From IMG/VR virus record IMGVR_UViG_3300022602_000024, positions 797 through 64,796 of that record: DNA of 64,000 bases; one strand, written 5' to 3'. The notes beneath the pieces were generated by a model. The model was not told the DNA's origin and did not search any database. It was given only the letters and a program-made list of their open reading frames with translations. This document shows, piece by piece, positions 1 to 64,000 of the stretch (within the stretch, counting starts at the first letter, position 1; each line of letters begins with the position of its first letter). The stretch comes from a virus. The position numbers were made by a program, and so were the translations under genes.

Positions 1-261
1 TTGCACCAATTGATGTAACCCCACCTAATGTTGTAATGTTGGGTTGACTTGCAGTACTTAACGTACCAGTTAATGTTGTACTACCACTTGCACCAATTGA
101 TGTAACCCCACCTAATGTTGTAATGTTGGGTTGACTTGCAGTACTTAACGTACCAGTTAATGTTGTACTACCACTTGCACCAATTGATGTAACCCCACCT
201 AATGTTGTAATGTTAGGTTGACTTGCAGTACTCAATGTACCAGTAAGTGTTGCTCCGCTAT
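1..261. repeat. 87-bp tandem repeat, three copies visible
   Basis: Copies begin at 1, 88 and 175. The first two are essentially identical; the third diverges toward its right end near 246-261. The period of 87 bp equals 29 codons, so the reading frame of the fibre gene is kept. The array reaches the window edge and may contain more copies outside. Confidence 0.93.
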
Positions 262-748
262 TACCAATTGTACCTGCATTGAGCGTTGAGGCTATGATTG
301 TACCAAATTGTCCAGATGCTCCAACATTACCAATTGTGCCAGCTTGCAATGTTGCAGTATTAATTGTACCTGTTACATTTAAACTGTTAAATTGTGCAGA
401 TCCTGCTCCTGTAACACCACTGGATGTCACTGTCCAAACTTGCGTTCCGCCAACACCCATTGTGATATTGGCAGTATTAACTGTGATGTTAGCTGTTCCA
501 TTTGTTAATGATGTTGCACTTGCTGAGTTGGCAGCTGCAATTGCCGATCCTGCGGCTACACCACCAGTGGTTGCAACTGTTTGAACAGTACCTGTTGTTG
601 TAAAAACTGTTGCCGTTGGATTTGGTACACTTGCAGTCGGTGCTGGTGCAAAAATAATTGCTCCAGTTGTTGTGTCAACACTGATATTTGCGCCCGATGA
701 TCCACCAATGTTAATACCGTTTTGTACTATAAAATTTGCGTTTGCCAT
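1..748 (-). CDS. Repeat-rich fibre/structural protein, C-terminus beyond window
   Basis: An open reading frame starts at an ATG at 748 (MANANFIVQNGINIGG) behind a good ribosome site (AAGGAAG) and stays open to the left edge, so the C-terminal part is missing. About the first 150 residues are Ala/Thr/Gly/Asn-rich. The visible end is made of a 29-residue unit (containing TLSTASQPNITTLGGV) encoded by near-identical 87-bp DNA repeats. Repeats of this kind are common in trimeric tail-fibre shafts of T4-like phages. It is the last gene of a minus-strand run of fibre-like genes, 79 bp downstream of the 1935-residue gene. Fibre function is inferred from composition, repeats and location; no enzymatic motif is seen. 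Confidence 0.75.
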   Translation of the reverse strand, partial: MANANFIVQNGINIGGSSGANISVDTTTGAIIFAPAPTASVPNPTATVFTTTGTVQTVATTGGVAAGSAIAAANSASATSLTNGTANITVNTANITMGVGGTQVWTVTSSGVTGAGSAQFNSLNVTGTINTATLQAGTIGNVGASGQFGTIIASTLNAGTIGNSGATLTGTLSTASQPNITTLGGVTSIGASGSTTLTGTLSTASQPNITTLGGVTSIGASGSTTLTGTLSTASQPNITTLGGVTSIGA

Positions 749-790
749 TTTTCTTCCTTATTCGGTTCACTATCCCCGAAATTATACTAA

Positions 791-817
791 GTTAGGGAGA
801 GCCCGTCCCTCCCTAAC
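791..817 (-). terminator. Intergenic hairpin between two fibre genes
   Basis: A perfect 9-bp stem (gttagggag / ctccctaac) with a 9-nt loop lies just after the stop of the 1935-residue gene on the minus strand. The following minus-strand sequence is TTAGTATAATTTC, not a clean U-run, so it could be a weak terminator, an RNA-processing site or a 3'-end stabiliser. Confidence 0.5.
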
Positions 818-827
818 TGTCTCTATC

Positions 828-3800
828 TTAGATTGGTAAGTATTGTCTCCACAATCTTACATTGGTGCTCGAATTAGCTGCAACAAACTGTAGTGTTGTT
901 GTACCACCGCTTGCAGCGACTGTTGCCACTCCCAAGTTACCACCTGTTGCTACAGTACCGTATACTACCACTTGTGCAGCGGTACCTGTTGACACAACCA
1001 ATGCTTCCATTGTTTGATAGTTGCTACCATTTGTGGCCTGTATAATATACTTGGCACTACGGTATGCAGTAAACGAATCAAGTGTAGTTAGTGTGTTGGC
1101 ACTACTTACTGACACGTTAGCATCACCTGTTACCAAACCGCCTCCAGGTGGCATAATAAACACATTACCAGCACTACCTGTTCCAGTTGCAAATACGATA
1201 CCATTATTATCGTTGGCAACGTTGATATTTGTAAAACCAGTACTGCTACTTAGTGATTGTACTGTTGAAGTAGTTGTAAGCACACGAGTGTCAATCACGT
1301 CACCGCTTGCAGGTGCTTGGCTGAATGTTAATGTTGTTCCGCTTACTGTGTAAGCGTATCCAGCACCACCAATCTGCACAATACCGTTGATACTTACTAG
1401 TACACCAGCAGTTGTTGTATTTACAGGCAAAGTAAATGCAGTTGTTGATCCATCACCACTGTACTGATTTTCTTGGATAATAGTAAATGATGTTGTAGCA
1501 GCCACCCATTGTGATCCAGTGTACCATTCAATACCACCAGCAGTTGAGTTATAACGCAACATACCTTGTGTGTCTGTACCTAATCCGCTTGCAGTTGGAC
1601 GTTGACTGTTTGTACCAACTGGTAGTAAGATTGAGTCTGCACTATTGATTTGCAATTTAGCACCAGCAACCAGTGTACTGGTTGTTGCACTGTTACCAAT
1701 CACAACAGAATCGTATGTACCAGCATGGGCCCACAACAATGTCTTATCGTTCTTACCGCTCATGTACATGTCACTGTTAGCACCAGTTGACTGACTTACG
1801 TTAATATTGGCACCTTGGCTGATGATTGCATTGTTACCAAAACTTGCACCGCCTGACACAACCATTGTACCGGTTGTTGTGGTAGCAATTGTGCTGTTAG
1901 TAGTAAATGTAGCAACAATGCTATTAGCATATGTACCGCCCACGTGGATTGCCACTGTCTTACCAACTGTGTCTGTACCAATTGTTAAATTACCAGCATC
2001 TACATACAAGTAACCGTCATTGGCACCCGACATTGTCCATCCACTTGCAGCCCCAGTGAATCCAGAACCGTTAATACCCATGTCAATATAGTGAGTACTA
2101 TCTGTACCGTTATCGGCAGTAGCAACAAAGTCTGTTGATGCGTTGTTACCAGAACTGTTGTTCTGTGCTTGGATCTGTACATAGTTGTTAGCCAATCCAG
2201 TAGCAACAATCAATGGGTTGCTCAAACCAATTGTGCTTTGTGCTGGGCCAAAGTAACCAGTACCCCCAATAACTGCGTTACCAGTAGCAAGTGTCAATCC
2301 ACCTGCACCTGTAATTACCAATGCACCTTGTGTGCTGGAACTTGGTATAGCAGTTGTACCGCTTGTAATTACAACATTACCACCGTGTGTTGCTACACCG
2401 CTCGATGATAGTGTAGTAAATGCACCAGTTGAAGCAGTTGTAGCACCAATTGTTGTTCCATTTATGCTACCACCAGTGATAACTGCATTAGCACTGCTTA
2501 GGTTGGTAACAACCAATGTGCCTGCCGAACCACTGATACTATTAACATTGCCTGAACTGAAGTTAGTGGCAACCAATGTTGTTACGTTTCCGTTTGTTAC
2601 ACCAAGTGTTGCCACGTTACCTGCTGCGGCTGTCAACGAAGTCAATCCAGTTACACTGCCGCCGGTTAACAATACGTTAGCACTACTGATATTGGTAAAC
2701 AGACCAGTTGTACCAGTAATGTTTGTAGCAGTTACATTACCACCTGTGATTTGTGCATTGGCACTACTGATATTGGTAAACAGACCAGTTGTACCAGTAA
2801 TGTTTGTAGCAGTTATGTTACCACCAGTGATTTGTGCGTTGGCAGAACTAAAGTTTGTTCCTTGCAATGTAGTAAATGAACCACTAGTCATACCAGTTGT
2901 ACTACCGCCTGCGATTACTGCATTGCCTGAACTGAAGTTAGTTGCTTGTACTGTAGTTGCATTGATTGCAGTAATACCAGTGAATGTACCACCTGTCAAC
3001 TGAGCATTACCTGTGCTGAAGTTTGTAGCCTGTAATGTTGTAAAGTTACCAGCAGCTGGAGTTGCATTACCAATAATACCTTGGAAACTTGCAGCGGTTA
3101 ATGTTGTAAATGCACCAGTACTTGCAGTAGCATTACCAATTGGTGTTGCTTGTATGCCAGCACTAACTGTTATTGTGTTGGCTGATAGTGCACTACTGAT
3201 CACTGCATTTGAAGCATATAGTGTGTTAACACCACTGATGTTACCACTGGAGCCACTTGTTATCAAGTTACCAACAGTGGCATTACCAGCAACATACAAT
3301 GCACCACCAATGCCCGCACCGCCTGTACCAGCAACTACTAGAGCACCAGTTGTAGTGCTTGAACTTGCAGTTCCAGAGTTGGCAACAATATTACCATTGG
3401 CAATTATTGTACCAGTACTTGTAATGGTTGTAAATGCACCAGTTGAAGCAGTTGTTGCACCAATTGGTGTGTTGTTTACACTACCACCTGTGATTACTGC
3501 ATTGCCTGTGCTGAAGCCAGTTGTGGCAACAGCATACGTTGAAGTTGTATTTGTAGAAACTACAGTTGCAATACTGGCTGCAGTTGAATACAATGTACCG
3601 GTACTTGGTACATATGAAAGAGAAGTATTTGTAAACGCAGCTGCATTTGCACCTGCTACGTTACCAAATATTGGATAGAATGTTGCGCTACTTGTAGTAT
3701 TTTGTTCTGATATAAAGTATGCAACATTGGCTTGTGCAGCACCGCCAGAAATCGTACCAGAGAATGTACCATAAATTGTGCCACCCACAAACAAACTACC

Positions 3801-6635
3801 GCTTGCATTAATTTGGGTAGCATTGACATTGGTAGTTGTTACATTGCCGCCAACATATAAGTTGCCGCTTACACTGCCGTCTCCGTAAACACGTACAGTG
3901 CCAGTATTAGCAGTTAATCCACCACCTAGTACTTGAGCATTTGCTACAGTTAATGCACCCATTTTAACAGGGTCATAAATTGCAAATGTATAGTCGGTTA
4001 CACCAGCTGTTGGTTCTGGAACATTACTGAAGAATTTCCAAGTTGCATCAGTATAATCACGAGTTAAACCAGTGTGTTGATAATGACTTGGGCTACCACC
4101 AACAAAGTGTGAGTAGAAACCAATATCGTAATTGTAAGTGCCAGGATTACTTGCATTCAAATACAACAGTGGATCATTGACAGATTCAATTGTTGATACT
4201 GTTGATGTAATATTACCAAAGATATTACCGCCAACCCATAAGTTAGCACCAACATACATACCACCTGTAACCTGTACTGCACCAGAATTCAAACCAACTG
4301 AATCAGTTGAGCTAGTAAATGTTACTGCACCGCTAGCAGCCAATGTAGTAAATGCACCAGTTGCAGCAGTATTTGCACCAATTGGGAAGTTATCTGAATA
4401 CCCACCAGATATACGTGCATTAGCAGTACTGAATCCTGTTGTAACAACCAGTGTCGAAATGTTACCGTTGGTTACACCTAATGTTGCAACATTACCGGAG
4501 ATAGCACTCAGACCAGTTAACCCAGTAATTGATCCACCGGTGATACTGGCATTAGCGGTACTGAAACCAGTAGTAGCAACTAGTGTTGTAATGTTTCCGT
4601 TAGTAGCACTAAATGTAGCAACGTTACCGGTAACTGCACTTAGTCCAGTTAACCCAGTAATTGATCCACCGGTGATTCCAGCATTGGCAGTACTGAAGTT
4701 TGTAGCAACTAGTGTTGTAATATTTCCGTTAGTAGCACTAAATGTAGCAACATTACCGGCTACTGCACTTAGTCCAGTTAAGTTGTTTACACTACCGCCA
4801 GTGATCTGTGCGTTACCAGAGCTCAAGTTTGTACCTTGTAGTGTAGTAAATGATCCACTGGTCATACCAGTTGTGTATCCACCAGTGATCTGTGCGTTAC
4901 CTGTACTGAATCCAGTAGTAGCAACTAGTGTTGTGATATTACCAGATGTAGCACTAAATGTAGCAACATTACCGGCTACTGCACTTAGTCCAGTTAAGTT
5001 GTTTACACTACCACCTGTGATCTGTGCGTTACCTGTACTGAATCCAGTAGTAGCAACTAGTGTTGTGATATTACCAGATGTAGCACTAAATGTAGCAACA
5101 TTACCGGCTACTGCTGTTAGTGCAGTCAATCCTGTTGCAAATCCACCAGAAACTTGTGCATTACTTGTGCTGAATCCAGTAGTAGCCACTAATGTTGTGA
5201 TATTGCCGTTGGTAGCACTAAATGTAGCTACATTACCAGCTGCTGCCGATAGTGCAGACAACCCAGTAGCAAACCCACCAGAAACTTGTGCATTACTTGT
5301 ACTAAATCCAGTTGTGGCAACTAGCGTTGTTACATTGGCATTAGTAGAATTTAATGTTGCAACATAAGCTGTACTTGCATTTGCTGTTGTAAGAGTAGCA
5401 GCCGCAGGAGTCACATTACCAATCACTGTGTTATTGATTCCGTAATCAACACTTAAACCAAATGCTGGATTAGCACTTAACGATACACCACCTAAGTTGA
5501 TGGTATTACCGCTTAGGTACAAACTACGGAAACGCAGTGCATTTGTACCTAAATCATATGCTACATTTGCAGATGGTACAATTGATCCTGTCACTGTAAT
5601 AGATCCAGCAATGCCAACGTTGCCATTGATATAACTGTCACCAACTACACCAATACCACCACCAGTGATGGTTAATGATTGGCCAGTTGCAGAAGTATTG
5701 CTACCAGTACCACCAGACAAACCTGTGATTTTTCCGCCTGTGATTACAGCATTAGCACTGCTGAAATTGGTTACCAGTCCGTATGTAACAGTTGCATTAC
5801 CGCCAGTGATTTGTGCATTGCCAGAACTGAAATTGGTTCCTTGCAATGTAGTAAATGAGCCACTGGTCATACCAGTTGTACTACCACCTGTGATCACTGC
5901 ATTACCTGAACTAAAGTTAGTGGCTTGTAGTGTAGTTGCGTTAATAGCAGTAATACCAGTAAATGTACCACCAGTTAACTGTGCATTACCAGAACTGAAG
6001 TTGGTTCCTTGTAGTGTAGTAAATGAGCCGCCGGTCATGCCAGTTGTACTACCACCTGTGATCACTGCATTAGCAGTGGCAAAGCCAGTTGTTGCGTTTA
6101 AGTATGTGAAATTACCAGTACTGGGTGTTGTATTACCAATCGGAGTGCCGTTTAATGACCCAATGCTGATACCACCAGACAAGTTTAAACTAGCTGCAGT
6201 TAAGTTACCAACCTTAACGTTAGCAAAACCACTATTTGTCAGTGTTGTAAATGCGTTACCAGAAGTTGTTGTTGCAATGGCTTCAAAAGCCTGATCGTTT
6301 TCTACCCAGACCCAAGCAGTATTCACAGAACCGTAAGCACCTAGTGATGCATAGTTACGATTGACCATAATACCGATGTTATAACCAGAAATACTGCCGG
6401 TATATCCGTTGTTGAACACAACAATCGGATCGTTAATATATGTGTTGACTGAATTTAATGTGCTGGTATTGCCGCTGACCGACAAGTTGCCGAGGATGGT
6501 AACGTTAGAATTTAACGTTACGCTTGATGAAAATAGGTTACCGGTAATGGTTCCGGTTGCAATTTTGTATTGCGCATTGATAGTATTATCAGTGATCTGA
6601 TTATTCTGGATTCTGGTTAAAACGCCTGATGACAT
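828..6635 (-). CDS. Giant tandem-repeat tail-fibre-like protein (1935 aa)
   Basis: The start at 6635 has a strong ribosome site (AGGAG). After an N-terminal domain of about 130 residues (MSSGVLTRIQNNQITDN), most of the chain consists of degenerate repeats around the motif NFSSGNAQITGG followed by TG[ML]T. Three repeat modes are visible: units of 26-27 residues near residues 170-290 and 1200-1330, and a 44-residue unit near residues 412-736. The last 250 residues hold a module with GDGSTTAF...INGIVQ...YTVSGTTLTFSQAP and a terminal beta-rich domain ending RLWRQYLPI. That terminal part is shared with the 566-residue neighbour. The composition (Thr/Ser/Gly/Asn/Ala, no Cys cluster) fits an extended trimeric fibre. 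Virion fibre function is inferred; receptor specificity cannot be read. Confidence 0.8.
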   Translation of the reverse strand: MSSGVLTRIQNNQITDNTINAQYKIATGTITGNLFSSSVTLNSNVTILGNLSVSGNTSTLNSVNTYINDPIVVFNNGYTGSISGYNIGIMVNRNYASLGAYGSVNTAWVWVENDQAFEAIATTTSGNAFTTLTNSGFANVKVGNLTAASLNLSGGISIGSLNGTPIGNTTPSTGNFTYLNATTGFATANAVITGGSTTGMTGGSFTTLQGTNFSSGNAQLTGGTFTGITAINATTLQATNFSSGNAVITGGSTTGMTSGSFTTLQGTNFSSGNAQITGGNATVTYGLVTNFSSANAVITGGKITGLSGGTGSNTSATGQSLTITGGGIGVVGDSYINGNVGIAGSITVTGSIVPSANVAYDLGTNALRFRSLYLSGNTINLGGVSLSANPAFGLSVDYGINNTVIGNVTPAAATLTTANASTAYVATLNSTNANVTTLVATTGFSTSNAQVSGGFATGLSALSAAAGNVATFSATNGNITTLVATTGFSTSNAQVSGGFATGLTALTAVAGNVATFSATSGNITTLVATTGFSTGNAQITGGSVNNLTGLSAVAGNVATFSATSGNITTLVATTGFSTGNAQITGGYTTGMTSGSFTTLQGTNLSSGNAQITGGSVNNLTGLSAVAGNVATFSATNGNITTLVATNFSTANAGITGGSITGLTGLSAVTGNVATFSATNGNITTLVATTGFSTANASITGGSITGLTGLSAISGNVATLGVTNGNISTLVVTTGFSTANARISGGYSDNFPIGANTAATGAFTTLAASGAVTFTSSTDSVGLNSGAVQVTGGMYVGANLWVGGNIFGNITSTVSTIESVNDPLLYLNASNPGTYNYDIGFYSHFVGGSPSHYQHTGLTRDYTDATWKFFSNVPEPTAGVTDYTFAIYDPVKMGALTVANAQVLGGGLTANTGTVRVYGDGSVSGNLYVGGNVTTTNVNATQINASGSLFVGGTIYGTFSGTISGGAAQANVAYFISEQNTTSSATFYPIFGNVAGANAAAFTNTSLSYVPSTGTLYSTAASIATVVSTNTTSTYAVATTGFSTGNAVITGGSVNNTPIGATTASTGAFTTITSTGTIIANGNIVANSGTASSSTTTGALVVAGTGGAGIGGALYVAGNATVGNLITSGSSGNISGVNTLYASNAVISSALSANTITVSAGIQATPIGNATASTGAFTTLTAASFQGIIGNATPAAGNFTTLQATNFSTGNAQLTGGTFTGITAINATTVQATNFSSGNAVIAGGSTTGMTSGSFTTLQGTNFSSANAQITGGNITATNITGTTGLFTNISSANAQITGGNVTATNITGTTGLFTNISSANVLLTGGSVTGLTSLTAAAGNVATLGVTNGNVTTLVATNFSSGNVNSISGSAGTLVVTNLSSANAVITGGSINGTTIGATTASTGAFTTLSSSGVATHGGNVVITSGTTAIPSSSTQGALVITGAGGLTLATGNAVIGGTGYFGPAQSTIGLSNPLIVATGLANNYVQIQAQNNSSGNNASTDFVATADNGTDSTHYIDMGINGSGFTGAASGWTMSGANDGYLYVDAGNLTIGTDTVGKTVAIHVGGTYANSIVATFTTNSTIATTTTGTMVVSGGASFGNNAIISQGANINVSQSTGANSDMYMSGKNDKTLLWAHAGTYDSVVIGNSATTSTLVAGAKLQINSADSILLPVGTNSQRPTASGLGTDTQGMLRYNSTAGGIEWYTGSQWVAATTSFTIIQENQYSGDGSTTAFTLPVNTTTAGVLVSINGIVQIGGAGYAYTVSGTTLTFSQAPASGDVIDTRVLTTTSTVQSLSSSTGFTNINVANDNNGIVFATGTGSAGNVFIMPPGGGLVTGDANVSVSSANTLTTLDSFTAYRSAKYIIQATNGSNYQTMEALVVSTGTAAQVVVYGTVATGGNLGVATVAASGGTTTLQFVAANSSTNVRLWRQYLPI
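2681..2842 (-). repeat. 81-bp direct duplication inside the fibre gene
   Basis: Two adjacent, nearly identical copies (starting near 2681 and 2762; 81 bp = 27 codons) encode the unit TNISSANAQITGGNVTATNI. The high nucleotide identity implies a recent duplication or ongoing homogenisation. Confidence 0.75.
4430..5400 (-). repeat. 132-bp (44-codon) repeat array inside the fibre gene
   Basis: About seven units of 44 codons carry the motifs TLVATTGFST, NAQ[IV][TS]GG and GNVATFSAT; one unit is shorter. Two neighbouring copies (for example starting near 4902 and 5034) are almost identical in DNA, whereas outer units have drifted. This supports expansion by unequal recombination. Confidence 0.8.
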
Positions 6636-6703
6636 AGGTAAACTCCTGTGATACAGTATTTACCACAGTTCTGACATTTTGGGATTAGGTGACTAGATTA
6701 CAG

Positions 6704-8404
6704 TCAGATTACAAAATACGTGCGTTGTATTCGTAGTTGGTTGGAGTTGGTTGTGCCGTTAGCCAGCAAATTGACTGTACTACCATTGATATTGGCGTAA
6801 TAACTTACAGTATTGGCGCCTGTATTAAGTAGTCCAAAGTTATTTATAATTACAGTTCCGTTATTTTGTACCAACATTATCTCAGACATTTGACTGTCAT
6901 AGGGATTGGTGCTAGAAACCGTATAGCGTGCACTTCTATATGTACCAGAAGAGAAACTATCTACAATGGTCAGAGTAGTACTAACTGTGACATTAGGAGC
7001 AGAAACTATAGTGGTGTTTGCCGAGGTAACAATTGCAGAATTAGCAGCAGTCACATTGGCAACTAGATTTGTTAATTGTACATTTGCCCAAGTTTCGTAA
7101 GGCGTAGCGGAGGCGCCAACTTCAGCTGCAGCCAAGAAACGTATGTCAATTTGGTCACTTGCGCCAGGTGCTTGAGCAAAAGTAATTTGGTTACCACTGA
7201 CAGTATAAGCAAAATTTGGTTGTTGAATAGTACCGTTGATATTAACGATAATGCCGTTACTGTTAGCATAGTGATTTAGAGTAAATGTTACTGTTGATCC
7301 ATCGCCAAAGAAGTTTTGTCCATCAATACTATTGATGATACTGACCCATCCAGTGCCGTTGTAAAACTCAATTGACGCATAATCGCTGTTGTATCTAAGT
7401 TGCCCAGCATTGGGACTTGAAGGTCTTGCTACATTGCCGCCAACTGGTAATCCAATAGCAGATGTAGTGCCAAATACTGTCACTGTATTGGCATCTGGTA
7501 AAATAGTATCAACATAAACATTGGCACTGACAACATTGCCTGCAGTGATATTTCCAGTGTATGTTGTCAGGTACGCACCAACTTGAGTGTTGCCGTATGT
7601 GGGCGCTAGAGCACTAACACCGTTACTCCAGAATAAACCAGTGGATATTGTGACATTGGCTGCACTTACATTTCCGCCGTATATTGGCAAATATGCTGCA
7701 ACTTGAGTGTTGCCGTAGTTGCTAAACAATGTACCATTGCTGTTATACAAATTAGTAATGATCAAATTACCAGCAGTTACATTACTGCCAAAACTTAATC
7801 CGTTGACATTTCCACTAATGGTGTTACCAGAGATACTTACATTAGCAATTTGCAAATTTGCAAAAGTTGTAATACCTTGTACACCTGTATATCTTGCACC
7901 AACTACATAAACAACGTTGGCACCTGTTACTGCTGAAGGCACGTTGGTATCAGCAAAGTTAACAATGCCTGCAGAGTAATCAAAATACCAACTGTCTGCA
8001 TTTCCAGAACCCGCTGGTGGTAAATTTACATAATTTGAAGGTGTGCTACTGCCAGACGGACCAGCGTATAACTTGACCTGATAACCTGCGCCAAACTGCG
8101 GAGGAATCCAATTGGTCAAATTGGTTGTCCATGTTTCATTTGCCACTGACTCTGACAGACTAGTTGCTTGTACTGCAGAACTCAAACTGTCTCTATAGAC
8201 TGTAACTACACTACTGTTGCTGGATGGCAAAACAGTAACACTAGGAATTAAATAATCTTGTTGCCATATTGTAGTACCGGGGCTGAGTTGAGGGCTAGCA
8301 TTGGCCTCATTGCTAGGGCTTTTGGCCGTAGACGTATCTGTTTTAGAAACTCCACTGAGTTTCTTGTACAAGATGTCAACTAATTGTGTTTGTGATATAG
8401 CCAT
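6704..8404 (-). CDS. Fibre/baseplate-associated structural protein (566 aa)
   Basis: The protein starts MAISQTQLVDILYKKLSGV. Its middle has short repeats around YGNTQV[AG]AYL and NVSAANVTIS, and its C-terminal third carries the module FFGDGSTVTFTL...VNINGTIQQPNFAYTVSGNQITF followed by a domain with YRSARYTV. The C-terminal third is clearly paralogous to the end of the 1935-residue protein. Its start codon overlaps the stop of the upstream 670-residue gene by one base (TAATG), which suggests translational coupling. It is probably a virion protein of the fibre network; the exact location is unknown. Confidence 0.75.
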   Translation of the reverse strand: MAISQTQLVDILYKKLSGVSKTDTSTAKSPSNEANASPQLSPGTTIWQQDYLIPSVTVLPSSNSSVVTVYRDSLSSAVQATSLSESVANETWTTNLTNWIPPQFGAGYQVKLYAGPSGSSTPSNYVNLPPAGSGNADSWYFDYSAGIVNFADTNVPSAVTGANVVYVVGARYTGVQGITTFANLQIANVSISGNTISGNVNGLSFGSNVTAGNLIITNLYNSNGTLFSNYGNTQVAAYLPIYGGNVSAANVTISTGLFWSNGVSALAPTYGNTQVGAYLTTYTGNITAGNVVSANVYVDTILPDANTVTVFGTTSAIGLPVGGNVARPSSPNAGQLRYNSDYASIEFYNGTGWVSIINSIDGQNFFGDGSTVTFTLNHYANSNGIIVNINGTIQQPNFAYTVSGNQITFAQAPGASDQIDIRFLAAAEVGASATPYETWANVQLTNLVANVTAANSAIVTSANTTIVSAPNVTVSTTLTIVDSFSSGTYRSARYTVSSTNPYDSQMSEIMLVQNNGTVIINNFGLLNTGANTVSYYANINGSTVNLLANGTTNSNQLRIQRTYFVI

Positions 8405-10416
8405 TAGTTAGTTGCCGCCTGTATGCTTAATGCAGTCAAACTTTGACCACTTGTTAGTTTCACTCTAACATAAATTTCGTTTGTTGCAGTACTGCTGGAA
8501 CTCACTGTACCAAATGTACAGGTATAACTGCCACTGGATACTAAACTGTTGAATACTGCATTACCACCTAATGCACAACCATTGCTGCCATTACCGCCGC
8601 CACCTGATCCAGGAACACCCGATCCAGGATAAGCAGTGCCCATTGTTAGCCATCCGTTAAGTCCTGACGTTGAGTCAATGGTACTGCCAGGTAATGCTAC
8701 CCATAATCCAGCAATGGTTCCTGAATAACTGATGTTGAATTTACTGACCGCACTACGTACAAACTTGAATGTAAAGTACTGCGCTGTAGTCGAGCGTGTA
8801 CTCAAGTTTGGACCAACTGGTAAAAATCCTGTACTATAATTTGTTACATCATACAGTAATTTTGCAGCCACATTAGTTGCATCTGTTTGATAGAATGGAC
8901 CAGTAGTGCTATTAAATGCAGACTCTGTACCGGTATATGACGGAGTATCTGCTTGAGTTCCAGCATCAGGATTAACTATACGGTAAGGATTTCCTGACCC
9001 AGATCCAACACTGCCAGCAATGGTCAAACTGGTTTCTTCAATTTGAGTACCAGTGCCAGTTTTATATAGTACATAAGTTGACGGAGCACTGAATGCCCAA
9101 GCAGTTGAGTTGTATCCGTTGTTGACTGTGATACTAGGGCCTTGAGTTCCTAGTGCATTACCAAATCCACTGGCAATATTGGATGTTGTTGTAAACGCAA
9201 TAACTGCTGTATTGTTTCTTGTAATTGGTGTAGTAACACCAGCAGTGGCATAACTTACCAATGCAGGAGCAGCAAACGCACCATTGGCACTGCTGGACGA
9301 AATCAAGTTAGTTGAGTTTGGATATGTGTCACCGCTGAGGTTTTGTACGTTGCCTTTTATAGTAAATCCAGCACTGGTTGTGAACATAGGAATAGTACTT
9401 GAATAGGTAACAACATTACTACTCAACACCATGCTTGTTCCACTAAATGCTGGCACGCTAGGGGCGGAGCTATCGTAATACCAAGTGGCATTATTTGTAC
9501 TTGTGCCTGTTGCTGAATCATAAAGGCTTACACGATTCCATCCTGCCGATGCTCCGCCAGTTGCAGTGGCATAGGTACTAAATACTGTCCAGAATCCAGC
9601 AGTCACTGTTGATACCACATTGTGGTAATCTTGTACATTGTATATGTAAAGATTTCCATTGGTAGTGTTGCTGTTGCTACCAGTTAGTGTAACATTGCCA
9701 TTAGGCACACCATTTACATAAGTGGTGACTGTTCCTGTACTACCTGGACCTACATTAGTGATAGGTGTGCCAATTGTGCTGAATGAACTTGCTCTAAGTG
9801 TGTTAACTAATGTACCGCCGGCTACGCTTAAGTTACCCCATCCCGAGTTATCAGTTTGTGTAAAGTTACACATTAGCCCACTATTGGTAGTTCCTACAGA
9901 AATTGTTGTGTTATTTGAGAAGCTGGGCGGACTTGGTGGTACTAGTTTACCTAATACATAATTTAATTCTGCAATGGCATCTGTTACATCTGTAGAACTT
10001 GTCAACGTTACTGCATTACTAACAAATGATCCAGCTACATTTGATCCAAGGCTGATATTATTCCCAGTAAATCCGTCAAGTCCCGACAAGGTATTTAAAT
10101 TACCAAAACTTAAATTACCATTGCCATCTGTATAGATGATATAGTTAGCCGAACCGCCCGTAATTTGTACATTGGCTATGCTACCAAGATTAAATTTATA
10201 CCCCGAGTCCAGTGTAATTGCATTACCGAGAATATAAACATTGCCAACGTGTGCATTACCTATTACATCTAGAGTATAATTTGGGCTAGAGGTATTAACC
10301 CCAACACGGCGATTGGTTACATCAAAGTATGCGACATTTGCGTCAATGGCAAGGTTAATACCCTGGCGTTCCAGGTTACTTGATAACATTGGCCCATTGA
10401 TTCTTCCAATTGCCAT
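8404..10416 (-). CDS. Large structural (fibre-like) protein, 670 aa
   Basis: The N-terminus MAIGRINGPMLSSNLERQG, followed by YFDVTNRRVGVNTSSP, resembles the N-terminal region of structural proteins in aquatic T4-like phages. It also resembles 'VGVNTxxPxxxLDVxGxA' segments found in many fibre and neck appendage proteins. The rest is Ser/Thr/Gly-rich beta sequence with no catalytic motif. The gene sits in a minus-strand operon, 8 bp after the 143-residue gene and overlapping the 566-residue gene by one base. A structural role is inferred from family resemblance and location. Confidence 0.72.
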   Translation of the reverse strand: MAIGRINGPMLSSNLERQGINLAIDANVAYFDVTNRRVGVNTSSPNYTLDVIGNAHVGNVYILGNAITLDSGYKFNLGSIANVQITGGSANYIIYTDGNGNLSFGNLNTLSGLDGFTGNNISLGSNVAGSFVSNAVTLTSSTDVTDAIAELNYVLGKLVPPSPPSFSNNTTISVGTTNSGLMCNFTQTDNSGWGNLSVAGGTLVNTLRASSFSTIGTPITNVGPGSTGTVTTYVNGVPNGNVTLTGSNSNTTNGNLYIYNVQDYHNVVSTVTAGFWTVFSTYATATGGASAGWNRVSLYDSATGTSTNNATWYYDSSAPSVPAFSGTSMVLSSNVVTYSSTIPMFTTSAGFTIKGNVQNLSGDTYPNSTNLISSSSANGAFAAPALVSYATAGVTTPITRNNTAVIAFTTTSNIASGFGNALGTQGPSITVNNGYNSTAWAFSAPSTYVLYKTGTGTQIEETSLTIAGSVGSGSGNPYRIVNPDAGTQADTPSYTGTESAFNSTTGPFYQTDATNVAAKLLYDVTNYSTGFLPVGPNLSTRSTTAQYFTFKFVRSAVSKFNISYSGTIAGLWVALPGSTIDSTSGLNGWLTMGTAYPGSGVPGSGGGGNGSNGCALGGNAVFNSLVSSGSYTCTFGTVSSSSTATNEIYVRVKLTSGQSLTALSIQAATN

Positions 10417-10424
10417 ACGTGTCC

Positions 10425-10856
10425 TTAGGCCGGCACGTTGGTGCTGTTAATATTGTGAATTACAATAATTGTGTTGGGGTTTGCCCCAGGGGCAGGCGGA
10501 GGACTAGTAAATGAAATCTGCGTAGTTCCATTCAGTGTATAATTGATTGTAGGTTGCTGATATACTCCTCCAATGAATACTGCAATAGCATTTACATCAG
10601 ACTCAATTTGACTCATTATAAAATTAGACGTTGTGCCGTCACCAGTGAATGTATCAGTTACTAACTGAACTGATCCAATTTTGGCAACCATACTCCATGC
10701 ACCGTTGTAATAAAATTCAATTCGGTTATTGCTTTTGTTGAATCTGATAATTCCATTGTCAGGAGTATCACCATAGCTAGAACTGGGCACAATAGGCAAA
10801 CGTGCCTGGGTACCACCATTCTTTGCTAGGTCAGGATTTTTAAAATATCTTGCCAT
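10425..10856 (-). CDS. Small structural protein with GDGxT/INGVYQQP module
   Basis: This 143-residue protein starts MARYFKNPDLAKNGGTQARLP. Residues about 15-55 form a segment with IIRFNKSNNRIEFYYNGAW, and residues about 60-140 form the module TFTGDGTTSNF...IGGVYQQPTINYTL...ISFTSPP. The same module occurs in the 1935- and 566-residue proteins, so three genes of this locus share it. Two bp separate it from the 102-residue gene upstream. Probably a virion component; function unproven. Confidence 0.7.
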   Translation of the reverse strand: MARYFKNPDLAKNGGTQARLPIVPSSSYGDTPDNGIIRFNKSNNRIEFYYNGAWSMVAKIGSVQLVTDTFTGDGTTSNFIMSQIESDVNAIAVFIGGVYQQPTINYTLNGTTQISFTSPPPAPGANPNTIIVIHNINSTNVPA

Positions 10857-10858
10857 TG

Positions 10859-11167
10859 TTAAATTCCAATGTAACTTACTGTTGCTGTCACTGACACATT
10901 AGCATTGGCACTGGCGTAGATTGCATCGCCATTGCTGAAAATAACTTTTTCTGTATCAACCACCAGAGTCTGTCCTGCAACTAAACTAGCCAATGAATAA
11001 ATTTGTGTTGTTACATTTGCCAGTTTACCATTGGGTACCAAGTACACATTTGCAGTTGTGCCATTGTTTGAATAATTGCAAAAATGCATAACAGTGATAG
11101 CACTATTACCCGAACTAGTATATATGCTTGTTGGTACTGTTGTTACGTTTGCGTTTATGATTGCCAT
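10859..11167 (-). CDS. Small beta-rich structural protein (102 aa)
   Basis: The protein MAIINANVTTVPTSIYTS... is short, beta-rich and without Cys. It has a pattern (TVMHFCNYSNN...VYLVPNG) seen in small hypothetical proteins of T4-like aquatic phage fibre loci. It lies 9 bp downstream of the 173-residue gene and 2 bp upstream of the 143-residue gene, so it belongs to the same transcription unit. No specific function is recognised. Confidence 0.68.
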   Translation of the reverse strand: MAIINANVTTVPTSIYTSSGNSAITVMHFCNYSNNGTTANVYLVPNGKLANVTTQIYSLASLVAGQTLVVDTEKVIFSNGDAIYASANANVSVTATVSYIGI

Positions 11168-11176
11168 TCTAAAATC

Positions 11177-11698
11177 CTATCCAAAAATTATACTGTATGC
11201 GACAGCCGCGCTTTTTGTTACAAGTTCTTGTTGACTGCCATTGGCATTGTCAACAAACAGTCCGCTCTTGCCGCTGCTGATTGTTCCTGTGTAAAATGTT
11301 ACTGCGTTGGCAGTATCAAATAAACTGTGTCCGGTAATGTTTAAATTAGAACTCAGCGTTGGTGTACTATCAGCATATACATTTGATATGCCAGCACTAG
11401 ATGCTGTAGCAATATTTGATACTGTTGTACCATTGTATAGTTGCCAAGACTTGAGTGTTTCATTCCACCCAATACTGGCATTTGCACTTATTCCACGATC
11501 AACAATAATGTTTGCACCAAGTGGATTTGGACCATATCCAGGGCTAAGTCCGTTGTTCAGTGTAATGATATGATCTGTAACAGATGTGTTATTAGTAACA
11601 ATACTTTGACTATTACCGGTAACAATCAAATCGCCATCAATGATAACCGACGGGCTTATAATTGTATATTGATCTGGGATTCTCTTGGTGGTACTCAT
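11177..11698 (-). CDS. Small fibre-locus structural protein (173 aa)
   Basis: The protein starts MSTTKRIPDQYTIISPSVII followed by DGDLIVTGNSQSI. The 'DG(D/N)LxVxGxxxxI' segment followed by NNTSVTDHIITLNNG is also found at the start of fibre-type proteins, including the N-terminal region of the 1935-residue protein (NLSVSGNTSTLNSV...INDPIVVFNNG). It is the first gene of the minus-strand fibre unit and has a CATAAATA late-promoter-like box 22 bp upstream of its start. Virion role inferred. Confidence 0.7.
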   Translation of the reverse strand: MSTTKRIPDQYTIISPSVIIDGDLIVTGNSQSIVTNNTSVTDHIITLNNGLSPGYGPNPLGANIIVDRGISANASIGWNETLKSWQLYNGTTVSNIATASSAGISNVYADSTPTLSSNLNITGHSLFDTANAVTFYTGTISSGKSGLFVDNANGSQQELVTKSAAVAYSIIFG

Positions 11699-11719
11699 TT
11701 AACAGTCCTGTTTATAGTA

Positions 11720-11727
11720 TATTTATG
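11720..11727 (-). promoter_or_regulatory. Late-promoter-like box CATAAATA
   Basis: Seven of eight bases match the T4 late promoter TATAAATA on the minus strand, 22 bp before the ATG of the 173-residue gene and just after the bidirectional terminator at 11753-11780. It would start the fibre transcript. Confidence 0.5.
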
Positions 11728-11752
11728 TGTTTTAAAAGTTTGCTGAATTCAA

Positions 11753-11780
11753 AATAAAAGCGGCCGAAGCCGCTTTTATT
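11753..11780. terminator. Bidirectional rho-independent terminator
   Basis: A perfect 12-bp stem (aataaaagcggc / gccgcttttatt) with a CGAA tetraloop has A/T tracts on both sides. It lies 18 bp past the stop codon of the 237-residue gene on the minus strand. Confidence 0.88.
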
Positions 11781-11797
11781 GTTTGCTTATACACTGA

Positions 11798-12511
11798 TTA
11801 AGCGTACTGTACCTGAACAAACGTTGCGTCTGGCGTAGCCAAATGATAACGGAATTTGTTTGGATTGTATCCACCAGCAATGCTAGTAGTCGAGTTTCCA
11901 TCATTTCCAAAATCGTACACAAACTTGTTCGTAATTTTGCTTGTGTATGTATTAGTAGTAACAGATAGACCATTGGCCCCTGCAACATTACCAGTTACAC
12001 CAATAGTAAATGAGTTGCTAGTAACAGCAGTAACTTGTGCTACTGAAGCAATATTGCCATTTGGACTATTCCAGATCAAATAGTCACCAACACGTGGCAA
12101 TTGTACTGGACCAGTCACTGAAGTACGGGTATCGTATGTTACTGTTGTGCTTGTTGCACCACCAGCTACATTAGCAGCCGCGATATTAGCGGCCGCAGTA
12201 TTCAAAGTCAATAGAATATTCATTTGACCAGCTGCCGGACTTGGAGTGTTTACTAATGTACAAACTCCTTTGTTTGCACTTGCATCCTGTACTAGGAACT
12301 TGTGTTCACCTTTTTGTCTGACAATAAATCCTTGTGCCGAACTTGCACCTTTGATATAAACTTGTCCTTGGATCTGACGACCTGTTTGTCCTGTGTCGCC
12401 ACCTGTTCCACCAACGTATGCACCGTTGATGTACTGTGAACTTGTGTAGCGATCGTGAATCTGGCCATTTGCAGATTCTGTTTTTGTAATTTTTAATGCA
12501 CCTCTTGCCAT
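11798..12511 (-). CDS. Conserved T4-like structural protein (237 aa)
   Basis: The protein starts MARGALKITKTESANGQIHDR and includes QGQVYIKGASSAQGFIVRQKGEHKFLV. The N-terminal half resembles a hypothetical virion protein present in aquatic T4-like phages. The C-terminal half is Thr/Val/Asn-rich, with FVYDFGNDGN near residue 200. It is a single-gene unit with its own late-promoter-like box (12588-12595), a 5' hairpin (12546-12560) and a strong terminator downstream, which suggests abundant independent expression as for a capsid decoration or neck protein. That role is inferred only. Confidence 0.72.
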   Translation of the reverse strand: MARGALKITKTESANGQIHDRYTSSQYINGAYVGGTGGDTGQTGRQIQGQVYIKGASSAQGFIVRQKGEHKFLVQDASANKGVCTLVNTPSPAAGQMNILLTLNTAAANIAAANVAGGATSTTVTYDTRTSVTGPVQLPRVGDYLIWNSPNGNIASVAQVTAVTSNSFTIGVTGNVAGANGLSVTTNTYTSKITNKFVYDFGNDGNSTTSIAGGYNPNKFRYHLATPDATFVQVQYA

Positions 12512-12545
12512 TTTATTTCTCCTTGTGTTAGCGTTCTAGGCTACC

Positions 12546-12560
12546 CGGAGTGGTGCTCCG
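12546..12560 (-). other. 5'-leader hairpin of the 237-residue gene
   Basis: A 5-bp GC-rich stem (cggag / ctccg) with a TGGTG loop lies between the late-promoter-like box and the start at 12511. It may stabilise the transcript end or modulate translation. Confidence 0.4.
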
Positions 12561-12587
12561 AGAGTTACTCTGAATGAGTGAACAATG

Positions 12588-12595
12588 TATTTATG
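12588..12595 (-). promoter_or_regulatory. Late-promoter-like box CATAAATA
   Basis: Seven of eight matches to TATAAATA on the minus strand, 77 bp upstream of the 237-residue gene and directly after the terminator of the preceding unit. Confidence 0.5.
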
Positions 12596-12606
12596 GTGTA
12601 ATCAAC

Positions 12607-12631
12607 AAAAAAGCACCCTAGGGTGCTTTTT
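12607..12631 (-). terminator. Rho-independent terminator
   Basis: Arms aaaaagcaccc and gggtgcttttt around a 2-base TA turn (the centre CCCTAGGG is palindromic) are flanked by an A-run and a T-run. The element lies 20 bp after the stop of the 92-residue gene on the minus strand and could work in both directions. Confidence 0.85.
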
Positions 12632-12650
12632 AAATTCAAACAATTTTGTT

Positions 12651-12929
12651 TTAACGATAAATTGAGTGTATATTAGTGGTTGTTCCTGTAACAGGAGATG
12701 TTGTTTTAACTTTTGGTTTTGGAGCAGTCTGTGCTGGTTGTGAACCTATTGAACCAGTCACTGATACTACTGTTGCTGGTGAAGTGGTAGTAACTTTTGG
12801 CTTTGCTTCTGTTACTGGTGATACAACAGGATTAGCAACTTTGGTTTTTGGTGCAGAAGTTATTGTAGTTACCGGAGAAGCTGTATGAGTTGCGGCTACT
12901 TTTTCTACTGGTATTGATAGTGTGGTCAT
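12651..12929 (-). CDS. Small Thr/Pro/Val-rich low-complexity protein (92 aa)
   Basis: The sequence is dominated by T, V, P, S, A and K, with repeated SPVT or TSP and KPKV motifs (for example APKPKVKTTSPVTG). It has no Cys or Trp and almost no aromatic residues. It starts 6 bp after the stop of the 70-residue gene, so it is likely translated from the same late transcript, and the unit ends with a terminator. No family is recognised. It looks like an extended, disordered virion or scaffold accessory protein. Confidence 0.55.
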   Translation of the reverse strand: MTTLSIPVEKVAATHTASPVTTITSAPKTKVANPVVSPVTEAKPKVTTTSPATVVSVTGSIGSQPAQTAPKPKVKTTSPVTGTTTNIHSIYR

Positions 12930-12935
12930 AATATA

Positions 12936-13148
12936 TTAACTCTGTGGTGTATTTTTACTAGATGCTTTGGCTACTGTTGTACCATTGTAACTGTTAGGAC
13001 CTGCATATGTTGCTTTGCCAGTTACTGAAGAAACTGCTTGTGTTACGTAAGTAGCAGCAGTGGCTACGGCACCTTGAGTACCTAATGTACCTTTAGTAAC
13101 TGTTCCAGTCACTGCGGGTACTCCTGCTTTGTAAATTGCGTTTGCCAT
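12936..13148 (-). CDS. Small Ala/Thr/Val-rich protein (70 aa)
   Basis: MANAIYKAGVPAVTG... is preceded by a clear ribosome site (AAGGAAA) and an exact late promoter TATAAATA 29 bp before the start. It is low-complexity and rich in VTG/VTK-type steps, similar in style to the downstream 92-residue protein with which it forms a two-gene unit. Function unknown; late expression next to gp23 suggests a minor head protein. Confidence 0.6.
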   Translation of the reverse strand: MANAIYKAGVPAVTGTVTKGTLGTQGAVATAATYVTQAVSSVTGKATYAGPNSYNGTTVAKASSKNTPQS

Positions 13149-13176
13149 TTTATTTTCCTTAATAAGAACGATATAG

Positions 13177-13184
13177 TATTTATA
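13177..13184 (-). promoter_or_regulatory. Late promoter TATAAATA (exact)
   Basis: An exact match to the T4 late promoter on the minus strand, 29 bp upstream of the 70-residue gene and after a terminator hairpin. Confidence 0.7.
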
Positions 13185-13193
13185 TTGTATCCA

Positions 13194-13216
13194 ACAAAAA
13201 ACCCCTTGCGGGGCTC
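13194..13216 (-). terminator. Rho-independent terminator after the 75-residue gene
   Basis: On the minus strand the stem CCCC-GCAA-GGGG (extended by weaker pairs) is followed by TTTTTTG. It begins 7 bp after the stop codon at 13223. Confidence 0.82.
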
Positions 13217-13222
13217 TATTTT

Positions 13223-13450
13223 TTATGCTTGATCTACAAACTTTTTGAGTTCTTCAGCCTTGGCAACAATGTCTGTGCTAGACGGAAAATCTGGTAAGGT
13301 TGGAAAAGCAAGTGTTTCTCGATTGGCGTCAGTTATTTTAGAATGATATTCTTGTAACTTGGCGTCACGACTTTGGAATACTGGCGTTGCGAGGATTTCG
13401 TTAGCCATTTTGAGAAGTTCGAGACGAATCTCGTAAGGTGTTTTGCTCAT
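13223..13450 (-). CDS. Conserved small T4-like phage protein (75 aa)
   Basis: The protein starts MSKTPYEIRLELLKMANEIL and is predicted mostly helical and charged. The start has a strong ribosome site (AAGGAGA). The N-terminal pattern is one I associate with small hypothetical proteins near capsid genes of aquatic T4-like phages. It is a monocistronic unit with an exact late promoter 60 bp upstream and a terminator 7 bp downstream, directly after gp23. It may assist head assembly; function not demonstrated. Confidence 0.75.
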   Translation of the reverse strand: MSKTPYEIRLELLKMANEILATPVFQSRDAKLQEYHSKITDANRETLAFPTLPDFPSSTDIVAKAEELKKFVDQA

Positions 13451-13509
13451 ATTTTTCTCCTTTGTGTGTATGTGTGTTAAACACGAGCTGTAGCTGTTTG
13501 CTACAAAAA

Positions 13510-13517
13510 TATTTATA
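13510..13517 (-). promoter_or_regulatory. Late promoter TATAAATA (exact)
   Basis: An exact minus-strand match to the T4 late promoter, 60 bp upstream of the 75-residue gene and just downstream of the gp23 terminator. Confidence 0.7.
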
Positions 13518-13537
13518 CTCTAGATTATACGGCCAAC

Positions 13538-13563
13538 AAAAAAGCACCCGAAAGTGCTTTTTT
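13538..13563 (-). terminator. Rho-independent terminator after gp23
   Basis: A 10-bp stem (aaaaaagcac / gtgctttttt) with a 6-nt loop has A and T runs, so it may act in both directions. A second small hairpin (cccc-aacaagt-gggg, about 13577-13591) lies between it and the gp23 stop at 13609. Confidence 0.85.
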
Positions 13564-13608
13564 GTTCCTTCCCGTAACCCCAACAAGTGGGGCTCCCGAA
13601 CGAGTGGA

Positions 13609-14787
13609 TTATTGGAATGATAGATTTGCAACTGCAATCTCACCCACGTAGTCGCCAGCGTTACCTAGTGATGATGAAGTGTTTGTCAACTCAACATAAC
13701 CGTAACGTGTCATAAACGAAACTACTGGTTCGAATGTAGATGGATCTAGAACAACACCAGAGCTCATCAATGGAATATAAGGGCAATAGAACGCAGCTGC
13801 ATCAGCTTCGCTAGAACCTTTGTATCCAACCAATACTGCTTGGCTGTCGTTTGCATAACCGTCAACATAAATCTTCATAGCACCATTCAATGTACCAACA
13901 AACTTGGTGTTTGTAGGTGCTTCAAATGTACCTTCTGTAGTACGTGCAAATGCGCTAGTTGTAGCACTTTGCAATACTGTCAATGCAGCAGGAGAAACAA
14001 CTGCCCAGTTACCTGCGCCGCGACGTGTACGTTGTGCAATCAAGTTAGCTGTACGGTTGATCAATACTGCCAAAGCAGCATGCTCATCACCAACGAAAGT
14101 AGCTGTACCAGAAACTGCTGATTGGTCAAATGTGTAATCAGTAGCGGCTAGTGCACGCAATGAACCTAGAATCTCTTGGTCAATTTCAACTGTAATCTCT
14201 TGAGCCAAAGCTGCCATGATTTCAGCTTCCACGTCCAAACCGTGCATTGATTGTGCATCTTGCGCAGCTTCAAATGTCCAACGAGCAGACAATTTACGTG
14301 TTTTAGCTTCAACAACTTGTTTCAAGATTTGAACGTTGATTCTGTTTCCAGCGATACCTTCAAGAGCTGCAGTAGAAGTAGCTTGACCAGTTGTGTTAGA
14401 ACCAGAATATGCAACTGCAATCTTGAATGGGCTCAATGCCTCGTCACCAGCGGCTGCTGATGTACCGTATGCTGAACTGTCAGTGAAGTTGTCAGCATAA
14501 CGTACACGTAGTGTATGAATCTGAGCAACTGGGCCTGTCATTGGCTGAACACCAATGATTTCGTTAGCAATAACTGTAGGCATAACACGACGGATAACTG
14601 GTAGAATAACACGGTTAAGTGTTGCTACGTTACCTGCTTGTGTTGCGCCAGCAGAAGCGTTCTCTGCCAACATTTTGCGAGTATTTTCTAAAATAACTGC
14701 CATGGAGGTTCTTTTTGAACCTTGTAAGCCTTCTAACAGGGCTTCTTTGGTTTCGCCCCAACGGCTTTCTAATAATGCTTGTGTCAT
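13609..14787 (-). CDS. gp23: Major capsid protein gp23
   Basis: This 392-residue protein forms the hexamers of the T4-type head. Recognition rests on the N-terminal part (MTQALLESRWGETKEALLEG), the block VILPVIRRVMPTVIANEI-GVQPMTGP, the HTLRVRYAD segment, and the C-terminal part with FVGTLNGAMKIYVD and YKGSS. It is shorter than T4 gp23 (about 520 residues), as in many aquatic T4-like phages. An L-A-E at residues 40-42 could be the prohead-protease cleavage site, since T4 gp21 cuts after (I/L)xE; that assignment is an inference. Ribosome site AAGGAAA. It follows gp22 by 28 bp in the usual order 20-21-22-23 and ends in a strong terminator. Confidence 0.96.
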   Translation of the reverse strand: MTQALLESRWGETKEALLEGLQGSKRTSMAVILENTRKMLAENASAGATQAGNVATLNRVILPVIRRVMPTVIANEIIGVQPMTGPVAQIHTLRVRYADNFTDSSAYGTSAAAGDEALSPFKIAVAYSGSNTTGQATSTAALEGIAGNRINVQILKQVVEAKTRKLSARWTFEAAQDAQSMHGLDVEAEIMAALAQEITVEIDQEILGSLRALAATDYTFDQSAVSGTATFVGDEHAALAVLINRTANLIAQRTRRGAGNWAVVSPAALTVLQSATTSAFARTTEGTFEAPTNTKFVGTLNGAMKIYVDGYANDSQAVLVGYKGSSEADAAAFYCPYIPLMSSGVVLDPSTFEPVVSFMTRYGYVELTNTSSSLGNAGDYVGEIAVANLSFQ

Positions 14788-14815
14788 GATTTTTCCTTTT
14801 TTATCCTTTTAGGGT

Positions 14816-15934
14816 TTAATTAAGCCCTGCTAAACGCTTCATCTCAAAAACATTAGACATGATGTCTGGTGCTTCTGTGGATTCAACGACAGTTTTAGCA
14901 GTTTTATCACCAGTTGCAACTACACGTGATTCTGTTAATACTGCTGCTTTAGGGGCAGGAGCGGCAACGGAACTATTGTTTAGTACTGCTGGTAGATACT
15001 TTTCGTATGCAGACTGCAACTTGTCAGTCGACACACTCTCGAGTAAGTCACGCATGATTGCAGACTTCTCTTTGTTTAATGGTTTCAACATTTCTGCAAG
15101 ACGTTCCTTGCGCTCTGCTGATTCCTTAATAATACGAACTTCACGTTCTTTTGATTCAACTAGTGCTTGTTTGCTTTCAATTGCCTGAACTGCTTCAGAC
15201 AACTTGCCAGTTACCAACTCAACTTGAGCTTGTAATTGACGAATTTGTTTGTTCTCATTCAAATGAGTACCTGCAAATTCTGTTGCAAATGCTTCGAATA
15301 GACGACGGCCAAACATGTTCTCGCGAGCAATTTGGATGTCTTCTTTAAGTTGAGTCAACTCTGACTCTAACGAACTGGTTATTGCCTCTTTTACAGCGGT
15401 AGCAGATTGAGCAATGAATTTTTGTTGTAGTTCGGCCAATTTGGCTTTACCTTCGCGAACTAGACGAACCTTAGTTTCCACTACGGCTTTCTTGTCTGCT
15501 TCAAATTCTTTGATTTCTTCTGCAAGTGCACGCATTGTAAAGTTTTCTAATTTTGCAATAGCATTCTCATAAACTTTACGATCGTTGCGCAATTCTTTAA
15601 TCTCTTCTGCTAGTTTAGCAGTCATGAAGTTATTGAATTTGCCTGCACTTTTGACCATGTGACGTTTGAAGTTCACGCGGTCTTCTGCCAATTTCTGTTT
15701 TTCGTCTGCGAACTCTGTTAGTTCTGCAGTGAGAGACTCAGTAACCATTTTGTCAAGAGCTTCAACCATCACTTGCTTGTCATGTTGATAACGTTGTGCA
15801 AATTCTTCACGTAGTTCGGCACGTGCCTGCTCTTTTGCTTCAGTAACTCTGGCTTCCCAGGCTTCGGCAATTGCTTGACGTGTGTCTTCGTTAATAATTC
15901 CGTTATCCAACAATGGTTTGATAGCATCTAACAT
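14816..15934 (-). CDS. gp22: Prohead core scaffold protein gp22
   Basis: This 372-residue, highly charged, almost wholly helical and coiled-coil protein lies between gp21 and gp23. The N-terminus MLDAIKPLLDNGIINEDTR is typical of gp22, as are the repeated ELREEF/ELxEF heptad stretches and a C-terminus ending in MKRLAGLN. It forms the internal scaffold and is later degraded by gp21; many (I/L)xE sequences are present as potential cut sites. A strong ribosome site (AGGAGATAT) precedes it, and it begins 10 bp after the gp21 stop. Ala/Pro-rich residues at about 310-345 form a likely flexible link before the conserved C-terminal tail. Confidence 0.93.
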   Translation of the reverse strand: MLDAIKPLLDNGIINEDTRQAIAEAWEARVTEAKEQARAELREEFAQRYQHDKQVMVEALDKMVTESLTAELTEFADEKQKLAEDRVNFKRHMVKSAGKFNNFMTAKLAEEIKELRNDRKVYENAIAKLENFTMRALAEEIKEFEADKKAVVETKVRLVREGKAKLAELQQKFIAQSATAVKEAITSSLESELTQLKEDIQIARENMFGRRLFEAFATEFAGTHLNENKQIRQLQAQVELVTGKLSEAVQAIESKQALVESKEREVRIIKESAERKERLAEMLKPLNKEKSAIMRDLLESVSTDKLQSAYEKYLPAVLNNSSVAAPAPKAAVLTESRVVATGDKTAKTVVESTEAPDIMSNVFEMKRLAGLN

Positions 15935-15944
15935 TGGATATCTC

Positions 15945-16583
15945 CTATAATTTTAAGTCTTTGATTAAGGCAGTAATGCCTTGTTTCAGGTACTTTTGTA
16001 CTTTTTGATCTTGAGTGGCTTCACGTGCCATTTCAAATACCTGTTGTCCTCCGCGCATGTTCATCAAGCCCTCATAGATGGCTTTGGGATATGCATGTGG
16101 GGCACTAGGTTGTGCTACGATGTCAACGGTAATGATTTCAAAATCGCTAACGTGACCCGAACCTTCGTTAACATTACCAGATCCACGTGAACTTACACCT
16201 AGCTTAACGCCACTTGTAATCATAGATTCAACTAATTGTCCCATGGGGGTTGGTAATATTTTTAATTTGCCAAATCCACAAGGGCCGTCCATCCACATTT
16301 GTTCAATCATGTGGCTAACACGGTCCAAGTTAATTTTCAAATCGTCTGGGTGATCTACTTCGCCTAGGACGGAGTATCCACCTTTAATCTGTTCGTTAAT
16401 AGTTTCTACAGCTTTTTGTATTTCGTGAACAGGATAAACACGTTGGTTAGCGTTCTTCACGCCTCCCTCGATGAATATCCCCTTCATATAGAGATTCTTA
16501 CCCTTCCCGTCGGTCTTTTCTTCAGAGATAACCTGAATACCAGCCCGGTCAAAAGTTAAGTTCTCACGTAGGTACAAAGCCAT
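15945..16583 (-). CDS. gp21: Prohead core protease gp21
   Basis: This 212-residue serine protease matures the head by cleaving scaffold and capsid proteins. The candidate catalytic residues are visible: H78 in GEVDHPDD, S132 in LGVSSRGSG and D154 in ITVDIVAQPSAP. These match the conserved blocks of the T4 gp21 family, as does NANQRVYP near residue 45. The length matches T4 gp21 (212). The start uses an AGGGA ribosome site. The gene lies in the canonical 67-21-22-23 order, 12 bp after the acidic core protein. Confidence 0.95.
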   Translation of the reverse strand: MALYLRENLTFDRAGIQVISEEKTDGKGKNLYMKGIFIEGGVKNANQRVYPVHEIQKAVETINEQIKGGYSVLGEVDHPDDLKINLDRVSHMIEQMWMDGPCGFGKLKILPTPMGQLVESMITSGVKLGVSSRGSGNVNEGSGHVSDFEIITVDIVAQPSAPHAYPKAIYEGLMNMRGGQQVFEMAREATQDQKVQKYLKQGITALIKDLKL

Positions 16584-16595
16584 TTGTAGTCCCTA

Positions 16596-17678
16596 TTACT
16601 TCTTACCAGTTGGTTGACCAGCTTGACCTAGTTCAGATTTCTTGTTTACAGAAACTTTACCGTCTTTTGCTGCACCAACTTTGGTACCTGATTCACTGCC
16701 CTGACCTTTACCGTCAGTTTCGTATGAACCTTCTTTATTTTTAAACGCACCGCCGGCTTTACCACCAGGAACATTGATGTTACCTGATTTGATTTCGCCT
16801 TGGCCTTTGTTGTATTCATTGCTGGGCTTGGGAATTGCTTTTCCGTCAGCTGCTTCTTCAGCACCGCCGTTGTTTAGATTTTTAGCAGTACCGCCAAAAT
16901 CTGCACCTGGGCCTACTGAACCTGGCTTAGTGTTTACAGATGTTTTCTTACCTGTAGCACCAACTGCGTCACCTTCGCTAGCATCGCCTTGTCCGCCATA
17001 GATATCGCCAATACGGTCTACGTATTCACGCATCATTTCAGATGTTGACTTACGGCCTTCTGTTTTACCAGAACCGCTTTTGCCAGACGCACCAGACTTG
17101 CCTGATTTAGCACTACCTGATCCAGATTTTCCAGAACCCGATTTACCAGATCCTTTTTTCAACCACTCAGGTTGCTCGCCTTCGAACATACCGTTTTCTT
17201 CTGGTTGTGCCATTTCGTCGCCTTCTTCGCCGCCCATTTCACCGGCTGGCTCTTCCATTCCGCCCATTTCACTATGGCCTTCATCGCCCATGATTTCGTC
17301 AAACTTAGCTAGCAACTCGTCTAACTTAGCATCAATATTCATTACTTGATCTTCGATTTCAGCATGTTCTGCTTCGTCGCTACCAGCATGTGCTGCTAAA
17401 TCATCGCCGTCTTCCATATCGCCTTCTGGATCTCCGTCAACCATGTCATCGTCTCCGCCGAATTCTTCATCAGCTTCGCCCATTGACTCTTCACCAGAGA
17501 TTTCGTCAACCATGTCACCGACTTGGTCACCGTGGACTTCTTCGCCCATTTGCTCTTCATCCATGATAGATTCATAAATGTCGCGTGACTTCTCTACAAC
17601 GATGTTGTGGAATAGTTCGCGTGCTTTGTCATCTTCATCATTGATGATGTATTCTATTAATTTCTCAAACTTGTTCAT
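16596..17678 (-). CDS. Acidic prohead core protein, gp67-like, expanded
   Basis: The first 40 residues (MNKFEKLIEYIINDEDDKAR ... IYESIMDEE) resemble the helical start of T4 gp67-type core proteins. Residues about 40-170 are extremely Asp/Glu/Gly/Met-rich. They are followed by a Ser/Gly/Lys repeat (GSGKSGSGKSGSG, about 175-205) and a Gly/Lys/Asn-rich basic C-terminal half. T4 gp67 has only about 80 residues, so this 360-residue version is strongly expanded, with an acidic half and a basic half. Position just upstream of gp21 supports the call. A strong AAGGAG site precedes the start, with a TGTAAATA box 35 bp upstream. Confidence 0.75.
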   Translation of the reverse strand: MNKFEKLIEYIINDEDDKARELFHNIVVEKSRDIYESIMDEEQMGEEVHGDQVGDMVDEISGEESMGEADEEFGGDDDMVDGDPEGDMEDGDDLAAHAGSDEAEHAEIEDQVMNIDAKLDELLAKFDEIMGDEGHSEMGGMEEPAGEMGGEEGDEMAQPEENGMFEGEQPEWLKKGSGKSGSGKSGSGSAKSGKSGASGKSGSGKTEGRKSTSEMMREYVDRIGDIYGGQGDASEGDAVGATGKKTSVNTKPGSVGPGADFGGTAKNLNNGGAEEAADGKAIPKPSNEYNKGQGEIKSGNINVPGGKAGGAFKNKEGSYETDGKGQGSESGTKVGAAKDGKVSVNKKSELGQAGQPTGKK

Positions 17679-17712
17679 AAGAACTCCTTAAAATTGTTTG
17701 GCTTTGTAAGAG

Positions 17713-17720
17713 TATTTACA
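17713..17720 (-). promoter_or_regulatory. Late-promoter-like box TGTAAATA
   Basis: Seven of eight matches to TATAAATA on the minus strand, 35 bp upstream of the prohead-core gene, in the 111-bp gap after the 77-residue gene. Confidence 0.42.
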
Positions 17721-17789
17721 AAACTACGTATATTTTGGGGTTAAATGGGTAGTTTTTGAAGGATTTTGCGATTGTTTGTTACAATCTGA

Positions 17790-18023
17790 TTACAGACCGA
17801 CCGGAGCTGCGCCGGCTTCTGGTGCAGGTGCATATTGTGTTGCTACCTGCTTGAGTTTCTTTTCGTGTTCTAATTTACGAACGTCGTGACTCTGACGTAG
17901 TTGATTTAAATGCGCAAAGGTTAGTCGTGGCTTGCGGCTATCGTCGAATTTTAAGACACTTTGATCTTTCTTTTCGTCATAATAGCCTGCAGGCGCTTTG
18001 TCAAATAATTCAAATATGTTCAT
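17790..18023 (-). CDS. Conserved small protein between portal and prohead-core genes
   Basis: The 77-residue product MNIFELFDKAPAGYYDEKKD has a conserved middle (DSRKPRLTFAHLNQLRQSHD) and the pattern VRKLEHEKKLKQVATQY. A similar small protein occurs at the same place, between gp20 and gp67/gp21, in aquatic T4-like phages. It is basic and helical, consistent with a core or portal-vertex factor (T4 has the small core protein gp68 nearby), but the function is not known. The ribosome site is weak (AAAGG, about 14 bp from the ATG), so it may depend on read-through from gp20, 24 bp upstream. Confidence 0.8.
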   Translation of the reverse strand: MNIFELFDKAPAGYYDEKKDQSVLKFDDSRKPRLTFAHLNQLRQSHDVRKLEHEKKLKQVATQYAPAPEAGAAPVGL

Positions 18024-18047
18024 ATCTACTATTTAACCTTTTTGTAA

Positions 18048-19769
18048 TTAAAGTGCTGGTCCGCCGCCACCTTGCGCGGCTCCTGCACCTTGAGGACCAC
18101 CGCCAGGTGCTTGTGCAGCACCACTTAGATCCATATCCCCGCCGCCAGGTGTGGCTTCGGGACCAAGACCTTCTAGTTCATTATTAACAATACCTGAACT
18201 AATACCAACACCGCCTAAGTTAGGTGCAGCTGGTGTTGCTGTTTCAGTATCCCCACGTTCTTCAGCAAACAACATTTCGTTTTCGCTCATTTCCTGCTCG
18301 GTTAGGCCTAAGTAACGCTTCATTAAGAAACGCTTGCTCAAGTATGGTATTTGTTCTAGTTGCGTAAATGTAGCAATTCTAGCACTGTCAATGTCTGCTT
18401 GACGGTATTGCGCAAAGTTTTGTGGAGGATTAAATGACAAATCAAACAAACTTCCGTCAATATTAAAGCCTCTCCAACGCATAAACAACTTAAATTCTGC
18501 ATCTAACTTGTCGCAAATCATTGCTTGTAAACGCTGGCAATACTGATTAAAACGCCATTCTTGAATAAGCGCGGTACCTACACGACCATCTGTATAAGCA
18601 GCAGTTCCGTCTTCGGCAGTAGTAGGCAAATAACTACTAGGAATACGCAAACCACGGAATAACTTGTTGGTAAAGAAGCGTAAATCAGTGATTTCACCTA
18701 GATTAGCACCGCCAGGTAGCACTTCAACGCTTGATCCACGACCTTCTGCAGTTTGTGGAAAGAAATAGTCTTCGTTTGTGCTTAATGGATTATACGTAGC
18801 ATCCATCATGTTGGCATTTTGATTGGGACCGCCTGATTGTGTAGGTATTCTACGTTGGTGAATTTCGTTTTTAATACGTTCTACAAACGCCATAGCCATA
18901 TGACTGGGCATGTTACCTACGTCAATCTTAAAGATACGACGCTCCGGGGCACGTTGCACACGGTAGATAATGATACTGTCTTCCAGCAGTTCTTTTTGCT
19001 TAAAAACCTTAAAAATGTTCTCTAATACAGAGTTACCAAAGGGCCAAAATACATCTAAGCCTTCTGTTAAACTCACATGCACCACGTGTTCTGCATTGAT
19101 AGCAGCTTCGTTCTTAGCATGACTAAAGCGTGAACCACCACCAAATGGTGTTTGTGGTTGTACATAAGCGCCCGATGGTCCACCTACTTGAGGGTGATTC
19201 ATATAAGTGTCTGTGGTAGCAACCGCAGTAGCAGTCAAATTTTGAAAGTTAATGTTCAAGTCTTTAATCAAGTATTGCTCGGGCTCTTTGCCTTTGCTTT
19301 CGTTAACAATAACTTTAGTGATCTTGGACATTTCTGTCCACATGAGCTTAAAGTTTTCAGGGTCACGTAAAAATACTTGGTCTCCGTACTTCAATACGTT
19401 ACGTACAACTTTGAATATGCGCTTGTTCCAGTCGTTTAGTGCAACCCATTGTTGTAGTTGCTCCTTTAATATCTTAACTTCGTTATCACTAGGCTTGTCT
19501 TTGAACGCCAATGTAAAAGCAGTATGATTGTCTTCGTTCTTTTGTGTCATAAACTCAGCTAAAATGTCTAAAGCTGCGTTTACTTCTGAATCCATATCCA
19601 TTTGTTCATATTGATTATAACGTTCAATACGATTTGGATGCCCAATATACACTTCAGGTAACTGGCTTTGATAGTTGCGGAATCCGGGGTCAGGCAAGCG
19701 ACCACCACCCAATGGGGAGATGTTACTTGGTAAATTGCTTGTCTTAAAGTACTTTTTCCAGCCTGCCAT
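18048..19769 (-). CDS. gp20: Portal vertex protein gp20
   Basis: This 573-residue protein forms the dodecameric DNA gate at the head vertex. Diagnostic features are the start MAGWKKYFKTSNLPSNISPL, the block NRIERYNQYEQMDMDSEVN, WNKRIFKVVRNVLKYGD, and the highly conserved YRVQRAPERRIFKIDVGNMP segment. LFRGLRIPSSYLP followed by YTDGRVGTALIQEWRFN completes the family pattern. The Gly/Gln/Pro-rich C-terminal tail is of low complexity. An exact late promoter (19790-19797) sits 20 bp before the start, with AGGAT as the ribosome site. It is the first gene of the head unit. Confidence 0.97.
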   Translation of the reverse strand: MAGWKKYFKTSNLPSNISPLGGGRLPDPGFRNYQSQLPEVYIGHPNRIERYNQYEQMDMDSEVNAALDILAEFMTQKNEDNHTAFTLAFKDKPSDNEVKILKEQLQQWVALNDWNKRIFKVVRNVLKYGDQVFLRDPENFKLMWTEMSKITKVIVNESKGKEPEQYLIKDLNINFQNLTATAVATTDTYMNHPQVGGPSGAYVQPQTPFGGGSRFSHAKNEAAINAEHVVHVSLTEGLDVFWPFGNSVLENIFKVFKQKELLEDSIIIYRVQRAPERRIFKIDVGNMPSHMAMAFVERIKNEIHQRRIPTQSGGPNQNANMMDATYNPLSTNEDYFFPQTAEGRGSSVEVLPGGANLGEITDLRFFTNKLFRGLRIPSSYLPTTAEDGTAAYTDGRVGTALIQEWRFNQYCQRLQAMICDKLDAEFKLFMRWRGFNIDGSLFDLSFNPPQNFAQYRQADIDSARIATFTQLEQIPYLSKRFLMKRYLGLTEQEMSENEMLFAEERGDTETATPAAPNLGGVGISSGIVNNELEGLGPEATPGGGDMDLSGAAQAPGGGPQGAGAAQGGGGPAL

Positions 19770-19789
19770 ATTGTATCCTGTGTATGCTA

Positions 19790-19797
19790 TATTTATA
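19790..19797 (-). promoter_or_regulatory. Late promoter TATAAATA (exact) for gp20
   Basis: An exact minus-strand match set in the palindromic context TGCTATAAATATAGCA, 20 bp upstream of gp20 and overlapping the gap after the tape-measure gene. Confidence 0.72.
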
Positions 19798-19801
19798 GCA
19801 T

Positions 19802-22408
19802 TTAGGCCACAGCCCGGAAATGATTTTCTGAGATATCTTTGTGATCTTCGAGTATATTAATCATTTCGTCAAATTTATCTAACAATGCTTGCATACCTGG
19901 CAACATACCGTTGACTAACGGAGTTACCAGTTCACGTTGCCCACCTTCTGCCACTGTTACATTAGATCCGCTAGAACTGGGATTTACAATTCCCCCGCTA
20001 GCAAGCTGAGCATGAACGTGGTCTCCAGTTGCAGTAACTTTTGTACCATCTTTTCGTAATATTTCTTGTCCTTTTTTCTCAAAATCAACTCTAGAGAATC
20101 CTATTGCTTTTAGTGCAGCAACCACTGTGTCAACATCACCTAGGGGATTAATGTCTATGGCTTTACCCCACCCGTGCACATCGTTTTTGTGTGCTGCAAA
20201 AATATCCGAATCATTAAGTGCATTTATCATCACGTGAGATAATACAGAATCAGAATTCATTTTATCAAGCATGCCTTGCAGTTGAGGGGTGATCCCACCA
20301 GTACCAGCTCTACCATTGGTCATCAATCTACCTACATTTGGTGGCACTAATTCAGACAATCCTCTTGTAAGCGATCTACCCGGGCCTTCGGTGCCATACA
20401 ATTCAGTGTCGCCACCGCCTTCACTGACAGAAGCTGGTGCAGCAGTTCCTGCTGAGCCACCAATACCCCCAGCAGTAGCAGGTTTGTGTATGCCAGTATG
20501 AGCCCCACCAATGGCTGCACCTCCGCCCGAGGATCCAAAAGCGTGAGCACCACTGACAGCAGCAGAGGCACGTCCATTGGCTTCACGTCTTTGTTTTTCT
20601 TCTGGTGAGACAAATCCAAGTTTGTCCCTGTAGTTGTACAAATCATCGTATATTTCTTTGATCATGTCAGAAAATTGGCTAAGACCTCCATCTAGTCCTT
20701 TCATGATCTCTATACGCTGACTTTGCCAATCCATCATTTGTTCTGCAAAGTGTGTAGGGTCACCAGCTCCGCTAGTTAATGCTTTGGCTGCGTCCCCAAA
20801 AACATCAGCCATTTTAGTACCAGCAAGACTTAGTTTTTCAGCATTTTGATAAATGCCTTGAACATCACCGTACTCGCCTGTTAACAGGTTTACTTGCCCA
20901 AATCCAGTTTTACCTACTTGATTCAACATAGGCTTTGACATTTGTTGTATAGTTGTTACTGTTGCTTTGCCTGTTCTTGCAGCTTCGTTTGAGATATTTC
21001 TTGAATTTTTTGCAGCCTCTTCAACCATTTGTCTGATAGCTGGTGCTTGTGCAGAAGCCATTAAGAATCCCTGTTGTGTAATAAATCCGTAAACACGTTG
21101 TTGCATATAAGCAGTTTGTGTTTCTTGATTATCGCCAAGAGTTTTTAGATTCTGTTGAAATCCTTCTACTAATTTTTTAAATCTGTCGGCTATTTCTTCT
21201 TGTGTTCCACCGCCGGCTACTGCTTCTTCTCGCAGTTTTGATAAAACTTGAGTTTGCATTGTAGCGGCTTCAGCACGAGCCTGCGCTTTTTTAGCATCTT
21301 CACTAGTGAATGCACTTATGGCTTTTATGTTAACTAACCAATCACGTGTTTCTTTGGCAATGTCTTGAGCATTTTTTCTTTGTAAATCGCCAGCCATACC
21401 CAGTACACCCATATAGTGTATAGTACCGTCAGCGATATCTTCAAATGTTAGACCCAAATTCAGCAGTTGCTCAGTGAAACCATTGGTGCCCATTGCATTA
21501 CTAACCATACTGAACTGTTTAGCACCTTGTGTAACCGAACCTCCAAACTTTATGAGACTTTCAGTGTTATTTTTTATTGCATTAGCAAATTGTGTTTGAT
21601 CTAAATAAGCATCTTCAGCAAGTTGACGCAATTCTAATAACCCACCAGCAAATGTAGCACCAGCAGATGATACTGTTTGCATGGCTTTGACTGCACCATC
21701 CATTTCTTTAGATAGTGTTTGTATTTTAAACTTTTTAAGGTCTTCGTATTTTTCAAACAAGAAGCCACCAGCAGCCGTAGCTGCGGCCCCAAGTGCCCAT
21801 AACGGGGCTGCTGCGCCCCCAGTGGCCGCAGACAAAACTCCTAATCCTGTCATTGCACTAGAAGCTGCGCCAGTCATGCCTTTGACTACTTCAACATTCC
21901 TGTCAATTTGTAGTGTTTGCAATTCTCCTGCAGCCTGAAAAGCACTGGCATTGCTTTGATAACTGCTTATTAAAGATTTATAAACATTTATACCGTAGTT
22001 GGCAGTTGCAACTGCAATGGTTTCTGCACTGTCGACCACTGCTTTGACCAGATGTGCCGAAGCTGATTGTTCTTTGAGCTTGTTTATTTCAGACTGTTTA
22101 GCGGCTCGTTCGTTAGCGTCAGTTAATTCATCAACTTGTTCTTGTAAATAATGCAGATCTCCAGCAACATCTGTGTAGCTTTTTCGTCCCGATTTTAATG
22201 CTTTATCAAGTTGATTTAAAGAATAATTGGCTTGTCGTAATATTGTGTCTTGATCCCTGGTAGATCCAGCCAATTTCTTCGATTTATCAATTATGCCCTC
22301 AAGTGCTTCAGCTTCTTTTTTACCAAGAGAATTTAATAGAAGTTGATTTTTTCTCTTCCATTCAAACAGTTCTTTTTCTAATTCTAACGCTTCATTATTT
22401 TCAGGCAT
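19802..22408 (-). CDS. Probable tape-measure protein with C-terminal M15-like peptidase motif
   Basis: A long, mostly helical chain has an N-terminal coiled coil, an Ala/Gly-rich hydrophobic centre (GLGVLSAATGGAAAPLWALG) and a late segment LASGGIV...VAEGGQRELVTPLVNG. That last pattern is typical of tape-measure C-termini. Between them lies a motif set of Zn D,D-/L,D-peptidases of the M15 type: H745-x6-D752 (HGWGKAIDI) and D796-x-x-H799 (GDHVHAQL). I chose the ATG at 22408 (MPENNEALELEKELF), with a GGAAAA ribosome site, over one at 22438; the upstream start would lie inside promoter-like sequence. The neighbouring divergent gp26/chaperone-like pair supports the tape-measure call. T4 gp29 is shorter (about 590 residues). 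Confidence 0.72.
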   Translation of the reverse strand: MPENNEALELEKELFEWKRKNQLLLNSLGKKEAEALEGIIDKSKKLAGSTRDQDTILRQANYSLNQLDKALKSGRKSYTDVAGDLHYLQEQVDELTDANERAAKQSEINKLKEQSASAHLVKAVVDSAETIAVATANYGINVYKSLISSYQSNASAFQAAGELQTLQIDRNVEVVKGMTGAASSAMTGLGVLSAATGGAAAPLWALGAAATAAGGFLFEKYEDLKKFKIQTLSKEMDGAVKAMQTVSSAGATFAGGLLELRQLAEDAYLDQTQFANAIKNNTESLIKFGGSVTQGAKQFSMVSNAMGTNGFTEQLLNLGLTFEDIADGTIHYMGVLGMAGDLQRKNAQDIAKETRDWLVNIKAISAFTSEDAKKAQARAEAATMQTQVLSKLREEAVAGGGTQEEIADRFKKLVEGFQQNLKTLGDNQETQTAYMQQRVYGFITQQGFLMASAQAPAIRQMVEEAAKNSRNISNEAARTGKATVTTIQQMSKPMLNQVGKTGFGQVNLLTGEYGDVQGIYQNAEKLSLAGTKMADVFGDAAKALTSGAGDPTHFAEQMMDWQSQRIEIMKGLDGGLSQFSDMIKEIYDDLYNYRDKLGFVSPEEKQRREANGRASAAVSGAHAFGSSGGGAAIGGAHTGIHKPATAGGIGGSAGTAAPASVSEGGGDTELYGTEGPGRSLTRGLSELVPPNVGRLMTNGRAGTGGITPQLQGMLDKMNSDSVLSHVMINALNDSDIFAAHKNDVHGWGKAIDINPLGDVDTVVAALKAIGFSRVDFEKKGQEILRKDGTKVTATGDHVHAQLASGGIVNPSSSGSNVTVAEGGQRELVTPLVNGMLPGMQALLDKFDEMINILEDHKDISENHFRAVA

Positions 22409-22424
22409 GATTTTTCCAGGTAAA

Positions 22425-22432
22425 TATGAATA
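22425..22432 (+). promoter_or_regulatory. Late-promoter-like box TATGAATA
   Basis: Seven of eight matches to TATAAATA on the plus strand, 27 bp before the chosen gp26 start. It covers the alternative upstream ATG at 22426, which argues against that start. Confidence 0.42.
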
Positions 22433-22439
22433 TATCATT

Positions 22440-22447
22440 TATTTATG
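22440..22447 (-). promoter_or_regulatory. Late-promoter-like box CATAAATA
   Basis: Seven of eight matches to TATAAATA on the minus strand, 32 bp before the tape-measure start at 22408. It faces the plus-strand box at 22425-22432, so the two transcripts would overlap by a few bases at their 5' ends. Confidence 0.48.
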
Positions 22448-22458
22448 GGATCAAAAAT

Positions 22459-23298
22459 ATGGAAAATATCTCTGCTAATCCTTTAGCTAAACATTTTAGA
22501 CAACCTGCAATTTACATGAAATTGCCTAGTGGTGGTCGTTTTTGGAAAGAAGGCAGTTTAAATCTTCCCGCAACCGGCGATATACCTGTTTACCCAATGA
22601 CTGCACGTGATGAAATTACTATCCGTACACCCGATGCATTGATGAACGGTCAAGGTGTAGTTGATGTTATACAAAGTTGTTGCCCAAACATAATAGATGC
22701 GTGGAAAATGCCCAGTATTGACGTTGATGCAGTATTGCTAAACATACGTATTGCCAGTTACGGGGGCAATATGGATTTTGATACCAAATGTCCAGCTTGC
22801 CAAAATGAATCAAGTTTTAGTTTAGACATGGGCAAGATAGTACAACAAATTTCTATGCCAAACTACGATGATCCTTTGGTATTTGACGGATTTAAAATAA
22901 AACTTAAACCACAACCGTATTTTGAAGTAAACCGTGTAAATCAAATCAGTTTCACTGAGCAACAGATACTGCGTTCAGTTAACGATAACAATATACCCGA
23001 CGAAGAAAAGAAAACAATAACTGAAAAATATCTAAACAAGTTGATTGATTTAAACATCGAAGTTAGTTTAAACAGTACCAGTTCTATTACATTAGATGAC
23101 GGTACAGTAGTTACTAATATAATGCATATTAAAGAATTCTATGCCAATGCAGAATACAGAATATTAAAAGACATAGAAAAACGTCTCAAAGAGATCAATG
23201 ATCAAGTGGCACTTGATCCAGTTGATGTTGTGTGCTCTGCTTGCGCTAACGAATATAAAATTCCGCTAACCTTTGACTACGCAAATTTTTTCGGTTAA
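22459..23298 (+). CDS. gp26: Baseplate hub / tail-assembly protein gp26
   Basis: From the ATG at 22459 the product starts MENISANPLAKHFRQPAIYM and contains LPSGGRFW, PMTARDEI and the strongly conserved TPDALMNGQGVVDVIQSCCP. These place it in the T4 gp26 'baseplate protein' family. Two CxxC pairs (CPACQ near residue 110 and CSACA near residue 264) could bind zinc. The upstream in-frame ATG at 22426 is possible, but the inner start matches the family N-terminus and has a GGGA site 8 bp away. The gene ends in a T-TTT-TTC slippery heptamer three codons before the stop, and the next ORF continues in the -1 frame. This suggests a chaperone-type frameshift product as in other tailed phages. Confidence 0.88.
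   Translation: MENISANPLAKHFRQPAIYMKLPSGGRFWKEGSLNLPATGDIPVYPMTARDEITIRTPDALMNGQGVVDVIQSCCPNIIDAWKMPSIDVDAVLLNIRIASYGGNMDFDTKCPACQNESSFSLDMGKIVQQISMPNYDDPLVFDGFKIKLKPQPYFEVNRVNQISFTEQQILRSVNDNNIPDEEKKTITEKYLNKLIDLNIEVSLNSTSSITLDDGTVVTNIMHIKEFYANAEYRILKDIEKRLKEINDQVALDPVDVVCSACANEYKIPLTFDYANFFG
23286..23292 (+). promoter_or_regulatory. Candidate -1 programmed frameshift site (T TTT TTC)
   Basis: In the gp26 frame the codons are AAT TTT TTC GGT TAA. The heptamer T-TTT-TTC fits X-XXY-YYZ exactly, and the overlapping A-AAT-TTT also fits. Slipping back one base continues CGG TTA AGG CTT TTG TCT without a stop into the 23304-23522 ORF, giving a fusion of about 354 residues. No clear downstream pseudoknot is visible; an AAGG follows within 5 bases. 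Confidence 0.6.
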
Positions 23299-23303
23299 GG
23301 CTT

Positions 23304-23522
23304 TTGTCTCTATCCAATGAAGAGATTGTAGCACAAATTGAATCAATGGAAAATGAGACAAAAGCCATTAAACAAGAAGCACTAAAAATGTGTTGGTATA
23401 TGCGAGGTGGTCTTAGTTATACCGAATCTATGGATTTAAGTTTTACAGAACGTGAAATTATTGGTAAAATAATTAAAGAACATATAGAAACAACTAAAGA
23501 GTCAGGATTGCCATTCTTTTAA
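23304..23522 (+). CDS. Small gp51-position ORF, probably the -1 frameshift extension of gp26
   Basis: The 72-residue frame ends MDLSFTEREIIGKIIKEHIE followed by TTKESGLPFF, a pattern I associate with the small ORF after gp26 in aquatic T4-like phages. An independent start would be TTG at 23304 with AAGG only 3 bp upstream; no ATG is suitably placed. The frame is open upstream through the gp26 end, so expression as a gp26 extension by -1 frameshift at 23286-23292 is the simpler reading. The product is acidic and helical, like the T domain of G/GT tail-assembly chaperones. Independent translation by reinitiation remains possible. Confidence 0.7.
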   Translation: MSLSNEEIVAQIESMENETKAIKQEALKMCWYMRGGLSYTESMDLSFTEREIIGKIIKEHIETTKESGLPFF

Positions 23523-23540
23523 GATGTACTGCGTACATCT
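23522..23540 (+). terminator. Hairpin at the end of the gp26 unit
   Basis: A perfect 8-bp stem (agatgtac / gtacatct) with a TGC loop overlaps the stop codon of the small ORF. It is followed by GTTGTTTCG, a poor U-run, so termination here would be partial. Confidence 0.4.
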
Positions 23541-23946
23541 GTTGTTTCGCTTATCAGCTCACAACACTATTCTTATTCGCTTAAGCGGATTAAGTTTCAT
23601 CCAGATTCCTCAGTCACACTTTGCCCGCACAGGGCAAAGATCACTTCATCCGAGTTCGGAACAGTCATTAGCGTTACTGCATTACAGAGGCGGTTGTCCG
23701 GTACCTCGAGCAGTGTCTTTATCACAACGGCAACTAATATAATATACGCTAACATACTATATTAACCTGCACTATCGCTAGTGCGTCTTTTTAGCCTTAA
23801 ATTCTTTTCAAACAATCAAACTAGAGCATTTAACCAGTCGTCATCCTTAACGGGTAGTGATTGAGTACTCTCAACGGCGAGAGATTTACGTCCCTGTGAC
23901 CCTGGGTCCAGTTTTCATGTACGCACGAACTTGGCCTGCGTGAGCC
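23541..23946. other. Non-coding, hairpin-rich gap between converging genes
   Basis: About 400 bp without a credible gene. Visible elements: palindrome CGCTTAAGCG (23578-23587), an 8-bp hairpin ctttgccc/gggcaaag (23619-23639), palindrome TCCGAGTTCGGA (about 23649-23660), inverted TAATATA/TATATTA (about 23736-23765), a terminator at 23769-23792, and hairpin ctctc/gagag (about 23868-23884). The region could be structured 3' untranslated RNA or a small RNA. No tRNA cloverleaf or group I core was recognised. Confidence 0.5.
23769..23792 (+). terminator. Rho-independent terminator, plus strand
   Basis: Stem gcacta/tagtgc with a TCGC tetraloop is followed by GTCTTTTT. It would end the gp26 transcript after a structured 3' leader-out of about 270 nt. 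Confidence 0.72.
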
Positions 23947-24381
23947 TTAACCGTTTAACTTATCTTTTATGTGGGAGCCATGTACACGGACCTGAATGTG
24001 TCCGTTATAATAATCTGCTGATTCTAAGACTTGGTGTCGAAATTGTTCTCTTGCTTCTATGTAGGAGCATTCTGCTTTGGATTTACAGTAAAAAAGTATT
24101 TCTCTAGTGAAGTTTTCTTTGCCTAGAGTTTCTACATCTTTGTTTAGTTCTATATTTGAGCCATAATATTCGCGCCAATCACTGTCAATTGTACCACGAA
24201 TTTTCTTTTTTTTCTTTGTACCGTTTTTGAGTTTTACTGTTTTATATGTTGTTTTAGAGAATTTTGCTAGTTTCTTGCCTATATATTTACGATTAGATAG
24301 ATTATTTGTAATGAGGTATACAAACCCGACACAATCTTCGGGCAAGTCCTCTACAGTGATGTTTTGATAAAGCCATGACAT
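23947..24381 (-). CDS. GIY-YIG family endonuclease-like protein
   Basis: The 144-residue protein has the two halves of a GIY-YIG motif in FVYLITNNLSNRKYIGKK (VYL and YIG), followed by a basic Lys-rich stretch. Then come SDWREYYGSN and a CxxxxECSYIEAREQF segment containing a candidate catalytic Glu. Small stand-alone proteins of this pattern are widespread in T4-like phages and are thought to be nucleases or selfish homing enzymes. It lies 20 bp after the second aminotransferase-like gene with no obvious ribosome site, and next to the structured gap. Whether it homes, repairs DNA or degrades host DNA cannot be told. Confidence 0.78.
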   Translation of the reverse strand: MSWLYQNITVEDLPEDCVGFVYLITNNLSNRKYIGKKLAKFSKTTYKTVKLKNGTKKKKKIRGTIDSDWREYYGSNIELNKDVETLGKENFTREILFYCKSKAECSYIEAREQFRHQVLESADYYNGHIQVRVHGSHIKDKLNG

Positions 24382-24400
24382 GCATATTAGTTATCATATT

Positions 24401-25462
24401 TTAATATAATTGTAATTTTTTTAATAGATTTTCGTTCTCATACAACATTCCGAGATTATATCTGTTTTGTTGATCGTTAAAAGGACTACACCATGCACCA
24501 GACGTAGATCTTCCAAAATTGGTATAATCGTTGCCCAACCCAAAGTGTACTACTTTGGTTTGCTTCAATCCCAAACGATTACACCAGTATGTTTGCTTAT
24601 CCAAGTACTTTGTAACATTGTAATCTACAGGAAATTGATTGATAATATCTAATGCTAATCCTGCACTCAACCTGTTGCAAATATTTTCATCGTTGCTCAT
24701 CTGCATGGGGTCTTGCGGTTTTTCCTTACACATGCGCACCGCTATCTTAGCACATTGTACAGGAAAAGTTTTGCTAAAGCTAAAAGTAATTTGCCTAATA
24801 CAATCTGCACTTAGATCAATATCAACCGCACCGTTGCTATTGGGTAGATAGATAAAATCTAACAACAGATCTATACCCTGTTGATTGCATTGAGCTATTA
24901 ACCAATCTAAATCTTTGTGTTTGTCGCCAGTTAATGCAAAAGGATAGCTACAGATACAAACATCATTGGCACGTAAATCATCATCTTCGATGTACGCCCA
25001 CTCTGCACCAATTTTGCTCCAGATATCCATATGCCACCAGTAGTCTCCGCGAAATACTCTAAATCTTTTGTTTTTGTTAAACAAATAAAAGTTTATAAAA
25101 CTTTCTTGTGTTCCTGCACTAAAGCCTACATACTTAAACTGATCAAAATTTTGTAAATTGTATCTGGTGCCTGCGGCAATCCAACTTGGAAATTTTTCTT
25201 CAAATTGCTTTACAATCCAAGGATTCAGCAAATGTTGCGCTAAATTCAAACTTTGAGTATAGTCAATAACTTCACTGTCTTTTATGCTGTTGCCACTGCT
25301 AAAAATACTGCGATATCTAGATCTTACAGGCTCAAATTTATTATTATCAGGAAATGCCCATATATATTCGCCGGGTACATCTAGTGTGCGGTCTCCACTG
25401 GCTTTTGCAAGAACCCAGGCCAAGGTTCTAACTTGATTTATATCTGTGCTAAAATTCTGCAT
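24401..25462 (-). CDS. PLP-dependent aminotransferase-like protein, paralogue 2
   Basis: From the ATG at 25462 (MQNFSTDINQVRTLAWVLAK) the 353-residue product has the hallmarks of fold-type I PLP enzymes. These are a phosphate-site segment FSAGTQESF, a cofactor Asp with Tyr (D202 and Y205 in LLLDFIYLP) and the Schiff-base lysine K231 in FSFSKTFPV, followed by KIAVRM as in HisC-type enzymes. The open frame extends to 25540, but that part overlaps the end of the 156-residue gene, so the inner start is preferred. It is about 25-30% similar by eye to the gene at 25886-26914. Substrate unknown. Sitting downstream of gp46 in an overlapping cassette is unusual for a phage. Confidence 0.72.
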   Translation of the reverse strand: MQNFSTDINQVRTLAWVLAKASGDRTLDVPGEYIWAFPDNNKFEPVRSRYRSIFSSGNSIKDSEVIDYTQSLNLAQHLLNPWIVKQFEEKFPSWIAAGTRYNLQNFDQFKYVGFSAGTQESFINFYLFNKNKRFRVFRGDYWWHMDIWSKIGAEWAYIEDDDLRANDVCICSYPFALTGDKHKDLDWLIAQCNQQGIDLLLDFIYLPNSNGAVDIDLSADCIRQITFSFSKTFPVQCAKIAVRMCKEKPQDPMQMSNDENICNRLSAGLALDIINQFPVDYNVTKYLDKQTYWCNRLGLKQTKVVHFGLGNDYTNFGRSTSGAWCSPFNDQQNRYNLGMLYENENLLKKLQLY

Positions 25463-25908
25463 GCTTGTTGATAGTAGTTGTAGTCTTCTTCCCAGTCTGG
25501 GTCGTTGTTGTTTTTTTCGTGACGTGTTTTCAAGATCCAATATAGTACAGGATTGTACAAGTCAATTATAAATTTTCCATTGGGACCAAAAAACAAACAA
25601 CTTGGGTATACATTGCCGTTTTCAGCAAAAAACTTGCTCTCCCATATTAACTCTTCTAAATTGTAGTCGTCTATGACAATAGATTCCAATTCAAAGCTGC
25701 GATCTTTGACAATTTTTCCATCGGCTACGACGGTATCACTGGGCAATTTGTCCCAGTGCTCGATAACTAATGAACAAGGACCTTCATCTAACTCTATGTC
25801 ATAATTATATTCGTTGTTGACCAAACCAGAATATAATTCTTGATTGGCCACAGTTATTTTACACTTTGGAGAGTCAACAATGTTTTTAAATATTATCTGC
25901 AGTTTCAT
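25438..25908 (-). CDS. Unknown small protein between the two PLP-enzyme genes
   Basis: The 156-residue product starts MKLQIIFKNIVDSPKCKITV, looks beta-rich for the first 80 residues, and then has FELESIVIDDYNLEELI and CLFFGPNGKFIIDLYNP, ending in a helical tail. I recognise the general pattern (DGKI-x-D-x-x-[FIL]-E-[LI]-x-x-I-x-IDD) from uncharacterised proteins of aquatic phages, sometimes guessed to be carbohydrate-binding-like. It overlaps the upstream aminotransferase gene by 23 bp and the downstream one by 25 bp, so the three are almost certainly co-translated and likely function together. No enzyme motif is seen. Confidence 0.7.
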   Translation of the reverse strand: MKLQIIFKNIVDSPKCKITVANQELYSGLVNNEYNYDIELDEGPCSLVIEHWDKLPSDTVVADGKIVKDRSFELESIVIDDYNLEELIWESKFFAENGNVYPSCLFFGPNGKFIIDLYNPVLYWILKTRHEKNNNDPDWEEDYNYYQQACRILAQI

Positions 25909-26914
25909 TTTTTATTTTCTCAAACAAATCCCAATGATCAAAAATGCTGACCAAGCTAATTCTATTATTAAAATCAGCAGGATCTAATTGTAATTTATAT
26001 ACATTCAATAAATTTTTCCTACTGTATAAATCCCAATCAGAATCGCCAATGGCAAACAATACAGAATCACTAGCAGTTAAGTTGAAGTATTCACATACTT
26101 GTTTTTGTTGTTGTATATAACGTTTATATATGTAGCTACAAGGAAATTGTTCTATTATCTTTGTTCCTATATATGCTGACAAATTGTTGTTGTAATTAAT
26201 GCTATCGTGTAGTTTTTGACCGTCAAATGTATCTTTTGTGTACCTTACACCTATGCGCAAGTTGGCTACAGGAAATGCTTTGCTTATACTAAATGCCACA
26301 GTATCAATACAGCCTGCAGATAAATCCAAAGTGATGCCGCTACTAATGGGATAGTAACAACAATCAATCAATACAGGTACATTCAATGACTCGCATTGTT
26401 GTATAATATTTAAAAACTCTGGGTGTGCTGATCCGGTATCACAAAAAGGCATGCTAATCACAACTGCATCATTTGATGCAATAGGATCGCTATCGGTGAT
26501 AAAACTCCAACTGGCACGGTTGCTGATCCATGTTTTTAAATGATAAAAGTATTCTCCGGAATAGCATCTAAACCGTCTTGTACAATGTCTAAAATAAAAA
26601 CTATCAAATGATTGTGTGGTTCCAGCACTGTAATCTGCTGAGTATTTTTCTAAACCTATTACGGTATTAGAATCGTGCCCTAAAATCCATTGAGTTATTT
26701 TCTTTTTAAATTCGTGTAACGCAGACCAATTTTGCAACTCGCTATACATACTTTGATCAAATAACTGCTTGATGTATTCTACAACTTGTGTATCTTTAAC
26801 TGCACGACTACCTTGAAATATATGATTTGCAGAAAATCTAGCATCAAAAAAGTTGCTGTGATTCTTTGTTGAAATCAAATAAGCCAACTGGCGAATGTTA
26901 TGTGATTTCGACAT
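25886..26914 (-). CDS. PLP-dependent aminotransferase-like protein, paralogue 1
   Basis: Starting at the ATG at 26914 (MSKSHNIRQLAYLISTKNHS) it has 342 residues. Fold-type I features: phosphate-site segment YSAGTTQSFDSFY, cofactor Asp and Tyr D184/Y187 in VLIDCCYYP, and Schiff-base lysine K212 in AFSISKAFPV, followed by LRIGVRY. The latter closely resembles the SK..GLAGLRIGY motif of histidinol-phosphate and aspartate aminotransferases. All key residues are kept, so it is probably active. The frame is open to 26971, but the inner start overlaps the gp46 stop by only 17 bp. Paralogue of the 24401-25462 product. The reaction cannot be named. Confidence 0.74.
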   Translation of the reverse strand: MSKSHNIRQLAYLISTKNHSNFFDARFSANHIFQGSRAVKDTQVVEYIKQLFDQSMYSELQNWSALHEFKKKITQWILGHDSNTVIGLEKYSADYSAGTTQSFDSFYFRHCTRRFRCYSGEYFYHLKTWISNRASWSFITDSDPIASNDAVVISMPFCDTGSAHPEFLNIIQQCESLNVPVLIDCCYYPISSGITLDLSAGCIDTVAFSISKAFPVANLRIGVRYTKDTFDGQKLHDSINYNNNLSAYIGTKIIEQFPCSYIYKRYIQQQKQVCEYFNLTASDSVLFAIGDSDWDLYSRKNLLNVYKLQLDPADFNNRISLVSIFDHWDLFEKIKNETADNI

Positions 26915-28667
26915 CTGTATTATAACTTGTGTAACCGTTTTCTTTAACAACGTGCAAAGTATTGTTAACACGTCCTGCTAACTCGTCTTTGTGCGATACT
27001 AGCCAAATTGATTTGTTACTATCTCGGCTCATTTTCTTAAGAATACTCAATGAATTCTCAACTCCTGAGCTATCCATACCTGAATCTACCAACTCATCAA
27101 TGAACAACAAGTTGATGGGTTGATATAAACTTTCCCATACATCACGGAATGCCCATGACAAACTCAAGATAAGTCTGTTACGCTCGCCCCTACTCAAGTT
27201 GTCAAAGTCTAAGTCTCTACCCAGTTCAGTAATGGCTACAGTTAAGTCGTTGTTGAATTTTACAGTATGCGGCAAGCCTATACGATCTAAATATTGCCCT
27301 AATCTAGCATTAAGATAACTTAAATTTTGATCAATAATACGTTTACGTATAAATGAATCTTTGTTGGTCAACAGTTTTAACAAAAACTCTTGATGATTTT
27401 TGATGTTGTCTAGTTCATTCATAACATCGTAACTGATTTCTTCTACTGCTTGCTCTTCCATGTCACGAATCTGATCGGCGTAAAGATCTGTTTCTTCTTG
27501 TTTGGCAGTTAACTGTGCAAGAATACTGCCCATGCTACTGCGATGCTCAAAAGCATCTGCTTCACTGTTGTAATAAACTTCAGGTTGTACACCTAGTTCT
27601 CCCAAGTCTGCCAGTGCTTGAGTATGTTCCATCCATTGAGTATTAGTGGCCAAGGCCTGTAGTGCAGCTTCTTGTAGTGCAGCACGCTTAGATTCCAACA
27701 TTTTTTCGTGACTGTCATCATGTAGGTCCTGCCCGCAAGCATGACACTTGTGATCTTCTAATGCAGCAATGTCAGCTCGCAGTTGATCAATAACTTTTTC
27801 TTCACGTTTTTCATCTAGTTCGCACCGTCGAATCCAGTTAGTCAGTTCAGTAATGGCTTTACGTTTTGTATTGTGGGCATTTAAGGCCTGGTGTGCACTC
27901 AATTCGGCTTCGATGTCTAGTTTGCTTAGTTCATCATATGCGGCCTGTAACGCATCTATATCGTCGGCGTGTTTTTTGAGCCATATCGACTGTGTGCGTT
28001 TTACCTTATCAATTTGTTCTTGAATACGCTTATTAGCATCCGTGACTGCTTTGATTCGAAATTCCTCTTGGCTAATGGCATCCTTAGTTACTTTGTTTAA
28101 TTCTTTAAGACGATCTGCTTTTTCGCTTAATAATGTAATGCCCAACAGTTGCTCAATGATAGTGCGTTGATCATTGGCTTTGAGTGCAAGGAATGGTTCA
28201 GTATAAGTGTTTAATGCAACAATATGCTTAAACATATCATGACTCATGCCTAACATTCTTTCAATTTCTGCTTGCGTTTCTCTACTGTCACCTTGAGCAT
28301 CATCGGTAATTTCTCGTTCAACATTACCGACAAAGAATTTCATTACTCCAGGTTTGCGGCCACGCTCAATTCTGTAATCAATACCGTCTTTTTCAAAATC
28401 AATTGTGACCAACATACCTTTGGTATTGGTTTTGTTGATTAGATTATCTTTTTTAATGTTAGTAAGTGCATTGCCGTATAGTGCATAGCTCAATGCATTA
28501 ATGATAGTGGTCTTACCAGTGCCATTACGTGCACCCGAATCATCGCCGCCTAAGTCTAAGTTTTCACCTAGCACCAAAGTTAAATCATTACGATCAAAGT
28601 TAACGGCTTGTGTAGTATTACCTACACTCATAAAGTTTTTAACAGTAAGGTCTTTTATTTTAAACAT
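26898..28667 (-). CDS. gp46: Recombination endonuclease subunit gp46 (Rad50/SbcC-like)
   Basis: This ATPase subunit of the Mre11-Rad50-type nuclease processes DNA ends for recombination-dependent replication. Visible features: Walker A GARNGTGKTT (K52), a long coiled coil with a zinc-hook pair C308/C311 in KCHACGQ, the ABC signature LSRGERNRLILSLSWAF, and Walker B LLFIDE followed by the D-loop VDSGMD. A His-switch appears in WLVSHKDE. At 589 residues it is close to T4 gp46 (560). The start shares one base with the gp47 stop, so the two subunits are translationally coupled, as usual in T4-like phages. Confidence 0.96.
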   Translation of the reverse strand: MFKIKDLTVKNFMSVGNTTQAVNFDRNDLTLVLGENLDLGGDDSGARNGTGKTTIINALSYALYGNALTNIKKDNLINKTNTKGMLVTIDFEKDGIDYRIERGRKPGVMKFFVGNVEREITDDAQGDSRETQAEIERMLGMSHDMFKHIVALNTYTEPFLALKANDQRTIIEQLLGITLLSEKADRLKELNKVTKDAISQEEFRIKAVTDANKRIQEQIDKVKRTQSIWLKKHADDIDALQAAYDELSKLDIEAELSAHQALNAHNTKRKAITELTNWIRRCELDEKREEKVIDQLRADIAALEDHKCHACGQDLHDDSHEKMLESKRAALQEAALQALATNTQWMEHTQALADLGELGVQPEVYYNSEADAFEHRSSMGSILAQLTAKQEETDLYADQIRDMEEQAVEEISYDVMNELDNIKNHQEFLLKLLTNKDSFIRKRIIDQNLSYLNARLGQYLDRIGLPHTVKFNNDLTVAITELGRDLDFDNLSRGERNRLILSLSWAFRDVWESLYQPINLLFIDELVDSGMDSSGVENSLSILKKMSRDSNKSIWLVSHKDELAGRVNNTLHVVKENGYTSYNTDVEIT

Positions 28668-29683
28668 CAGAGATTTCTATAAATGTCAAGTAGTAAATTT
28701 GGATTATATTGTTTACTATCTATAGTGTTTAGTTGACTATATACGATTTGATCCACGGACTCAAATTCAATATTGCCTTGTATTTCGTATTCCGTTAGTT
28801 CAGTTACTTTGGCAGGTATAAGAGTAATCTCACGTAAGCTATACGTGTTGATAAATGTTTCTTTGATAAACGTGGCTTCTTCGTAGCTGATATCAATGTC
28901 CAAGTTCACACGCACATGCATGTTAGGTTGCAACATAGCTTCGGTGTGCTTTAGTACATCACTCAAATTAAATACACGATACCGGGGTTGGTCAGGCCAA
29001 GCGTAGTACACCGGGTCCTTGCCCCATTCGAGCACCGTAAGCCCTCTATCATCGTCCCCGGCATCGGCGTAATTGTGTGGAAAGCAATTTCCAATGTAGG
29101 TAATATTCTTTTGTGTCTGTCGTTTGTGAAAGTGTCCGGTGAACACATGATCAAAATGACTAAACTGCTCTCTACGAACTTCTCCATGTTCGGGCATGGC
29201 CACCATGGCATTCATTAAATATCCGGGCAGTTCGAAGTGCCCAAACATATATTTTCCTTTTAGTTTAGGAATACGTTTATGGTCATCGCCACATAGCCAA
29301 GGAGCAATAACCACATCGCCTGAACTAAACCAGTCGTTACAGATTTGCACGTTAGGGAGATGTTTGGCCCACTCTACACTTTGTACGTCTCGTTTGTCTC
29401 GATAATACAAGTCGTGATTACCAGGAATAAAATATACACGATCAAAATTAGCATTAAGATGCTCTAATGCTTGCAGGCTGTAACCCAAAGTAAGAATATT
29501 GATTGATGCACGATTGTTGTGCCAGTCGCCCAAAAAGATTGCAGTTTCGCACCCTTCTTCTCGTGCTTTAGCAGTGGCCCATTTAACAAAGTTCAAACAG
29601 TCCTCGTTGTGTAAAGTGCTGTTTGATTTAAGTCCAAAATGGATATCAGTGAATAGTGCGGCTTTTTTAAATAAATTACTCAT
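28667..29683 (-). CDS. gp47: Recombination endonuclease subunit gp47 (Mre11/SbcD-like)
   Basis: A 338-residue metallophosphoesterase nuclease. The metal-binding motifs are in order: D13 and H15 in TDIHFG, D53 in FLGDWH, N89-H90-D91 in PGNHDLYY, then FGHFE and the terminal TGHFHKRQ. The length matches T4 gp47 (339). It partners with gp46, whose start overlaps the gp47 stop. No Shine-Dalgarno precedes the ATG. A TTGACC-18 bp-TATACT promoter ends only 7 bp before it, implying an almost leaderless early or middle transcript. Confidence 0.96.
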   Translation of the reverse strand: MSNLFKKAALFTDIHFGLKSNSTLHNEDCLNFVKWATAKAREEGCETAIFLGDWHNNRASINILTLGYSLQALEHLNANFDRVYFIPGNHDLYYRDKRDVQSVEWAKHLPNVQICNDWFSSGDVVIAPWLCGDDHKRIPKLKGKYMFGHFELPGYLMNAMVAMPEHGEVRREQFSHFDHVFTGHFHKRQTQKNITYIGNCFPHNYADAGDDDRGLTVLEWGKDPVYYAWPDQPRYRVFNLSDVLKHTEAMLQPNMHVRVNLDIDISYEEATFIKETFINTYSLREITLIPAKVTELTEYEIQGNIEFESVDQIVYSQLNTIDSKQYNPNLLLDIYRNL

Positions 29684-29689
29684 CTAAGC

Positions 29690-29719
29690 AGTATAGCAAA
29701 TACTCCAGGCCAAGGTCAA
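29690..29719 (-). promoter_or_regulatory. Sigma70-like promoter for gp47
   Basis: On the minus strand -35 TTGACC (29714-29719) and -10 TATACT (29690-29695) are 18 bp apart, inside the 40-bp gap between gp55 and gp47. The predicted start site falls on or beside the gp47 ATG at 29683. Confidence 0.6.
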
Positions 29720-29723
29720 ATCT

Positions 29724-30599
29724 TTATTCTTCATAAACTGGGCCACTGCCACCGCCCATACCCTGACGAGTATAACTGGGATTGAGTCCGTTCATTTCCA
29801 AAATATCATCACGCAGGTTTTGATTACGTTTTTCAATGTTTAGCACACGAGTAAATGAATTAGTAATAGCTGCAGTATAGTAAGCAAATGGATTTTGGCT
29901 TTTTGACTCATCAAACTGTAGTCCAATTTGACTTAACTGTAACAGGGCTTGGCTACGCATTTCGTCATTGTAAGTGTACCCGCGCCAATTGCTACGAGTA
30001 GCATACCGCTCGCACAGTTTCATAAACATGTGTGCTAACTTGTTAGTCATTTGTCCGTGATCCCTGCTGAAGTTTCCGGTATCCAATGGACCTTTCCAGT
30101 GACTTTTGCCCACACAGACTGGTTTTCCTTCGGCATCTACTTTGTAATGTTGGAATGGAGGAAAGTTGCATTTGACATATTTGGTATTGCCAGCAATATC
30201 TAATTCGTCATCGTCGTATTCACTACGGGGAATGGCACCTTCTTCGTCTTCCATGGCTTTTACTGCGGCTTTTCGGCTTTTGACATCATCAATTGGAATG
30301 TGATCCCAGGTCATGACTCGAAATACCACATCTGTATCAGCAATATCTTTGAGTTTGATTTCAAACTCATCTAACTTACGTTTTGTGCCGTCGGCAGTGG
30401 CTGCTTCGTGTGCCAACTTGGCCAACCTAAGGGCACGATTTTGGCGAGCTTCTTTGATATTCTTTTTGTTAATTTTATTGACATCCGGAATAATCATATC
30501 GTAATCGGCATCTTTCATATCCAAAAATTTACAATATGTATTCTTGCTCTTGTGTATTTCTTTTAATATGTCTTTGTTATTAAGATAATTGTGTCTCAC
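29724..30599 (-). CDS. gp55: Late transcription sigma factor gp55
   Basis: The 291-residue product carries a sigma70 region-2-like stretch in its C-terminal half (YNDEMRSQALLQLSQIGLQF, then NPFAYYTAAITNSFTRVLN). This matches gp55 of T4-like phages, which recruits RNA polymerase to TATAAATA late promoters. It is longer than T4 gp55 (185 residues) because of a basic N-terminal extension (NKINKKNIKEARQNRALRLA). The best start is GTG at 30599, with AAGGA 8 bp upstream. It has a sigma70-type promoter and is the first gene of the gp55-gp47-gp46-PLP cassette direction. Many TATAAATA-like boxes in this window agree with its role. Confidence 0.92.
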   Translation of the reverse strand: MRHNYLNNKDILKEIHKSKNTYCKFLDMKDADYDMIIPDVNKINKKNIKEARQNRALRLAKLAHEAATADGTKRKLDEFEIKLKDIADTDVVFRVMTWDHIPIDDVKSRKAAVKAMEDEEGAIPRSEYDDDELDIAGNTKYVKCNFPPFQHYKVDAEGKPVCVGKSHWKGPLDTGNFSRDHGQMTNKLAHMFMKLCERYATRSNWRGYTYNDEMRSQALLQLSQIGLQFDESKSQNPFAYYTAAITNSFTRVLNIEKRNQNLRDDILEMNGLNPSYTRQGMGGGSGPVYEE

Positions 30600-30623
30600 C
30601 GGTAAATCCTTATAAGTTAGCGT

Positions 30624-30653
30624 ATACTAACATATTTAAAACAATAATGTCAA
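30624..30653 (-). promoter_or_regulatory. Sigma70-like promoter for gp55
   Basis: A consensus -35 TTGACA (30648-30653) and a -10 TAGTAT (30624-30629) with an 18-bp spacer lie on the minus strand, placing the transcript start about 15-20 bp before the GTG start of gp55. Confidence 0.7.
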
Positions 30654-30695
30654 CCTTTTTAAAACATTTTTATTATAGTAGCCGTTTATTTTACT

Positions 30696-30703
30696 AATAA
30701 ATA
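30696..30703 (+). promoter_or_regulatory. Late-promoter-like box AATAAATA
   Basis: Seven of eight matches to TATAAATA on the plus strand, 21 bp before gp48, at the head of the baseplate unit. Confidence 0.5.
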
Positions 30704-30723
30704 CTACATAATAGGGAACAGAT

Positions 30724-31698
30724 ATGCCAGTAAGGCCAACTCAATCAGTGGGACAAATAGTTACTAATGCAACAGCCGCTGCTTTGGGCGTTGCAAATAC
30801 CAATAGCCGTCAATCTGTTGACAGCATGTTTACCTATACACTTAATTCTCAAGCTGCCCCGACAGTTAAATTTCCTGGTGAAGCAACTGATTGGCGAGTA
30901 CGAATAACTCTACCTAATGCTGCCAAGTACTTTTACAATGATACAACCAACAATTTGTTATCTGTATTAAATACCAGCTCAGACAAACAAATAGTCAAAC
31001 AAAGTGCTTCGTCGGGTAGCAGAGTAGCAAATGCATCTGCACAAATACCCGACACTGCTAGAATTGGTGTAGTATTTCCTTATACTCCAACAGTTGCGGT
31101 AACACATACTGCCAACTACACACCTCAAAAATTAACACACAACAACTACGCCCAATATTTTTACGATAGTTCTGAGGTACAACCTATCAATATTACTGCT
31201 GAGTTCACCGTACAAAACATAAACGAAGGCAAATATTTGCTGGCCACTATATATTTTTTCAGGAGCTTGACCAAAATGTTCTTTGGGCAAGACGGAAATG
31301 CTGGTGTAGCTGGGCAACCGGCAGCTGGAAATCCTCCTCCTATTGTGTATCTGAACGGATACGGGCAATACTATTTGCCCAATGTTCCTATAGTGATAAC
31401 CAGTTTCCAACATACCATGCCTGCAGACTGTGATTACATTAACATACCAGACCCAGCAGACCCAAATGCCACACTGAGCAGTTACGGAACTCGTTTGCCA
31501 ACAACAAGTTCGATATCGTTAACAGTACAACCAGTCTATAGTAGATTGGCACAGAGTCAAGGCTTTAGTCTAAATGATTTTGCTGCAGGAGCATTAATTA
31601 ATAATGTTAATTCTGGATTGCCAGCAACAGTATTTGGCGCATCAACTCCTGGTGCAAACAATGTAAAAACCAAATTTACAAACGGTGGATTCCTATAA
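30724..31698 (+). CDS. gp48: Baseplate tail-tube cap protein gp48
   Basis: The 324-residue protein starts MPVRPTQSVGQIVTNATAAA. The central pattern VVFPYTPTVAVTHTANY, LTHNNYAQYFYDSSEVQPI, LLATIYFFRSLTKMFFG and NPPPIVYLNGYGQY is that of gp48/gp54-type tube-initiation proteins of aquatic T4-like phages. T4 gp48 has about 364 residues. The protein caps the central hub and starts polymerisation of the tail tube. It begins the plus-strand baseplate operon and shares one base with gp53. gp54 is an alternative assignment, since both paralogues are related. Confidence 0.85.
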   Translation: MPVRPTQSVGQIVTNATAAALGVANTNSRQSVDSMFTYTLNSQAAPTVKFPGEATDWRVRITLPNAAKYFYNDTTNNLLSVLNTSSDKQIVKQSASSGSRVANASAQIPDTARIGVVFPYTPTVAVTHTANYTPQKLTHNNYAQYFYDSSEVQPINITAEFTVQNINEGKYLLATIYFFRSLTKMFFGQDGNAGVAGQPAAGNPPPIVYLNGYGQYYLPNVPIVITSFQHTMPADCDYINIPDPADPNATLSSYGTRLPTTSSISLTVQPVYSRLAQSQGFSLNDFAAGALINNVNSGLPATVFGASTPGANNVKTKFTNGGFL

Positions 31699-32000
31699 TG
31701 TCAATAGCATACGCAAAGACTAGCCCTTACTACAATACCACTACAAAGGGATTTTATTTGGATGTCTGGAACGGTATAACAATACCACCAGACATAACAG
31801 ATGCCCTGTATCAAATTGATAGCCCGTATAATCGTCGACCTGATTTACTTGCATACGATATGTATAAAGATACAGGACTTTGGTGGGTATTTGCTGTGCG
31901 CAACCCAGATGTATTACTAGACCCGTTGTTAAATTTTGTAACAGGCACAGTAATCTATGTTCCCGCACGTACAACAGTGCAACAAGCACTAGGAATTTAA
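31698..32000 (+). CDS. gp53: Baseplate wedge protein gp53
   Basis: The 100-residue product contains the gp53/LysM-like signature: SPYNRRPDLLAYDMY, then LWWVFAVRNPDVLLDPL and a final GTVIYVPA. It is shorter than T4 gp53 (196 residues), as is common outside T4. In T4, gp53 joins wedge to wedge around the hub. Its ATG overlaps the gp48 stop (TAATG), so translation is coupled, and the next gene starts 3 bp later. Confidence 0.88.
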   Translation: MSIAYAKTSPYYNTTTKGFYLDVWNGITIPPDITDALYQIDSPYNRRPDLLAYDMYKDTGLWWVFAVRNPDVLLDPLLNFVTGTVIYVPARTTVQQALGI

Positions 32001-32003
32001 TCA

Positions 32004-34070
32004 ATGCCAGTTTCAGCAAATTCAACGTCGGGCGCATCAAACCGCCAAATGGCAAAAACTCAATTGATACCTAATCCATTGTGGGCTTATGCATCGTCTA
32101 CTTATGCTTGGAGTTTATGGTATTTGAGCACAACAGATATAAACAGTTTGATGGAATTGCAAGATGTTGGGTCAGCTAATGGCTGGAGCCCGACCACAGT
32201 TAATACAGCAACTAATCCCAATGGGCGAACAACAGATACCAGTTTTGTAGTTGCTGAAGATTCGGGTCTGTATCCCAATTATCGTGTTCCTGGATTTCCA
32301 GTTAACTACAACATTCAATCAGTTGAGTTTGATACAACTTTTTCGCATCTTGCACAGTTTAGAAGCAGTAATTCTATTATTGGCACTATGAAAATATTAG
32401 AACCTTACGGGGTTACATTCCTGGAATCATTGATATCAGCGTCATATAATCCAAACTCAAAAACATATGTACCTTACACCCAAGCCCCATACATGCTTCA
32501 ATTGGAGTTTTTTGGGTATGACGATAATGGCGAGTTAATATCACCTACTGCAGCAACACAACTTAAAAAACGATTTCCTATTAGGTTACTACAATGCAAG
32601 GTACAACTTACCAAAGCTGGGGCAGAATACACGATTAAATTTTGTCCTTGGGGACACCAAGGATTTGATAATATCTACGGAAAACTCCCCAAGGCAGTTA
32701 ATATAAAAGGTGGAACAGTTGGCGAAATACTCTCTGACCTAGAAAGTCAATTAAACACACATTACGTTAACGATCAAAAAATTGCTCAAAATGCAGCCTA
32801 CGCTGATCAGTATAAGTTTAAAATAGATCCTAAGATTGCTACTTCCCCTATTGTAAATAATCCAACACTGTCTCAGAGTGATCCCAACTCTGACACATTA
32901 GATTTCTCTAAGAAAAATATTCCTATTTCTGCAGGAACTGAAATATTGGCAATACTTGATAGGCTCTTTGCCCAAGCAGGCTATTTAATTCAAGACCAAC
33001 TACAACTTGGGACAACAAGCAGTCCGGGATCTAGTACAGATACTGCAAATCAAGGCAACCCAGTTAAGATTCTTAGAACTCAAGTATCTGTTCAGTTACA
33101 AGGAGTACAGAACAGCAAAGACAGTTCGCCTGCTCCTGGAGTAGTAGATCCAATAAAAGGTAAGTTTCCTTTTTTAATTACATACGCCATTGGTCCATAT
33201 TCTAGTTATAAGTCAGAAAGTTATTTGATTGGGTCGTTAGCAGATAGTACGCCAATTACAATTAAACAATATGATTATTTGTATACCGGACAAAATATTG
33301 ATGTAATTGATTTTAAATTAGATTTTGATATGGCATACTATAATGCTGCTTTGGGTTATACCGCTGCTATTGCAGGTCAGACTCCAACTAAAGATTCTTC
33401 AGTAAACACAGTTGAATCAGCTGAGGGATCGTTTAAACCAACGATTACTGCTATAACATTGGGGTACGATGCATTTAAAACTGCACCAAATTTGACACCT
33501 TTGCCTACTCAATTTTTAGTAACTGATTTGGCTAAAACGTCCGGCGGCGGGATTAGTAATGATCCTAGCGGACAAAAAGGATCAGATGTATTGGCTTCTA
33601 TATACAGCAAAGCACTAGGCGATATGATCAAAGTCAATTTGGAAATACTTGGTGACCCAGTATGGATCAAGCAAGATGATTGGTTGTACGTTCAAGACCC
33701 TACAAATACATCTAGCCCTTACAATCAATGGGACCAGGCCGCTTGGTCGCAAGATAAGTTTTTTGCCAAGTACGGTCACGTAAGAACAGATGTAAGTGAT
33801 CTAGTAGTGACATTAAACATTAACACACCGGTTGATCTTGATCTTGACGCTGGGGTACAAAACGGAGGAAATGCTGGATTAATGTATCCGAATCCTGGTA
33901 GTCGTCCGTCGACGTTCAGTGGACAATACCGAGTCATTATGGTAAAAAACATATTTAAAAATGGTAAATTTACACAAGTATTAACCTTAGTAAGATATGT
34001 AAATTCAGATTTAATCAAAGCATACTATAATAATATAATCAAAACTGGGCAATCAAACAGTGGAGGATAA
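32004..34070 (+). CDS. Baseplate hub protein, gp27-like candidate
   Basis: The 688-residue protein has conserved-looking blocks ILEPYGVTFLESLISASY, APYMLQLEFFGYDDNGE, KKRFPIRLLQCKVQLTKAGAEY and IKFCPWGHQGF, and further on TEILAILDRLFAQAGY. I associate this pattern with large hub proteins located between gp53 and gp5 in aquatic T4-like phages. Position directly before the gp5-like spike is where the hub protein gp27, which binds gp5, would be expected. The C-terminal part has YRVIMVKNIFKNGKFTQVLTL, typical of hub domains that contact the spike. gp27 equivalence is inferred from context, not from a decisive motif. Confidence 0.65.
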   Translation: MPVSANSTSGASNRQMAKTQLIPNPLWAYASSTYAWSLWYLSTTDINSLMELQDVGSANGWSPTTVNTATNPNGRTTDTSFVVAEDSGLYPNYRVPGFPVNYNIQSVEFDTTFSHLAQFRSSNSIIGTMKILEPYGVTFLESLISASYNPNSKTYVPYTQAPYMLQLEFFGYDDNGELISPTAATQLKKRFPIRLLQCKVQLTKAGAEYTIKFCPWGHQGFDNIYGKLPKAVNIKGGTVGEILSDLESQLNTHYVNDQKIAQNAAYADQYKFKIDPKIATSPIVNNPTLSQSDPNSDTLDFSKKNIPISAGTEILAILDRLFAQAGYLIQDQLQLGTTSSPGSSTDTANQGNPVKILRTQVSVQLQGVQNSKDSSPAPGVVDPIKGKFPFLITYAIGPYSSYKSESYLIGSLADSTPITIKQYDYLYTGQNIDVIDFKLDFDMAYYNAALGYTAAIAGQTPTKDSSVNTVESAEGSFKPTITAITLGYDAFKTAPNLTPLPTQFLVTDLAKTSGGGISNDPSGQKGSDVLASIYSKALGDMIKVNLEILGDPVWIKQDDWLYVQDPTNTSSPYNQWDQAAWSQDKFFAKYGHVRTDVSDLVVTLNINTPVDLDLDAGVQNGGNAGLMYPNPGSRPSTFSGQYRVIMVKNIFKNGKFTQVLTLVRYVNSDLIKAYYNNIIKTGQSNSGG

Positions 34071-34077
34071 TCAATAA

Positions 34078-35781
34078 ATGGCAACAACTTCAACTAGAAA
34101 ATCGGGCCCTTCAGCAGGAGCAATAGCTGACAAGACATCAGGATTTACAGTAAGTCCTGGTCCTTATGAAGCCATAGTGCAAGGGCATGTCAAAGGCAGC
34201 AGAATGGGGCAATTGATTGTTACTATTCCAGACTGGGGAGCAGGTGCAAATCCATATGATGCAACTGATGAAGGCGAAGGTGACAGTGCAAAATCAAATC
34301 AACTTACTGTAAGTTATGCTAGTCCCTTTTATGGAGTAACTTATAATTCTTTAACAGGCGATGCTCCTAACACTCCACAGACAGCGGGACAAAGTTACGG
34401 CATGTGGTTTGTACCTCCTGACATTGGCAACACAGTATTAGTGACATTTGTGGGCGGTGATACGTCAAGGGGCTATTGGTTTGGTTGTGTTTACAATAGT
34501 CCCAGCCATCATATGGTTCCAGGCATTGCCAGAAATATAGGAACCAATACTGCCACACCGCCGGACAGCGATGGCTTGAGCGGTAAAATTAACAAATCAA
34601 ATATCAATAACATGCCGGTAGTTGAATATGATATTAGTGATCCTAATGCATTTACCGACGGCTTTAATACAACTCCGAGATACCCGCACGAATATCAGGC
34701 ATCTATACTGATCAATCAGGGACTAGACCAAGACAAAGTCAGGGGAGCAATCAGTTCCAGCAGTCTACGAGAATCGCCTAGCAATGTTTATGGCATCAGC
34801 ACCCCGGGACGTGCATTAGGCAACAAATCGCAAGATTCAAATCAACCACAGGCGGTGTACTTTAGATCTGGTGGACACAGTTTTGTTATGGATGACGGGG
34901 CAGATGGCACAGGGCAGGATCCAGAAGGGACAGATCAGCTGATCAGATTACGTACTGCCAGTGGACATCAAATCTTAATGAACGATACAGAGAATGTGTT
35001 GTATATTGCTGGCGCATCTGGGGCGCAATGGATAGAGTTCAGTGCAGATGGCAGTATAAATGTATTTGGTGCAGCAGGTATCAACATGCGCAGTGAAGGC
35101 CCTATAAACATGCATAGCGATGCCAGTATTACATTAGACAGTCCTCATATAGCAATCAATGCCTTGCCATCGACTAAACTGCCGCCTAGTGCACTGGGCG
35201 CATTGGGAATCATACCTACTATCAACATAAAGAGTATGGGCAAAATGTCTGTGGGTGCTGCATTGGCTGCTGATTTTTCTTCGGCAGCCGCATTGAGTAT
35301 AGCAGCTCCTGTTGCAGTAAATGTATCAAGCGCCGGGGCAGTAAATTTAGGAGGACAAGCAACTACAGTCTTAACATCTGCTGCGGTGGTAATTTCTGGA
35401 ACTACATCAACACAAATATCAGGCGGTGTTGTAGGATTAAACTGTGTTCCAGCAGTTCCTGTGCCTAAAATTCCTACTACCTTTATACCACCTATTCCTC
35501 ATACATTACAAGATACCGTATTAAATGGGTCCAACTGGCAAAGTGTCAGCAGTAGTTTATTAACAACAGTATCAGTGGCACCTGCACATGAACCCTGGGT
35601 TGGATCAGACGGCAAATCAAGACCTAAAGCTGCAGGTGGATTAGCTGGCTTGGCAGCAGGAGCACTATTAGGTGGAGTAACTTCTTCCTTGACGCAAACT
35701 GCTGCATCTACCATAAACTCAGCAACTACTGCTGTTACAGATTCGTTGCCTTCAGTATCATCAATAGTACCTAAATCATGA
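34078..35781 (+). CDS. Baseplate spike protein gp5-like, without an obvious lysozyme domain
   Basis: Residues about 25-160 form the OB-fold of gp5/VgrG proteins (YEAIVQGHVKGSRMGQLIVT, GMWFVPPDIGNTVLVTFVGG, GYWFGCVY). Residues about 260-440 contain the VgrG/gp5-type run DGTDQLIRLRTASGHQILMN-like, then INMRSEGPINMHSDASITLD beta-helix repeats. T4 gp5 carries a T4-lysozyme domain between these parts; I see none here. A hydrophobic Ala/Gly tail follows. A strong ribosome site (GGAGGATAA) precedes it. The stop overlaps the next gene (ATGA), which may supply the missing wall-degrading activity. Confidence 0.82.
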   Translation: MATTSTRKSGPSAGAIADKTSGFTVSPGPYEAIVQGHVKGSRMGQLIVTIPDWGAGANPYDATDEGEGDSAKSNQLTVSYASPFYGVTYNSLTGDAPNTPQTAGQSYGMWFVPPDIGNTVLVTFVGGDTSRGYWFGCVYNSPSHHMVPGIARNIGTNTATPPDSDGLSGKINKSNINNMPVVEYDISDPNAFTDGFNTTPRYPHEYQASILINQGLDQDKVRGAISSSSLRESPSNVYGISTPGRALGNKSQDSNQPQAVYFRSGGHSFVMDDGADGTGQDPEGTDQLIRLRTASGHQILMNDTENVLYIAGASGAQWIEFSADGSINVFGAAGINMRSEGPINMHSDASITLDSPHIAINALPSTKLPPSALGALGIIPTINIKSMGKMSVGAALAADFSSAAALSIAAPVAVNVSSAGAVNLGGQATTVLTSAAVVISGTTSTQISGGVVGLNCVPAVPVPKIPTTFIPPIPHTLQDTVLNGSNWQSVSSSLLTTVSVAPAHEPWVGSDGKSRPKAAGGLAGLAAGALLGGVTSSLTQTAASTINSATTAVTDSLPSVSSIVPKS

Positions 35782-36449
35782 TAACAAAAATAGATCCTGG
35801 GCTACAAAGTACAGTTGGCATATCGCCCCAGACACCTTTGCCTGTGTCTTGGTTGGGACTGCCAACAGCACCACAAGTTCATCCGCACTGGGCATCTACT
35901 TACGTGTTAACTCCTGACCAAACTACAAACCTATTAGCACAAATTGGTTACGACAGCAGCGGATGGAACAACGGGTTAATTGGCAACAACAACCAACTTG
36001 GGCGCTATCAAATTTCAACTGTAGTATTAGAAAACTACGGATTATTGGCTGCAGGATCGAATGCATATTATGGCACAGATTGTATATACTATAGACATTG
36101 TTGGCAACAAAATGTAATACCTAGAAGCAACGGCAACGGCAACTATGCTTATAATATAACCAACTATGTTGATTTTTTAAACAATCAATCTGCACAAGAT
36201 CACTTAGCATATCAACTATTGTTTGACATAAATGTAGCATTAAGTCAAAACGGAGCGTTAACATCAACCGACACCGAAGACATCATTGCTGGTATGATGT
36301 ATGTTGGATGGCAACTAGGTACAGGCATCGGATCAGGATACCAGTACCCGTCAGGGTCGGGAGCATGGGCATGGAGATATCATGCCATTGGCGATGGTGT
36401 TAATGCATATGTTAGTGGCCGTTATTCTGTAGTTATTTTAAGTCAATAA
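35778..36449 (+). CDS. Lysozyme/transglycosylase-like protein coupled to the spike gene
   Basis: The 223-residue product has a segment NNQLGRYQISTVVLENYG, which recalls the G-[LR]-[WY]-Q-I core of lytic transglycosylase folds. It also has TDCIYYRHCWQQN and a C-terminal block IIAGMMYVGWQLGTG...GAWAWRYHAIGDG with a helical, lysozyme-like look. No signal peptide or membrane segment is visible. Its ATG overlaps the stop of the gp5-like gene by 4 bp. Because that spike lacks the T4 lysozyme domain, a separately encoded tail lysozyme is attractive, but catalytic residues are not assigned and the call is tentative. Confidence 0.5.
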   Translation: MITKIDPGLQSTVGISPQTPLPVSWLGLPTAPQVHPHWASTYVLTPDQTTNLLAQIGYDSSGWNNGLIGNNNQLGRYQISTVVLENYGLLAAGSNAYYGTDCIYYRHCWQQNVIPRSNGNGNYAYNITNYVDFLNNQSAQDHLAYQLLFDINVALSQNGALTSTDTEDIIAGMMYVGWQLGTGIGSGYQYPSGSGAWAWRYHAIGDGVNAYVSGRYSVVILSQ

Positions 36450-36452
36450 ATA
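36445..36452 (+). promoter_or_regulatory. Late-promoter-like box AATAAATA
   Basis: Seven of eight matches to TATAAATA on the plus strand, overlapping the stop of the preceding gene. It lies only 6 bp before the gp25 ATG, so a transcript from it would be nearly leaderless. Confidence 0.3.
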
Positions 36453-36457
36453 CTATT

Positions 36458-36865
36458 ATGAGTACATACCGCGGATTTAGCACATTACAAAATTACAAAA
36501 CGTATACTCTTACGGATTTTCAGTTGGCTCAACAAGACCTTATTAACTATTTTAGTATTAAAAAAGGTGAAAAGTTGATGCAACCAAATTTTGGAAGTGA
36601 TATATGGGCTACATTATTTGAACCATTAGACGAAACAACACAGGCCATAATCACCGCTGACATCAATAAAATAGTTAACTACGATCCAAGATTAGCAATA
36701 ACAGAAATTAATGTGACTAAACAAAACAACGGTTTCTTAATTCAAATGAATATCAGCTATGTTCCTACGGATGAAACTGCAACAATTTTATTAAACTTTG
36801 ACCGCAATAGTCAGACATTAACCACTGGTGCAAGTAACCCAATTACAGGTGCGTTGATCGGTTGA
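36458..36865 (+). CDS. gp25: Baseplate wedge protein gp25
   Basis: The 135-residue product matches T4 gp25 in length (132) and pattern: DLINYFSIKKGEKLMQPNFG, SDIWATLFEP and the ending VPTDETATILLNFDR. gp25 proteins connect wedge and sheath-proximal ring and belong to a fold kept in phages and related contractile systems (the gp25-like family). The order 5-25-6 is typical for T4-like phages. Confidence 0.93.
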   Translation: MSTYRGFSTLQNYKTYTLTDFQLAQQDLINYFSIKKGEKLMQPNFGSDIWATLFEPLDETTQAIITADINKIVNYDPRLAITEINVTKQNNGFLIQMNISYVPTDETATILLNFDRNSQTLTTGASNPITGALIG

Positions 36866-36902
36866 TATACTACCGCTAATTAACTGGCCATATTATAACC
36901 TA

Positions 36903-36910
36903 AATAAATA
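36903..36910 (+). promoter_or_regulatory. Late-promoter-like box AATAAATA
   Basis: Seven of eight matches to TATAAATA on the plus strand, 20 bp before gp6, in the 64-bp gap after gp25. Confidence 0.48.
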
Positions 36911-36929
36911 CTGTATATAGGTAAAAAAT

Positions 36930-39900
36930 ATGGCACAAACCACACGTCAATCAAGTCTACTAGTAAACCAAGATTGGACCAAAGTCTATCAAGCGTTTAC
37001 TAACGCTGACTTTACTAGTTACGATTTCCAAACTCTGCGCAATAGTATGATCAACTATTTGCAGACTTTTTACCCAGAGACTTTTAACGACTTCTTAGAA
37101 AGCAGTGAGTATCTAGCACTCATTGACATGATTGCTTTCTTGGGGCAAAGTCTTGCGTTTCGCACAGATTTGAATGCACGTGAAAACTTTATTGATACTG
37201 CACAACGTCGTGACAGTATCTTAAAACTAGCTCGTATGTTGAGCTACAATCCCAGCAGAAATGTGGCGGCACAAGGACTCTTAAAGATTGATAGTATTCG
37301 TACAACAGAATCAATCTACGACAGTAATAACAATAATCTTGCTAATGCTACAGTTAACTGGAACGATATTACCAACGATAGTTGGCTTGAACAATTCACT
37401 GCCATTGTCAATGCAGCATTGGTAACTGAAGAACAAATTGGTAAACCTGGTAATAGCAAGTTAATCAACAATATTCAAACAGATGAATATACAATCAATT
37501 TAAATCCTAGCGTTTTGCCAGTAGCCCCATTTACAGTAAATGTGCAAGGATCATCAATGGGATTTGAGGCAGTGAGTGCTACTACTGCTGGACAGAATTA
37601 CATATACGAAAGTGACCCTACAAAACTAGGCGCATTTAATATTTTATATCAAAATGACAACAATGGTAATGGTAGTAATAACACAGGATTCTTTTTGTTC
37701 TTTAAACAAGGAACATTAAATGTTACAAATTTTAATATTACTAATGCCATCCCAAATAACTATGTTCCAGTTAATACAAACAACATAACAGATACTGACC
37801 AATGGTTATACGCATTAGATGTAAACGGAAACCCAACCACATTGTGGACACAAGTTCCTGCATTGCCTGGTATCAATGTAATTTATAACAATTCGACTGA
37901 TAAAAACTTATATCAAGTCAATAGCTTAAACAACGATCAAGTCAATATTGTTTTTGGTGACGGAAGTTTTAGTAATATCCCACAAGGTGCATTTAGTTTT
38001 TTCTATAGAACTGCCAATGGTCAAACATATACCATTGGTCCTGACGATATGGCCGCAGTTACTATTAGATTTAATTATATTAGTAAAAATAATATAGTAG
38101 AAACGTTAACTGCTACTGCAAGTTTAAAATACACAGTGGCCAGTGCAAATGCTGCTCCAAGTACTACCAGCATTAAAACTCTAGCCCCACAAAATTACTA
38201 TACACAAAATCGTATGATTACCGCGGAAGATTATAATATTTTCCCATTAACCAACTTCACTAGCATACAAAAAATCAAAGCATTGAATCGTAGCAGTAGC
38301 GGAGTTAGTTTATACTTAGATGCCATTGATCCCACTGGTAGCTATTCTAGTACAAATATTTTTGGTGATGATGGCACAATATCCGCCAACAACACCATCA
38401 AGTCTACTACATTTAGTTTCTTAACAACCAATGACATCTATTCTGCAATCTACAATGATATTATTCCAATTGTTGAATCCACAGAAGTAAAAAATTATTT
38501 TTACGGAACTTACCCAAGATACAATGTGTCCACGGTTGGTGCAAATGTATCTTTTGAACAATACACTAGCTCAACTTCAACTAGTTCGGGTTACTTGCAA
38601 TTGGCTGGTAACACATTGCCAGTGGGAGTAAGTGTCAGTGGCAATCTAGGAAACTTATATTACATCAACACAGGAGCATTGTTACAATTTAATGCACCCA
38701 CTGGCTATTATTTTGATAGCCAACATGCGTTACAATCAGGAACTCCTGTTGCGGCCGGAGATACTATTTCTTTTTATTCTGCAGTCACTGGTATAGTACC
38801 ACAAACAAGCGTATCAACTCCAAATTTGGTCACATTAGGCACAGTTGTTCCCACTGGTGCAATTTTAAGTGACATTGGGTTACAAGGTAATGCCGCAATT
38901 ATTCCTACGTATACAACAGGATTTAATGCAAACTTAGTAACAATAATGGTTAGCCAAATACAGGCAAAAGTTAATTTTGGTCTAAAATTTGATCAAACAG
39001 TTATTAACGGTGACGGGTCAAGAGGTGCTTGGACAAACATATTACCAAGTAATATCATAACAGACAACACCTGGATGTTAAAATTTACTTATAGCCAAGG
39101 CCTGTATAATGTTCAATATAAAGTAATTGATTATACATTTGCTAGCGATGCAGAAACTAATTTCTATTTTGATCCCAGTGTGACTGTGTATGATTCAGCG
39201 ACAGGATTAAGTATTACTGATTCAATTAAAATATTAAAAATAAACACAAAATACGATACATCAGTGCCATTGGGACAAGACTTATCCTGGCAAATATACG
39301 ACACAGTGACAGAGTCTGATGGCTATGTTGATCAACGTCAAGTACGTGTTACTTTCCCTAGCACACAGATGCTTGGCGTACCAGACAATCCTGACTTATA
39401 CACTTTGGTTGCTAATACTGCACCTAGTAGGTCTAGTTTGTATTTCCAGTACAAACACAATGCACCTGCCCGTAGTCGTGTTGATCCAACTCCAGTAAAC
39501 ATAATGGATTTGTATATATTAACAGCTGCTTACAGTGGCGACTACATTGCATGGCTACAAGATTTAACAGGTACTGTACCAGAACCTGTTCCCCCAACTA
39601 GTAGCAGTTTAGAAGTAGCATATTCCACTTTAGAAAAATACAAAACTACTAGCGATAGTCTAGTATACAATCCAGCAAAATTTAAACCTTTGTTTGGTGC
39701 CAAAGCAGATCCTAGCCTGCAAGCAAACTTCCAAGTGGTTATTAATCCTGCAGTTGGTATTTCTGCAAACGAAATAAAAACATTAATTATCAATGCAATG
39801 AATGCTTATTTTAATCCTGCTAACTGGGATTTTGGAGACACATTCTATTTTTCAGAGTTGGCAGCATATTTGCACGCTACACTTGCACCAAACTTAGCAA

Positions 39901-40070
39901 GTATTGTAATTGTTCCTACTAACAACAGTTTAATATTTGGTAACTATTTTCAAGTCAATGCTGAACCTTGGGAAATAATCACTTCTGCCGCAACTGTTAA
40001 CAATATAGAAGTAGTAAGTGCAATTACTGCTGCATCGCTGAACTTGAATCCAAATTACATCTTGGGATAA
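36930..40070 (+). CDS. gp6: Baseplate wedge protein gp6, enlarged
   Basis: The N-terminal 130 residues carry the gp6 core pattern: YDFQTLRNSMINYLQTFYPE, SSEYLALIDMIAFLGQSLAF, RTDLNARENFIDTAQRRDSI and LKLARMLSYNPSR. A gp6/J-like region with TAEDYNIFPL appears near residue 430, and another with NEIKTLIINAMNAYFNP near residue 950. T4 gp6 has 660 residues, so this 1046-residue version carries extra beta-rich inserts. gp6 dimers form the inner iris of the baseplate. It is followed after 3 bp by the 3801-residue gene. Confidence 0.92.
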   Translation: MAQTTRQSSLLVNQDWTKVYQAFTNADFTSYDFQTLRNSMINYLQTFYPETFNDFLESSEYLALIDMIAFLGQSLAFRTDLNARENFIDTAQRRDSILKLARMLSYNPSRNVAAQGLLKIDSIRTTESIYDSNNNNLANATVNWNDITNDSWLEQFTAIVNAALVTEEQIGKPGNSKLINNIQTDEYTINLNPSVLPVAPFTVNVQGSSMGFEAVSATTAGQNYIYESDPTKLGAFNILYQNDNNGNGSNNTGFFLFFKQGTLNVTNFNITNAIPNNYVPVNTNNITDTDQWLYALDVNGNPTTLWTQVPALPGINVIYNNSTDKNLYQVNSLNNDQVNIVFGDGSFSNIPQGAFSFFYRTANGQTYTIGPDDMAAVTIRFNYISKNNIVETLTATASLKYTVASANAAPSTTSIKTLAPQNYYTQNRMITAEDYNIFPLTNFTSIQKIKALNRSSSGVSLYLDAIDPTGSYSSTNIFGDDGTISANNTIKSTTFSFLTTNDIYSAIYNDIIPIVESTEVKNYFYGTYPRYNVSTVGANVSFEQYTSSTSTSSGYLQLAGNTLPVGVSVSGNLGNLYYINTGALLQFNAPTGYYFDSQHALQSGTPVAAGDTISFYSAVTGIVPQTSVSTPNLVTLGTVVPTGAILSDIGLQGNAAIIPTYTTGFNANLVTIMVSQIQAKVNFGLKFDQTVINGDGSRGAWTNILPSNIITDNTWMLKFTYSQGLYNVQYKVIDYTFASDAETNFYFDPSVTVYDSATGLSITDSIKILKINTKYDTSVPLGQDLSWQIYDTVTESDGYVDQRQVRVTFPSTQMLGVPDNPDLYTLVANTAPSRSSLYFQYKHNAPARSRVDPTPVNIMDLYILTAAYSGDYIAWLQDLTGTVPEPVPPTSSSLEVAYSTLEKYKTTSDSLVYNPAKFKPLFGAKADPSLQANFQVVINPAVGISANEIKTLIINAMNAYFNPANWDFGDTFYFSELAAYLHATLAPNLASIVIVPTNNSLIFGNYFQVNAEPWEIITSAATVNNIEVVSAITAASLNLNPNYILG

Positions 40071-40073
40071 TAA

Positions 40074-43000
40074 ATGGCTCTTTTTAACACAATTAATTTT
40101 TTACCTTCCGTATTCCAAACTGTAACTAATCAACGGTTTTTAGGCGCCACTCTTGACCAGTTAGTAACTGATGCAGTGAATGTCCCCACTGACGGATACA
40201 TTGGGCGTACATTTGCCCCAACATATCAAGCCGGGGACAATTATATTCCTGAACTCAACGAGTTAAGAAAAAATTATCAACTTGAGGCTAGTGTAGTTGT
40301 TACTGATAAAAACAATAATATTGAATTTAATGCTGGATTCATTGACTTATTGAACAGCCTATATTCAAACGGCGGAATAGTTAATAATCAACAAAGACTA
40401 TTTGCGGGAGACAAATACAATTATGATGGCCATTTTGATTATGATAAGTTTGTAAACTATTATAATTATTATTGGTTGCCCAACGGCCCATTGGACGCAA
40501 ACGGAAATCCTACGTCAGTGGCAGTATCAGCAGCAGGTACACCGTACTCGGCAATTTATACAGTTACACGCAATACCGCACTAGGCGGATATGTTTTTAG
40601 CGGATTAGGTACACAACCTAACTTGCCGTTGACATTGGCACGCAGCGGAACTTATCAATTTGTTATTAACCAGCCTGGCATTAACTTTTGGATACAAAGT
40701 GATTCTGGCATTGCCGGAACTAAATCTAATCTTCCATCTGTCAGCACACGTTCTGTGTTTGGAGTCAAAAACAACGGCACAGACAGCGGCACAATAACAT
40801 TTACAGTACCGTCATCATCTAGTCAAGATTTCTATGCCAATATGCCAGTTGTGGCCAATGTGGATGCTGCGGTTAACAATTTAAAATACAAAGATATACA
40901 AGGACAACTTCTTAGTACATTCTTAGCCAACAACGGATCTGGTATAGATGGTATTAACAATTCATTGTCTGGGAAAAAATTTATTTTTGTATACGAGATA
41001 ACAACTGATGCAGACTGGACAGTTAACGGTGTAACTATCCCTGCAGCACAACGCAATAGTGTTTGGCAAATTACGGTTAACAATACAAATGGCATTATGT
41101 CTCTTAATCCGGTGCAAACAGTTACACCTCTAACCAAGGTTTCTATCACATCTGGTAAAACATATGCAAGCGTGCAGTTTTGGTTAAACAATAATTTTCA
41201 ATATTTAACTATTCCAAATATAACTGCTGCTCAAGAGTTTTTGTATTACCAAGACAGCCTAAACCCTGACTTTAACGGAGTGATTAAACTGGTTGACAAC
41301 TCTTCGGCAGTCATTGATGTAGAGGCTGAAATCATTGGAAAGACAGGATATGTTAGTCCCAATGGAGTACTGTTTACTAATGGATTAAAAATACAATTTG
41401 ATGCAACTGTGACTTCTGCTACTTACGCTGGTAATCAATATTATGTCGAAGGAGTTGGTACTGGCATGACATTGGTACCAGTGTCAGAATTGGTATCGCC
41501 TATTCCTGTTGGGGCATTTGGAATTGACACCAATGAAGAAGCAGATTATATAACCATTAACCGTGCTAGTCAAGACAGAAATCCCTGGTCGGTTGGTAAT
41601 CACTGGTTTCATAAGGATGTTATTGAAGCAACTGCCAAATACAACAACGAACAGGTGACTATTGCTAGTTATGGTCCAAACATCGCCGGACGTCGCCCTA
41701 TTATTGAATTTGAGCCCAACTTACAGTTGTTTAACTATGGCAAACAAGCTGGCAATAAGATAACTTACATTACATTTGAAGCAACAGATGCATTTGCAGA
41801 CATTGAAGGGCAAAGAACTTATACTTTAGATGGGCACGTATTAAAAAATGGCGACCGTATTGTTTTTGCCAATGATTATGACATTACCATTGTAAATGAA
41901 ATTTGGGAAGTGCAAATACAAGAAGTCAGTGCTGGTATACAATACTTGACCTTGGTTGAAACCACAGATGATCCAGTGTTACCCGGACAAAACTTTTTAG
42001 TAACCAGTGGGTTGCACGCTGGTAAAATTTATCAATATAACGGAACTTGGAATTCTATTCCTTGCCAAATCAAATATACTTTAAATCAACCTCCTTTGTT
42101 TGATCTAGTAGACAGCAACGGTTATAGTTTTGCAGACACTACTGTTTATCCTGGTAGTACATTTGCTGGAACACAATTCTTTGGATATAATGTTCCCACA
42201 GTCTCGGCCGGTTCGTTTATTGTAGGGTCAACCTACACAATCACATCCGTTGGTACAACAGACTTTACTGCAATAGGGGCAAGTGCAAATCAGTATGGCA
42301 TTACTTTCACAGCCACTGGTGTTGGTACTGGTACAGGCATGGCTTGTTCAGTATCTTTGGCAGATACCCTACTAGGATTTCCATTAACATATCAAAACTT
42401 TAACAATATCGGCGATATCCAGTTTAGCAATTATTACGATACAGATACATTTACATACGTAGAAAATCAATCCGTGGTTGCTGTTAACTGTAACTCTGGT
42501 TACCTTAATAAAAATTCCGGACTTACTACTAGTACAAAACTAAACAATTGGGTCAGTAGCATTGAAGTAACAGAGCAGTTTCAAACATTTACTAATTTCT
42601 TCAATGGAAGAACATTACCATTAAATGGAGTTGAGACTGCATATGTACCCATTGATGTATTGCCAGTTACTCAAAAAACAATCCCTCATATTAAAGTTTA
42701 TCTCAATAATAATTTGTTAATGGGTCCTGGCACAGCTACAAATCCACAAGACTATCAGATTAGTCAATTTGGAATTTATAATGCTATAACATTAACTACA
42801 TTGCCAACTGTTGGTGATAAAATTGATGTTAAGATTTTTAGCAATACTGCAAGTTCCTTGGGCTACTACGAAGTGCCTGACAACTTAGATTTTAACGCAT
42901 TAAATGAAAATTTTGAAACAATCACTTTAGGGCAAATAAGAACACACTACAATACGCTAATAGAGAATAAAGCAGTAGGTACAACAACAACTCCGCCATT

Positions 43001-46000
43001 GCAAGACAGTTACCTAAAACAACAAGGTGGTACAATATTAAAACATGATTCTCCGTTGGTTTATGCAATGACTTTCTTAGCTGATCCGACAGTTAATTTT
43101 GAAAACGGAATAAATCTAGCCAGAAGAGAATACACTAAATTTAAAAATAAATTTTTAAATCTCAGTACAACACTAAGCACACTGAACTATTCTGATGTTG
43201 CTGGAAGCGTTGATAAAATATTGCAGAACATTAACGGAATAAAAAATAGTAGTTTTCCTTGGTATTATAGCGACATGGTACCTCAAGGCAGTAACTATTT
43301 TACCATAACATATAATGTAGTTAATGCAAGACAGACACAATATGAAATTAGCAGTATCTTTAATAATACTGTTATCAGTAATCGTTCTGTATTAATTTAT
43401 GTCAATGGCGTGCAAAAAACAGTGGGCGCGGATTATAATTTTAGTTTAGTAAGTCCGTCGGTGACATTCACCAATACACTAACAGTCGGAGATGTTATTG
43501 TAATCAGAGAATACAGCAGCACTGACGGAAATTATATTCCCGAAACTCCTAGTAAGTTAGGACTCTATCCTTCGACTCCACCGGAGATTTATGTAGATAA
43601 TACATACCAGACTCCTACTACAGTTATTCGCGGTCACGATGGTAGTTTAACTCCGGCATTTGGTGATTTCAGAGATCAATTTTTGTTGGAGCTTGAGTTA
43701 AGAATCTACAATAATATCAAATCAAACTATGCTAATAATCAAATTGATTTATCTGCAATCACTCCTGGACGTTTTAGAACAACTGATTATTCGTTGGCTG
43801 AATACAATCAAGTACTAGCGCAACATTTTTTAACCTGGGTTGGATCTAATAGTGTAGACTATACTTCTAACAGTGGATACAGTCCAAATAATCCATGGAC
43901 TTGGAACTATGGAGAATTTCCAGACATAGTTGACGGTACATATTTACAAGGTTTTTGGCGTGCAATATACAAATATTGGTACGACACTGATACCCCTAAT
44001 CTAACTCCCTGGGAGATGCTAGGGTTTAGTAGCAGACCCAGCTGGTGGACAAAACGTTATGGTCCTGCACCTTATACCAGCGGCAATACATTGCTATGGG
44101 AAGACATGGAAGCAGGATATGTTTGGAATAACGGAACTCCTTACACTAACACAAACTATGCAAGACCTGGATTGACCACTTTAAATGGTCGTGGATTTGT
44201 CCCAGTTGATTCTGCAGGAAATTTACTAACCCCAACTCAGATTCCGGTATTTAAACAATATAATTATTCTGGCGCCAGCAGTAATTTTTCAGTTGGTCAG
44301 CAAGGTCCGGTAGAAACAGCTTGGCGCAGAAGCAGTGATTATCCTTTTGCAGTACAAAATACCCTGGCATTATTATATCCAGCCAAGTATTTTGCAACAC
44401 AACTAGATACTTCAAGATTTTATAAAAATTCAGCCACTGGGCAATTCACAGACTCTAGTAACCGAGCAATTGCACCTAAGTTACTAACAGTCAACGGAGC
44501 AACAGTCAATGGAACTGTGCAAAGGACCAGTGGATACATTAATTGGATTGCAGACGGGATTAAAAATCTAGGAATGGATCCAGCGGCATTGATCACCGAA
44601 TACTTTACCAATTTGTCTGTACAACTAAATTATAAGGTCGGCGGATTCATTGATCAAAATTTAATCACAATATCTGCAGAACAAACAACACCTGGCTCTA
44701 CCAATGCATCTGTTATTATTCCCGATACAAACTATAAGGTATATCTTAGTAAATCTGTACCAGTTTCATCATTGATATATAGCGCAGTTATTATAGAGTT
44801 AACTTCCTTGGGCTATAGTGTCAAAGGATACGATACAAACAATCCATTTTTTAGTATTATTCCTAGTATTGCCAGTGGCAATGTGATACCTGTGACTGCT
44901 AATAATATAACTGTGCAACTGTATCAAGATAAAACAAATACAGTGCAAACTGTTCCTTATGGTACAACATTTACCAGCATACAACAAACTGCTGATTTTT
45001 TATACAGTTACGAAAGATATTTGATATCACAGGGACTGGTATTTAATACGTTTAATCCAGATTTAAATATTGAACAAAACTGGACTCTGAGCATTCAAGA
45101 ATTTATGTATTGGGCACAACAAGGCTGGGCACCTGGCAATGTTATCATATTAAATCCAATTTCAACACAGTTAGAATTAAATGTTCCCGGTGCAGTTATT
45201 GATGAGATCAATAATACCAGTAACGGTAATAGAATCTTAGATGAAAACTTTAATCCGATTAAGAGTAATTTCTTTAATATTATACGTACCGATGGCCCTG
45301 ATGGTAATAGATCTTTGATAAGCACTATCAACGGATCAACTATTGCTTATGCACATCTGAGCTTGGTACAGTATGAACATGTATTGGTATTTGATAATGT
45401 TGATGCCTTCGGGGATATCATTTATATTCCTAGTCAAGGAACCAGACAATATCGTTTAAAATTGAATGGCACCAAAACTGGAGCTTGGAATGGCGCATTG
45501 AGTGCTCCAGGATATATCTATAGTAACCCAAATTTAAAAACTTGGTCTACTGGCACAGATTATAAACTCGGCGACATTGTTATATATAACAATAGATACT
45601 ATACTGCAAGTCAGGACATACCAGCTGCAACAACGTTTAACTTGTCTCTATGGACTCCAATTAATCAGAGCGATATACAAACTGGGTTACTAAGTAATTT
45701 TGCATTAAATGCCGAAGAGTTTGTGAACTTTTATGATGTAGATAACCCACCACAGAATAAAATTTATCAAGAATATGCGTCGGGTTTGATTGGCTTCAGA
45801 CAACGCCAATATTTAACAGACTTAGGTGTTAGTTTACCCACACAGACCAAATTCTATCAGGGATTCATCAAGCAAAAAGGTACAAACAATGCTATCAATG
45901 CGCTGACAAAAGCCAACTTTAACAATGTTCAAGGTAACTTGAATGTTTATGAGGAATGGGCATTCTTGGCTGGAGTTTACGGTGGAGTAAACAGCAATCA

Positions 46001-49000
46001 GTTTAAAGAATTTGTATTGGATCAAGCTGTATTCAATACTAATCCTGTTGCGTTTACCATTGGCGACACATATAGTACTGCAAATGCTATTATAGATTTT
46101 ACATTGGCAAATATTTATAATGCTAGCAATCTGTATACTACAAGCACATCAGTATATACTAATCGTACAAATACTTCTTATATAGAAGATTTGCCTACCA
46201 CTGGATATATGAATCTTCAAGACATTGATTATACTATATTTGATATTGCTAATATTAATCCTACTACAGAAAATATTACCAACTTGGGCGCAGGAAGCAA
46301 AATTTGGGTAGCAAAGAATTTTAGTGGACAATGGGATATACTTAGAGCAACAGAAACAAATTTAACTGCAACTGTATTAAGTTATGTTTTAGATAACTAC
46401 GCACAGTTAACTTTTAATAATGCTCACAATTTTAATACCGGTGATGTATTCATATTAAAATATTTTAATAATTCATATGACGGAATTTATACCATTGTTA
46501 ATGTACCTAACTTAACAACAGTGGTTATTGCCATAAATGACATTACCACTGGGTCAGCGTTGAACTCATTGAGCCCGTTAAAGAACTTGATGAGAGTATC
46601 TCATGTTAATGGAACAGGAACAGTATATCGTCTGACTTCGGCTCACGTGTCTACAGTCACAGATTTGGTTAACTTACCAGTACCGCCTAATGGTTGGTTA
46701 GATAATGATCATGTATGGGTAGACAACGCCAGTTCTGATGGGTGGGCAACATACACATACAATAAAACATGGCAAGCAAATTCATCTATTAGAATAACTG
46801 CTAACTCCGCAGTTAATAATTCTTACTTTGGGCATGTTACACGAATTAGCACAGACACTAATACAATATATGTAGGTAGTCCAGGTACACGACAAGTGCA
46901 GTTATTTGCCAATGTAACCGGAACTTATACCGCGACTACTACTCTATCAAATGTGGATAGCAGTTTTGGTACTGCAATAGAAACACAAGGCAATTTGTTG
47001 GCTGTCGGGGCACCTGTTAGCAGCAATGTACATGTTTATTTAGGAACGACACCAATACAAACTCTACATTCAACTGACGCTATGGAGTTGTTTGGCAGCA
47101 GTATATCAATGAGTGCAGATCAACATTGGTTGTATGTTGGCGCACCAGAGTCGGGTAATGTAAAAGCATTCTGGACTGCTACTGTAGGAACAAATACCAA
47201 CTACTGTTACATAGCGACCATTGGCACCACAACAGGCAACTTTGGACAAACTGTTAAAACCAACAGGGACGGGTCTATTGTGATTGTCGGTGCGCCTGCG
47301 GCCAATACTACAAAAACACAAAACGGCAATGTTTATGTTTACACTAGAACTGCCAACACATTTGTGTTAAGCCAAACTTTAACTAGTCAACATCAAAACA
47401 ACTATGCCAATTTTGGTACCAGTGTAGATATTGACAGCACGGCCACAAATCTATTCATTGGTGTTCCCGGATCTACAGCAGCTGGATATGCCAATGGACA
47501 AGTTGAAAGATATGTATTGACGGGATCAACCTATGTGTTCGATGAAATCATTGCACATCCATTTGGCGACATCGGAACATTTGGGTCTGCAGTCAGTGTT
47601 AGTAGTGATGCTAATATATTGGCAGTGGGCAGTGTTGGTTCGCCTAGTCAAGAAACAACCACATTTGACTACACTACTATGACCATTGATGCCGACACTA
47701 CTAAACTGGTAGATCGTATTTTTAACAGTGGGGCAACATATCTATTCCAACTTTTACAAGATTATTTAACTGGTACCGACGGAGAATATTTATATACACA
47801 AGAACTTGAAAGTCAGTTGTATTCTGGGGAAGAATATGGTGCTAGTGTTGCTGCCACTCGCGGAGTGATTGCAATCGGTGCACCCGGCTACAATAAAAAC
47901 CAAGGAACAGCATACATACTCACTAATAAAACTCAACAGTTGAATTGGAGTGTGACACGTAAACAGTCTCCCGCAGTTGACATCAATAGCATTAATAGAA
48001 CATTTATCTATAATAAAACTAATAATAACATTATTACTACACTGGATTTTATTGATCCAATAAAAGGCAAAATACTAAATGCAGTTGATAGAGATATTAA
48101 CTATAAACTAACTAAAGATCCAGCACTCTATAACAAAGGTTCAACTAGTATGGTTGAAAACTTGTCCTGGGGTCCAGAGCAAGTTGGTATAGTATGGTGG
48201 GATCTAAGCACAGTCAGATATATTAATTACGAGCAAGATACACTAACATATAGATTAACAAACTGGGGAACTGTATTCCCTGGTAGTAGTGTTGATGTAT
48301 ATCAATGGGTTGAAAGTACAGTTCCTCCAAGCCAATACACAGCCAATGGAGGAATTGGTATTCCGCTACATGCAGATAATTCTGCATATAGCACATACGG
48401 ATATGTGAATCCTGCCAATGGTGTATTGACAGTAAAGTATTATTTCTGGGTCCGAGATTTAACTCTGATTGCCAAAGGAAAAAATAATAGTGTCTATGCA
48501 ATTGCAGAATCTATTAGAAATCCACATAGTCAAGGCATACCTTATGCAACAGTACTTAGAGACGATACAGTTGCACTATACAATGTTGATACTTTATTGT
48601 CGGGGTCAAATAGTGTAATACAACTTGGCAGTCAGAATCCTGGCGAAACCAAAGAAACTAATCTAATACACAGTGAATATGCTTTGGTACAAGAAGGAAA
48701 CCCTAGTAGTAAAATACCAAATAGCATACTAATCAAATTAATAGACAGTTTGTCTGGAGTCGACAGAGCTGGTAATGTAGTGCCCGATCCTGCTCTTATA
48801 CCGAGTCAAGCATACGGAGTCAGCATACGCCCTCGCCAGTCAATGATAATAAATCAGCCATTGGCATTGAGCAACTATTTGAGTTTAGTTAACCCTTTAT
48901 TGCTAGCTTATCCTGTTGTGGAACGTAAAGTGTTAACCATATTAAACAGTAGTGAAGCTGCTCCAAATGCAGATTCTGGCGCTTATCAAATAACAGTCAA

Positions 49001-51479
49001 TAACATTGATGAATTAAGTTATGTGGATACTGCATTGTTGAGTGCAGGTTCTGCGGTGCTAGTGCTTGACGATAGTACACAATCAAGCAAATGGGCGATT
49101 TATACACTAGGAACCACGGGGGGAACCTTCCCAACAACACCAACTCGAGTTCAAAGTTATAAAACTAACTTGTATTGGACTCGTGCTGACTGGTACGATT
49201 CAAGTTACAATCCGACTTCAACACCAAACATAATTGTAGCCAACAAGTTAGAGTATGGTAAACTGACCTTAACTGCAAACACTTACGTTAAAGTATTGGA
49301 TGATGGCACAGGAAACTTTATTGTTTATTACATTGATAATAACTTAAAACAAACACTGGTAGGTATTCAAAATGGTACAATACAAATCAATACTACCACG
49401 ATTCCTGCACTTGAATTAAGACAAATATTGTTGGCCATGCAAGAAAATATTTTTGTTGATGACCTTGCAATAGAATATAATCAAATATTCTTTGCAATGA
49501 TCAAATACATATTAACAGAACAAAAAAATCTTGATTGGGTATTTAAGACCAGTTTCTTGAGTATTACGCAAAGTATTCGCAAGTTGGAAGAATTTCCAAG
49601 TTATGTTCCTGACAACCAAAACTTCTATTTGGATTACATCAATGAAGTTAAACCTTATCGTACAGAAATTCGTGAATTTGTTGCTGACTATGTTGGTAAC
49701 GATACCTACGGCAGTGACATTACCGATTTTGACTTAACACCATATTGGGACACCAACTTAAACATATATCGTAGCCCCAATGGCGAACAAGTTTATGACT
49801 CTGTGTTACAAGCCACTGGAGAAAACAGTCAGTGGAACAACAGTCACAAATATCAAGTCACTGGTGCAGTGATTGAAAATTCAGGATCTGGTTATATAAT
49901 CCCTCCACAGGTAGTTATATCTGGCGGTGGTGGCACTGGTGCCACCGGCTACGCAGTGCTAAATGAATCTGGCGGTGTTGCTGCAATTTCTATAACTAAC
50001 CCAGGATCCGGATATACAACAACTCCCTCTATACAGATCAATGGCGGAACTAATACCGCTACTGCTTATGCAATACTAAGAAATATTTACAACAGTGATA
50101 CTGGTGTTGGTCACAATCTTGTGCGAAGCATCAGTACCACAATGAAGTTTGACCGTATTAGTTATACTACGTCAAATACATTTGTGTACTGGGATACAGT
50201 AATTGCTGGACAATATATTACCGCTAATACAGTAATATCATTGAATGAAATGTTGTATAAAACAAAGGATAATATCATCATTGATGCCAACGTTACGTTC
50301 CCTGTAGCAAACGTTACAAGTATTGCTGCTGGGTCATTCGACAATGCAGCAGATCGCATTACTGCATTTAACCAAAATGCAGATCTTGGATTATACTTGG
50401 GCGGTATCAACTACCCAGGGGTAAAAGTTGATGGTAATACGTATCTTGGAACTACGTATGATACAAAGATTCAAAGTTTCTATGGAAATGTCTTGGGAGT
50501 TGATCCTAACGACATTGTAGTTGACGGTGGAGCATATTACGATACCTACAATAGTCATGCCCCAGAAGAAATGATTCCAGGTCGTTTGTACGACAGCTTG
50601 AATATCAGTGTATACACTGGTATTGCTGGCAACACAAGCACCATTGGATACAGAATAACACACGGTATGACTACAGATCCCACTACTGGTTATGTGCTAA
50701 ATCCTTCATTTTTGACCTTCAACGCCAATGCCGCGTTAATCGGCGGAAATGGGTGGGACTATTATGCACTTGGACGTTACGGAAATGTTAACTATCAAAA
50801 CTGGCCACAATACTATGCTATTTTTGCTGGTAATACCTCAACCCTAACTTCTGATTTACACCAGACTGATACATATATTCATGTGAGCAATGCGCAGGCA
50901 TTTGCTAATCCTAACCCTGAATTGGCAATACCTGGCGTAGTTTATATCAATGGTGAAAAGATTGTATTCTACAAAAACTACAGTCAAGAACCAGTTACTC
51001 CATGGGCAGCTAATTTGATTGTGCCCGCAGGAACTTTGGTGTCCTATGGAAATTTGGCAAATATTCAATTAACCACAGGCAACGTACAATCAAATGTGTA
51101 TTTGACCACTGGTAATGTATTTGCACGTTATTTTGCCAACATCACTGCAAACTTGACATTGATTGATATTAATTCTCTGGGACAAATACGCAGAGGCGTA
51201 GATGGTACTGCAACACCTACAGTACAGGTTGATGGTAGCAACGTAGTAGAAAGCGATATTATGCAACTAATACCTGGTGGCAATGTAGTGCACTTAACTA
51301 GCTGGATTGAAACAGAGACTGCGTTTGCGGCAAACATTACTGATCAAAACGGCAATTATATTGCTACAGATCCATCAGGAACAGTGATTCTCAATACTGG
51401 ATTAACCGTTGGACTGCCGGCTCCTGCATTAGAATACAGTTTAACTCCGCAAGCACAGTTCATCAAAGGGCAAGGTTAA
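40074..51479 (+). CDS. Giant composite baseplate/virion protein (3801 aa) at the gp7 position
   Basis: One unbroken frame of 11.4 kb starts MALFNTINFLPSVFQTVTNQ. Modules seen by eye: a cupredoxin-like segment at about 155-245 (GTYQFVINQPGINFWIQ...NNGTDSGTITFTVP); a YTITSVGTTDFTAIGA module at about 711-757; a CBM5/12-like segment at about 1822-1863 (YKLGDIVIYNNRYYTAS); an FG-GAP-type beta-propeller at about 2240-2620 (repeated FG.[AS][VI]....D...[LI].[VI]G.P); a Gly-rich GSGY..PP.V.ISGGGG module at about 3268-3335. A conserved block DYINEVKPYRTEIREFVADY lies near 3185-3210. T4 has gp7 (1032 residues) after gp6; whether this is a highly enlarged gp7 or a replacement is unknown. It is probably a peripheral baseplate protein. 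Confidence 0.8.
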   Translation: MALFNTINFLPSVFQTVTNQRFLGATLDQLVTDAVNVPTDGYIGRTFAPTYQAGDNYIPELNELRKNYQLEASVVVTDKNNNIEFNAGFIDLLNSLYSNGGIVNNQQRLFAGDKYNYDGHFDYDKFVNYYNYYWLPNGPLDANGNPTSVAVSAAGTPYSAIYTVTRNTALGGYVFSGLGTQPNLPLTLARSGTYQFVINQPGINFWIQSDSGIAGTKSNLPSVSTRSVFGVKNNGTDSGTITFTVPSSSSQDFYANMPVVANVDAAVNNLKYKDIQGQLLSTFLANNGSGIDGINNSLSGKKFIFVYEITTDADWTVNGVTIPAAQRNSVWQITVNNTNGIMSLNPVQTVTPLTKVSITSGKTYASVQFWLNNNFQYLTIPNITAAQEFLYYQDSLNPDFNGVIKLVDNSSAVIDVEAEIIGKTGYVSPNGVLFTNGLKIQFDATVTSATYAGNQYYVEGVGTGMTLVPVSELVSPIPVGAFGIDTNEEADYITINRASQDRNPWSVGNHWFHKDVIEATAKYNNEQVTIASYGPNIAGRRPIIEFEPNLQLFNYGKQAGNKITYITFEATDAFADIEGQRTYTLDGHVLKNGDRIVFANDYDITIVNEIWEVQIQEVSAGIQYLTLVETTDDPVLPGQNFLVTSGLHAGKIYQYNGTWNSIPCQIKYTLNQPPLFDLVDSNGYSFADTTVYPGSTFAGTQFFGYNVPTVSAGSFIVGSTYTITSVGTTDFTAIGASANQYGITFTATGVGTGTGMACSVSLADTLLGFPLTYQNFNNIGDIQFSNYYDTDTFTYVENQSVVAVNCNSGYLNKNSGLTTSTKLNNWVSSIEVTEQFQTFTNFFNGRTLPLNGVETAYVPIDVLPVTQKTIPHIKVYLNNNLLMGPGTATNPQDYQISQFGIYNAITLTTLPTVGDKIDVKIFSNTASSLGYYEVPDNLDFNALNENFETITLGQIRTHYNTLIENKAVGTTTTPPLQDSYLKQQGGTILKHDSPLVYAMTFLADPTVNFENGINLARREYTKFKNKFLNLSTTLSTLNYSDVAGSVDKILQNINGIKNSSFPWYYSDMVPQGSNYFTITYNVVNARQTQYEISSIFNNTVISNRSVLIYVNGVQKTVGADYNFSLVSPSVTFTNTLTVGDVIVIREYSSTDGNYIPETPSKLGLYPSTPPEIYVDNTYQTPTTVIRGHDGSLTPAFGDFRDQFLLELELRIYNNIKSNYANNQIDLSAITPGRFRTTDYSLAEYNQVLAQHFLTWVGSNSVDYTSNSGYSPNNPWTWNYGEFPDIVDGTYLQGFWRAIYKYWYDTDTPNLTPWEMLGFSSRPSWWTKRYGPAPYTSGNTLLWEDMEAGYVWNNGTPYTNTNYARPGLTTLNGRGFVPVDSAGNLLTPTQIPVFKQYNYSGASSNFSVGQQGPVETAWRRSSDYPFAVQNTLALLYPAKYFATQLDTSRFYKNSATGQFTDSSNRAIAPKLLTVNGATVNGTVQRTSGYINWIADGIKNLGMDPAALITEYFTNLSVQLNYKVGGFIDQNLITISAEQTTPGSTNASVIIPDTNYKVYLSKSVPVSSLIYSAVIIELTSLGYSVKGYDTNNPFFSIIPSIASGNVIPVTANNITVQLYQDKTNTVQTVPYGTTFTSIQQTADFLYSYERYLISQGLVFNTFNPDLNIEQNWTLSIQEFMYWAQQGWAPGNVIILNPISTQLELNVPGAVIDEINNTSNGNRILDENFNPIKSNFFNIIRTDGPDGNRSLISTINGSTIAYAHLSLVQYEHVLVFDNVDAFGDIIYIPSQGTRQYRLKLNGTKTGAWNGALSAPGYIYSNPNLKTWSTGTDYKLGDIVIYNNRYYTASQDIPAATTFNLSLWTPINQSDIQTGLLSNFALNAEEFVNFYDVDNPPQNKIYQEYASGLIGFRQRQYLTDLGVSLPTQTKFYQGFIKQKGTNNAINALTKANFNNVQGNLNVYEEWAFLAGVYGGVNSNQFKEFVLDQAVFNTNPVAFTIGDTYSTANAIIDFTLANIYNASNLYTTSTSVYTNRTNTSYIEDLPTTGYMNLQDIDYTIFDIANINPTTENITNLGAGSKIWVAKNFSGQWDILRATETNLTATVLSYVLDNYAQLTFNNAHNFNTGDVFILKYFNNSYDGIYTIVNVPNLTTVVIAINDITTGSALNSLSPLKNLMRVSHVNGTGTVYRLTSAHVSTVTDLVNLPVPPNGWLDNDHVWVDNASSDGWATYTYNKTWQANSSIRITANSAVNNSYFGHVTRISTDTNTIYVGSPGTRQVQLFANVTGTYTATTTLSNVDSSFGTAIETQGNLLAVGAPVSSNVHVYLGTTPIQTLHSTDAMELFGSSISMSADQHWLYVGAPESGNVKAFWTATVGTNTNYCYIATIGTTTGNFGQTVKTNRDGSIVIVGAPAANTTKTQNGNVYVYTRTANTFVLSQTLTSQHQNNYANFGTSVDIDSTATNLFIGVPGSTAAGYANGQVERYVLTGSTYVFDEIIAHPFGDIGTFGSAVSVSSDANILAVGSVGSPSQETTTFDYTTMTIDADTTKLVDRIFNSGATYLFQLLQDYLTGTDGEYLYTQELESQLYSGEEYGASVAATRGVIAIGAPGYNKNQGTAYILTNKTQQLNWSVTRKQSPAVDINSINRTFIYNKTNNNIITTLDFIDPIKGKILNAVDRDINYKLTKDPALYNKGSTSMVENLSWGPEQVGIVWWDLSTVRYINYEQDTLTYRLTNWGTVFPGSSVDVYQWVESTVPPSQYTANGGIGIPLHADNSAYSTYGYVNPANGVLTVKYYFWVRDLTLIAKGKNNSVYAIAESIRNPHSQGIPYATVLRDDTVALYNVDTLLSGSNSVIQLGSQNPGETKETNLIHSEYALVQEGNPSSKIPNSILIKLIDSLSGVDRAGNVVPDPALIPSQAYGVSIRPRQSMIINQPLALSNYLSLVNPLLLAYPVVERKVLTILNSSEAAPNADSGAYQITVNNIDELSYVDTALLSAGSAVLVLDDSTQSSKWAIYTLGTTGGTFPTTPTRVQSYKTNLYWTRADWYDSSYNPTSTPNIIVANKLEYGKLTLTANTYVKVLDDGTGNFIVYYIDNNLKQTLVGIQNGTIQINTTTIPALELRQILLAMQENIFVDDLAIEYNQIFFAMIKYILTEQKNLDWVFKTSFLSITQSIRKLEEFPSYVPDNQNFYLDYINEVKPYRTEIREFVADYVGNDTYGSDITDFDLTPYWDTNLNIYRSPNGEQVYDSVLQATGENSQWNNSHKYQVTGAVIENSGSGYIIPPQVVISGGGGTGATGYAVLNESGGVAAISITNPGSGYTTTPSIQINGGTNTATAYAILRNIYNSDTGVGHNLVRSISTTMKFDRISYTTSNTFVYWDTVIAGQYITANTVISLNEMLYKTKDNIIIDANVTFPVANVTSIAAGSFDNAADRITAFNQNADLGLYLGGINYPGVKVDGNTYLGTTYDTKIQSFYGNVLGVDPNDIVVDGGAYYDTYNSHAPEEMIPGRLYDSLNISVYTGIAGNTSTIGYRITHGMTTDPTTGYVLNPSFLTFNANAALIGGNGWDYYALGRYGNVNYQNWPQYYAIFAGNTSTLTSDLHQTDTYIHVSNAQAFANPNPELAIPGVVYINGEKIVFYKNYSQEPVTPWAANLIVPAGTLVSYGNLANIQLTTGNVQSNVYLTTGNVFARYFANITANLTLIDINSLGQIRRGVDGTATPTVQVDGSNVVESDIMQLIPGGNVVHLTSWIETETAFAANITDQNGNYIATDPSGTVILNTGLTVGLPAPALEYSLTPQAQFIKGQG

Positions 51480-51486
51480 TATGCTG

Positions 51487-51494
51487 AATAAATA
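51487..51494 (+). promoter_or_regulatory. Late-promoter-like box AATAAATA
   Basis: Seven of eight matches to TATAAATA on the plus strand in the 39-bp gap after the giant gene, 25 bp before the next start. Confidence 0.48.
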
Positions 51495-51518
51495 TAGTAT
51501 TAAAGGTATAGAACTACT

Positions 51519-52733
51519 ATGAGCATTACTACAACAACAATTAACCAACTGCCCGCTGGCATACTGACGGATAATATGGTATTCCCTGCGGAAGCAAATA
51601 TCATAGTAGGAAATGCAACAGTTAGTATTACTGCACAAGCACTTAAAAGTTATGTAGCGGCCAATATTACCCCAATAACAGTATATGCCACTACAGGCAC
51701 AGCCCCGTTTGTAATCTCTAGTACTACATTAGTTCCTAACTTGTATGTTGCTCGTGCAAATGTAGCAGATACAACCACAAATGGACTAACAATAAACACT
51801 ACGTTTACTGGCACAGGCGATTTAAGTATAACCGGAAACTATACTACATTAACCACAACACTGGCTGCGGTTAACTCTACTGTTGGTACATTTGGCGGTC
51901 GATTATCTAACTCTTTTGTTATTCCTCAGGTTGTAGTTAACAGCAAAGGTCTGGTAACTGGTGTAGCTAATGTGTTTATTACAACACCGCAACTCCAAGG
52001 ATTAACCACTTCTGCAGACATAACGCCTATTGTAGGATCCAATGCTGCAGTTAACTTAGGTAGTTCAACACTATGGTTTAACAACGCTTATGTTAATAAC
52101 CTAATAGGAGCTGCTAGTAATCTAACATTAACTGGGATTACATCAACTGGTACGTTAATACCATCTGCAAACTTAACTTACAATCTAGGCAGTACAGCCA
52201 ATTGGTACAACACTTTATATGTCAACAGTATTACTTCTGCATCATCGGGCGGTGGACTGACTGTTACTGGAAGTATTATTCCTACTGCTAATGCTAGTTA
52301 CAATTTGGGAAGTACTACTGCTTGGTGGAATACAGTTTATGGTACAGCAGTTCATGCACTATACGCTGACTTGGCAGAGAACTACGAAAGTGATGTAGAA
52401 TATCCTCCAGGTACAGTTGTGGTATTTGGTGATGAGACCGAAGTTACTATCAGTACAGGACCAAACGACCGTCGTGTAGCTGGTGTGGTATCAACTGCTC
52501 CTGCTTATTTGATGAATAAATCACAAAAAGGTGTAAGCGTAGCATTGCAAGGCCGTGTACCGTGTCAAGTTATAGGCAATATCCGTCGAGGCGACATGTT
52601 GGTAACTAGCCAATTTCCCGGAGTAGCCATGGTCAATAATGATCCCCGTCCAGGAACAGTGATAGGTAAAGCATTAGAAAATTATAGCGAACCAGCAGTA
52701 GGAGTTATTGAAGTAGTGGTAGGACGTTTATAA
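51519..52733 (+). CDS. Fibre protein with C-terminal Peptidase_G2-like/chaperone-type domain
   Basis: The 404-residue protein starts MSITTTTINQLPAGILTDNM. Residues about 175-280 hold repeated NLGSxxxWxNxxYxNxI units (NLGSSTLWFNNAYVNNL, NLGSTANWYNTLYVNSI). Residues about 280-404 (ALYADLAENYESDVEYPPGT ... VSVALQGRVPCQVIGNIRRGD) match a C-terminal domain common in phage fibre proteins, often annotated as Peptidase_G2 or an intramolecular chaperone. The same domain ends the 449-residue protein at 60589. It is likely a trimeric fibre; self-cleavage cannot be judged from sequence. Confidence 0.75.
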   Translation: MSITTTTINQLPAGILTDNMVFPAEANIIVGNATVSITAQALKSYVAANITPITVYATTGTAPFVISSTTLVPNLYVARANVADTTTNGLTINTTFTGTGDLSITGNYTTLTTTLAAVNSTVGTFGGRLSNSFVIPQVVVNSKGLVTGVANVFITTPQLQGLTTSADITPIVGSNAAVNLGSSTLWFNNAYVNNLIGAASNLTLTGITSTGTLIPSANLTYNLGSTANWYNTLYVNSITSASSGGGLTVTGSIIPTANASYNLGSTTAWWNTVYGTAVHALYADLAENYESDVEYPPGTVVVFGDETEVTISTGPNDRRVAGVVSTAPAYLMNKSQKGVSVALQGRVPCQVIGNIRRGDMLVTSQFPGVAMVNNDPRPGTVIGKALENYSEPAVGVIEVVVGRL

Positions 52734-52750
52734 TCGCCACGGAAAAATAC

Positions 52751-52758
52751 AATAAATA
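52751..52758 (+). promoter_or_regulatory. Late-promoter-like box AATAAATA
   Basis: Seven of eight matches to TATAAATA on the plus strand, ending one base before the ATG at 52760. If active, its transcript would start inside the annotated gene and favour an inner ATG at 52787. Confidence 0.3.
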
Positions 52759-52759
52759 T

Positions 52760-53458
52760 ATGGATAAGCAACAAAGTACAAACACTATGGATAATAAAAC
52801 CCAACCAACCGCTGAAGTTAAACCTGAAAAAAAGCCTAACGAATCATCGGGCATTTATATTCGCGGACACATTAAAATCTTTGATCCTGAAACCAAGGAA
52901 GTTTATATTGACAAAGCCAATGCTATCCACTATGAGAATATGAGTATTGCGTTGGCTAACAGTATTGCTGATAAAGGACAAAACTTTATCTATGAAATGA
53001 ATTTTGGTAACGGTGGTACCAGTGTTGATCCTACAGGCATTATTACATATCTTCCTACCAACACAGTGGGTCAAAATGCCAACTTGTACAATCCCACTTA
53101 TAGTAAGATTGTCGATGATACTGCTATTGCAAATCCAGACCCAGTTAATAACAAAATGACAGTGAGTCATATTCCTGGCACAGTATACACAGATATACTA
53201 GTAAGTTGTTTACTTGATTACGGCGAACCTTCGGGGCAAAGTGCATTTGACAACAGTACCAACTTAAGCGGCCAGTATGTATTTGACGAACTGGGCTTGC
53301 GTGGTCGTAGTACTGATGGCACTAGTGGACTAACAAGTACCGGACTATTGCTAACACACGTGGTATTTCATCCAGTACAAAAAGCATTAAATCGTTTAAT
53401 TCAAATTGATTATACTGTGCGCATTCAAACTTTAACTAATCTAAGTTCAATAGGATAA
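52760..53458 (+). CDS. Conserved T4-like structural protein in the fibre locus (232 aa)
   Basis: After a polar, charged N-terminus of about 30 residues comes a well-defined domain: IYIRGHIKIFDPETKEV, KANAIHYENMSIALANSIA, IYEMNFGNGGTSVDPTGIIT, then YVFDELGLRGRS and HVVFHPVQKALNRLIQIDYT. This pattern is conserved in aquatic T4-like phages beside fibre and baseplate genes, but I know no assigned function. The start at 52760 has an ACGGAA site; an inner ATG at 52787 would remove a nonconserved-looking nine residues. The next gene begins 4 bp after the stop. Probably a baseplate or fibre-attachment component. Confidence 0.7.
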   Translation: MDKQQSTNTMDNKTQPTAEVKPEKKPNESSGIYIRGHIKIFDPETKEVYIDKANAIHYENMSIALANSIADKGQNFIYEMNFGNGGTSVDPTGIITYLPTNTVGQNANLYNPTYSKIVDDTAIANPDPVNNKMTVSHIPGTVYTDILVSCLLDYGEPSGQSAFDNSTNLSGQYVFDELGLRGRSTDGTSGLTSTGLLLTHVVFHPVQKALNRLIQIDYTVRIQTLTNLSSIG

Positions 53459-53462
53459 TTAA

Positions 53463-55082
53463 ATGAGTTATACCATATCATTAACAGACGGCACGGTACT
53501 AAACACACCACTTATGCCTGCAGGTACTCTTGCAGACGGAACCACAGACAGTACAACAGGTTTAACACTAGTTGGTCGCAACTACACTGGCTACGGTGGT
53601 ATTCAAAATGAAAACTTTATAAAGTTGTTGGAAAACTTTGCCGACACTATCCCGCCTACACAGAGTGTTAACGCTACTATTCCATTAGTTGGTACCATAT
53701 GGTATGACACTGGCAATAACTTATTAAAAGTTTTTGATGGCACAAACTTTAATGTGATCAGTGGACGTCAAGCTGGTGCTACTGCTCCTACTGCCAAGAA
53801 CGTTGGAGATCAATGGTGGGATACTGTTAACTTACAGTTGAATTCTTGGACTGGCACTGCCTGGCAAGTGATTGGACCAAACTATACTGCTGGACAAGGC
53901 CTAACAGGATCCGTACCTGGAACTATTGTTGATAGTAATTCAACTGCGCACACGGTTGCAAACACTTATGCTGGCGGCGAACTAATAAGTATTTCAAGTT
54001 ATGATGCAGCTTTTACTCCTGCCACTGCAATTGCTAATTTTCCTGCAACTATTGCTCCTGGTATTACTGTAGCAAATACTTCTACATTTGTTGGCACTGC
54101 AACTAACAGTACAACAGTTGGTGGATTGTCTCCAACTGTATTTGCAAGAAAAGATATTCCTACAACTTTTGCTAGTGATATTACAGTAACTGGCAATTTA
54201 GTTAATAACGGAGCAAACATATCTGTTGTTAATAACTCATTCAGATTACATAATCACAATATCCAGGGCAATATTGAACTTCGGGTTACGGCTGATTCGG
54301 GCTTCCCTCTCGGCTCAATTACTGCACTAAAAATCAATGGTGCAGATGGCACTGCTCAAGTGTATGCAGATCCTACTACTCCCACTGGCATTGCTACTAA
54401 AAACTACGTTGACGCAGTTAGTTCTAGTGTTAACAACACAGTATCTGCTATTACCTCAGAGATAAATGCTAATGTATCGGCAATACAAGCAGATTATCTT
54501 GCTAACATATCAGTGGTGACTAACCAATTGATATCTCAAATTACCGCAGTGGAAAATGCTGCAGTAGCTAATATCACTGCGGTAGCGTCGGCTTTGGTGT
54601 CAAATGTTACATTGATAGTTGCTAATCTAGCAACAACTGCATCTAATATTAATGCATTAAATGGCGGATTAAATACCAAAGCACCAATAGCAAGTCCGAC
54701 ATTTACTGGAACTCCGGCAGCTCCAACACCATCACCAAACAACAATAGCACAACTATTGCTACAACTGCATATGTAGATGCTTCGGCTGGTGTTTTGGCA
54801 GCTGATTATAATAGCAAATTTACCAGCGAAGTGTCAGCAAGAAACGCTGCAATTACAGCTGCCACAGGATCATTTGCACCCAAGGCAAATCCGACATTTA
54901 CTGGCACGGTCAGTGCACCAACTCCGTCATCGGGTGATAATAGCGGAACAGTTGCTACCACTGCATTTGTACATGCCGCAGTGGGTGGCATTGGTAGTAG
55001 CTGGCAAGGAAGCGGGTATACTGTTGCTGGATCGCCGCCATCGGGTGGCTCCAATGGAGATTTTTGGTTCCAGGTAGGATAA
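53463..55082 (+). CDS. Tail fibre protein, paralogue A (539 aa)
   Basis: The N-terminal about 200 residues (MSYTISLTDGTVLNTPLMPA; GYGGIQNENFIKLLENFAD; GTIWYDTGNNLLKVFDG; DQWWDTVNLQLNSWTG) are shared with the proteins at 58864 and 60589 and probably form a common baseplate or fibre attachment domain. A coiled-coil-like Ala/Val/Ser region (about 315-395) follows, then two copies of PTFTGTxxAPTPSxxxxSxTxATTAxV, a repeat common in fibre shafts. The C-terminus ends SGGSNGDFWFQVG. Role in adsorption inferred. Confidence 0.78.
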   Translation: MSYTISLTDGTVLNTPLMPAGTLADGTTDSTTGLTLVGRNYTGYGGIQNENFIKLLENFADTIPPTQSVNATIPLVGTIWYDTGNNLLKVFDGTNFNVISGRQAGATAPTAKNVGDQWWDTVNLQLNSWTGTAWQVIGPNYTAGQGLTGSVPGTIVDSNSTAHTVANTYAGGELISISSYDAAFTPATAIANFPATIAPGITVANTSTFVGTATNSTTVGGLSPTVFARKDIPTTFASDITVTGNLVNNGANISVVNNSFRLHNHNIQGNIELRVTADSGFPLGSITALKINGADGTAQVYADPTTPTGIATKNYVDAVSSSVNNTVSAITSEINANVSAIQADYLANISVVTNQLISQITAVENAAVANITAVASALVSNVTLIVANLATTASNINALNGGLNTKAPIASPTFTGTPAAPTPSPNNNSTTIATTAYVDASAGVLAADYNSKFTSEVSARNAAITAATGSFAPKANPTFTGTVSAPTPSSGDNSGTVATTAFVHAAVGGIGSSWQGSGYTVAGSPPSGGSNGDFWFQVG

Positions 55083-55085
55083 CAC

Positions 55086-58000
55086 ATGGCTGCAGAGAAC
55101 AGAGCAATTTGGGTTAATCAGCAAGGCACTTGGAAAAAAGTCACTAACTTTTCTATCAATCAAGGCGGAAACTGGGTCCCAGTGTCTGCGGCTTATTACA
55201 ACGATAACGGAATTTGGAAACAGTTTTATCCCAGTGGCGGCGTAGTAAATGCACTTGGTGCTGGTACATACAGTTGGTTAGTACCACCTGGTGTTACTTC
55301 AATCACTGTTGACCTAGTAGGTGGTGGCGGTGGTGGTGGCACTGGAGAAGAAGTAGACTCCGGCGGAGCTGGTGGCGGTGGTGGCTCTGGTGGATATCAA
55401 AGCGGAGTCACATTTCCTACAGTACCTGGCGAAACTCTAACAATTACAGTTGGTGCTGGTGGTGCTGGTGGGTTAACGTCAGGACGTGGGTCCACTGCCG
55501 GAGGTAGTGATGGTGGTACTACTTCCATTACAGGATCACAAGGTACATTAACTGCCACAGGCGGAACAGGTGCCTTGGCAGGTGGAGATTCTGGTGGCGG
55601 ATCCAAAAAAAATGCCGGAGTTATTGGAAATTTAGTAAACAGTATTTTTGGTGGAGGAAGTTCTAACCCTCCTCCACCAGGCGTTGGTGGCCTAGGCGGC
55701 ACTGGCGGCTATCCTAACGGAGCCAATGGTGTTACAGGCGATGCTGGACAAAGTGATGGCGCATCAGGCAATGGTGGTGCCGGTGGGTCAACTCCATTTG
55801 GTGCAGGCGGACCAGGCGGAATAGGCGGTAAGTCTACTCAATCCACTACTGCATCGACTGCTACAGGTTCGGCTGGATTGGGATATGGATCTGGTGGTGG
55901 CGGAGCAGGATTCCAAAATGCAGTAAATCCATTGGGATGGTCAGGCGGCAATGGACAAGATGGCGGTGTTCAAATACGTTGGAACAACGGACTACTATCA
56001 ACTTTCTTGCAACCTGGTGCACCTGCGGCCAGCAATGGTACAATAATACCAAATCAGGCAACATTAACTCCTAGTGTTACAACTGCATCAACATCGGCCA
56101 ACAATCCGACTTATGCTTCGGGTGTTATAGTATCCGTTCCAGGATCCAGTTCCGCATCCTCAACAACAAACTCTGGAGCATCGGTAAATGCAATAACGGT
56201 TGCCACTGCAAGCGGTACAACATCGGGTACAACATCAGACTCTCTACCTACTCCGGATGTGATAAAACAACTAGCAGATGCAATCAACGGGCTAACACCG
56301 TCTCAAATTGCGGCCTATATGGATAAAAATAAGATACCTCCAATTTCCATATCGCTTGCATCGGGAATAACCGCGCAGGAAGTTCAAGATCAATATAATG
56401 CAGTTGACCCAAACGGCATTTATAGTACTGCCGCTTTTGTATCGTTACCAACAACAATACAAGTTGATCCTCCTAGCGGAAACAGCGGTACTGAATTCAC
56501 CATAAGCATATTCAACGGATATCCTAATCAACCATATGGAGTATGGGCAGTAACATCTCCGCCACCAGATTCTTATCAAGCAGCACACCCAGGGCTCACG
56601 GAGTATCAAATAGAAGGGATTATCTTTAATGATGGAACTGGTCTGATGACTACAGACGCCAAGGGTTACGCAAAAAATATTATATCCGGATATGCCATGA
56701 CTGGATATCAGTATGCAAACTCACTAGATAATGAAACAATCAATGTAAAATTAACACCTTTTGCATCAGGTGGGGCATTTCCTGCTGGCGGATATAATTC
56801 GTTTGCAAAAAGTTCAGTCAGTGTAGCAGTTTTAAACACCTACAATACAACTGAAAGCAATAAGGCTATTTATGCAAAAATATTGGCCGATACGGCAGGC
56901 ATGACACCGTCTCAAATTGCACACTACATGGATACCAATGGTTACTCGGCTTTAACCGTGGCCAGTGCATTAGGACTGTCGGGTTCTGCTGTTCAGGCAG
57001 CTTATAACGCAGTTGATCCAAATGGTCCTTACAGTACAGCAGAGCAAACCAACCCGACACTAACACTTGATCCACCCACTGGTGATCTATCAACAGTGTT
57101 TACTGCCACTCTCACTAATGGACTGCGTAATTTAACGTACACCTTTGCTGTTATTGATGCAGCTGGAACTTTTATTAATGGGGAAGGAAAATCTGTAGTG
57201 CTCGATTCGTCTGGCACAGGGTCAACAACGGTCTCTGCCTTACAACTAGCGACTCTGTATGAAGCTCTAAATGTTAATGAGATAATAACAACGTTCAATG
57301 GGATAACTCTTAATCCAATACATATAGGTGCACAGCAATCATCTAGTAGTACTTTACTTCAGAGTAACCCTGTATACATCACATGCGTCAATGCTCCGGG
57401 TAGTGCACCTGCAAACTCTGGAACCAGTGGGTCAGGTGGCGACGGCGGATATGCGGCATCAGCAGACTTAGCACCAATTCCTTTTGCAAACTATAACCAA
57501 ACAAACGCCTACTGGGACAAAACATCTCGCCAGCTAACTCCTGATCCCAAATGGCGCAATTGGGGCATACTACGATGTGTAACTGGGGTTCCTGTTGATG
57601 GGTGGGGAGCAGATGGCACGCCCGATACCACAGGTACAGTAACATTACCGGTATCGGGCAAAAATGTAGATGTGGTAATACTAGATTTGGGCACTTTTAA
57701 TCCTAATCACCCAGAATTTGCAGTAAATCCCAATGGCACTGGCGGTAGTAGAGCAGTCACATTCAACTGGTTTATTTACAACGAATGGCTAAATTTAGGA
57801 ATTAATAGTCAATATTCTGACACCAGTTACAACACTTATGATGCCAATCATGCGGCACATTGTGCTGGTATCGCAGCAGGTAATACTTATGGGTGGGCAC
57901 GTAGCGCAAACATATATTCAATAAATTACGCAGTATGTCCAGGAGGCAACAGTGCCACTGGATTTGCCAATGCATTTGATTATGTTAGAGCTTTCCATGT

Positions 58001-58838
58001 CAACAAACCAGTCAACCCTGCAACAAATCGCAAAAACCCCACAGTGATAAGTTGCAGTGACTATTGGCAACATTACGAAAACTCTTATTCTAATATTATT
58101 ACAGTGAATTATCGGGGTACAACTTACAATGCCCCAGCTGGAGGATTCACACAAGCACAACTGGCAACGCTAGGTATATTGGATCCATTGGGCAATGGTA
58201 CAATACGTGTAGACCAAAGAAATGCCACCGTGGATGCTGCAGTGGCACGTTGTATTGCAGCAGGAGTAACCGTGGTTAGTATTGCAGGAAACTATGGATC
58301 TTACATAGATGTTCCTTCTGGACAAGATTACAACAATTATTTCATTGACAACACAAGTGCAGTAGTATATTACCATCAAGGATCTAGTCCTGGTGCTGCA
58401 CCTGGAGTTATCTGTGTAGGCAATATGAATTCCACAGTGGTTGAACAAAAGGCCAACGATAGTGGCAACGGACCCAGGGTAGATGTGTTTGCTCCTGGTA
58501 CCAGCATTATCAGTTCATTGAATACTGCAATTGGTGCAACACAATTGGCCAACATCAATGCAATTACTGGCACTTATAATTTGCCCACAGTACCTGATCC
58601 TCGCAATCCCGCATTTTATGTAGGCAAAGACTCTGGTACCAGTATGGCATGCCCACAAGTTGCTGGGTATCTTGCGTGTATGTTGGAAAAATACCCCACT
58701 GCAACACCAACACAATTGTACGGTTTTGTTGCCAACAATGCTACTACAGGGCAATTGACATCCACGGTTGCAGGGTACGGACTCAACAATGATCTCAATG
58801 GCGCATCCAACTTGGTTTTGCGGGCAGCTTTTACATAA
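55086..58838 (+). CDS. Gly-rich fibre protein with a subtilisin-type (S8) protease domain
   Basis: A 1250-residue composite. Residues 1-60 resemble a tail-attachment segment (IWVNQQGTWKKVTNFSINQ). About 75-300 are a Gly-rich domain (LVGGGGGGGTG). Two paired modules near 400 and 600 share LTPSQIAAYMD / MTPSQIAHYMD followed by YNAVDPNG.YSTA and an Ig-like strand set. About 855-1250 are a subtilase: D867 (VVILDLGTFNPNHPEF), H922 (NHAAHCAGIAAG), oxyanion N1069 (VVSIAGNYG) and nucleophile S1186 (SGTSMACPQVAGY). All four expected residues are present, so activity is likely. Virion association is inferred from its place between fibre genes. Possible roles: host-surface protein degradation or fibre self-processing. 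Confidence 0.85.
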   Translation: MAAENRAIWVNQQGTWKKVTNFSINQGGNWVPVSAAYYNDNGIWKQFYPSGGVVNALGAGTYSWLVPPGVTSITVDLVGGGGGGGTGEEVDSGGAGGGGGSGGYQSGVTFPTVPGETLTITVGAGGAGGLTSGRGSTAGGSDGGTTSITGSQGTLTATGGTGALAGGDSGGGSKKNAGVIGNLVNSIFGGGSSNPPPPGVGGLGGTGGYPNGANGVTGDAGQSDGASGNGGAGGSTPFGAGGPGGIGGKSTQSTTASTATGSAGLGYGSGGGGAGFQNAVNPLGWSGGNGQDGGVQIRWNNGLLSTFLQPGAPAASNGTIIPNQATLTPSVTTASTSANNPTYASGVIVSVPGSSSASSTTNSGASVNAITVATASGTTSGTTSDSLPTPDVIKQLADAINGLTPSQIAAYMDKNKIPPISISLASGITAQEVQDQYNAVDPNGIYSTAAFVSLPTTIQVDPPSGNSGTEFTISIFNGYPNQPYGVWAVTSPPPDSYQAAHPGLTEYQIEGIIFNDGTGLMTTDAKGYAKNIISGYAMTGYQYANSLDNETINVKLTPFASGGAFPAGGYNSFAKSSVSVAVLNTYNTTESNKAIYAKILADTAGMTPSQIAHYMDTNGYSALTVASALGLSGSAVQAAYNAVDPNGPYSTAEQTNPTLTLDPPTGDLSTVFTATLTNGLRNLTYTFAVIDAAGTFINGEGKSVVLDSSGTGSTTVSALQLATLYEALNVNEIITTFNGITLNPIHIGAQQSSSSTLLQSNPVYITCVNAPGSAPANSGTSGSGGDGGYAASADLAPIPFANYNQTNAYWDKTSRQLTPDPKWRNWGILRCVTGVPVDGWGADGTPDTTGTVTLPVSGKNVDVVILDLGTFNPNHPEFAVNPNGTGGSRAVTFNWFIYNEWLNLGINSQYSDTSYNTYDANHAAHCAGIAAGNTYGWARSANIYSINYAVCPGGNSATGFANAFDYVRAFHVNKPVNPATNRKNPTVISCSDYWQHYENSYSNIITVNYRGTTYNAPAGGFTQAQLATLGILDPLGNGTIRVDQRNATVDAAVARCIAAGVTVVSIAGNYGSYIDVPSGQDYNNYFIDNTSAVVYYHQGSSPGAAPGVICVGNMNSTVVEQKANDSGNGPRVDVFAPGTSIISSLNTAIGATQLANINAITGTYNLPTVPDPRNPAFYVGKDSGTSMACPQVAGYLACMLEKYPTATPTQLYGFVANNATTGQLTSTVAGYGLNNDLNGASNLVLRAAFT

Positions 58839-58841
58839 ATA
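58834..58841 (+). promoter_or_regulatory. Late-promoter-like box CATAAATA
   Basis: Seven of eight matches to TATAAATA on the plus strand at the very end of the subtilisin-fibre gene, 23 bp before the next start. Confidence 0.48.
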
Positions 58842-58863
58842 TATAGAATAGATAACCAACAAT

Positions 58864-60540
58864 ATGTCATATACCATAACAGCCAGCGATAGTACAGTAA
58901 ATATCACGATTGCAGACGGAGCTATCAACGAAACTAGTACTTCTTTAAGTTTACCTGGGCCTAACTATCTGGGGTATGGGCAGGTATTAGATCAAAACTT
59001 ATTAAAGTTGTTGACTAACTTTGCTTCTAATACTGCACCTGTAGGTACAAGTGTTCAAGGACAACTTTGGTTTAACAAAGCAACACAAACACTAAACGTT
59101 TACACTAATCAAGGATACTCTCCTGTTTCTGGTGTTACTATTAGCAATACTACTCCAACAAATCCAAGTGCTGGCGAAATATGGTTTAACTCTGCCACTG
59201 AACAAACATACATGTATTACAATGGCGCATTTGTTCTAATAGGACCAATGTACACCAGTGCACAAGGCACAAGCGGAGCAATACCAGTTAAACTTTACGA
59301 CATTGGCGGCACTGGTGCAACACATAATGTATTGCAAATGCAATATGGTGGTACTATTATTGCTATGTTTAGTTCAGACCCTGCGTTCCAGCCTAGCCCG
59401 GCAATAAACGGATTTCCTTGGGTGTACTCGGGTCTCACAATCAACACATCAATATTTTCCACCACTGGTCAATTTTATGCAAATGCCAATACTGCTGCTT
59501 ATTTGCCAACAGACCCAACCATACAAAATATTCAAAATAACATTAACTTGTTGTCAGGCAACATAAGTTCTGTCAGCGCAGCTGCCACTGCTTCGGTTAA
59601 TGCGGCCAATGTGGCACTCACTAACTACATCAACAGTATCAGTAGTTCAATTACTTCGCAGTTGGCAGCCGCAGAAGTAACACTTACAAATCAGTCTAAT
59701 CAAATTGTTGCAGCCGCAACAGCAAATCTTAATGCTACGATTGCCAACGTTGAAGCATTTGCTAATAGTATAGTTGCAAACTTGTCTGGAATAGAATCAA
59801 ACTTAAATGCATTGTCTTCCCTGACTGTTAGTACTATTTTGGCAATTGAAAGTAATGTTGCAACACTACAATCTGAGGTGTATACCAATGCTAGTGTAGC
59901 TGCATACTTGCCATCATACGGTGGCGCAATCTCTGCTAGCACAATAACTGCAACTACACCAAGTTATAGTGATAGCAGTACCAATGTTGCTACTACTGCA
60001 TTTGTACGTTCTATTATTCCGCGAGGTATAATCACTTTATGGTCAGGCGGATCAGTGCCATCGGGATGGGCATTATGCAATGGATCCAACGGTACCCCTG
60101 ATTTACGAGATAAATTTATTCTAGGTGCGGGCGGATCTTTACCAGGGTCAGGCGGTGCTACTACCGCAACTGTAAGCGGTATTCCTGCACATACTCACAC
60201 AGTATCTTTAACCGGTACTACCGATTCTGGCGGTGCACATACACCAACTGGCACTTTTAACGATCCTGGGCACGCACATGGATATGTAGACCCACAATTA
60301 CCAAGTGGAGGAACAACTTCGTATCAAAATGGCCCTCAAGGATCTACGTGGAGAGCAGAAAACATTGCAAATAGTCAAACTCAAACATCAGTAACTGGCA
60401 TATCTATAACAGTAGATCCAGTTCCTGCACACCAACATACCCTAACTGTGTCTGGGACTACTGCCAGCACTGGCTCGGGGTATGCATCAGTGAGTACAAT
60501 GCCACCTTACTATGCAATGGCTTACATTATGAAATTATAG
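58864..60540 (+). CDS. Tail fibre protein with phage tail collar and HxH domains, paralogue B
   Basis: The N-terminal about 200 residues match paralogues A and C (LGYGQVLDQNLLKLLTNFAS; GQLWFNKATQTLNVYTNQG; GEIWFNSATEQTYMYYNG). A coiled coil spans about 215-350. The C-terminal part holds the tail collar motif WSGGSVPSGWALCNGSNGTP-DLRDKFILGAG (about 395-430) and then repeated HxH pairs (AHTHT, GHAHG, AHQHT). In T4 gp12 and gp37 and in lambda-type fibres such pairs bind metal ions in the needle. It ends PPYYAMAYIMKL, the usual end of collar proteins. Likely a short receptor-binding fibre. Confidence 0.85.
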   Translation: MSYTITASDSTVNITIADGAINETSTSLSLPGPNYLGYGQVLDQNLLKLLTNFASNTAPVGTSVQGQLWFNKATQTLNVYTNQGYSPVSGVTISNTTPTNPSAGEIWFNSATEQTYMYYNGAFVLIGPMYTSAQGTSGAIPVKLYDIGGTGATHNVLQMQYGGTIIAMFSSDPAFQPSPAINGFPWVYSGLTINTSIFSTTGQFYANANTAAYLPTDPTIQNIQNNINLLSGNISSVSAAATASVNAANVALTNYINSISSSITSQLAAAEVTLTNQSNQIVAAATANLNATIANVEAFANSIVANLSGIESNLNALSSLTVSTILAIESNVATLQSEVYTNASVAAYLPSYGGAISASTITATTPSYSDSSTNVATTAFVRSIIPRGIITLWSGGSVPSGWALCNGSNGTPDLRDKFILGAGGSLPGSGGATTATVSGIPAHTHTVSLTGTTDSGGAHTPTGTFNDPGHAHGYVDPQLPSGGTTSYQNGPQGSTWRAENIANSQTQTSVTGISITVDPVPAHQHTLTVSGTTASTGSGYASVSTMPPYYAMAYIMKL

Positions 60541-60563
60541 GACGCTGATCCAATAAACTACTA

Positions 60564-60571
60564 GATAAATA
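60564..60571 (+). promoter_or_regulatory. Late-promoter-like box GATAAATA
   Basis: Seven of eight matches to TATAAATA on the plus strand, 18 bp before the start of paralogue C. Confidence 0.48.
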
Positions 60572-60588
60572 CAAAAAGGAACAGCTAA

Positions 60589-61938
60589 ATGTCTTATACA
60601 ATTAATAAATCGGATGGAAGCACACTAGTATCTGGTGGCTTGTCTGACGGCACTATTGATACAACACACTCAAGTTTAACATTAATTGGTAAAGATTACG
60701 CTGGTTACGGTCAATTTCTAAACGAGAATTTTGTTTTCTTATTGGAAAATTTTGCATCAATTGGTAGCCCATCAAACCCAATTCCGGGACAACTATGGTT
60801 TGATAAACATAACAATATTCTTAAAGTCTATACCGGAAACAGTTGGAAAATCTCCACTGGTGCTACTACTAGTCCGTATTCTAGTCCGCCAGTTGATACT
60901 AGTGCACAAGGTGGAGACTTATGGTTTGATACATCAAACAGCCAACTAAAAGTTTGGTCTGGCACAAACTGGGTAACTATTGGTCCAGTTGGTACTGCAG
61001 CAACAGGAAATTCTGGAGCAGTTCCGGCAGTGATATTAGACACTACTGGTGGTACACACGTGGTAGTGCAGATTTTGATTTACGGTATACCGTATGTCAT
61101 TATTTCCAAGGACGCTACTTTTTTCACCAACATATCTGGATTTTCTACAGTTAATCCAGGCTTTAACGTCAATACTGCTTCCTCACCGTTTTTGGGAGTA
61201 GCTGCCGGGCAAGCTCTAACTGCTAATATTATAACCGCAGGATCTGTAGTAACAAACGGAATAACTACGTCAGGTACCACTGCAATTACACCGTCGGCAA
61301 TTACAACCAGCACACTCAATGCATCGACGATAGTTACATCATCGTCGATCACAGTAGGCAGTTCTACTGTAGCCGGGACATCAGTAACAACTCCAACACT
61401 GAATGCGACAGCAGTAAATGTCAGCGGAACAATAGCCCCAACTGCTAATTTAGGTGTAAATTTGGGATCTAGTGGTACTTGGTTCAACAATGTGTATGCA
61501 GCTCAGTTTGTAGGTACCACATTTGCAGGAACAGCGGTACGTGCACTCTACGCTGACTTGGCAGAACGGTTTGAAGCAGACACAGAATACGAGCCAGGAA
61601 CCGTGGTTGAAATGGGCGGCCCTGCAGAAATAACCAAAGTCGGTGCAGAATTAAGCGATAATGTATTTGGAGTCATAAGTACTAATGCAGCCTATTTGAT
61701 GAATGCCGGTGCCGGAACAGATGTTACACATCCACCTATAGCAATGAGCGGTAGAGTTCCAGTCAAAGTAGTAGGTACAGTCAAAAAAGGTGATAGATTA
61801 GTCAGTGCCGGAAACGGATGTGCCCGTGCAGGGTCAAAAGCAGAAATTACTCCTTGGAATGTAATTGGACGTAGTTTGGTTGACAAACTGGATGCTGATG
61901 AAGGTATAATTGAAGCTATAGTAAAAATAAATTCATAA
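60589..61938 (+). CDS. Tail fibre protein, paralogue C, with Peptidase_G2-like C-terminus
   Basis: A 449-residue protein: N-terminal about 190 residues as in paralogues A and B (GYGQFLNENFVFLLENFAS; GQLWFDKHNNILKVYTGNS), a Ser/Thr-rich shaft (about 200-300, repeated TSSxxVxSSTVAG-like), an NLGSSGTWFNNVYAAQF unit, and from about residue 318 the domain ALYADLAERFEADTEYEPGT shared with the 404-residue protein. Eighteen consecutive bases are the same in the two genes at the start of this domain, consistent with module exchange. A good ribosome site (AAAGGAA) precedes the start. Confidence 0.78.
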   Translation: MSYTINKSDGSTLVSGGLSDGTIDTTHSSLTLIGKDYAGYGQFLNENFVFLLENFASIGSPSNPIPGQLWFDKHNNILKVYTGNSWKISTGATTSPYSSPPVDTSAQGGDLWFDTSNSQLKVWSGTNWVTIGPVGTAATGNSGAVPAVILDTTGGTHVVVQILIYGIPYVIISKDATFFTNISGFSTVNPGFNVNTASSPFLGVAAGQALTANIITAGSVVTNGITTSGTTAITPSAITTSTLNASTIVTSSSITVGSSTVAGTSVTTPTLNATAVNVSGTIAPTANLGVNLGSSGTWFNNVYAAQFVGTTFAGTAVRALYADLAERFEADTEYEPGTVVEMGGPAEITKVGAELSDNVFGVISTNAAYLMNAGAGTDVTHPPIAMSGRVPVKVVGTVKKGDRLVSAGNGCARAGSKAEITPWNVIGRSLVDKLDADEGIIEAIVKINS

Positions 61939-61950
61939 GGATAAACAAAA

Positions 61951-62910
61951 ATGGCATATTCACAAGGTGGTTTAATTGCAGCCACAGACTACAATGGTTT
62001 TGTGGGCACTGCTACTACATCAGGCACTATAAATTATGTCTGGAGTACTGGTAACGGCCAATACGGTTACGGACAGACTGCACTAACACAAGCCGCATCA
62101 TCAGCAGGATTGATTACTGCCACACAATGGGCCACAATGATCAACACCTTAAACAGTATCAGTAAACATCAAAGTGGTGGTTCTGGTACTGGTATCACTG
62201 CTCCTACTGCTGGTAACCAAATCAATTATCTAAGCACACTATCAACTAACATTGCTACTATCAATACAAACCATAATAGTGCCAACACACAAGGCAGTAT
62301 AGTGTCTGGATCGGGCGTTGCAGCCAGCGCCATCACTGCAACCAACAACACTACATATGGTCCTACAGTATTCCAAACACGTACAGTGACATTCAGTAGT
62401 GGCGATGCTGCACGTTATTTCTTTAACGCTGGTGGTTCAATCAACTTGGTTGTTACCGGTGTAACAAACAACGACAGCACATCACGCAGTACTGATGCAG
62501 TAAACGTGTTACTTACATACTTTGCAGGAATGAGCAACTTTAAAGGTACTAGCAATGGCCAACGCACTGGTACAGGTGGTACACTGAGTGGCAGTTACAC
62601 ATCGGGTTACTGGGGACTAACAACCAGTTACCAAACTATTGCACAGGTTACTACATCTAGCAGTACTTACTCTGGTGATTACATGTTGTTGCAAGCCAAA
62701 ACAAATGGTAGCAATTTATCCGGCAATGGCGATAACGGCAGTGTAATTTCTTTTGCACTGACTTATTATTCAGCACACACCAGTACAACTTCTGCATTGT
62801 ACGGAAGTTCGGGCGACACATTGAATGTAACTCCCACAACCCGTATTGACTATTATCCACCAGAAACAACCAACTTGTCATCAAGTTGGGGAACCCCGAC
62901 AATAGCCTAA
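61951..62910 (+). CDS. Conserved structural protein at the end of the fibre operon (319 aa)
   Basis: The product starts MAYSQGGLIAATDYNGFVG and has YGYGQTALTQAASSAGLITA, then ATQWATMINTLNSISKHQ, and later AARYFFNAGGSINLVV. This pattern is recognisable from structural proteins of aquatic T4-like phages in the same place. It looks beta-rich, with no catalytic motif. It has an AAGGAT ribosome site and is the last gene before the terminator-promoter element at 62923-62966. Fibre tip or accessory role inferred. Confidence 0.75.
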   Translation: MAYSQGGLIAATDYNGFVGTATTSGTINYVWSTGNGQYGYGQTALTQAASSAGLITATQWATMINTLNSISKHQSGGSGTGITAPTAGNQINYLSTLSTNIATINTNHNSANTQGSIVSGSGVAASAITATNNTTYGPTVFQTRTVTFSSGDAARYFFNAGGSINLVVTGVTNNDSTSRSTDAVNVLLTYFAGMSNFKGTSNGQRTGTGGTLSGSYTSGYWGLTTSYQTIAQVTTSSSTYSGDYMLLQAKTNGSNLSGNGDNGSVISFALTYYSAHTSTTSALYGSSGDTLNVTPTTRIDYYPPETTNLSSSWGTPTIA

Positions 62911-62922
62911 TACCCAATCGGG

Positions 62923-62951
62923 TTGACCTTTAAGGTGTAGCATAGTATAAT
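62923..62951 (+). promoter_or_regulatory. Strong sigma70-like promoter
   Basis: TTGACC (62923-62928) and a consensus TATAAT (62946-62951) are separated by exactly 17 bp, on the plus strand, 26 bp before the 115-residue gene. The -10 box lies in the loop of the hairpin at 62932-62966. Confidence 0.75.
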
Positions 62952-62966
62952 CACTTGCTACACCTT
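62932..62966 (+). terminator. Terminator-like hairpin overlapping a promoter
   Basis: An 11-bp perfect stem (aaggtgtagca / tgctacacctt) with a 13-nt loop, followed by TTATT, sits 22 bp after the last fibre gene. It could end the late transcript while its loop carries the -10 box of the next promoter. Confidence 0.65.
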
Positions 62967-62976
62967 TTATTCTATT

Positions 62977-63324
62977 ATGAGCGAAGTCGAACAGTTAACT
63001 AAACAAATTAAACAGGCCACAGACTATCAAATCAATAAAACCATTCTACGGGAAAAGATTCAAACGGATCTACACTTTACCTATAATGGTGGATTATTTA
63101 AAGCCACACAAGAACTGATTGCTTTTGTATATGCTTGGAGCGGCACTGAAGAATTTTGGCCCTGGGATCACGGCAATCCCATTTTCTTAGAAGATACCTA
63201 CGGTAATCCCATACGCATAGATAATCGTCAAGAATTTTATCAACGTGCCTGTGAACACTATCAACAGGCAATGAATACCTGGCATCAACAACATGAAGAA
63301 CTCAAACGAATTAGAAAAATCTAG
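62977..63324 (+). CDS. Conserved small T4-like phage protein (115 aa)
   Basis: The product MSEVEQLTKQIKQATDYQIN is mainly helical and charged at both ends, with a conserved-looking middle DLHFTYNGGLFKATQELIAF, then a Trp-rich segment TEEFWPWDHGNPIFLEDTYG. It ends in a long helix with HYQQAMNTWHQQHEELKRIRK. I recognise the pattern (GGLFKAT.ELI.F ... L.D.Y.NPI..D) from uncharacterised proteins of aquatic T4-like phages. It is driven by the sigma70-type promoter just upstream, hence probably early, and overlaps the next gene by 32 bp. No function is assigned. Confidence 0.8.
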   Translation: MSEVEQLTKQIKQATDYQINKTILREKIQTDLHFTYNGGLFKATQELIAFVYAWSGTEEFWPWDHGNPIFLEDTYGNPIRIDNRQEFYQRACEHYQQAMNTWHQQHEELKRIRKI

Positions 63325-64000
63325 GGGTGCGGTTGTATTTGCGTTCAATACCGTAGTTGATTATGTCGCTATTGCAGATCAAACCAGCAGACTAATCGCA
63401 CACAAGTTGCAACTGCCTGTGACATTGATTACAGATGCTGCCGCAGATCCAAAATTTGCTTACGATAAAATCATAAGAATCAATAACGATCCTACGTCGG
63501 AAAATCAACGAGTAGACTCGGATCACACAGTAACAGAATGGCGCAACTTTGGGAGATATCTTGCATATGAACTTACACCGTATGATGACACTATTTTGCT
63601 TGATACAGATTATCTGGTACTCGATTCTAGCCTTAACACCTTATTTGAGACAGATTTTGACTACCGGTTAATGCATCATAATAAAACTCCTAAGGGCGCA
63701 GACTACGAAATGATGGGACCAACTAGTTTACCGTTTGTTTGGGCCACTGTGGTCCTGTTTAGAAAAACAGAAAAGAGTCGATTGTTTTTCAATTTGGTTG
63801 GGCGCATACAACGTCATTATCATTATTATCGTTTGTTGTATAACATACAAGATCGTAATTTTAGGAATGATTTTGCGTTTGCTATTGCCAACAACATCAT
63901 TAACGGTTATAACTTAAACGAATCGCAAAGTATACCATGGCCCATGTTTACCATAGACGAAAAAATAGTTGATATAAGGGCAGACGGCCATATACTTAGA
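63293..64000 (+). CDS. Putative GT-A-like glycosyltransferase, partial (C-terminus beyond window)
   Basis: An ATG at 63293 opens a frame (MKNSNELEKSRGAVVFAFNT) that stays open to the right edge, giving 236 visible residues. GAVVFAFNTVVDYVAIADQT followed by HKLQLPVTLITD resembles the nucleotide-sugar-binding start of GT-A enzymes. TILLDTDYLVLD contains a DxD motif expected to bind metal and sugar nucleotide. Later segments ATVVLFRKTEKSRLFF and FRNDFAFAIANNIING fit the acceptor side. Similar proteins occur in aquatic T4-like phages without a tested function. The start overlaps the previous gene by 32 bp. Enzyme class is inferred; donor and acceptor are unknown. Confidence 0.6.
   Translation, partial: MKNSNELEKSRGAVVFAFNTVVDYVAIADQTSRLIAHKLQLPVTLITDAAADPKFAYDKIIRINNDPTSENQRVDSDHTVTEWRNFGRYLAYELTPYDDTILLDTDYLVLDSSLNTLFETDFDYRLMHHNKTPKGADYEMMGPTSLPFVWATVVLFRKTEKSRLFFNLVGRIQRHYHYYRLLYNIQDRNFRNDFAFAIANNIINGYNLNESQSIPWPMFTIDEKIVDIRADGHILR

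Follow-up and report, generated by a model that had tools for sequence, protein, structure and literature searches.

The question raised by this locus is whether the gp26 homologue of a T4-like jumbo myovirus gives rise to one protein or to two, the second through an overlapping reading frame. The window, meaning the whole 64,000-nucleotide stretch that was analysed, comes from a 354,429-base virus record of such a phage and encodes a T4-type portal (PF07230, E 6e-101). Judged from its sequence, gene 26 very probably encodes a tail assembly chaperone and undergoes programmed -1 ribosomal frameshifting, by which a short and a long product would be made.

The gp26 homologue (22459-23298, plus strand) encodes 279 amino acids, the predicted short isoform, or TAC-N. 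It matched PF12322 with an E-value of 1.6e-16 and a score of 61.1 bits, above the curated cut-off of 24.5, and phrog_150, a family labelled 'baseplate hub', with an E-value of 1.2e-21. Its 3' end reads GCA AAT TTT TTC GGT TAA. The preliminary description had reported an in-phase T-TTT-TTC in this stretch, followed by an ORF in the -1 frame that is open across the join and has no ATG near it, and both points were confirmed. The slippery heptamer T TTT TTC (23286-23292, plus strand) is in phase with gp26, with TTT in the P-site and TTC in the A-site, and is followed by a 6-nt spacer (23293-23298) that includes the zero-frame stop TAA (23296-23298). The -1 frame ORF (23277-23522, plus strand) spans the join, being open from 23277 to 23519 with its stop at 23520-23522, and its first ATG is at 23346, far inside the frame. 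After a slip, translation would continue through a conserved C-terminal extension of 76 codons (23292-23519, plus strand; RLRLLSLSNEE...), which begins RLRLLSLSNEEIVAQIESMENE... and would bring the long product to 354 amino acids, compared to 279 for the short one. Shuffles predict 15.65 copies of TTTTTTC for the window, and the actual count of 17 is at the level of chance. The heptamer count by itself was thus rejected as evidence, and the case rests on the position, phase and conservation of the heptamer, the invariant phenylalanine codons and the downstream stem.

When relatives were aligned at the junction, as the preliminary description had proposed, conservation of the heptamer proved to be near-universal. 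An in-phase T TTT TTC was present at 177 of 179 homologous loci from jumbo phages, cyanophages and Aeromonas phage 65.2, counts in which the loci inside each clade are kin and do not represent independent events. One of the two exceptions had T TTT TTT, the sequence seen at the XacN1 site, and the other, Cygsa01, was without a heptamer. Jumbo phages sharing the in-phase heptamer and the open -1 frame infect Klebsiella, Escherichia, Salmonella, Pectobacterium, Xanthomonas, Pseudomonas, Agrobacterium, Sinorhizobium, Vibrio, and Salicola, and gp26 identity to these more distant jumbo relatives is only about 24-33%. The heptamer was also found in cyanophage S-RIM8, Aeromonas phage 65.2 and phage SRB7757. 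Different codons precede it (AAT, CAT, AGT, CGT, GAT, TAT, GCT, and TCT), always with T as the last base, and the distance from the heptamer to the zero-frame stop ranges from 3 to 33 nt across the 179 loci.

Codon usage within the heptamer was constrained as well. We examined conserved columns, defined as those with the same amino acid throughout a clade, with Met and Trp set aside. Among 62 distinct genes of the window clade, the TTT and TTC of the heptamer were two of 51 such columns and the sole ones without synonymous change, and the same held for the same two Phe codons among 55 conserved columns in 78 distinct cyanophage-type genes. Other conserved Phe positions mix their codons, for example 44 TTT and 17 TTC. 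The Arg of the FFR sequence, which is read only after a slip into the -1 frame, lies ahead of every possible start codon and is conserved, and conservation of the extension's protein sequence begins at the codon directly after the heptamer.

A perfect 12-bp inverted repeat starts 6 nt past the heptamer, forming a candidate stimulatory stem. Its 5' arm (GGCTTTTGTCTC, 23299-23310, plus strand) and 3' arm (GAGACAAAAGCC, 23355-23366, plus strand) are 100% complementary to each other, and the RNA fold of the 83 nt past the heptamer had a z-score of -6.0 relative to dinucleotide shuffles. Since coding sequence could itself create repeats, the fold was also compared with synonymous recodings, which gave a z-score of -6.5 in the window phage. 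By the same comparison the window clade had a mean z-score of -2.6, with its control stretches between -0.01 and -0.77; the cyanophage type averaged -1.7, against -0.41 to -0.87 in its controls, and the other jumbo phages -1.4. Correctly spaced stems of 7 bp or more were present in 36 of 51 window-clade loci, compared to 5-12 of 51 at control sites, and the cyanophage-type loci showed no excess of such stems over their own control sites. The stem is well supported as a real feature of the window phage and its close relatives and is not universal. It is weak or absent in some relatives, namely L019, L020 and RaK2 (L112), and may therefore be optional for the frameshift.

Other explanations for the overlapping frames are conceivable. 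By translational coupling, ribosomes could stop at the TAA ending at 23298 and restart at TTG 23304, or at other starts in relatives, so that the second ORF would yield a separate small protein. The TTG has AAGG 3 nt upstream, a nearby -1 frame ATG is present in 35 of 82 window-clade and 55 of 81 cyanophage-type loci, and an ATG overlaps the stop in 121Q, XbC2 and Cygsa01. However, no start codon is conserved, and none at all is found near the join in L007, L014, L018, L019, L020, and L112. The preliminary description had set out, as the opposing case, relatives with a good ATG for the second ORF and no conserved heptamer, and the relatives turned out to be the opposite. Coupling also leaves the invariant TTT TTC codons unexplained, and the conserved Arg after Phe-Phe argues against a separately started protein, as does the fact that protein conservation starts ahead of any start codon. 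We regard coupling as very improbable. Transcriptional slippage on the six-T run, rather than ribosomal slippage, could in principle join the frames, and conservation of the T run would be consistent with this. RNA polymerase slippage, though, would tolerate longer runs or other phases, whereas here the run keeps its phase and stays at exactly six T before a C, and a structure located at the ribosomal distance is under selection, making this mechanism even harder to credit. Finally, the split could be an assembly or sequencing error within a single fused gene, given that the window comes from an uncultured-type virus record and has a homopolymer at the join. This was rejected, and we see next to no chance of it: the same split occurs in the isolates RaK2, 121Q, CBB, Munch, Atu_ph07, PA5oct, S-RIM8, and Aeromonas phage 65.2, which come from many laboratories, and the stop distance differs among these genomes.

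With programmed frameshifting as the preferred reading, gene 26 most likely gives a 279-amino-acid short and a 354-amino-acid long tail assembly chaperone, in the manner of lambda G/GT. The majority of ribosomes would stop at the TAA at 23296-23298 and release the short form. A minority would pause on meeting the 12-bp stem that begins 6 nt beyond T TTT TTC; aided by the stem, both Phe-tRNAs could slip back one base on U UUU UUC (tandem -1 slippage), and these ribosomes would read 76 more codons to make the long form. Both the slippage and its rate are inferred. In lambda, the short form coats the tape measure protein and the extension recruits the tail tube (PMC5009743). By analogy, the gp26 products would cover the tape measure protein with their short part and bring in tail-tube subunits with the extension, and both forms would depart before the virion is completed. 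As in lambda gpG/gpGT, one gene is predicted to give mostly a short form and, through -1 frameshifting, a smaller amount of a long form that has a C-terminal extension, and a conserved slippery heptamer lies near the end of the short ORF. Unlike in lambda, the heptamer is T TTT TTC with an evident downstream stem, the putative tape measure gene is divergent instead of directly downstream, and no sequence relation between the two systems was shown.

The chaperone role assigned to the gp26 products on these grounds is a presumptive one, and frameshifting could be real while its product serves as a structural hub protein rather than a transient chaperone. Databases name the family 'baseplate hub', and gp26 was assigned to the hub in some studies of T4 (PMC3004832); however, the same source also lists T4 gp26 and gp51 as hub assembly chaperones, and gp51 is absent from the particle. 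A structural role is in our judgment unlikely. The structure model of gp26 matched T4-like hub proteins in BFVD and had no significant match to the PDB with Foldseek, and a sequence search of the PDB returned chance matches only. The model of the extension was a set of helices with no significant structural matches. The HK97 tail chaperone 2ob9 was considered as a structural relative of gp26 and was set aside, as an E-value of 1.4 and a TM-score of 0.16 are not evidence of a relationship.

T4 has two PF12322 proteins: gp26, which stops where the domain does, and gp51, which carries about 48 more residues. A profile of the predicted fusions aligned through the junction to the C-terminus both with cyanophage fusions (E 2.3e-35) and with T4-type gp51 (E 2.5e-7), and comparison of the cyanophage fusions to gp51 gave an E-value of 6e-16. 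The C-terminal extension of T4 gp51 thus aligns with the -1 frame product of the window phage, a member of the same family. T4, however, relies on two complete, divergent genes and lacks a slippery site, whereas a single gene with a slippery site serves in the window phage. The preliminary description had treated T4-like gp26/gp51 as the equivalent of G/GT. The end-to-end profile matches to gp51 support this equivalence, but gp51 is a second full gene bearing the extension and not the extension alone, and to that extent the claim had to be amended.

Gene copy number followed the same division. Two PF12322 genes were found in T4 and four T4-type genomes, and these two-copy genomes lack the heptamer, which was absent from gp26 at all T4-type loci examined. 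A single PF12322 gene was found in 14 of 15 other named records, with SCTP-2 falling below detection, and all but one of the single-copy genomes had the heptamer. Within the 354-kb record, which may be incomplete, gp26 was the only PF12322 gene, and a second one with an extension, as in the two-gene arrangement of T4, was not found. In a maximum-likelihood tree, T4-type gp26 and gp51 formed one well-supported clade (98/92) with all frameshift genes outside it; the root was placed at the midpoint, and the direction of change depends on that placement. The simplest reading, whose direction we infer, is that one duplication and fusion in the T4 lineage replaced an older frameshift. The tree and the PF12322 copy number thereby support the earlier suggestion that this genome keeps the ancestral frameshift. 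On balance, we favor a history in which the T TTT TTC -1 frameshift was the gp26 family's original route to a long chaperone and persisted in jumbo phages, cyanophages and Aeromonas phage 65.2, while the classical T4 lineage swapped it once for gene duplication and frame fusion; many database entries for 'gp51' would then be mis-started fragments of the extension. Pseudomonas phage Cygsa01 (L021:2072-2982) has one PF12322 gene and an extension frame with no heptamer and an ATG overlapping the gp26 stop, possibly a third solution in which two separate proteins are made.

The cyanophages (Kyanoviridae, for example S-RIM8) share the identical heptamer and the -1 extension with the window phage. 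They differ in that gp26 is shorter (about 236 amino acids), the next large gene is downstream on the same strand and the downstream structure is weaker. The annotated 'gp51' of S-RIM8 (L018:3232-3369) appears to be a late-started piece of the -1 extension. Small hypothetical ORFs after gp26 in L008, L010, L012, and L013 also appear to be late-started fragments of this kind. In most of the jumbo phage and cyanophage records examined, the extension is either left out or entered as a small gene of its own with the wrong start, a recurring error that can now be corrected.

The chaperone genes of T4-like phages were reportedly identified by Vladimirov et al. 2022, who may also have described poly-T frameshifts. 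PMC12846349 refers to that work as the source for poly-T slippery signals in the TAC-N genes of T4-like phages. Frameshifting is thus probably on record already for some T4-like phages, and the breadth across relatives and the evolutionary polarity described here are possibly new. The TAC-N/TAC-NC genes of Vandenendeviridae and Andersonviridae, described for phage Adele (PMC12846349), are likewise tail chaperone genes of myoviruses in which a -1 frameshift at a poly-T slippery motif is conserved. Their motif is GTTTTT and their lineage is different, and the likeness described here is one of arrangement. According to a standard review, long-tailed phages widely share a conserved G-T type frameshift, 'except T4' (PMC5009743). 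In the light of our data, T4 looks like a late exception within a frameshift-using family, which makes the origin of gp26 and gp51 directly testable.

The preliminary description had also placed a probable tape measure gene immediately divergent from gp26. A large minus-strand gene does lie there (19802-22438 or 19802-22408; 868-878 amino acids), and from its position and length it is plausibly the tape measure gene. Such a large gene adjoins the portal and gp26 genes in many jumbo relatives, and a long divergent ORF was present at 69 of 82 window-clade loci. Profile comparisons of its product with T4 gp29, the cyanophage gene after gp51 and the Aeromonas phage 65.2 gene gave no match; T4 gp29 and the presumed tape measure protein of 65.2 did not match each other either, so a missing match carries no weight here. 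The C-terminal part of the protein (HGWGKAIDI...GDHVHAQL) resembles an M15/VanY-type peptidase by eye, with no such Pfam match for the whole protein.

On the other side of gp26, a strong match (103.5 bits) to the Polynucleobacter-1 RNA family (RF01718) was found at 23810-23946 on the minus strand, between the frameshift gene and a gene for a SegE-like GIY-YIG endonuclease. It is present in a single copy in the 354-kb record. Further along, two minus-strand genes (24401-25540 and 25886-26971) encode apparently related proteins of about 360-380 amino acids that look like PLP-type aminotransferases by eye and have in common the motifs FSFSKTFPV / FSISKAFPV and DLSA.

Follow-up and report, generated by a model that had tools for sequence, protein, structure and literature searches.

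Organization of the locus

The window, meaning the whole stretch of 64,000 nucleotides that was analysed, belongs to a virus record of 354,429 bp. This home genome is that of a giant aquatic phage. On the minus strand of the window lie three overlapping genes, termed A, M and B, which are flanked by a gp46-like gene (upstream) and a SegE-type GIY-YIG gene (downstream). The features are as follows:

26898..28667, minus strand: gp46-like recombination nuclease subunit, with a 17-bp overlap with the start of A
25886..26914, minus strand: A, PLP fold-type-I enzyme of 342 aa (Aminotran_1_2 match)
A codons, minus strand: K212, 26279-26281; D184, 26363-26365; Y187, 26354-26356; R220, 26255-26257; C-terminal R318, 25961-25963
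25886..25908, minus strand: A/M overlap of 23 bp, conserved in relatives
25438..25908, minus strand: M, 156-aa predicted beta-sandwich with a CBM60-like fold and C-terminal helices (structure model)
25438..25462, minus strand: M/B overlap of 25 bp, conserved in relatives
24401..25462, minus strand: B, PLP fold-type-I enzyme of 353 aa, paralogue of A (structure model, homologues)
B codons, minus strand: K231, 24770-24772; D202, 24857-24859; Y205, 24848-24850; K239 (replacing R220 of A), 24746-24748; R334, 24461-24463
23947..24381, minus strand: SegE-type GIY-YIG endonuclease (PF19835, E 2.8e-32)

The original prediction had described three overlapping genes with overlaps of 17, 23 and 25 bp, and this is exactly what was found, on the minus strand. 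Overlaps among the A-M-B genes are present in all 28 of the loci compared, and dN/dS values of about 0.05-0.28 indicate purifying selection; together, these observations argue that the arrangement is not due to chance. The overlaps also suggest that the three genes are translationally coupled. Inspection of the A-M-B genes by eye showed no clear ribosome-binding site. The longest listed reading frame of B begins with a TTG codon at 25540, while homologues support the ATG at 25462.

Both flanking genes are frequent neighbours of A-M-B in relatives, the gp46-like gene upstream and the SegE-type gene downstream, and the immediate neighbours in most freshwater relatives are recombination genes. 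The gp46-like gene is probably outside the A-M-B pathway, and the SegE-type gene may mark a site of gene exchange. PHROG 447, which matches at 23947-24381, is labelled NAD synthetase; the label looks wrong, as the match is the SegE-type endonuclease.

The PLP enzymes A and B

A and B are paralogues, with about 31% identity (E 1e-45). The PLP signatures originally proposed (K212, D184 and Y187 in A; K231, D202 and Y205 in B) occur at the predicted positions, and the Schiff-base lysine, cofactor aspartate and tyrosine are invariant or nearly so among homologues. The phosphate-loop Ser/Gly is also conserved in alignments of the A/B family. A C-terminal arginine is conserved across A, B and their single-copy relatives and, by analogy, may bind a substrate carboxylate.

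At the level of sequence profiles, A matches Pfam Aminotran_1_2 (PF00155) with 22.7 bits against a cut-off of 19.7 bits (E 6.6e-5), over residues 149-228, the region of K212. No match to B was found in Pfam, PHROGs or NCBIfam, and the DegT/DnrJ/EryC1 profile PF01041 matches neither protein. For B, an AlphaFold model computed from homologues of A and B reaches a mean pLDDT of 88.9 and yields 920 PDB matches at E<=1e-3. The top matches are fold-type-I aminotransferases (E about 1e-9), and the matches include 3p1t, HisC, the desaturase Plu4, BacF and a CobD-like decarboxylase; a profile of A and B finds Plu4 at E 6e-4. B thus models as a fold-type-I, class-I-aminotransferase-like enzyme. The similarity of A to B, the model and the conserved residues bear out the earlier assignment of both proteins as paralogous fold-type-I PLP enzymes.

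With the class I/II aminotransferases (HisC-like 3p1t and 1uu1; Plu4, 7rf9; BacF, 6l1n), A and B share the predicted fold, the catalytic lysine, the cofactor aspartate and tyrosine, and the C-terminal arginine. Identity to these enzymes is about 10-16% with TM scores of about 0.5-0.6, and A and B are smaller. In contrast to the class I/II enzymes, the usual asparagine of the NPxNPTG motif seems to be replaced throughout the A/B family, where an S-x-P-F motif is seen (alignment judged by eye); the phosphate-site arginine of A is a lysine in most B members; and both enzymes are kept in phages with an M partner. A and B most likely transaminate. The phosphate-site lysine of B, together with the long stem of its clade described below, suggests that B may differ from A in the reaction catalysed.

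Phylogeny and distribution of the PLP family

In a tree of 100 proteins, the A clade (support 96/81) and the B clade (100/100, on a long stem) are sisters (98/97). Next to them stands a large group of relatives that occur as single copies and are 280-320 aa long. A scan of IMG/VR with an alignment of these singles gave 222 encoding stretches. Among 84,980 prokaryote genomes the same alignment, used there since the mixed alignment was too diverse, found one relative, in a Pelagibacteraceae assembly; because the scan demands an exact short pattern, this cellular count is a lower bound. The 50,697 isolate phage records searched contained a single weak match to the PLP family, a distant one in Pelagibacter phage Mosig, and no homologue of A, B, M or two M-like paralogues was detected in the isolate-phage collection. 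Judged from these searches, the family appears to be nearly phage-only.

The singles sit in biosynthetic islands. Of 80 such loci, 44 have a StrB1-like amidinotransferase gene nearby, in every case between one and five genes downstream, and other frequent neighbours are genes for radical SAM enzymes, epimerases, hydroxylase-like proteins and UDP-sugar dehydrogenases (labels from Pfam or PDB matches for representatives, otherwise from reading the sequence). The amidinotransferase of contig L154 matches the StrB1 inosamine-phosphate amidinotransferase (1bwd) at E 5e-86; PF02274 misses these amidinotransferases, and the copy in the home genome was found with a protein query. The Pelagibacteraceae relative (46% identity) is flanked by genes for a GDP-mannose 4,6-dehydratase, a sugar-type C-methyltransferase, a polysaccharide-synthesis cupin, a TPP enzyme and a GT11 glycosyltransferase, and this gene content identifies the locus as of the surface-polysaccharide type.

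Conservation of the A-M-B cassette

A-M-B is common in IMG/VR. Among 49 distinct B genes, 48 have M directly upstream, and the exception is truncated by a contig end. Apparent B-only cases have simple explanations: in the L086/L087 group, tblastn finds M immediately upstream, where a simple ORF caller had dropped it, and the L150 contig starts inside B. The order A-M-B is found at 24 of these loci and at the home locus, M'-A-M-B at eight and A-M-B-M' at three, while in 11 the stretch examined holds M-B without A. As M-B occurs without A but B does not occur without M, M-B is the core and A an addition. The cassette also seems to recombine internally, since locus L006 joins the A and M genes of one lineage to a B gene from a different one. 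The expectation that the trio is kept jointly therefore holds for B, which is not seen without M save at a contig end, but not for A, which is absent from at least 11 of the 49 loci, including some marine phages; many distant PLP relatives, moreover, occur singly.

Protein M and its enzyme partners

M is modelled confidently (pLDDT 93.8) as a beta-sandwich that carries two helices at its C-terminal end. In the PDB it is closest to the CBM60 carbohydrate-binding module 2xfd, with the modest score of E 5.3e-4 and TM 0.50 (by query) or 0.69, and the match is one of fold alone, at 12% identity. The calcium-dependent CBM60 and CBM36 modules (2xfd, 2xhh) thus have a beta-sandwich similar to that predicted for M, whereas M has no detected sequence similarity to them, carries extra C-terminal helices, stands alone and is paired with PLP or radical SAM enzymes. 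No sequence-profile support for CBM60 was found, with Pfam, PHROGs and NCBIfam nearly silent for M; for this reason, M is regarded as CBM60-like in fold and not as a demonstrated CBM60. The beta-sandwich predicted for M agrees with the earlier proposal of a binding-type middle protein as far as fold is concerned. M is most likely a substrate- or acceptor-binding partner of the PLP enzymes.

Most of the 62 distinct M-family proteins, 56 in all, are encoded directly next to a PLP gene, which follows from the use of PLP genes to fetch most of the loci; 12 abut a gene for a B12-type radical SAM enzyme, with overlaps. One clade has an operon of the form rSAM-M'-A-M-B in which every junction overlaps, and loci L002 and L004 have the operon A-M-B-M'-rSAM. 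A search of whole records with an M profile, not seeded from PLP genes, likewise found M-like genes adjoining radical SAM genes; away from the trio, this is the case in L288, L292, L293 and L294, and at 243 kb and 325 kb of the home genome. Other M-like genes outside the trio adjoin glycosyltransferase-like and nucleotidylyltransferase-like genes. M thus recurs as a partner of both enzyme types, PLP and radical SAM.

Several M-like loci of the home genome can be described individually. At G000:C1:323664-325665, a B12-binding radical SAM gene overlaps an M-like (CBM60-like) gene by 14 bp, adjacent to a RecA/UvsX-like gene. At G000:C1:243078-244788, the gene that an M-like gene overlaps is of the SPASM radical SAM type, and a UV-endonuclease-like gene adjoins them. 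At G000:C1:137782-138626, two tandem M-like genes lie between glycosyltransferase-like and nucleotidylyltransferase-like genes, and this arrangement recurs in the long records L286 and L287.

Biosynthetic islands of the home genome

The original prediction had noted that the other genes of the thymidine hypermodification pathway are not in the window. Partners for a plausible sugar pathway do exist in the home genome, in two islands at 70-87 kb and 208-214 kb; the first has no M-B and the second no PLP gene of this family. The genome has a carbamoyltransferase at 77-78 kb, a DegT aminotransferase (PF01041 match) and an epimerase at 85-87 kb, a StrB1-like amidinotransferase at 210.6-211.5 kb, glycosyltransferase-like and SGNH-hydrolase-like genes, and 17 radical SAM matches at E<=0.01, six of them below the family cut-off. 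About 45 kb and 180 kb separate the trio from these two islands, and the link consequently rests on comparison with other phages.

Two contigs provide this comparison. In marine contig L084, M-B lies between a carbamoyltransferase and a DegT aminotransferase, and eight other genes of the contig have homologues (31-48% identity) that cluster at 70-87 kb of the home genome. In contig L157, a single PLP gene lies between UDP-sugar-dehydrogenase-like and hydroxylase-like genes, followed by an amidinotransferase; at 208-214 kb the home genome has the six other genes, identically ordered and with 30-49% identity, but no PLP gene. Two other long phage records have the dehydrogenase, hydroxylase and amidinotransferase together without a PLP gene, and PLP genes of the A/B family sit elsewhere in them. 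The simplest reading of these gene orders is that the PLP step may be encoded inside or outside the islands and that A-M-B would supply it in the home genome.

Some further features of this part of the genome were observed. Just past the end of the window (G000:C1:66949-73509), five tandem radical-SAM-type genes follow the tail-fibre region, and after them come several SGNH-hydrolase-like genes and a carbamoyltransferase. A family of about 360-380 aa, represented by L078:3181-4320 and G000:C1:73789-74862 (43% identical), is encoded ahead of a glycosyltransferase-like gene in marine loci with M-B and is also present in the home island. The amidinotransferase at G000:C1:210595-211509 (304 aa) apparently misses a middle stretch compared with StrB1 (348 aa).

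Relation to known systems

The pairing of a PLP enzyme with a StrB1-like amidinotransferase in relatives of A and B follows the logic of StrB1/StsC in streptomycin biosynthesis, and the carbamoyltransferase and B12-type radical SAM enzymes of the phage islands recall aminoglycoside pathways. StsC-type enzymes, however, belong to the DegT family, whereas A and B do not; the likeness is one of logic and not of a homologous PLP step.

Among phages, Pelagibacter phage Mosig EXVC030M has a distant PLP relative (24.7%) annotated as a putative aminotransferase; the large island around it, which adjoins tail-fibre genes, includes carbamoyltransferase, DegT-type aminotransferase, MoaA-type and Asp-hydroxylase-like genes. 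In contrast to A-M-B, the PLP gene is single and no M neighbour is annotated. The virulent Campylobacter phages CP220 and CPt10 carry exchangeable clusters that encode 11-12 radical SAM proteins and a putative glycine amidinotransferase; these radical SAM islands were noticed earlier, without a product being assigned (PMC2853527). They differ from the present system in that no homologue of A, B or M was detected in the isolate-phage collection searched. No paper naming an A-M-B-type gene combination was found in the open-access literature searched.

Proposed pathway and alternative explanations

The reading preferred here, to which roughly even chances are given, is that the three genes form one translationally coupled unit within a phage glycan or amino-sugar pathway, with A and B in amino transfer and M in sugar binding. 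A dehydrogenase or epimerase would first make a ketone on a sugar, after which A and B would shift an amino group from an amino acid to this keto-sugar or a related intermediate, while M would hold the sugar substrate or acceptor and/or scaffold the enzyme. As later steps, the StrB1-like amidinotransferase would add a guanidino group and the carbamoyltransferase a carbamoyl group; B12- and SPASM-type radical SAM and hydroxylase-like enzymes would take further part, and glycosyltransferases would link the product to an acceptor, probably a surface structure of the virion or the host. The product is probably a guanidino- or carbamoyl-decorated amino sugar. Translational coupling, transamination, the sugar substrate, binding by M, a complex of A, M and B, and the final target are presumptive elements of this scheme. 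The gene contexts described above, namely the sugar genes of the Pelagibacteraceae locus, the amidinotransferase neighbours and the L084 and L157 island comparisons, count in its favour, as do the predicted folds, the active-site residues, the conserved gene order with its overlaps and purifying selection, and the pairing of M-like proteins with radical SAM enzymes. Against it, the predicted fold may also permit decarboxylase, lyase or oxidase chemistry, and the O2/PLP desaturase Plu4 ranks among the best matches. The phosphate-site lysine and long stem of B, the fold-only match of M to CBM60, the distance of the trio from the islands and the recombination genes beside it in most freshwater relatives also speak against it.

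These same matches bear on the possibility that A and B act on a free amino acid, for example by arginine decarboxylation, oxidation or elimination, to give a building block, with M as a carrier. The conserved C-terminal arginine suggests an amino-acid substrate, both Plu4 and the CobD-like decarboxylase are fold matches, and an arginine-using amidinotransferase is nearby in relatives. However, class-I aminotransferases need a carboxylate-binding arginine for the donor too, and the relative in the cellular assembly sits among nucleotide-sugar genes, so that this explanation is considered rather unlikely. It is still less probable that M is itself the substrate, perhaps a virion decoration domain, modified in a RiPP-like manner by PLP and radical SAM enzymes. 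SPASM-type radical SAM enzymes often modify peptides, and next to each enzyme type lies a separate M-family gene, in many cases with an overlap; yet M models as a compact folded domain throughout, with no leader or core-peptide-like tail, and some M-like genes adjoin glycosyltransferase-like genes instead.

An obligate heterodimer of A and B with one regulatory subunit might be expected from a paralogue pair within one operon, given that fold-type-I enzymes are dimers with shared active sites and that B is without the usual phosphate-site arginine. It is nevertheless distinctly unlikely, because there are marine phages that have M-B but no A, although in one of them a further, divergent PLP gene is present; in addition, both proteins keep the lysine, aspartate and tyrosine, and L006 looks recombinant between the A-M and B parts. 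Hypermodification of DNA nucleobases, with the PLP enzymes acting on a modified pyrimidine, is very improbable: phage PLP enzymes are known in thymidine hypermodification, and the one pathway gene looked for, a thymidylate-synthase-family gene, is present at 87 kb, but there is no other positive support, the family clusters with nucleotide-sugar, amidinotransferase and carbamoyltransferase genes, and its cellular-assembly relative is in a polysaccharide-type locus. Of the targets named in the original prediction (a nucleotide-sugar, a nucleobase or a small metabolite), the sugar is therefore favoured by context and the nucleobase is unsupported.

Implications

The amino-sugar reading can be extended, tentatively and with considerable doubt, to a previously unnamed modular scheme for giant T4-like phages, in which CBM60-like partners matched one-to-one with cytosolic PLP or B12-radical-SAM enzymes would present a common glycan-type substrate to them serially, giving antibiotic-like guanidino- or carbamoyl-modified amino sugars that coat phage or host surfaces.

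Phage genes used to build amino-modified sugars have hardly been described before, and the PLP family considered here is common in freshwater and marine viruses, embedded in natural-product-like islands and nearly unseen in isolates. A-M-B offers a small testable unit, and the association of M with PLP and radical SAM enzymes a partner rule for solving the chemistry of phage islands. If the products are sugars, phages would make complex amino or guanidino sugars themselves and not borrow host glycans.

What the first reader, a model, noticed from the sequence alone, without database searches (positions are those of the whole stretch)
55086..58838. Subtilisin-type protease fused to a Gly-rich tail-fibre protein
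Seen: a complete catalytic set D867, H922, N1069, S1186 in correct order and motif context at the C-terminus of a 1250-residue protein. The protein begins with a fibre-like segment and a long Gly-rich domain and lies between two fibre genes. Known: S8 proteases need exactly these residues. Inference: a virion-borne protease that trims host surface proteins, opens an S-layer, or matures the fibre. The His motif HAAHCAG with a Cys is a variant of HGTHVAG.
Basis: partly seen in the sequence, partly recalled or inferred. Interest (0 to 1): 0.76.

Follow-up and report, generated by a model that had tools for sequence, protein, structure and literature searches.

The report
Phage tail adhesin carrying a subtilisin protease
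A giant bacterial virus carries, at the place where its relatives carry host-gripping tail tips, a tip-type protein that ends in an apparently intact protein-cutting enzyme of the proteinase K type, which suggests that it cuts proteins on the host surface as it attaches.

Summary
The 1250-residue ORF at 55086-58838 has D867, H922, N1069 and S1186 in an S8 (subtilase) domain (Pfam E 2.9e-17). The predicted fold is confident (pLDDT 90.7) and superposes on proteinase K-like enzymes (Z about 37, 2.0 Å over 275 residues). All four residues are invariant in 53 aligned sequences. The window lies in a 354 kb T4-like virus record. The S8 domain belongs to a widespread phage family: 40 GenBank records, nearly all cyanomyoviruses, and more than 550 IMG/VR stretches. 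What is unusual here is the architecture. Relatives are typically I9-like prodomain plus S8, about 550 residues. Here the prodomain is missing and 800 residues replace it: a fibre-type N-terminus, a Gly-rich adhesin domain and a duplicated helical/Ig-like module. Sibling jumbo phages keep the locus and usually the same kind of N-terminus and Gly-rich domain, but with lectin, PA14 or helical parts and no S8. Best reading: a protease domain moved onto a variable tail-tip adhesin and used on host surface proteins at adsorption. Substrate, activity and folding without a prodomain are untested. New variant of a known kind.

The parts
52760..53458 (+). 232-aa virion-cluster protein, phrog_11259; conserved anchor of the locus used to find sibling jumbo phages
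   Evidence: phrog_11259 E 5e-71; 42-51% identity to Atu_ph07 and Rak2-like phages; siblings in IMG/VR
53463..55082 (+). 539-aa fibre-type protein directly upstream, ends ...DFWFQVG
   Evidence: several tail fibre PHROGs, best E 5.6e-15; position conserved in siblings
55076..55085 (+). gene junction: AGGA (ribosome-binding-like) inside the last codons of the upstream gene, stop TAA, CAC, then ATG at 55086, all in one frame
   Evidence: sequence shown directly
55086..55250 (+). residues 1-55: fibre-type N-terminal segment (WVNQQGTWKKV.. / ..NDNGIWKQFYPS), likely attachment part
   Evidence: phrog_25859 E 3.9e-5 over residues 11-59; same kind of N-terminus in sibling genes
55260..55982 (+). residues 59-299: Gly-rich adhesin-type domain
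   Evidence: PF21722 E 3.6e-12; match to Bxb1 gp33 tail wing brush, 9d93, E 2.5e-4
55983..56258 (+). residues 300-391: Ser/Thr-rich linker
   Evidence: 38% Ser+Thr
56259..56870 (+). residues 392-595: module copy 1 (helical part, then beta part)
   Evidence: 48% identity to copy 2 over 91 aa; alignment A4
56871..57410 (+). residues 596-775: module copy 2
   Evidence: low-confidence model, pLDDT 59.5, helices plus strands
57411..57485 (+). residues 776-800: Gly/Ser-rich linker where relatives have an I9-like prodomain
   Evidence: sequence; no match of the phage prodomain profile
57486..58835 (+). residues 801-1250: S8 (subtilase, proteinase K-like) domain; codons D867 57684-57686, H922 57849-57851, N1069 58290-58292, S1186 58641-58643
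   Evidence: PF00082 E 2.9e-17; model and fold matches; invariant residues
58864..60540 (+). 558-aa downstream fibre protein with tail-collar-type C-terminus
   Evidence: phrog_1800 tail collar fibre E 4e-18; Pfam Collar E 7e-4, under its cut-off

Best explanation
This is a tail-tip adhesin with a protease head. The fibre-type N-terminus attaches it to the tail or fibre assembly. The Gly-rich domain and the duplicated module act as receptor-binding or spacer parts. The C-terminal proteinase K-like domain cuts proteins on or around the host surface during adsorption, to expose or release the receptor or to clear a protein cover. Shown here: an intact S8 sequence and predicted fold, fusion to an adhesin-type protein, position in a fibre cluster, absence of the family's prodomain, and change of the domain make-up of this gene among siblings. 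Inferred: virion location (by homology), proteolytic activity, host-surface substrate. The domain probably came by recombination from the phage family of stand-alone prodomain-plus-S8 proteins of fibre/baseplate clusters.
For: S8 profile, fold and invariant active site. Fibre cluster with tail genes on both sides. Gly-rich adhesin-type domain, with a sequence match to a solved tail component. Relatives lie in fibre/baseplate clusters of cyanophages, and the S-SCSM1 relative is marked as detected in virions. Siblings at the same locus carry lectin, PA14 or helical parts and no S8. The window S8 nests in the phage family by tree. No signal-peptide-like start in the sequence.
Against: No activity or virion data for this protein. 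Subtilases usually need a prodomain to fold (general knowledge) and none was found. Substrate and host unknown. No close relative with the same fusion was found, so conservation of the fusion itself cannot be tested.
Confidence: 0.55

Rival explanations
1. Maturation protease: the S8 domain trims the phage's own fibre or adhesin, in cis or in trans, during assembly and has no host substrate.
For: It is fused to the adhesin and encoded among fibre genes; subtilases commonly process themselves (general knowledge).
Against: Siblings that keep the neighbouring genes have no S8 at this locus, and 37 of 40 sibling records have none anywhere, though most are fragments. Lectin or PA14 parts at the same locus point to surface interaction.
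Confidence: 0.17
2. Binding-only head: the domain keeps the subtilase fold but serves for binding and is not an active protease, perhaps because it lacks a prodomain.
For: No prodomain in the protein or, as far as Pfam I9 can tell, in the record; G923A and an extra residue next to the catalytic Asp are rare in the family.
Against: D, H, N and S and the GTSM.P motif are kept although the domain is only about 40-46% identical to its nearest relatives; the active-site set would be expected to drift if unused.
Confidence: 0.15
3. Not a virion part: a protein made late in infection that acts in the cell or after lysis, merely encoded near fibre genes.
For: In S-SCSM1 the authors allow that some enzymes seen in the virion preparation may be highly expressed carry-over proteins (PMC9602691).
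Against: Fibre-type N-terminus and Gly-rich domain of the same kind as in sibling genes at the locus; tail gene cluster; no signal-peptide-like start.
Confidence: 0.07

Closest known systems
Cyanomyovirus subtilisin-like serine proteases (phrog_9158; S-CREM1 SCREM1_165, S-H38 gp095, Sf-FR1_192, P-SSM2_297, S-SCSM1_228)
   Same: S8 domain up to 42% identical with the same invariant D/H/N/S; gene in a fibre/baseplate cluster
   Different: These have an I9-like prodomain directly before S8 and no Gly-rich domain; the window protein lacks the prodomain and has 800 adhesin-type residues instead
Agrobacterium phage Atu_ph07 'extracellular serine proteinase precursor' (AUZ95088)
   Same: Jumbo phage with related structural genes; S8 protein of nearly the same length (1251 aa) one gene away from a tail fibre gene
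   Different: S8 at residues 177-459 near the N-terminus, followed by Ig-type domains; S8 itself remote (17% in Foldseek); no Gly-rich domain
Gly-rich tail-tip proteins (PF21722; Bxb1 gp33, S16 gp38)
   Same: Gly-rich domain with a sequence match to gp33; gp33 is described as resembling the S16 gp38 bundle (PMC13243192)
   Different: Those proteins carry no protease (general knowledge); the match is modest and the structure was not predicted here
Proteinase K / aqualysin-type subtilases
   Same: Fold and active site: Z about 37, 2.0 A over 275 residues
   Different: Secreted enzymes with a propeptide (general knowledge); here no prodomain was found and the domain sits on a phage adhesin

Membership tests
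Peptidase family S8 (subtilases) | Catalytic Asp, His, Ser in that order, with oxyanion Asn, in S8 motif context | tested here: met
   PF00082 E 2.9e-17; residues verified and invariant in 53 rows
Peptidase family S8 (subtilases) | Subtilase fold | tested here: met
   pLDDT 90.7; Z 37.5, rmsd 2.0 A over 275 residues
Peptidase family S8 (subtilases) | Proteolytic activity | not testable with these tools
   needs purified protein
Phage prodomain-plus-S8 family (phrog_9158) | S8 domain related by sequence | tested here: met
   phrog_9158 E 2.4e-60; nested in the phage family by tree
Phage prodomain-plus-S8 family (phrog_9158) | I9-like prodomain directly before S8 | tested here: not met
   prodomain profile finds nothing in the window; Pfam I9 finds nothing in the record. 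The relatives' segment is itself only weakly I9-like
Phage prodomain-plus-S8 family (phrog_9158) | Gene in a fibre/baseplate cluster | tested here: met
Gly-rich tail-tip adhesins (PF21722 / gp38-like) | Gly-rich domain above the family cut-off | tested here: met
   PF21722 47.2 bits, cut-off 24.3
Gly-rich tail-tip adhesins (PF21722 / gp38-like) | Polyproline-II bundle structure at the fibre tip | tested here: inconclusive
   phmmer match to 9d93 gp33, E 2.5e-4; fold and position in the virion not tested

The most novel reading that the evidence does not exclude
A subtilase that has exchanged its folding prodomain for a tail-fibre adhesin, so that the protease folds or becomes active only within the assembled virion or on receptor binding: a contact-activated, host-directed protease at a phage tail tip, one of several alternative heads at a variable adhesin locus.
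Probability: 0.2. Interest if true: 0.75.

Novelty: new variant of a known kind. Interest (0 to 1): 0.55.

Why it matters
Phage tail tips are well known to carry enzymes that cut sugars and cell wall, while proteases aimed at the host surface are poorly documented (general knowledge). A large phage family of S8 proteins sits in fibre/baseplate clusters, mostly annotated as hypothetical, subtilisin-like or baseplate wedge, and no function was found for it in the papers searched. A natural fusion of this domain to an adhesin is a hint, from gene architecture, that the family works on host surface proteins, and it points to cultured cyanophages in which that can be tested. Folding without a prodomain would also interest enzymologists.

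Tried and rejected
Stop-codon readthrough joining the upstream fibre and this gene: the genes are in one frame, separated by TAA-CAC, and the layout recurs in siblings, but the embedded AGGA explains it, one sibling has two stops in a row (L105), another is out of frame (L106) and another has no spacer codon (L104). A hidden prodomain elsewhere: Pfam I9 found nothing in the whole record and the phage prodomain profile found nothing in the window. A cyanobacterial host by photosynthesis genes: no Photo_RC gene in the record, so the host stays unknown. Relatives of the duplicated module: none by IMG/VR patterns, phages or plasmids; its model is low confidence and Foldseek gave only weak matches, several Ig-like. 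S8 in sibling jumbo records: three hits, all of a different type with signal-peptide-like starts and a long C-terminal part. Other fused S8 by exact motifs (GTSMACPQVAG, NHAAHCAG): further prodomain-type relatives and a few remote or truncated S8 ORFs, no second fusion. Bacterial relatives: three loci by pattern, two of them T4-like phage contigs in one MAG. Papers on phage-borne subtilisins: nothing functional found.

Full report
Check of the observation. The ORF 55086-58838 (+) encodes 1250 residues. Pfam finds Peptidase_S8 over residues 858-1232, covering the whole profile (E 2.9e-17), and Gly_rich_2 over residues 59-299 (E 3.6e-12). PHROGs gives phrog_9158 (E 2.4e-60), phrog_3677 'protease' (E 5.6e-26) and, for the Gly-rich part, a tail family. 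An AlphaFold2 model of residues 780-1250 built with 53 sequences has pLDDT 90.7 and pTM 0.91. Against the PDB it matches proteinase K-like enzymes (Foldseek E 1.2e-18; VIA Z 37.5, rmsd 2.0 A over 275 residues). In the 53-row alignment D, H, N and S are invariant. The Cys in HAAHCAG also occurs in other phage relatives, so it is not remarkable; G923A and an extra residue after the Asp are the unusual points.

Where it lies. The window is part of a 354,429-base virus record. Its structural genes are those of T4-like jumbo phages: the baseplate wedge protein is about 33-36% identical to GAP32, 121Q, PA5oct and similar phages, and the gene at 52760-53458 (phrog_11259) is about 42-51% identical to Phosso, Atu_ph07 and Rak2-like phages. 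The protease gene sits between two fibre-type genes. Its ATG lies 3 nt behind the upstream stop, in the same frame, with AGGA in the upstream gene's last codons. No photosynthesis reaction-centre gene was found in the record; the host is unknown.

The protease family. tblastn finds 40 phage records, nearly all Synechococcus or Prochlorococcus myoviruses, best 42% identity to the S-CREM1 peptidase. These genes sit in fibre/baseplate clusters, in three of the six records read directly behind a gene annotated as baseplate wedge and tail pin. In IMG/VR at least 559 stretches encode relatives. The relatives read start with about 75 residues such as EYVVTLK...SRNTHYMLTDEEAE..RSDPRV, then S8; 79 of 83 with an intact start pass a crude test for this, and the listing shows the others to begin alike. 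This segment resembles the subtilase propeptide family I9: 16 of 37 members match Pfam I9 weakly (best E 0.0018), and the best solved-structure match, itself weak (E 0.38), is a separate 112-residue chain of the ProteinT protease entry (8c4z_A), most likely its propeptide. The window protein has no such segment: the phage prodomain profile finds nothing, Pfam I9 finds nothing in the whole record, and the residues just before S8 are a Gly/Ser-rich linker. In a maximum-likelihood tree the window S8 falls within the family (a 43-row clade at 95/90), while the rows outside that clade also start with prodomain-like sequence (sequences). Loss or replacement of the prodomain on this branch is the simplest reading. 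No second fusion of this kind turned up among the relatives examined, though only the best 80 of the IMG/VR hits could be read.

Virion association. In the S-SCSM1 record the S8 relative SSCSM1_228 is noted '(virion protein)'. [quoted passage not shown] Both bear the same note, whereas several other tail genes do not.

The adhesin side and the swap. IMG/VR siblings with up to 86% identity in the 52760-53458 gene keep the order phrog_11259 gene, fibre, gene X, and where the contig reaches, fibre. In the closest of these, gene X has the same kind of N-terminus, a Gly-rich domain, or both, but no S8. Instead there are Laminin_G lectin domains (L105), PA14 with another Gly-rich domain in a sibling whose gene starts differently (L106), or helical C-termini. 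Of 40 sibling records searched whole, 37 have no S8 at all; most are fragments. The three hits are a different S8 type with signal-peptide-like starts. The Gly-rich domain has a sequence match (E 2.5e-4) to gp33, the tail wing brush of phage Bxb1 (9d93), which PMC13243192 describes as resembling the polyproline-II bundle of the S16 tail protein gp38. Residues 392-775 are two copies of a module (48% identity over 91 aa) that models as helices plus a beta part at low confidence and has no relatives found.

Mechanism. The best-supported reading is a tail-tip adhesin carrying a protease head that acts on host surface proteins at adsorption. Shown: the intact S8 domain, the fusion, the locus with changing parts, the absent prodomain. 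Inferred: virion location, activity, target. Fibre maturation is less likely because siblings appear to do without S8. A binding-only head cannot be excluded, because subtilases usually need a propeptide to fold (general knowledge), but the complete conservation of the active site argues against it.

Judgement. The S8 protein family in phages is known and annotated, so the enzyme is not new. The fusion to an adhesin with loss of the prodomain is a new variant and gives a testable hint at the function of the whole family. Nothing here proves activity.

Noticed in passing
window 55074-55088; siblings L094-L103: Fibre and adhesin genes are joined by an in-frame STOP-nnn-ATG with a ribosome-binding-like AGGA in the window's upstream codons; the layout recurs in most close siblings. 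Translational coupling is the likely reason.
   Followed up: partly
L051 3442-7827; L059 7737-12086: Phage proteins of about 1450 residues combine the prodomain-like start and S8 with a BD-FAE (esterase-type) domain and Ig domains in one chain.
   Followed up: no
L174, L175, L176: Three sibling viral contigs carry another S8 gene type with a signal-peptide-like N-terminus and a long C-terminal part that looks autotransporter-like.
   Followed up: no
L184, L185 (FZLS01000012, FZLS01000013): Two contigs of the MAG 'Rhodobacteraceae bacterium Water_Bin34' look like T4-like phage DNA with baseplate-type genes around an S8 gene.
   Followed up: no
MK867354.2 189576-193811 (SSCSM1_228): The S-SCSM1 S8 protein (1411 aa, with Laminin_G domains) is annotated 'baseplate wedge subunit', which hides the protease.
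   Followed up: partly
window 60589-61938: A further fibre-type protein matches Peptidase_G2, the self-cleaving intramolecular chaperone domain of tail proteins, just under its cut-off (24.2 against 25 bits).
   Followed up: no
window 40074-51479: A 3801-residue virion structural protein (phrog_10938) stands just before the fibre cluster; a comparable giant gene precedes the protease in S-CREM1 and S-H38.
   Followed up: no
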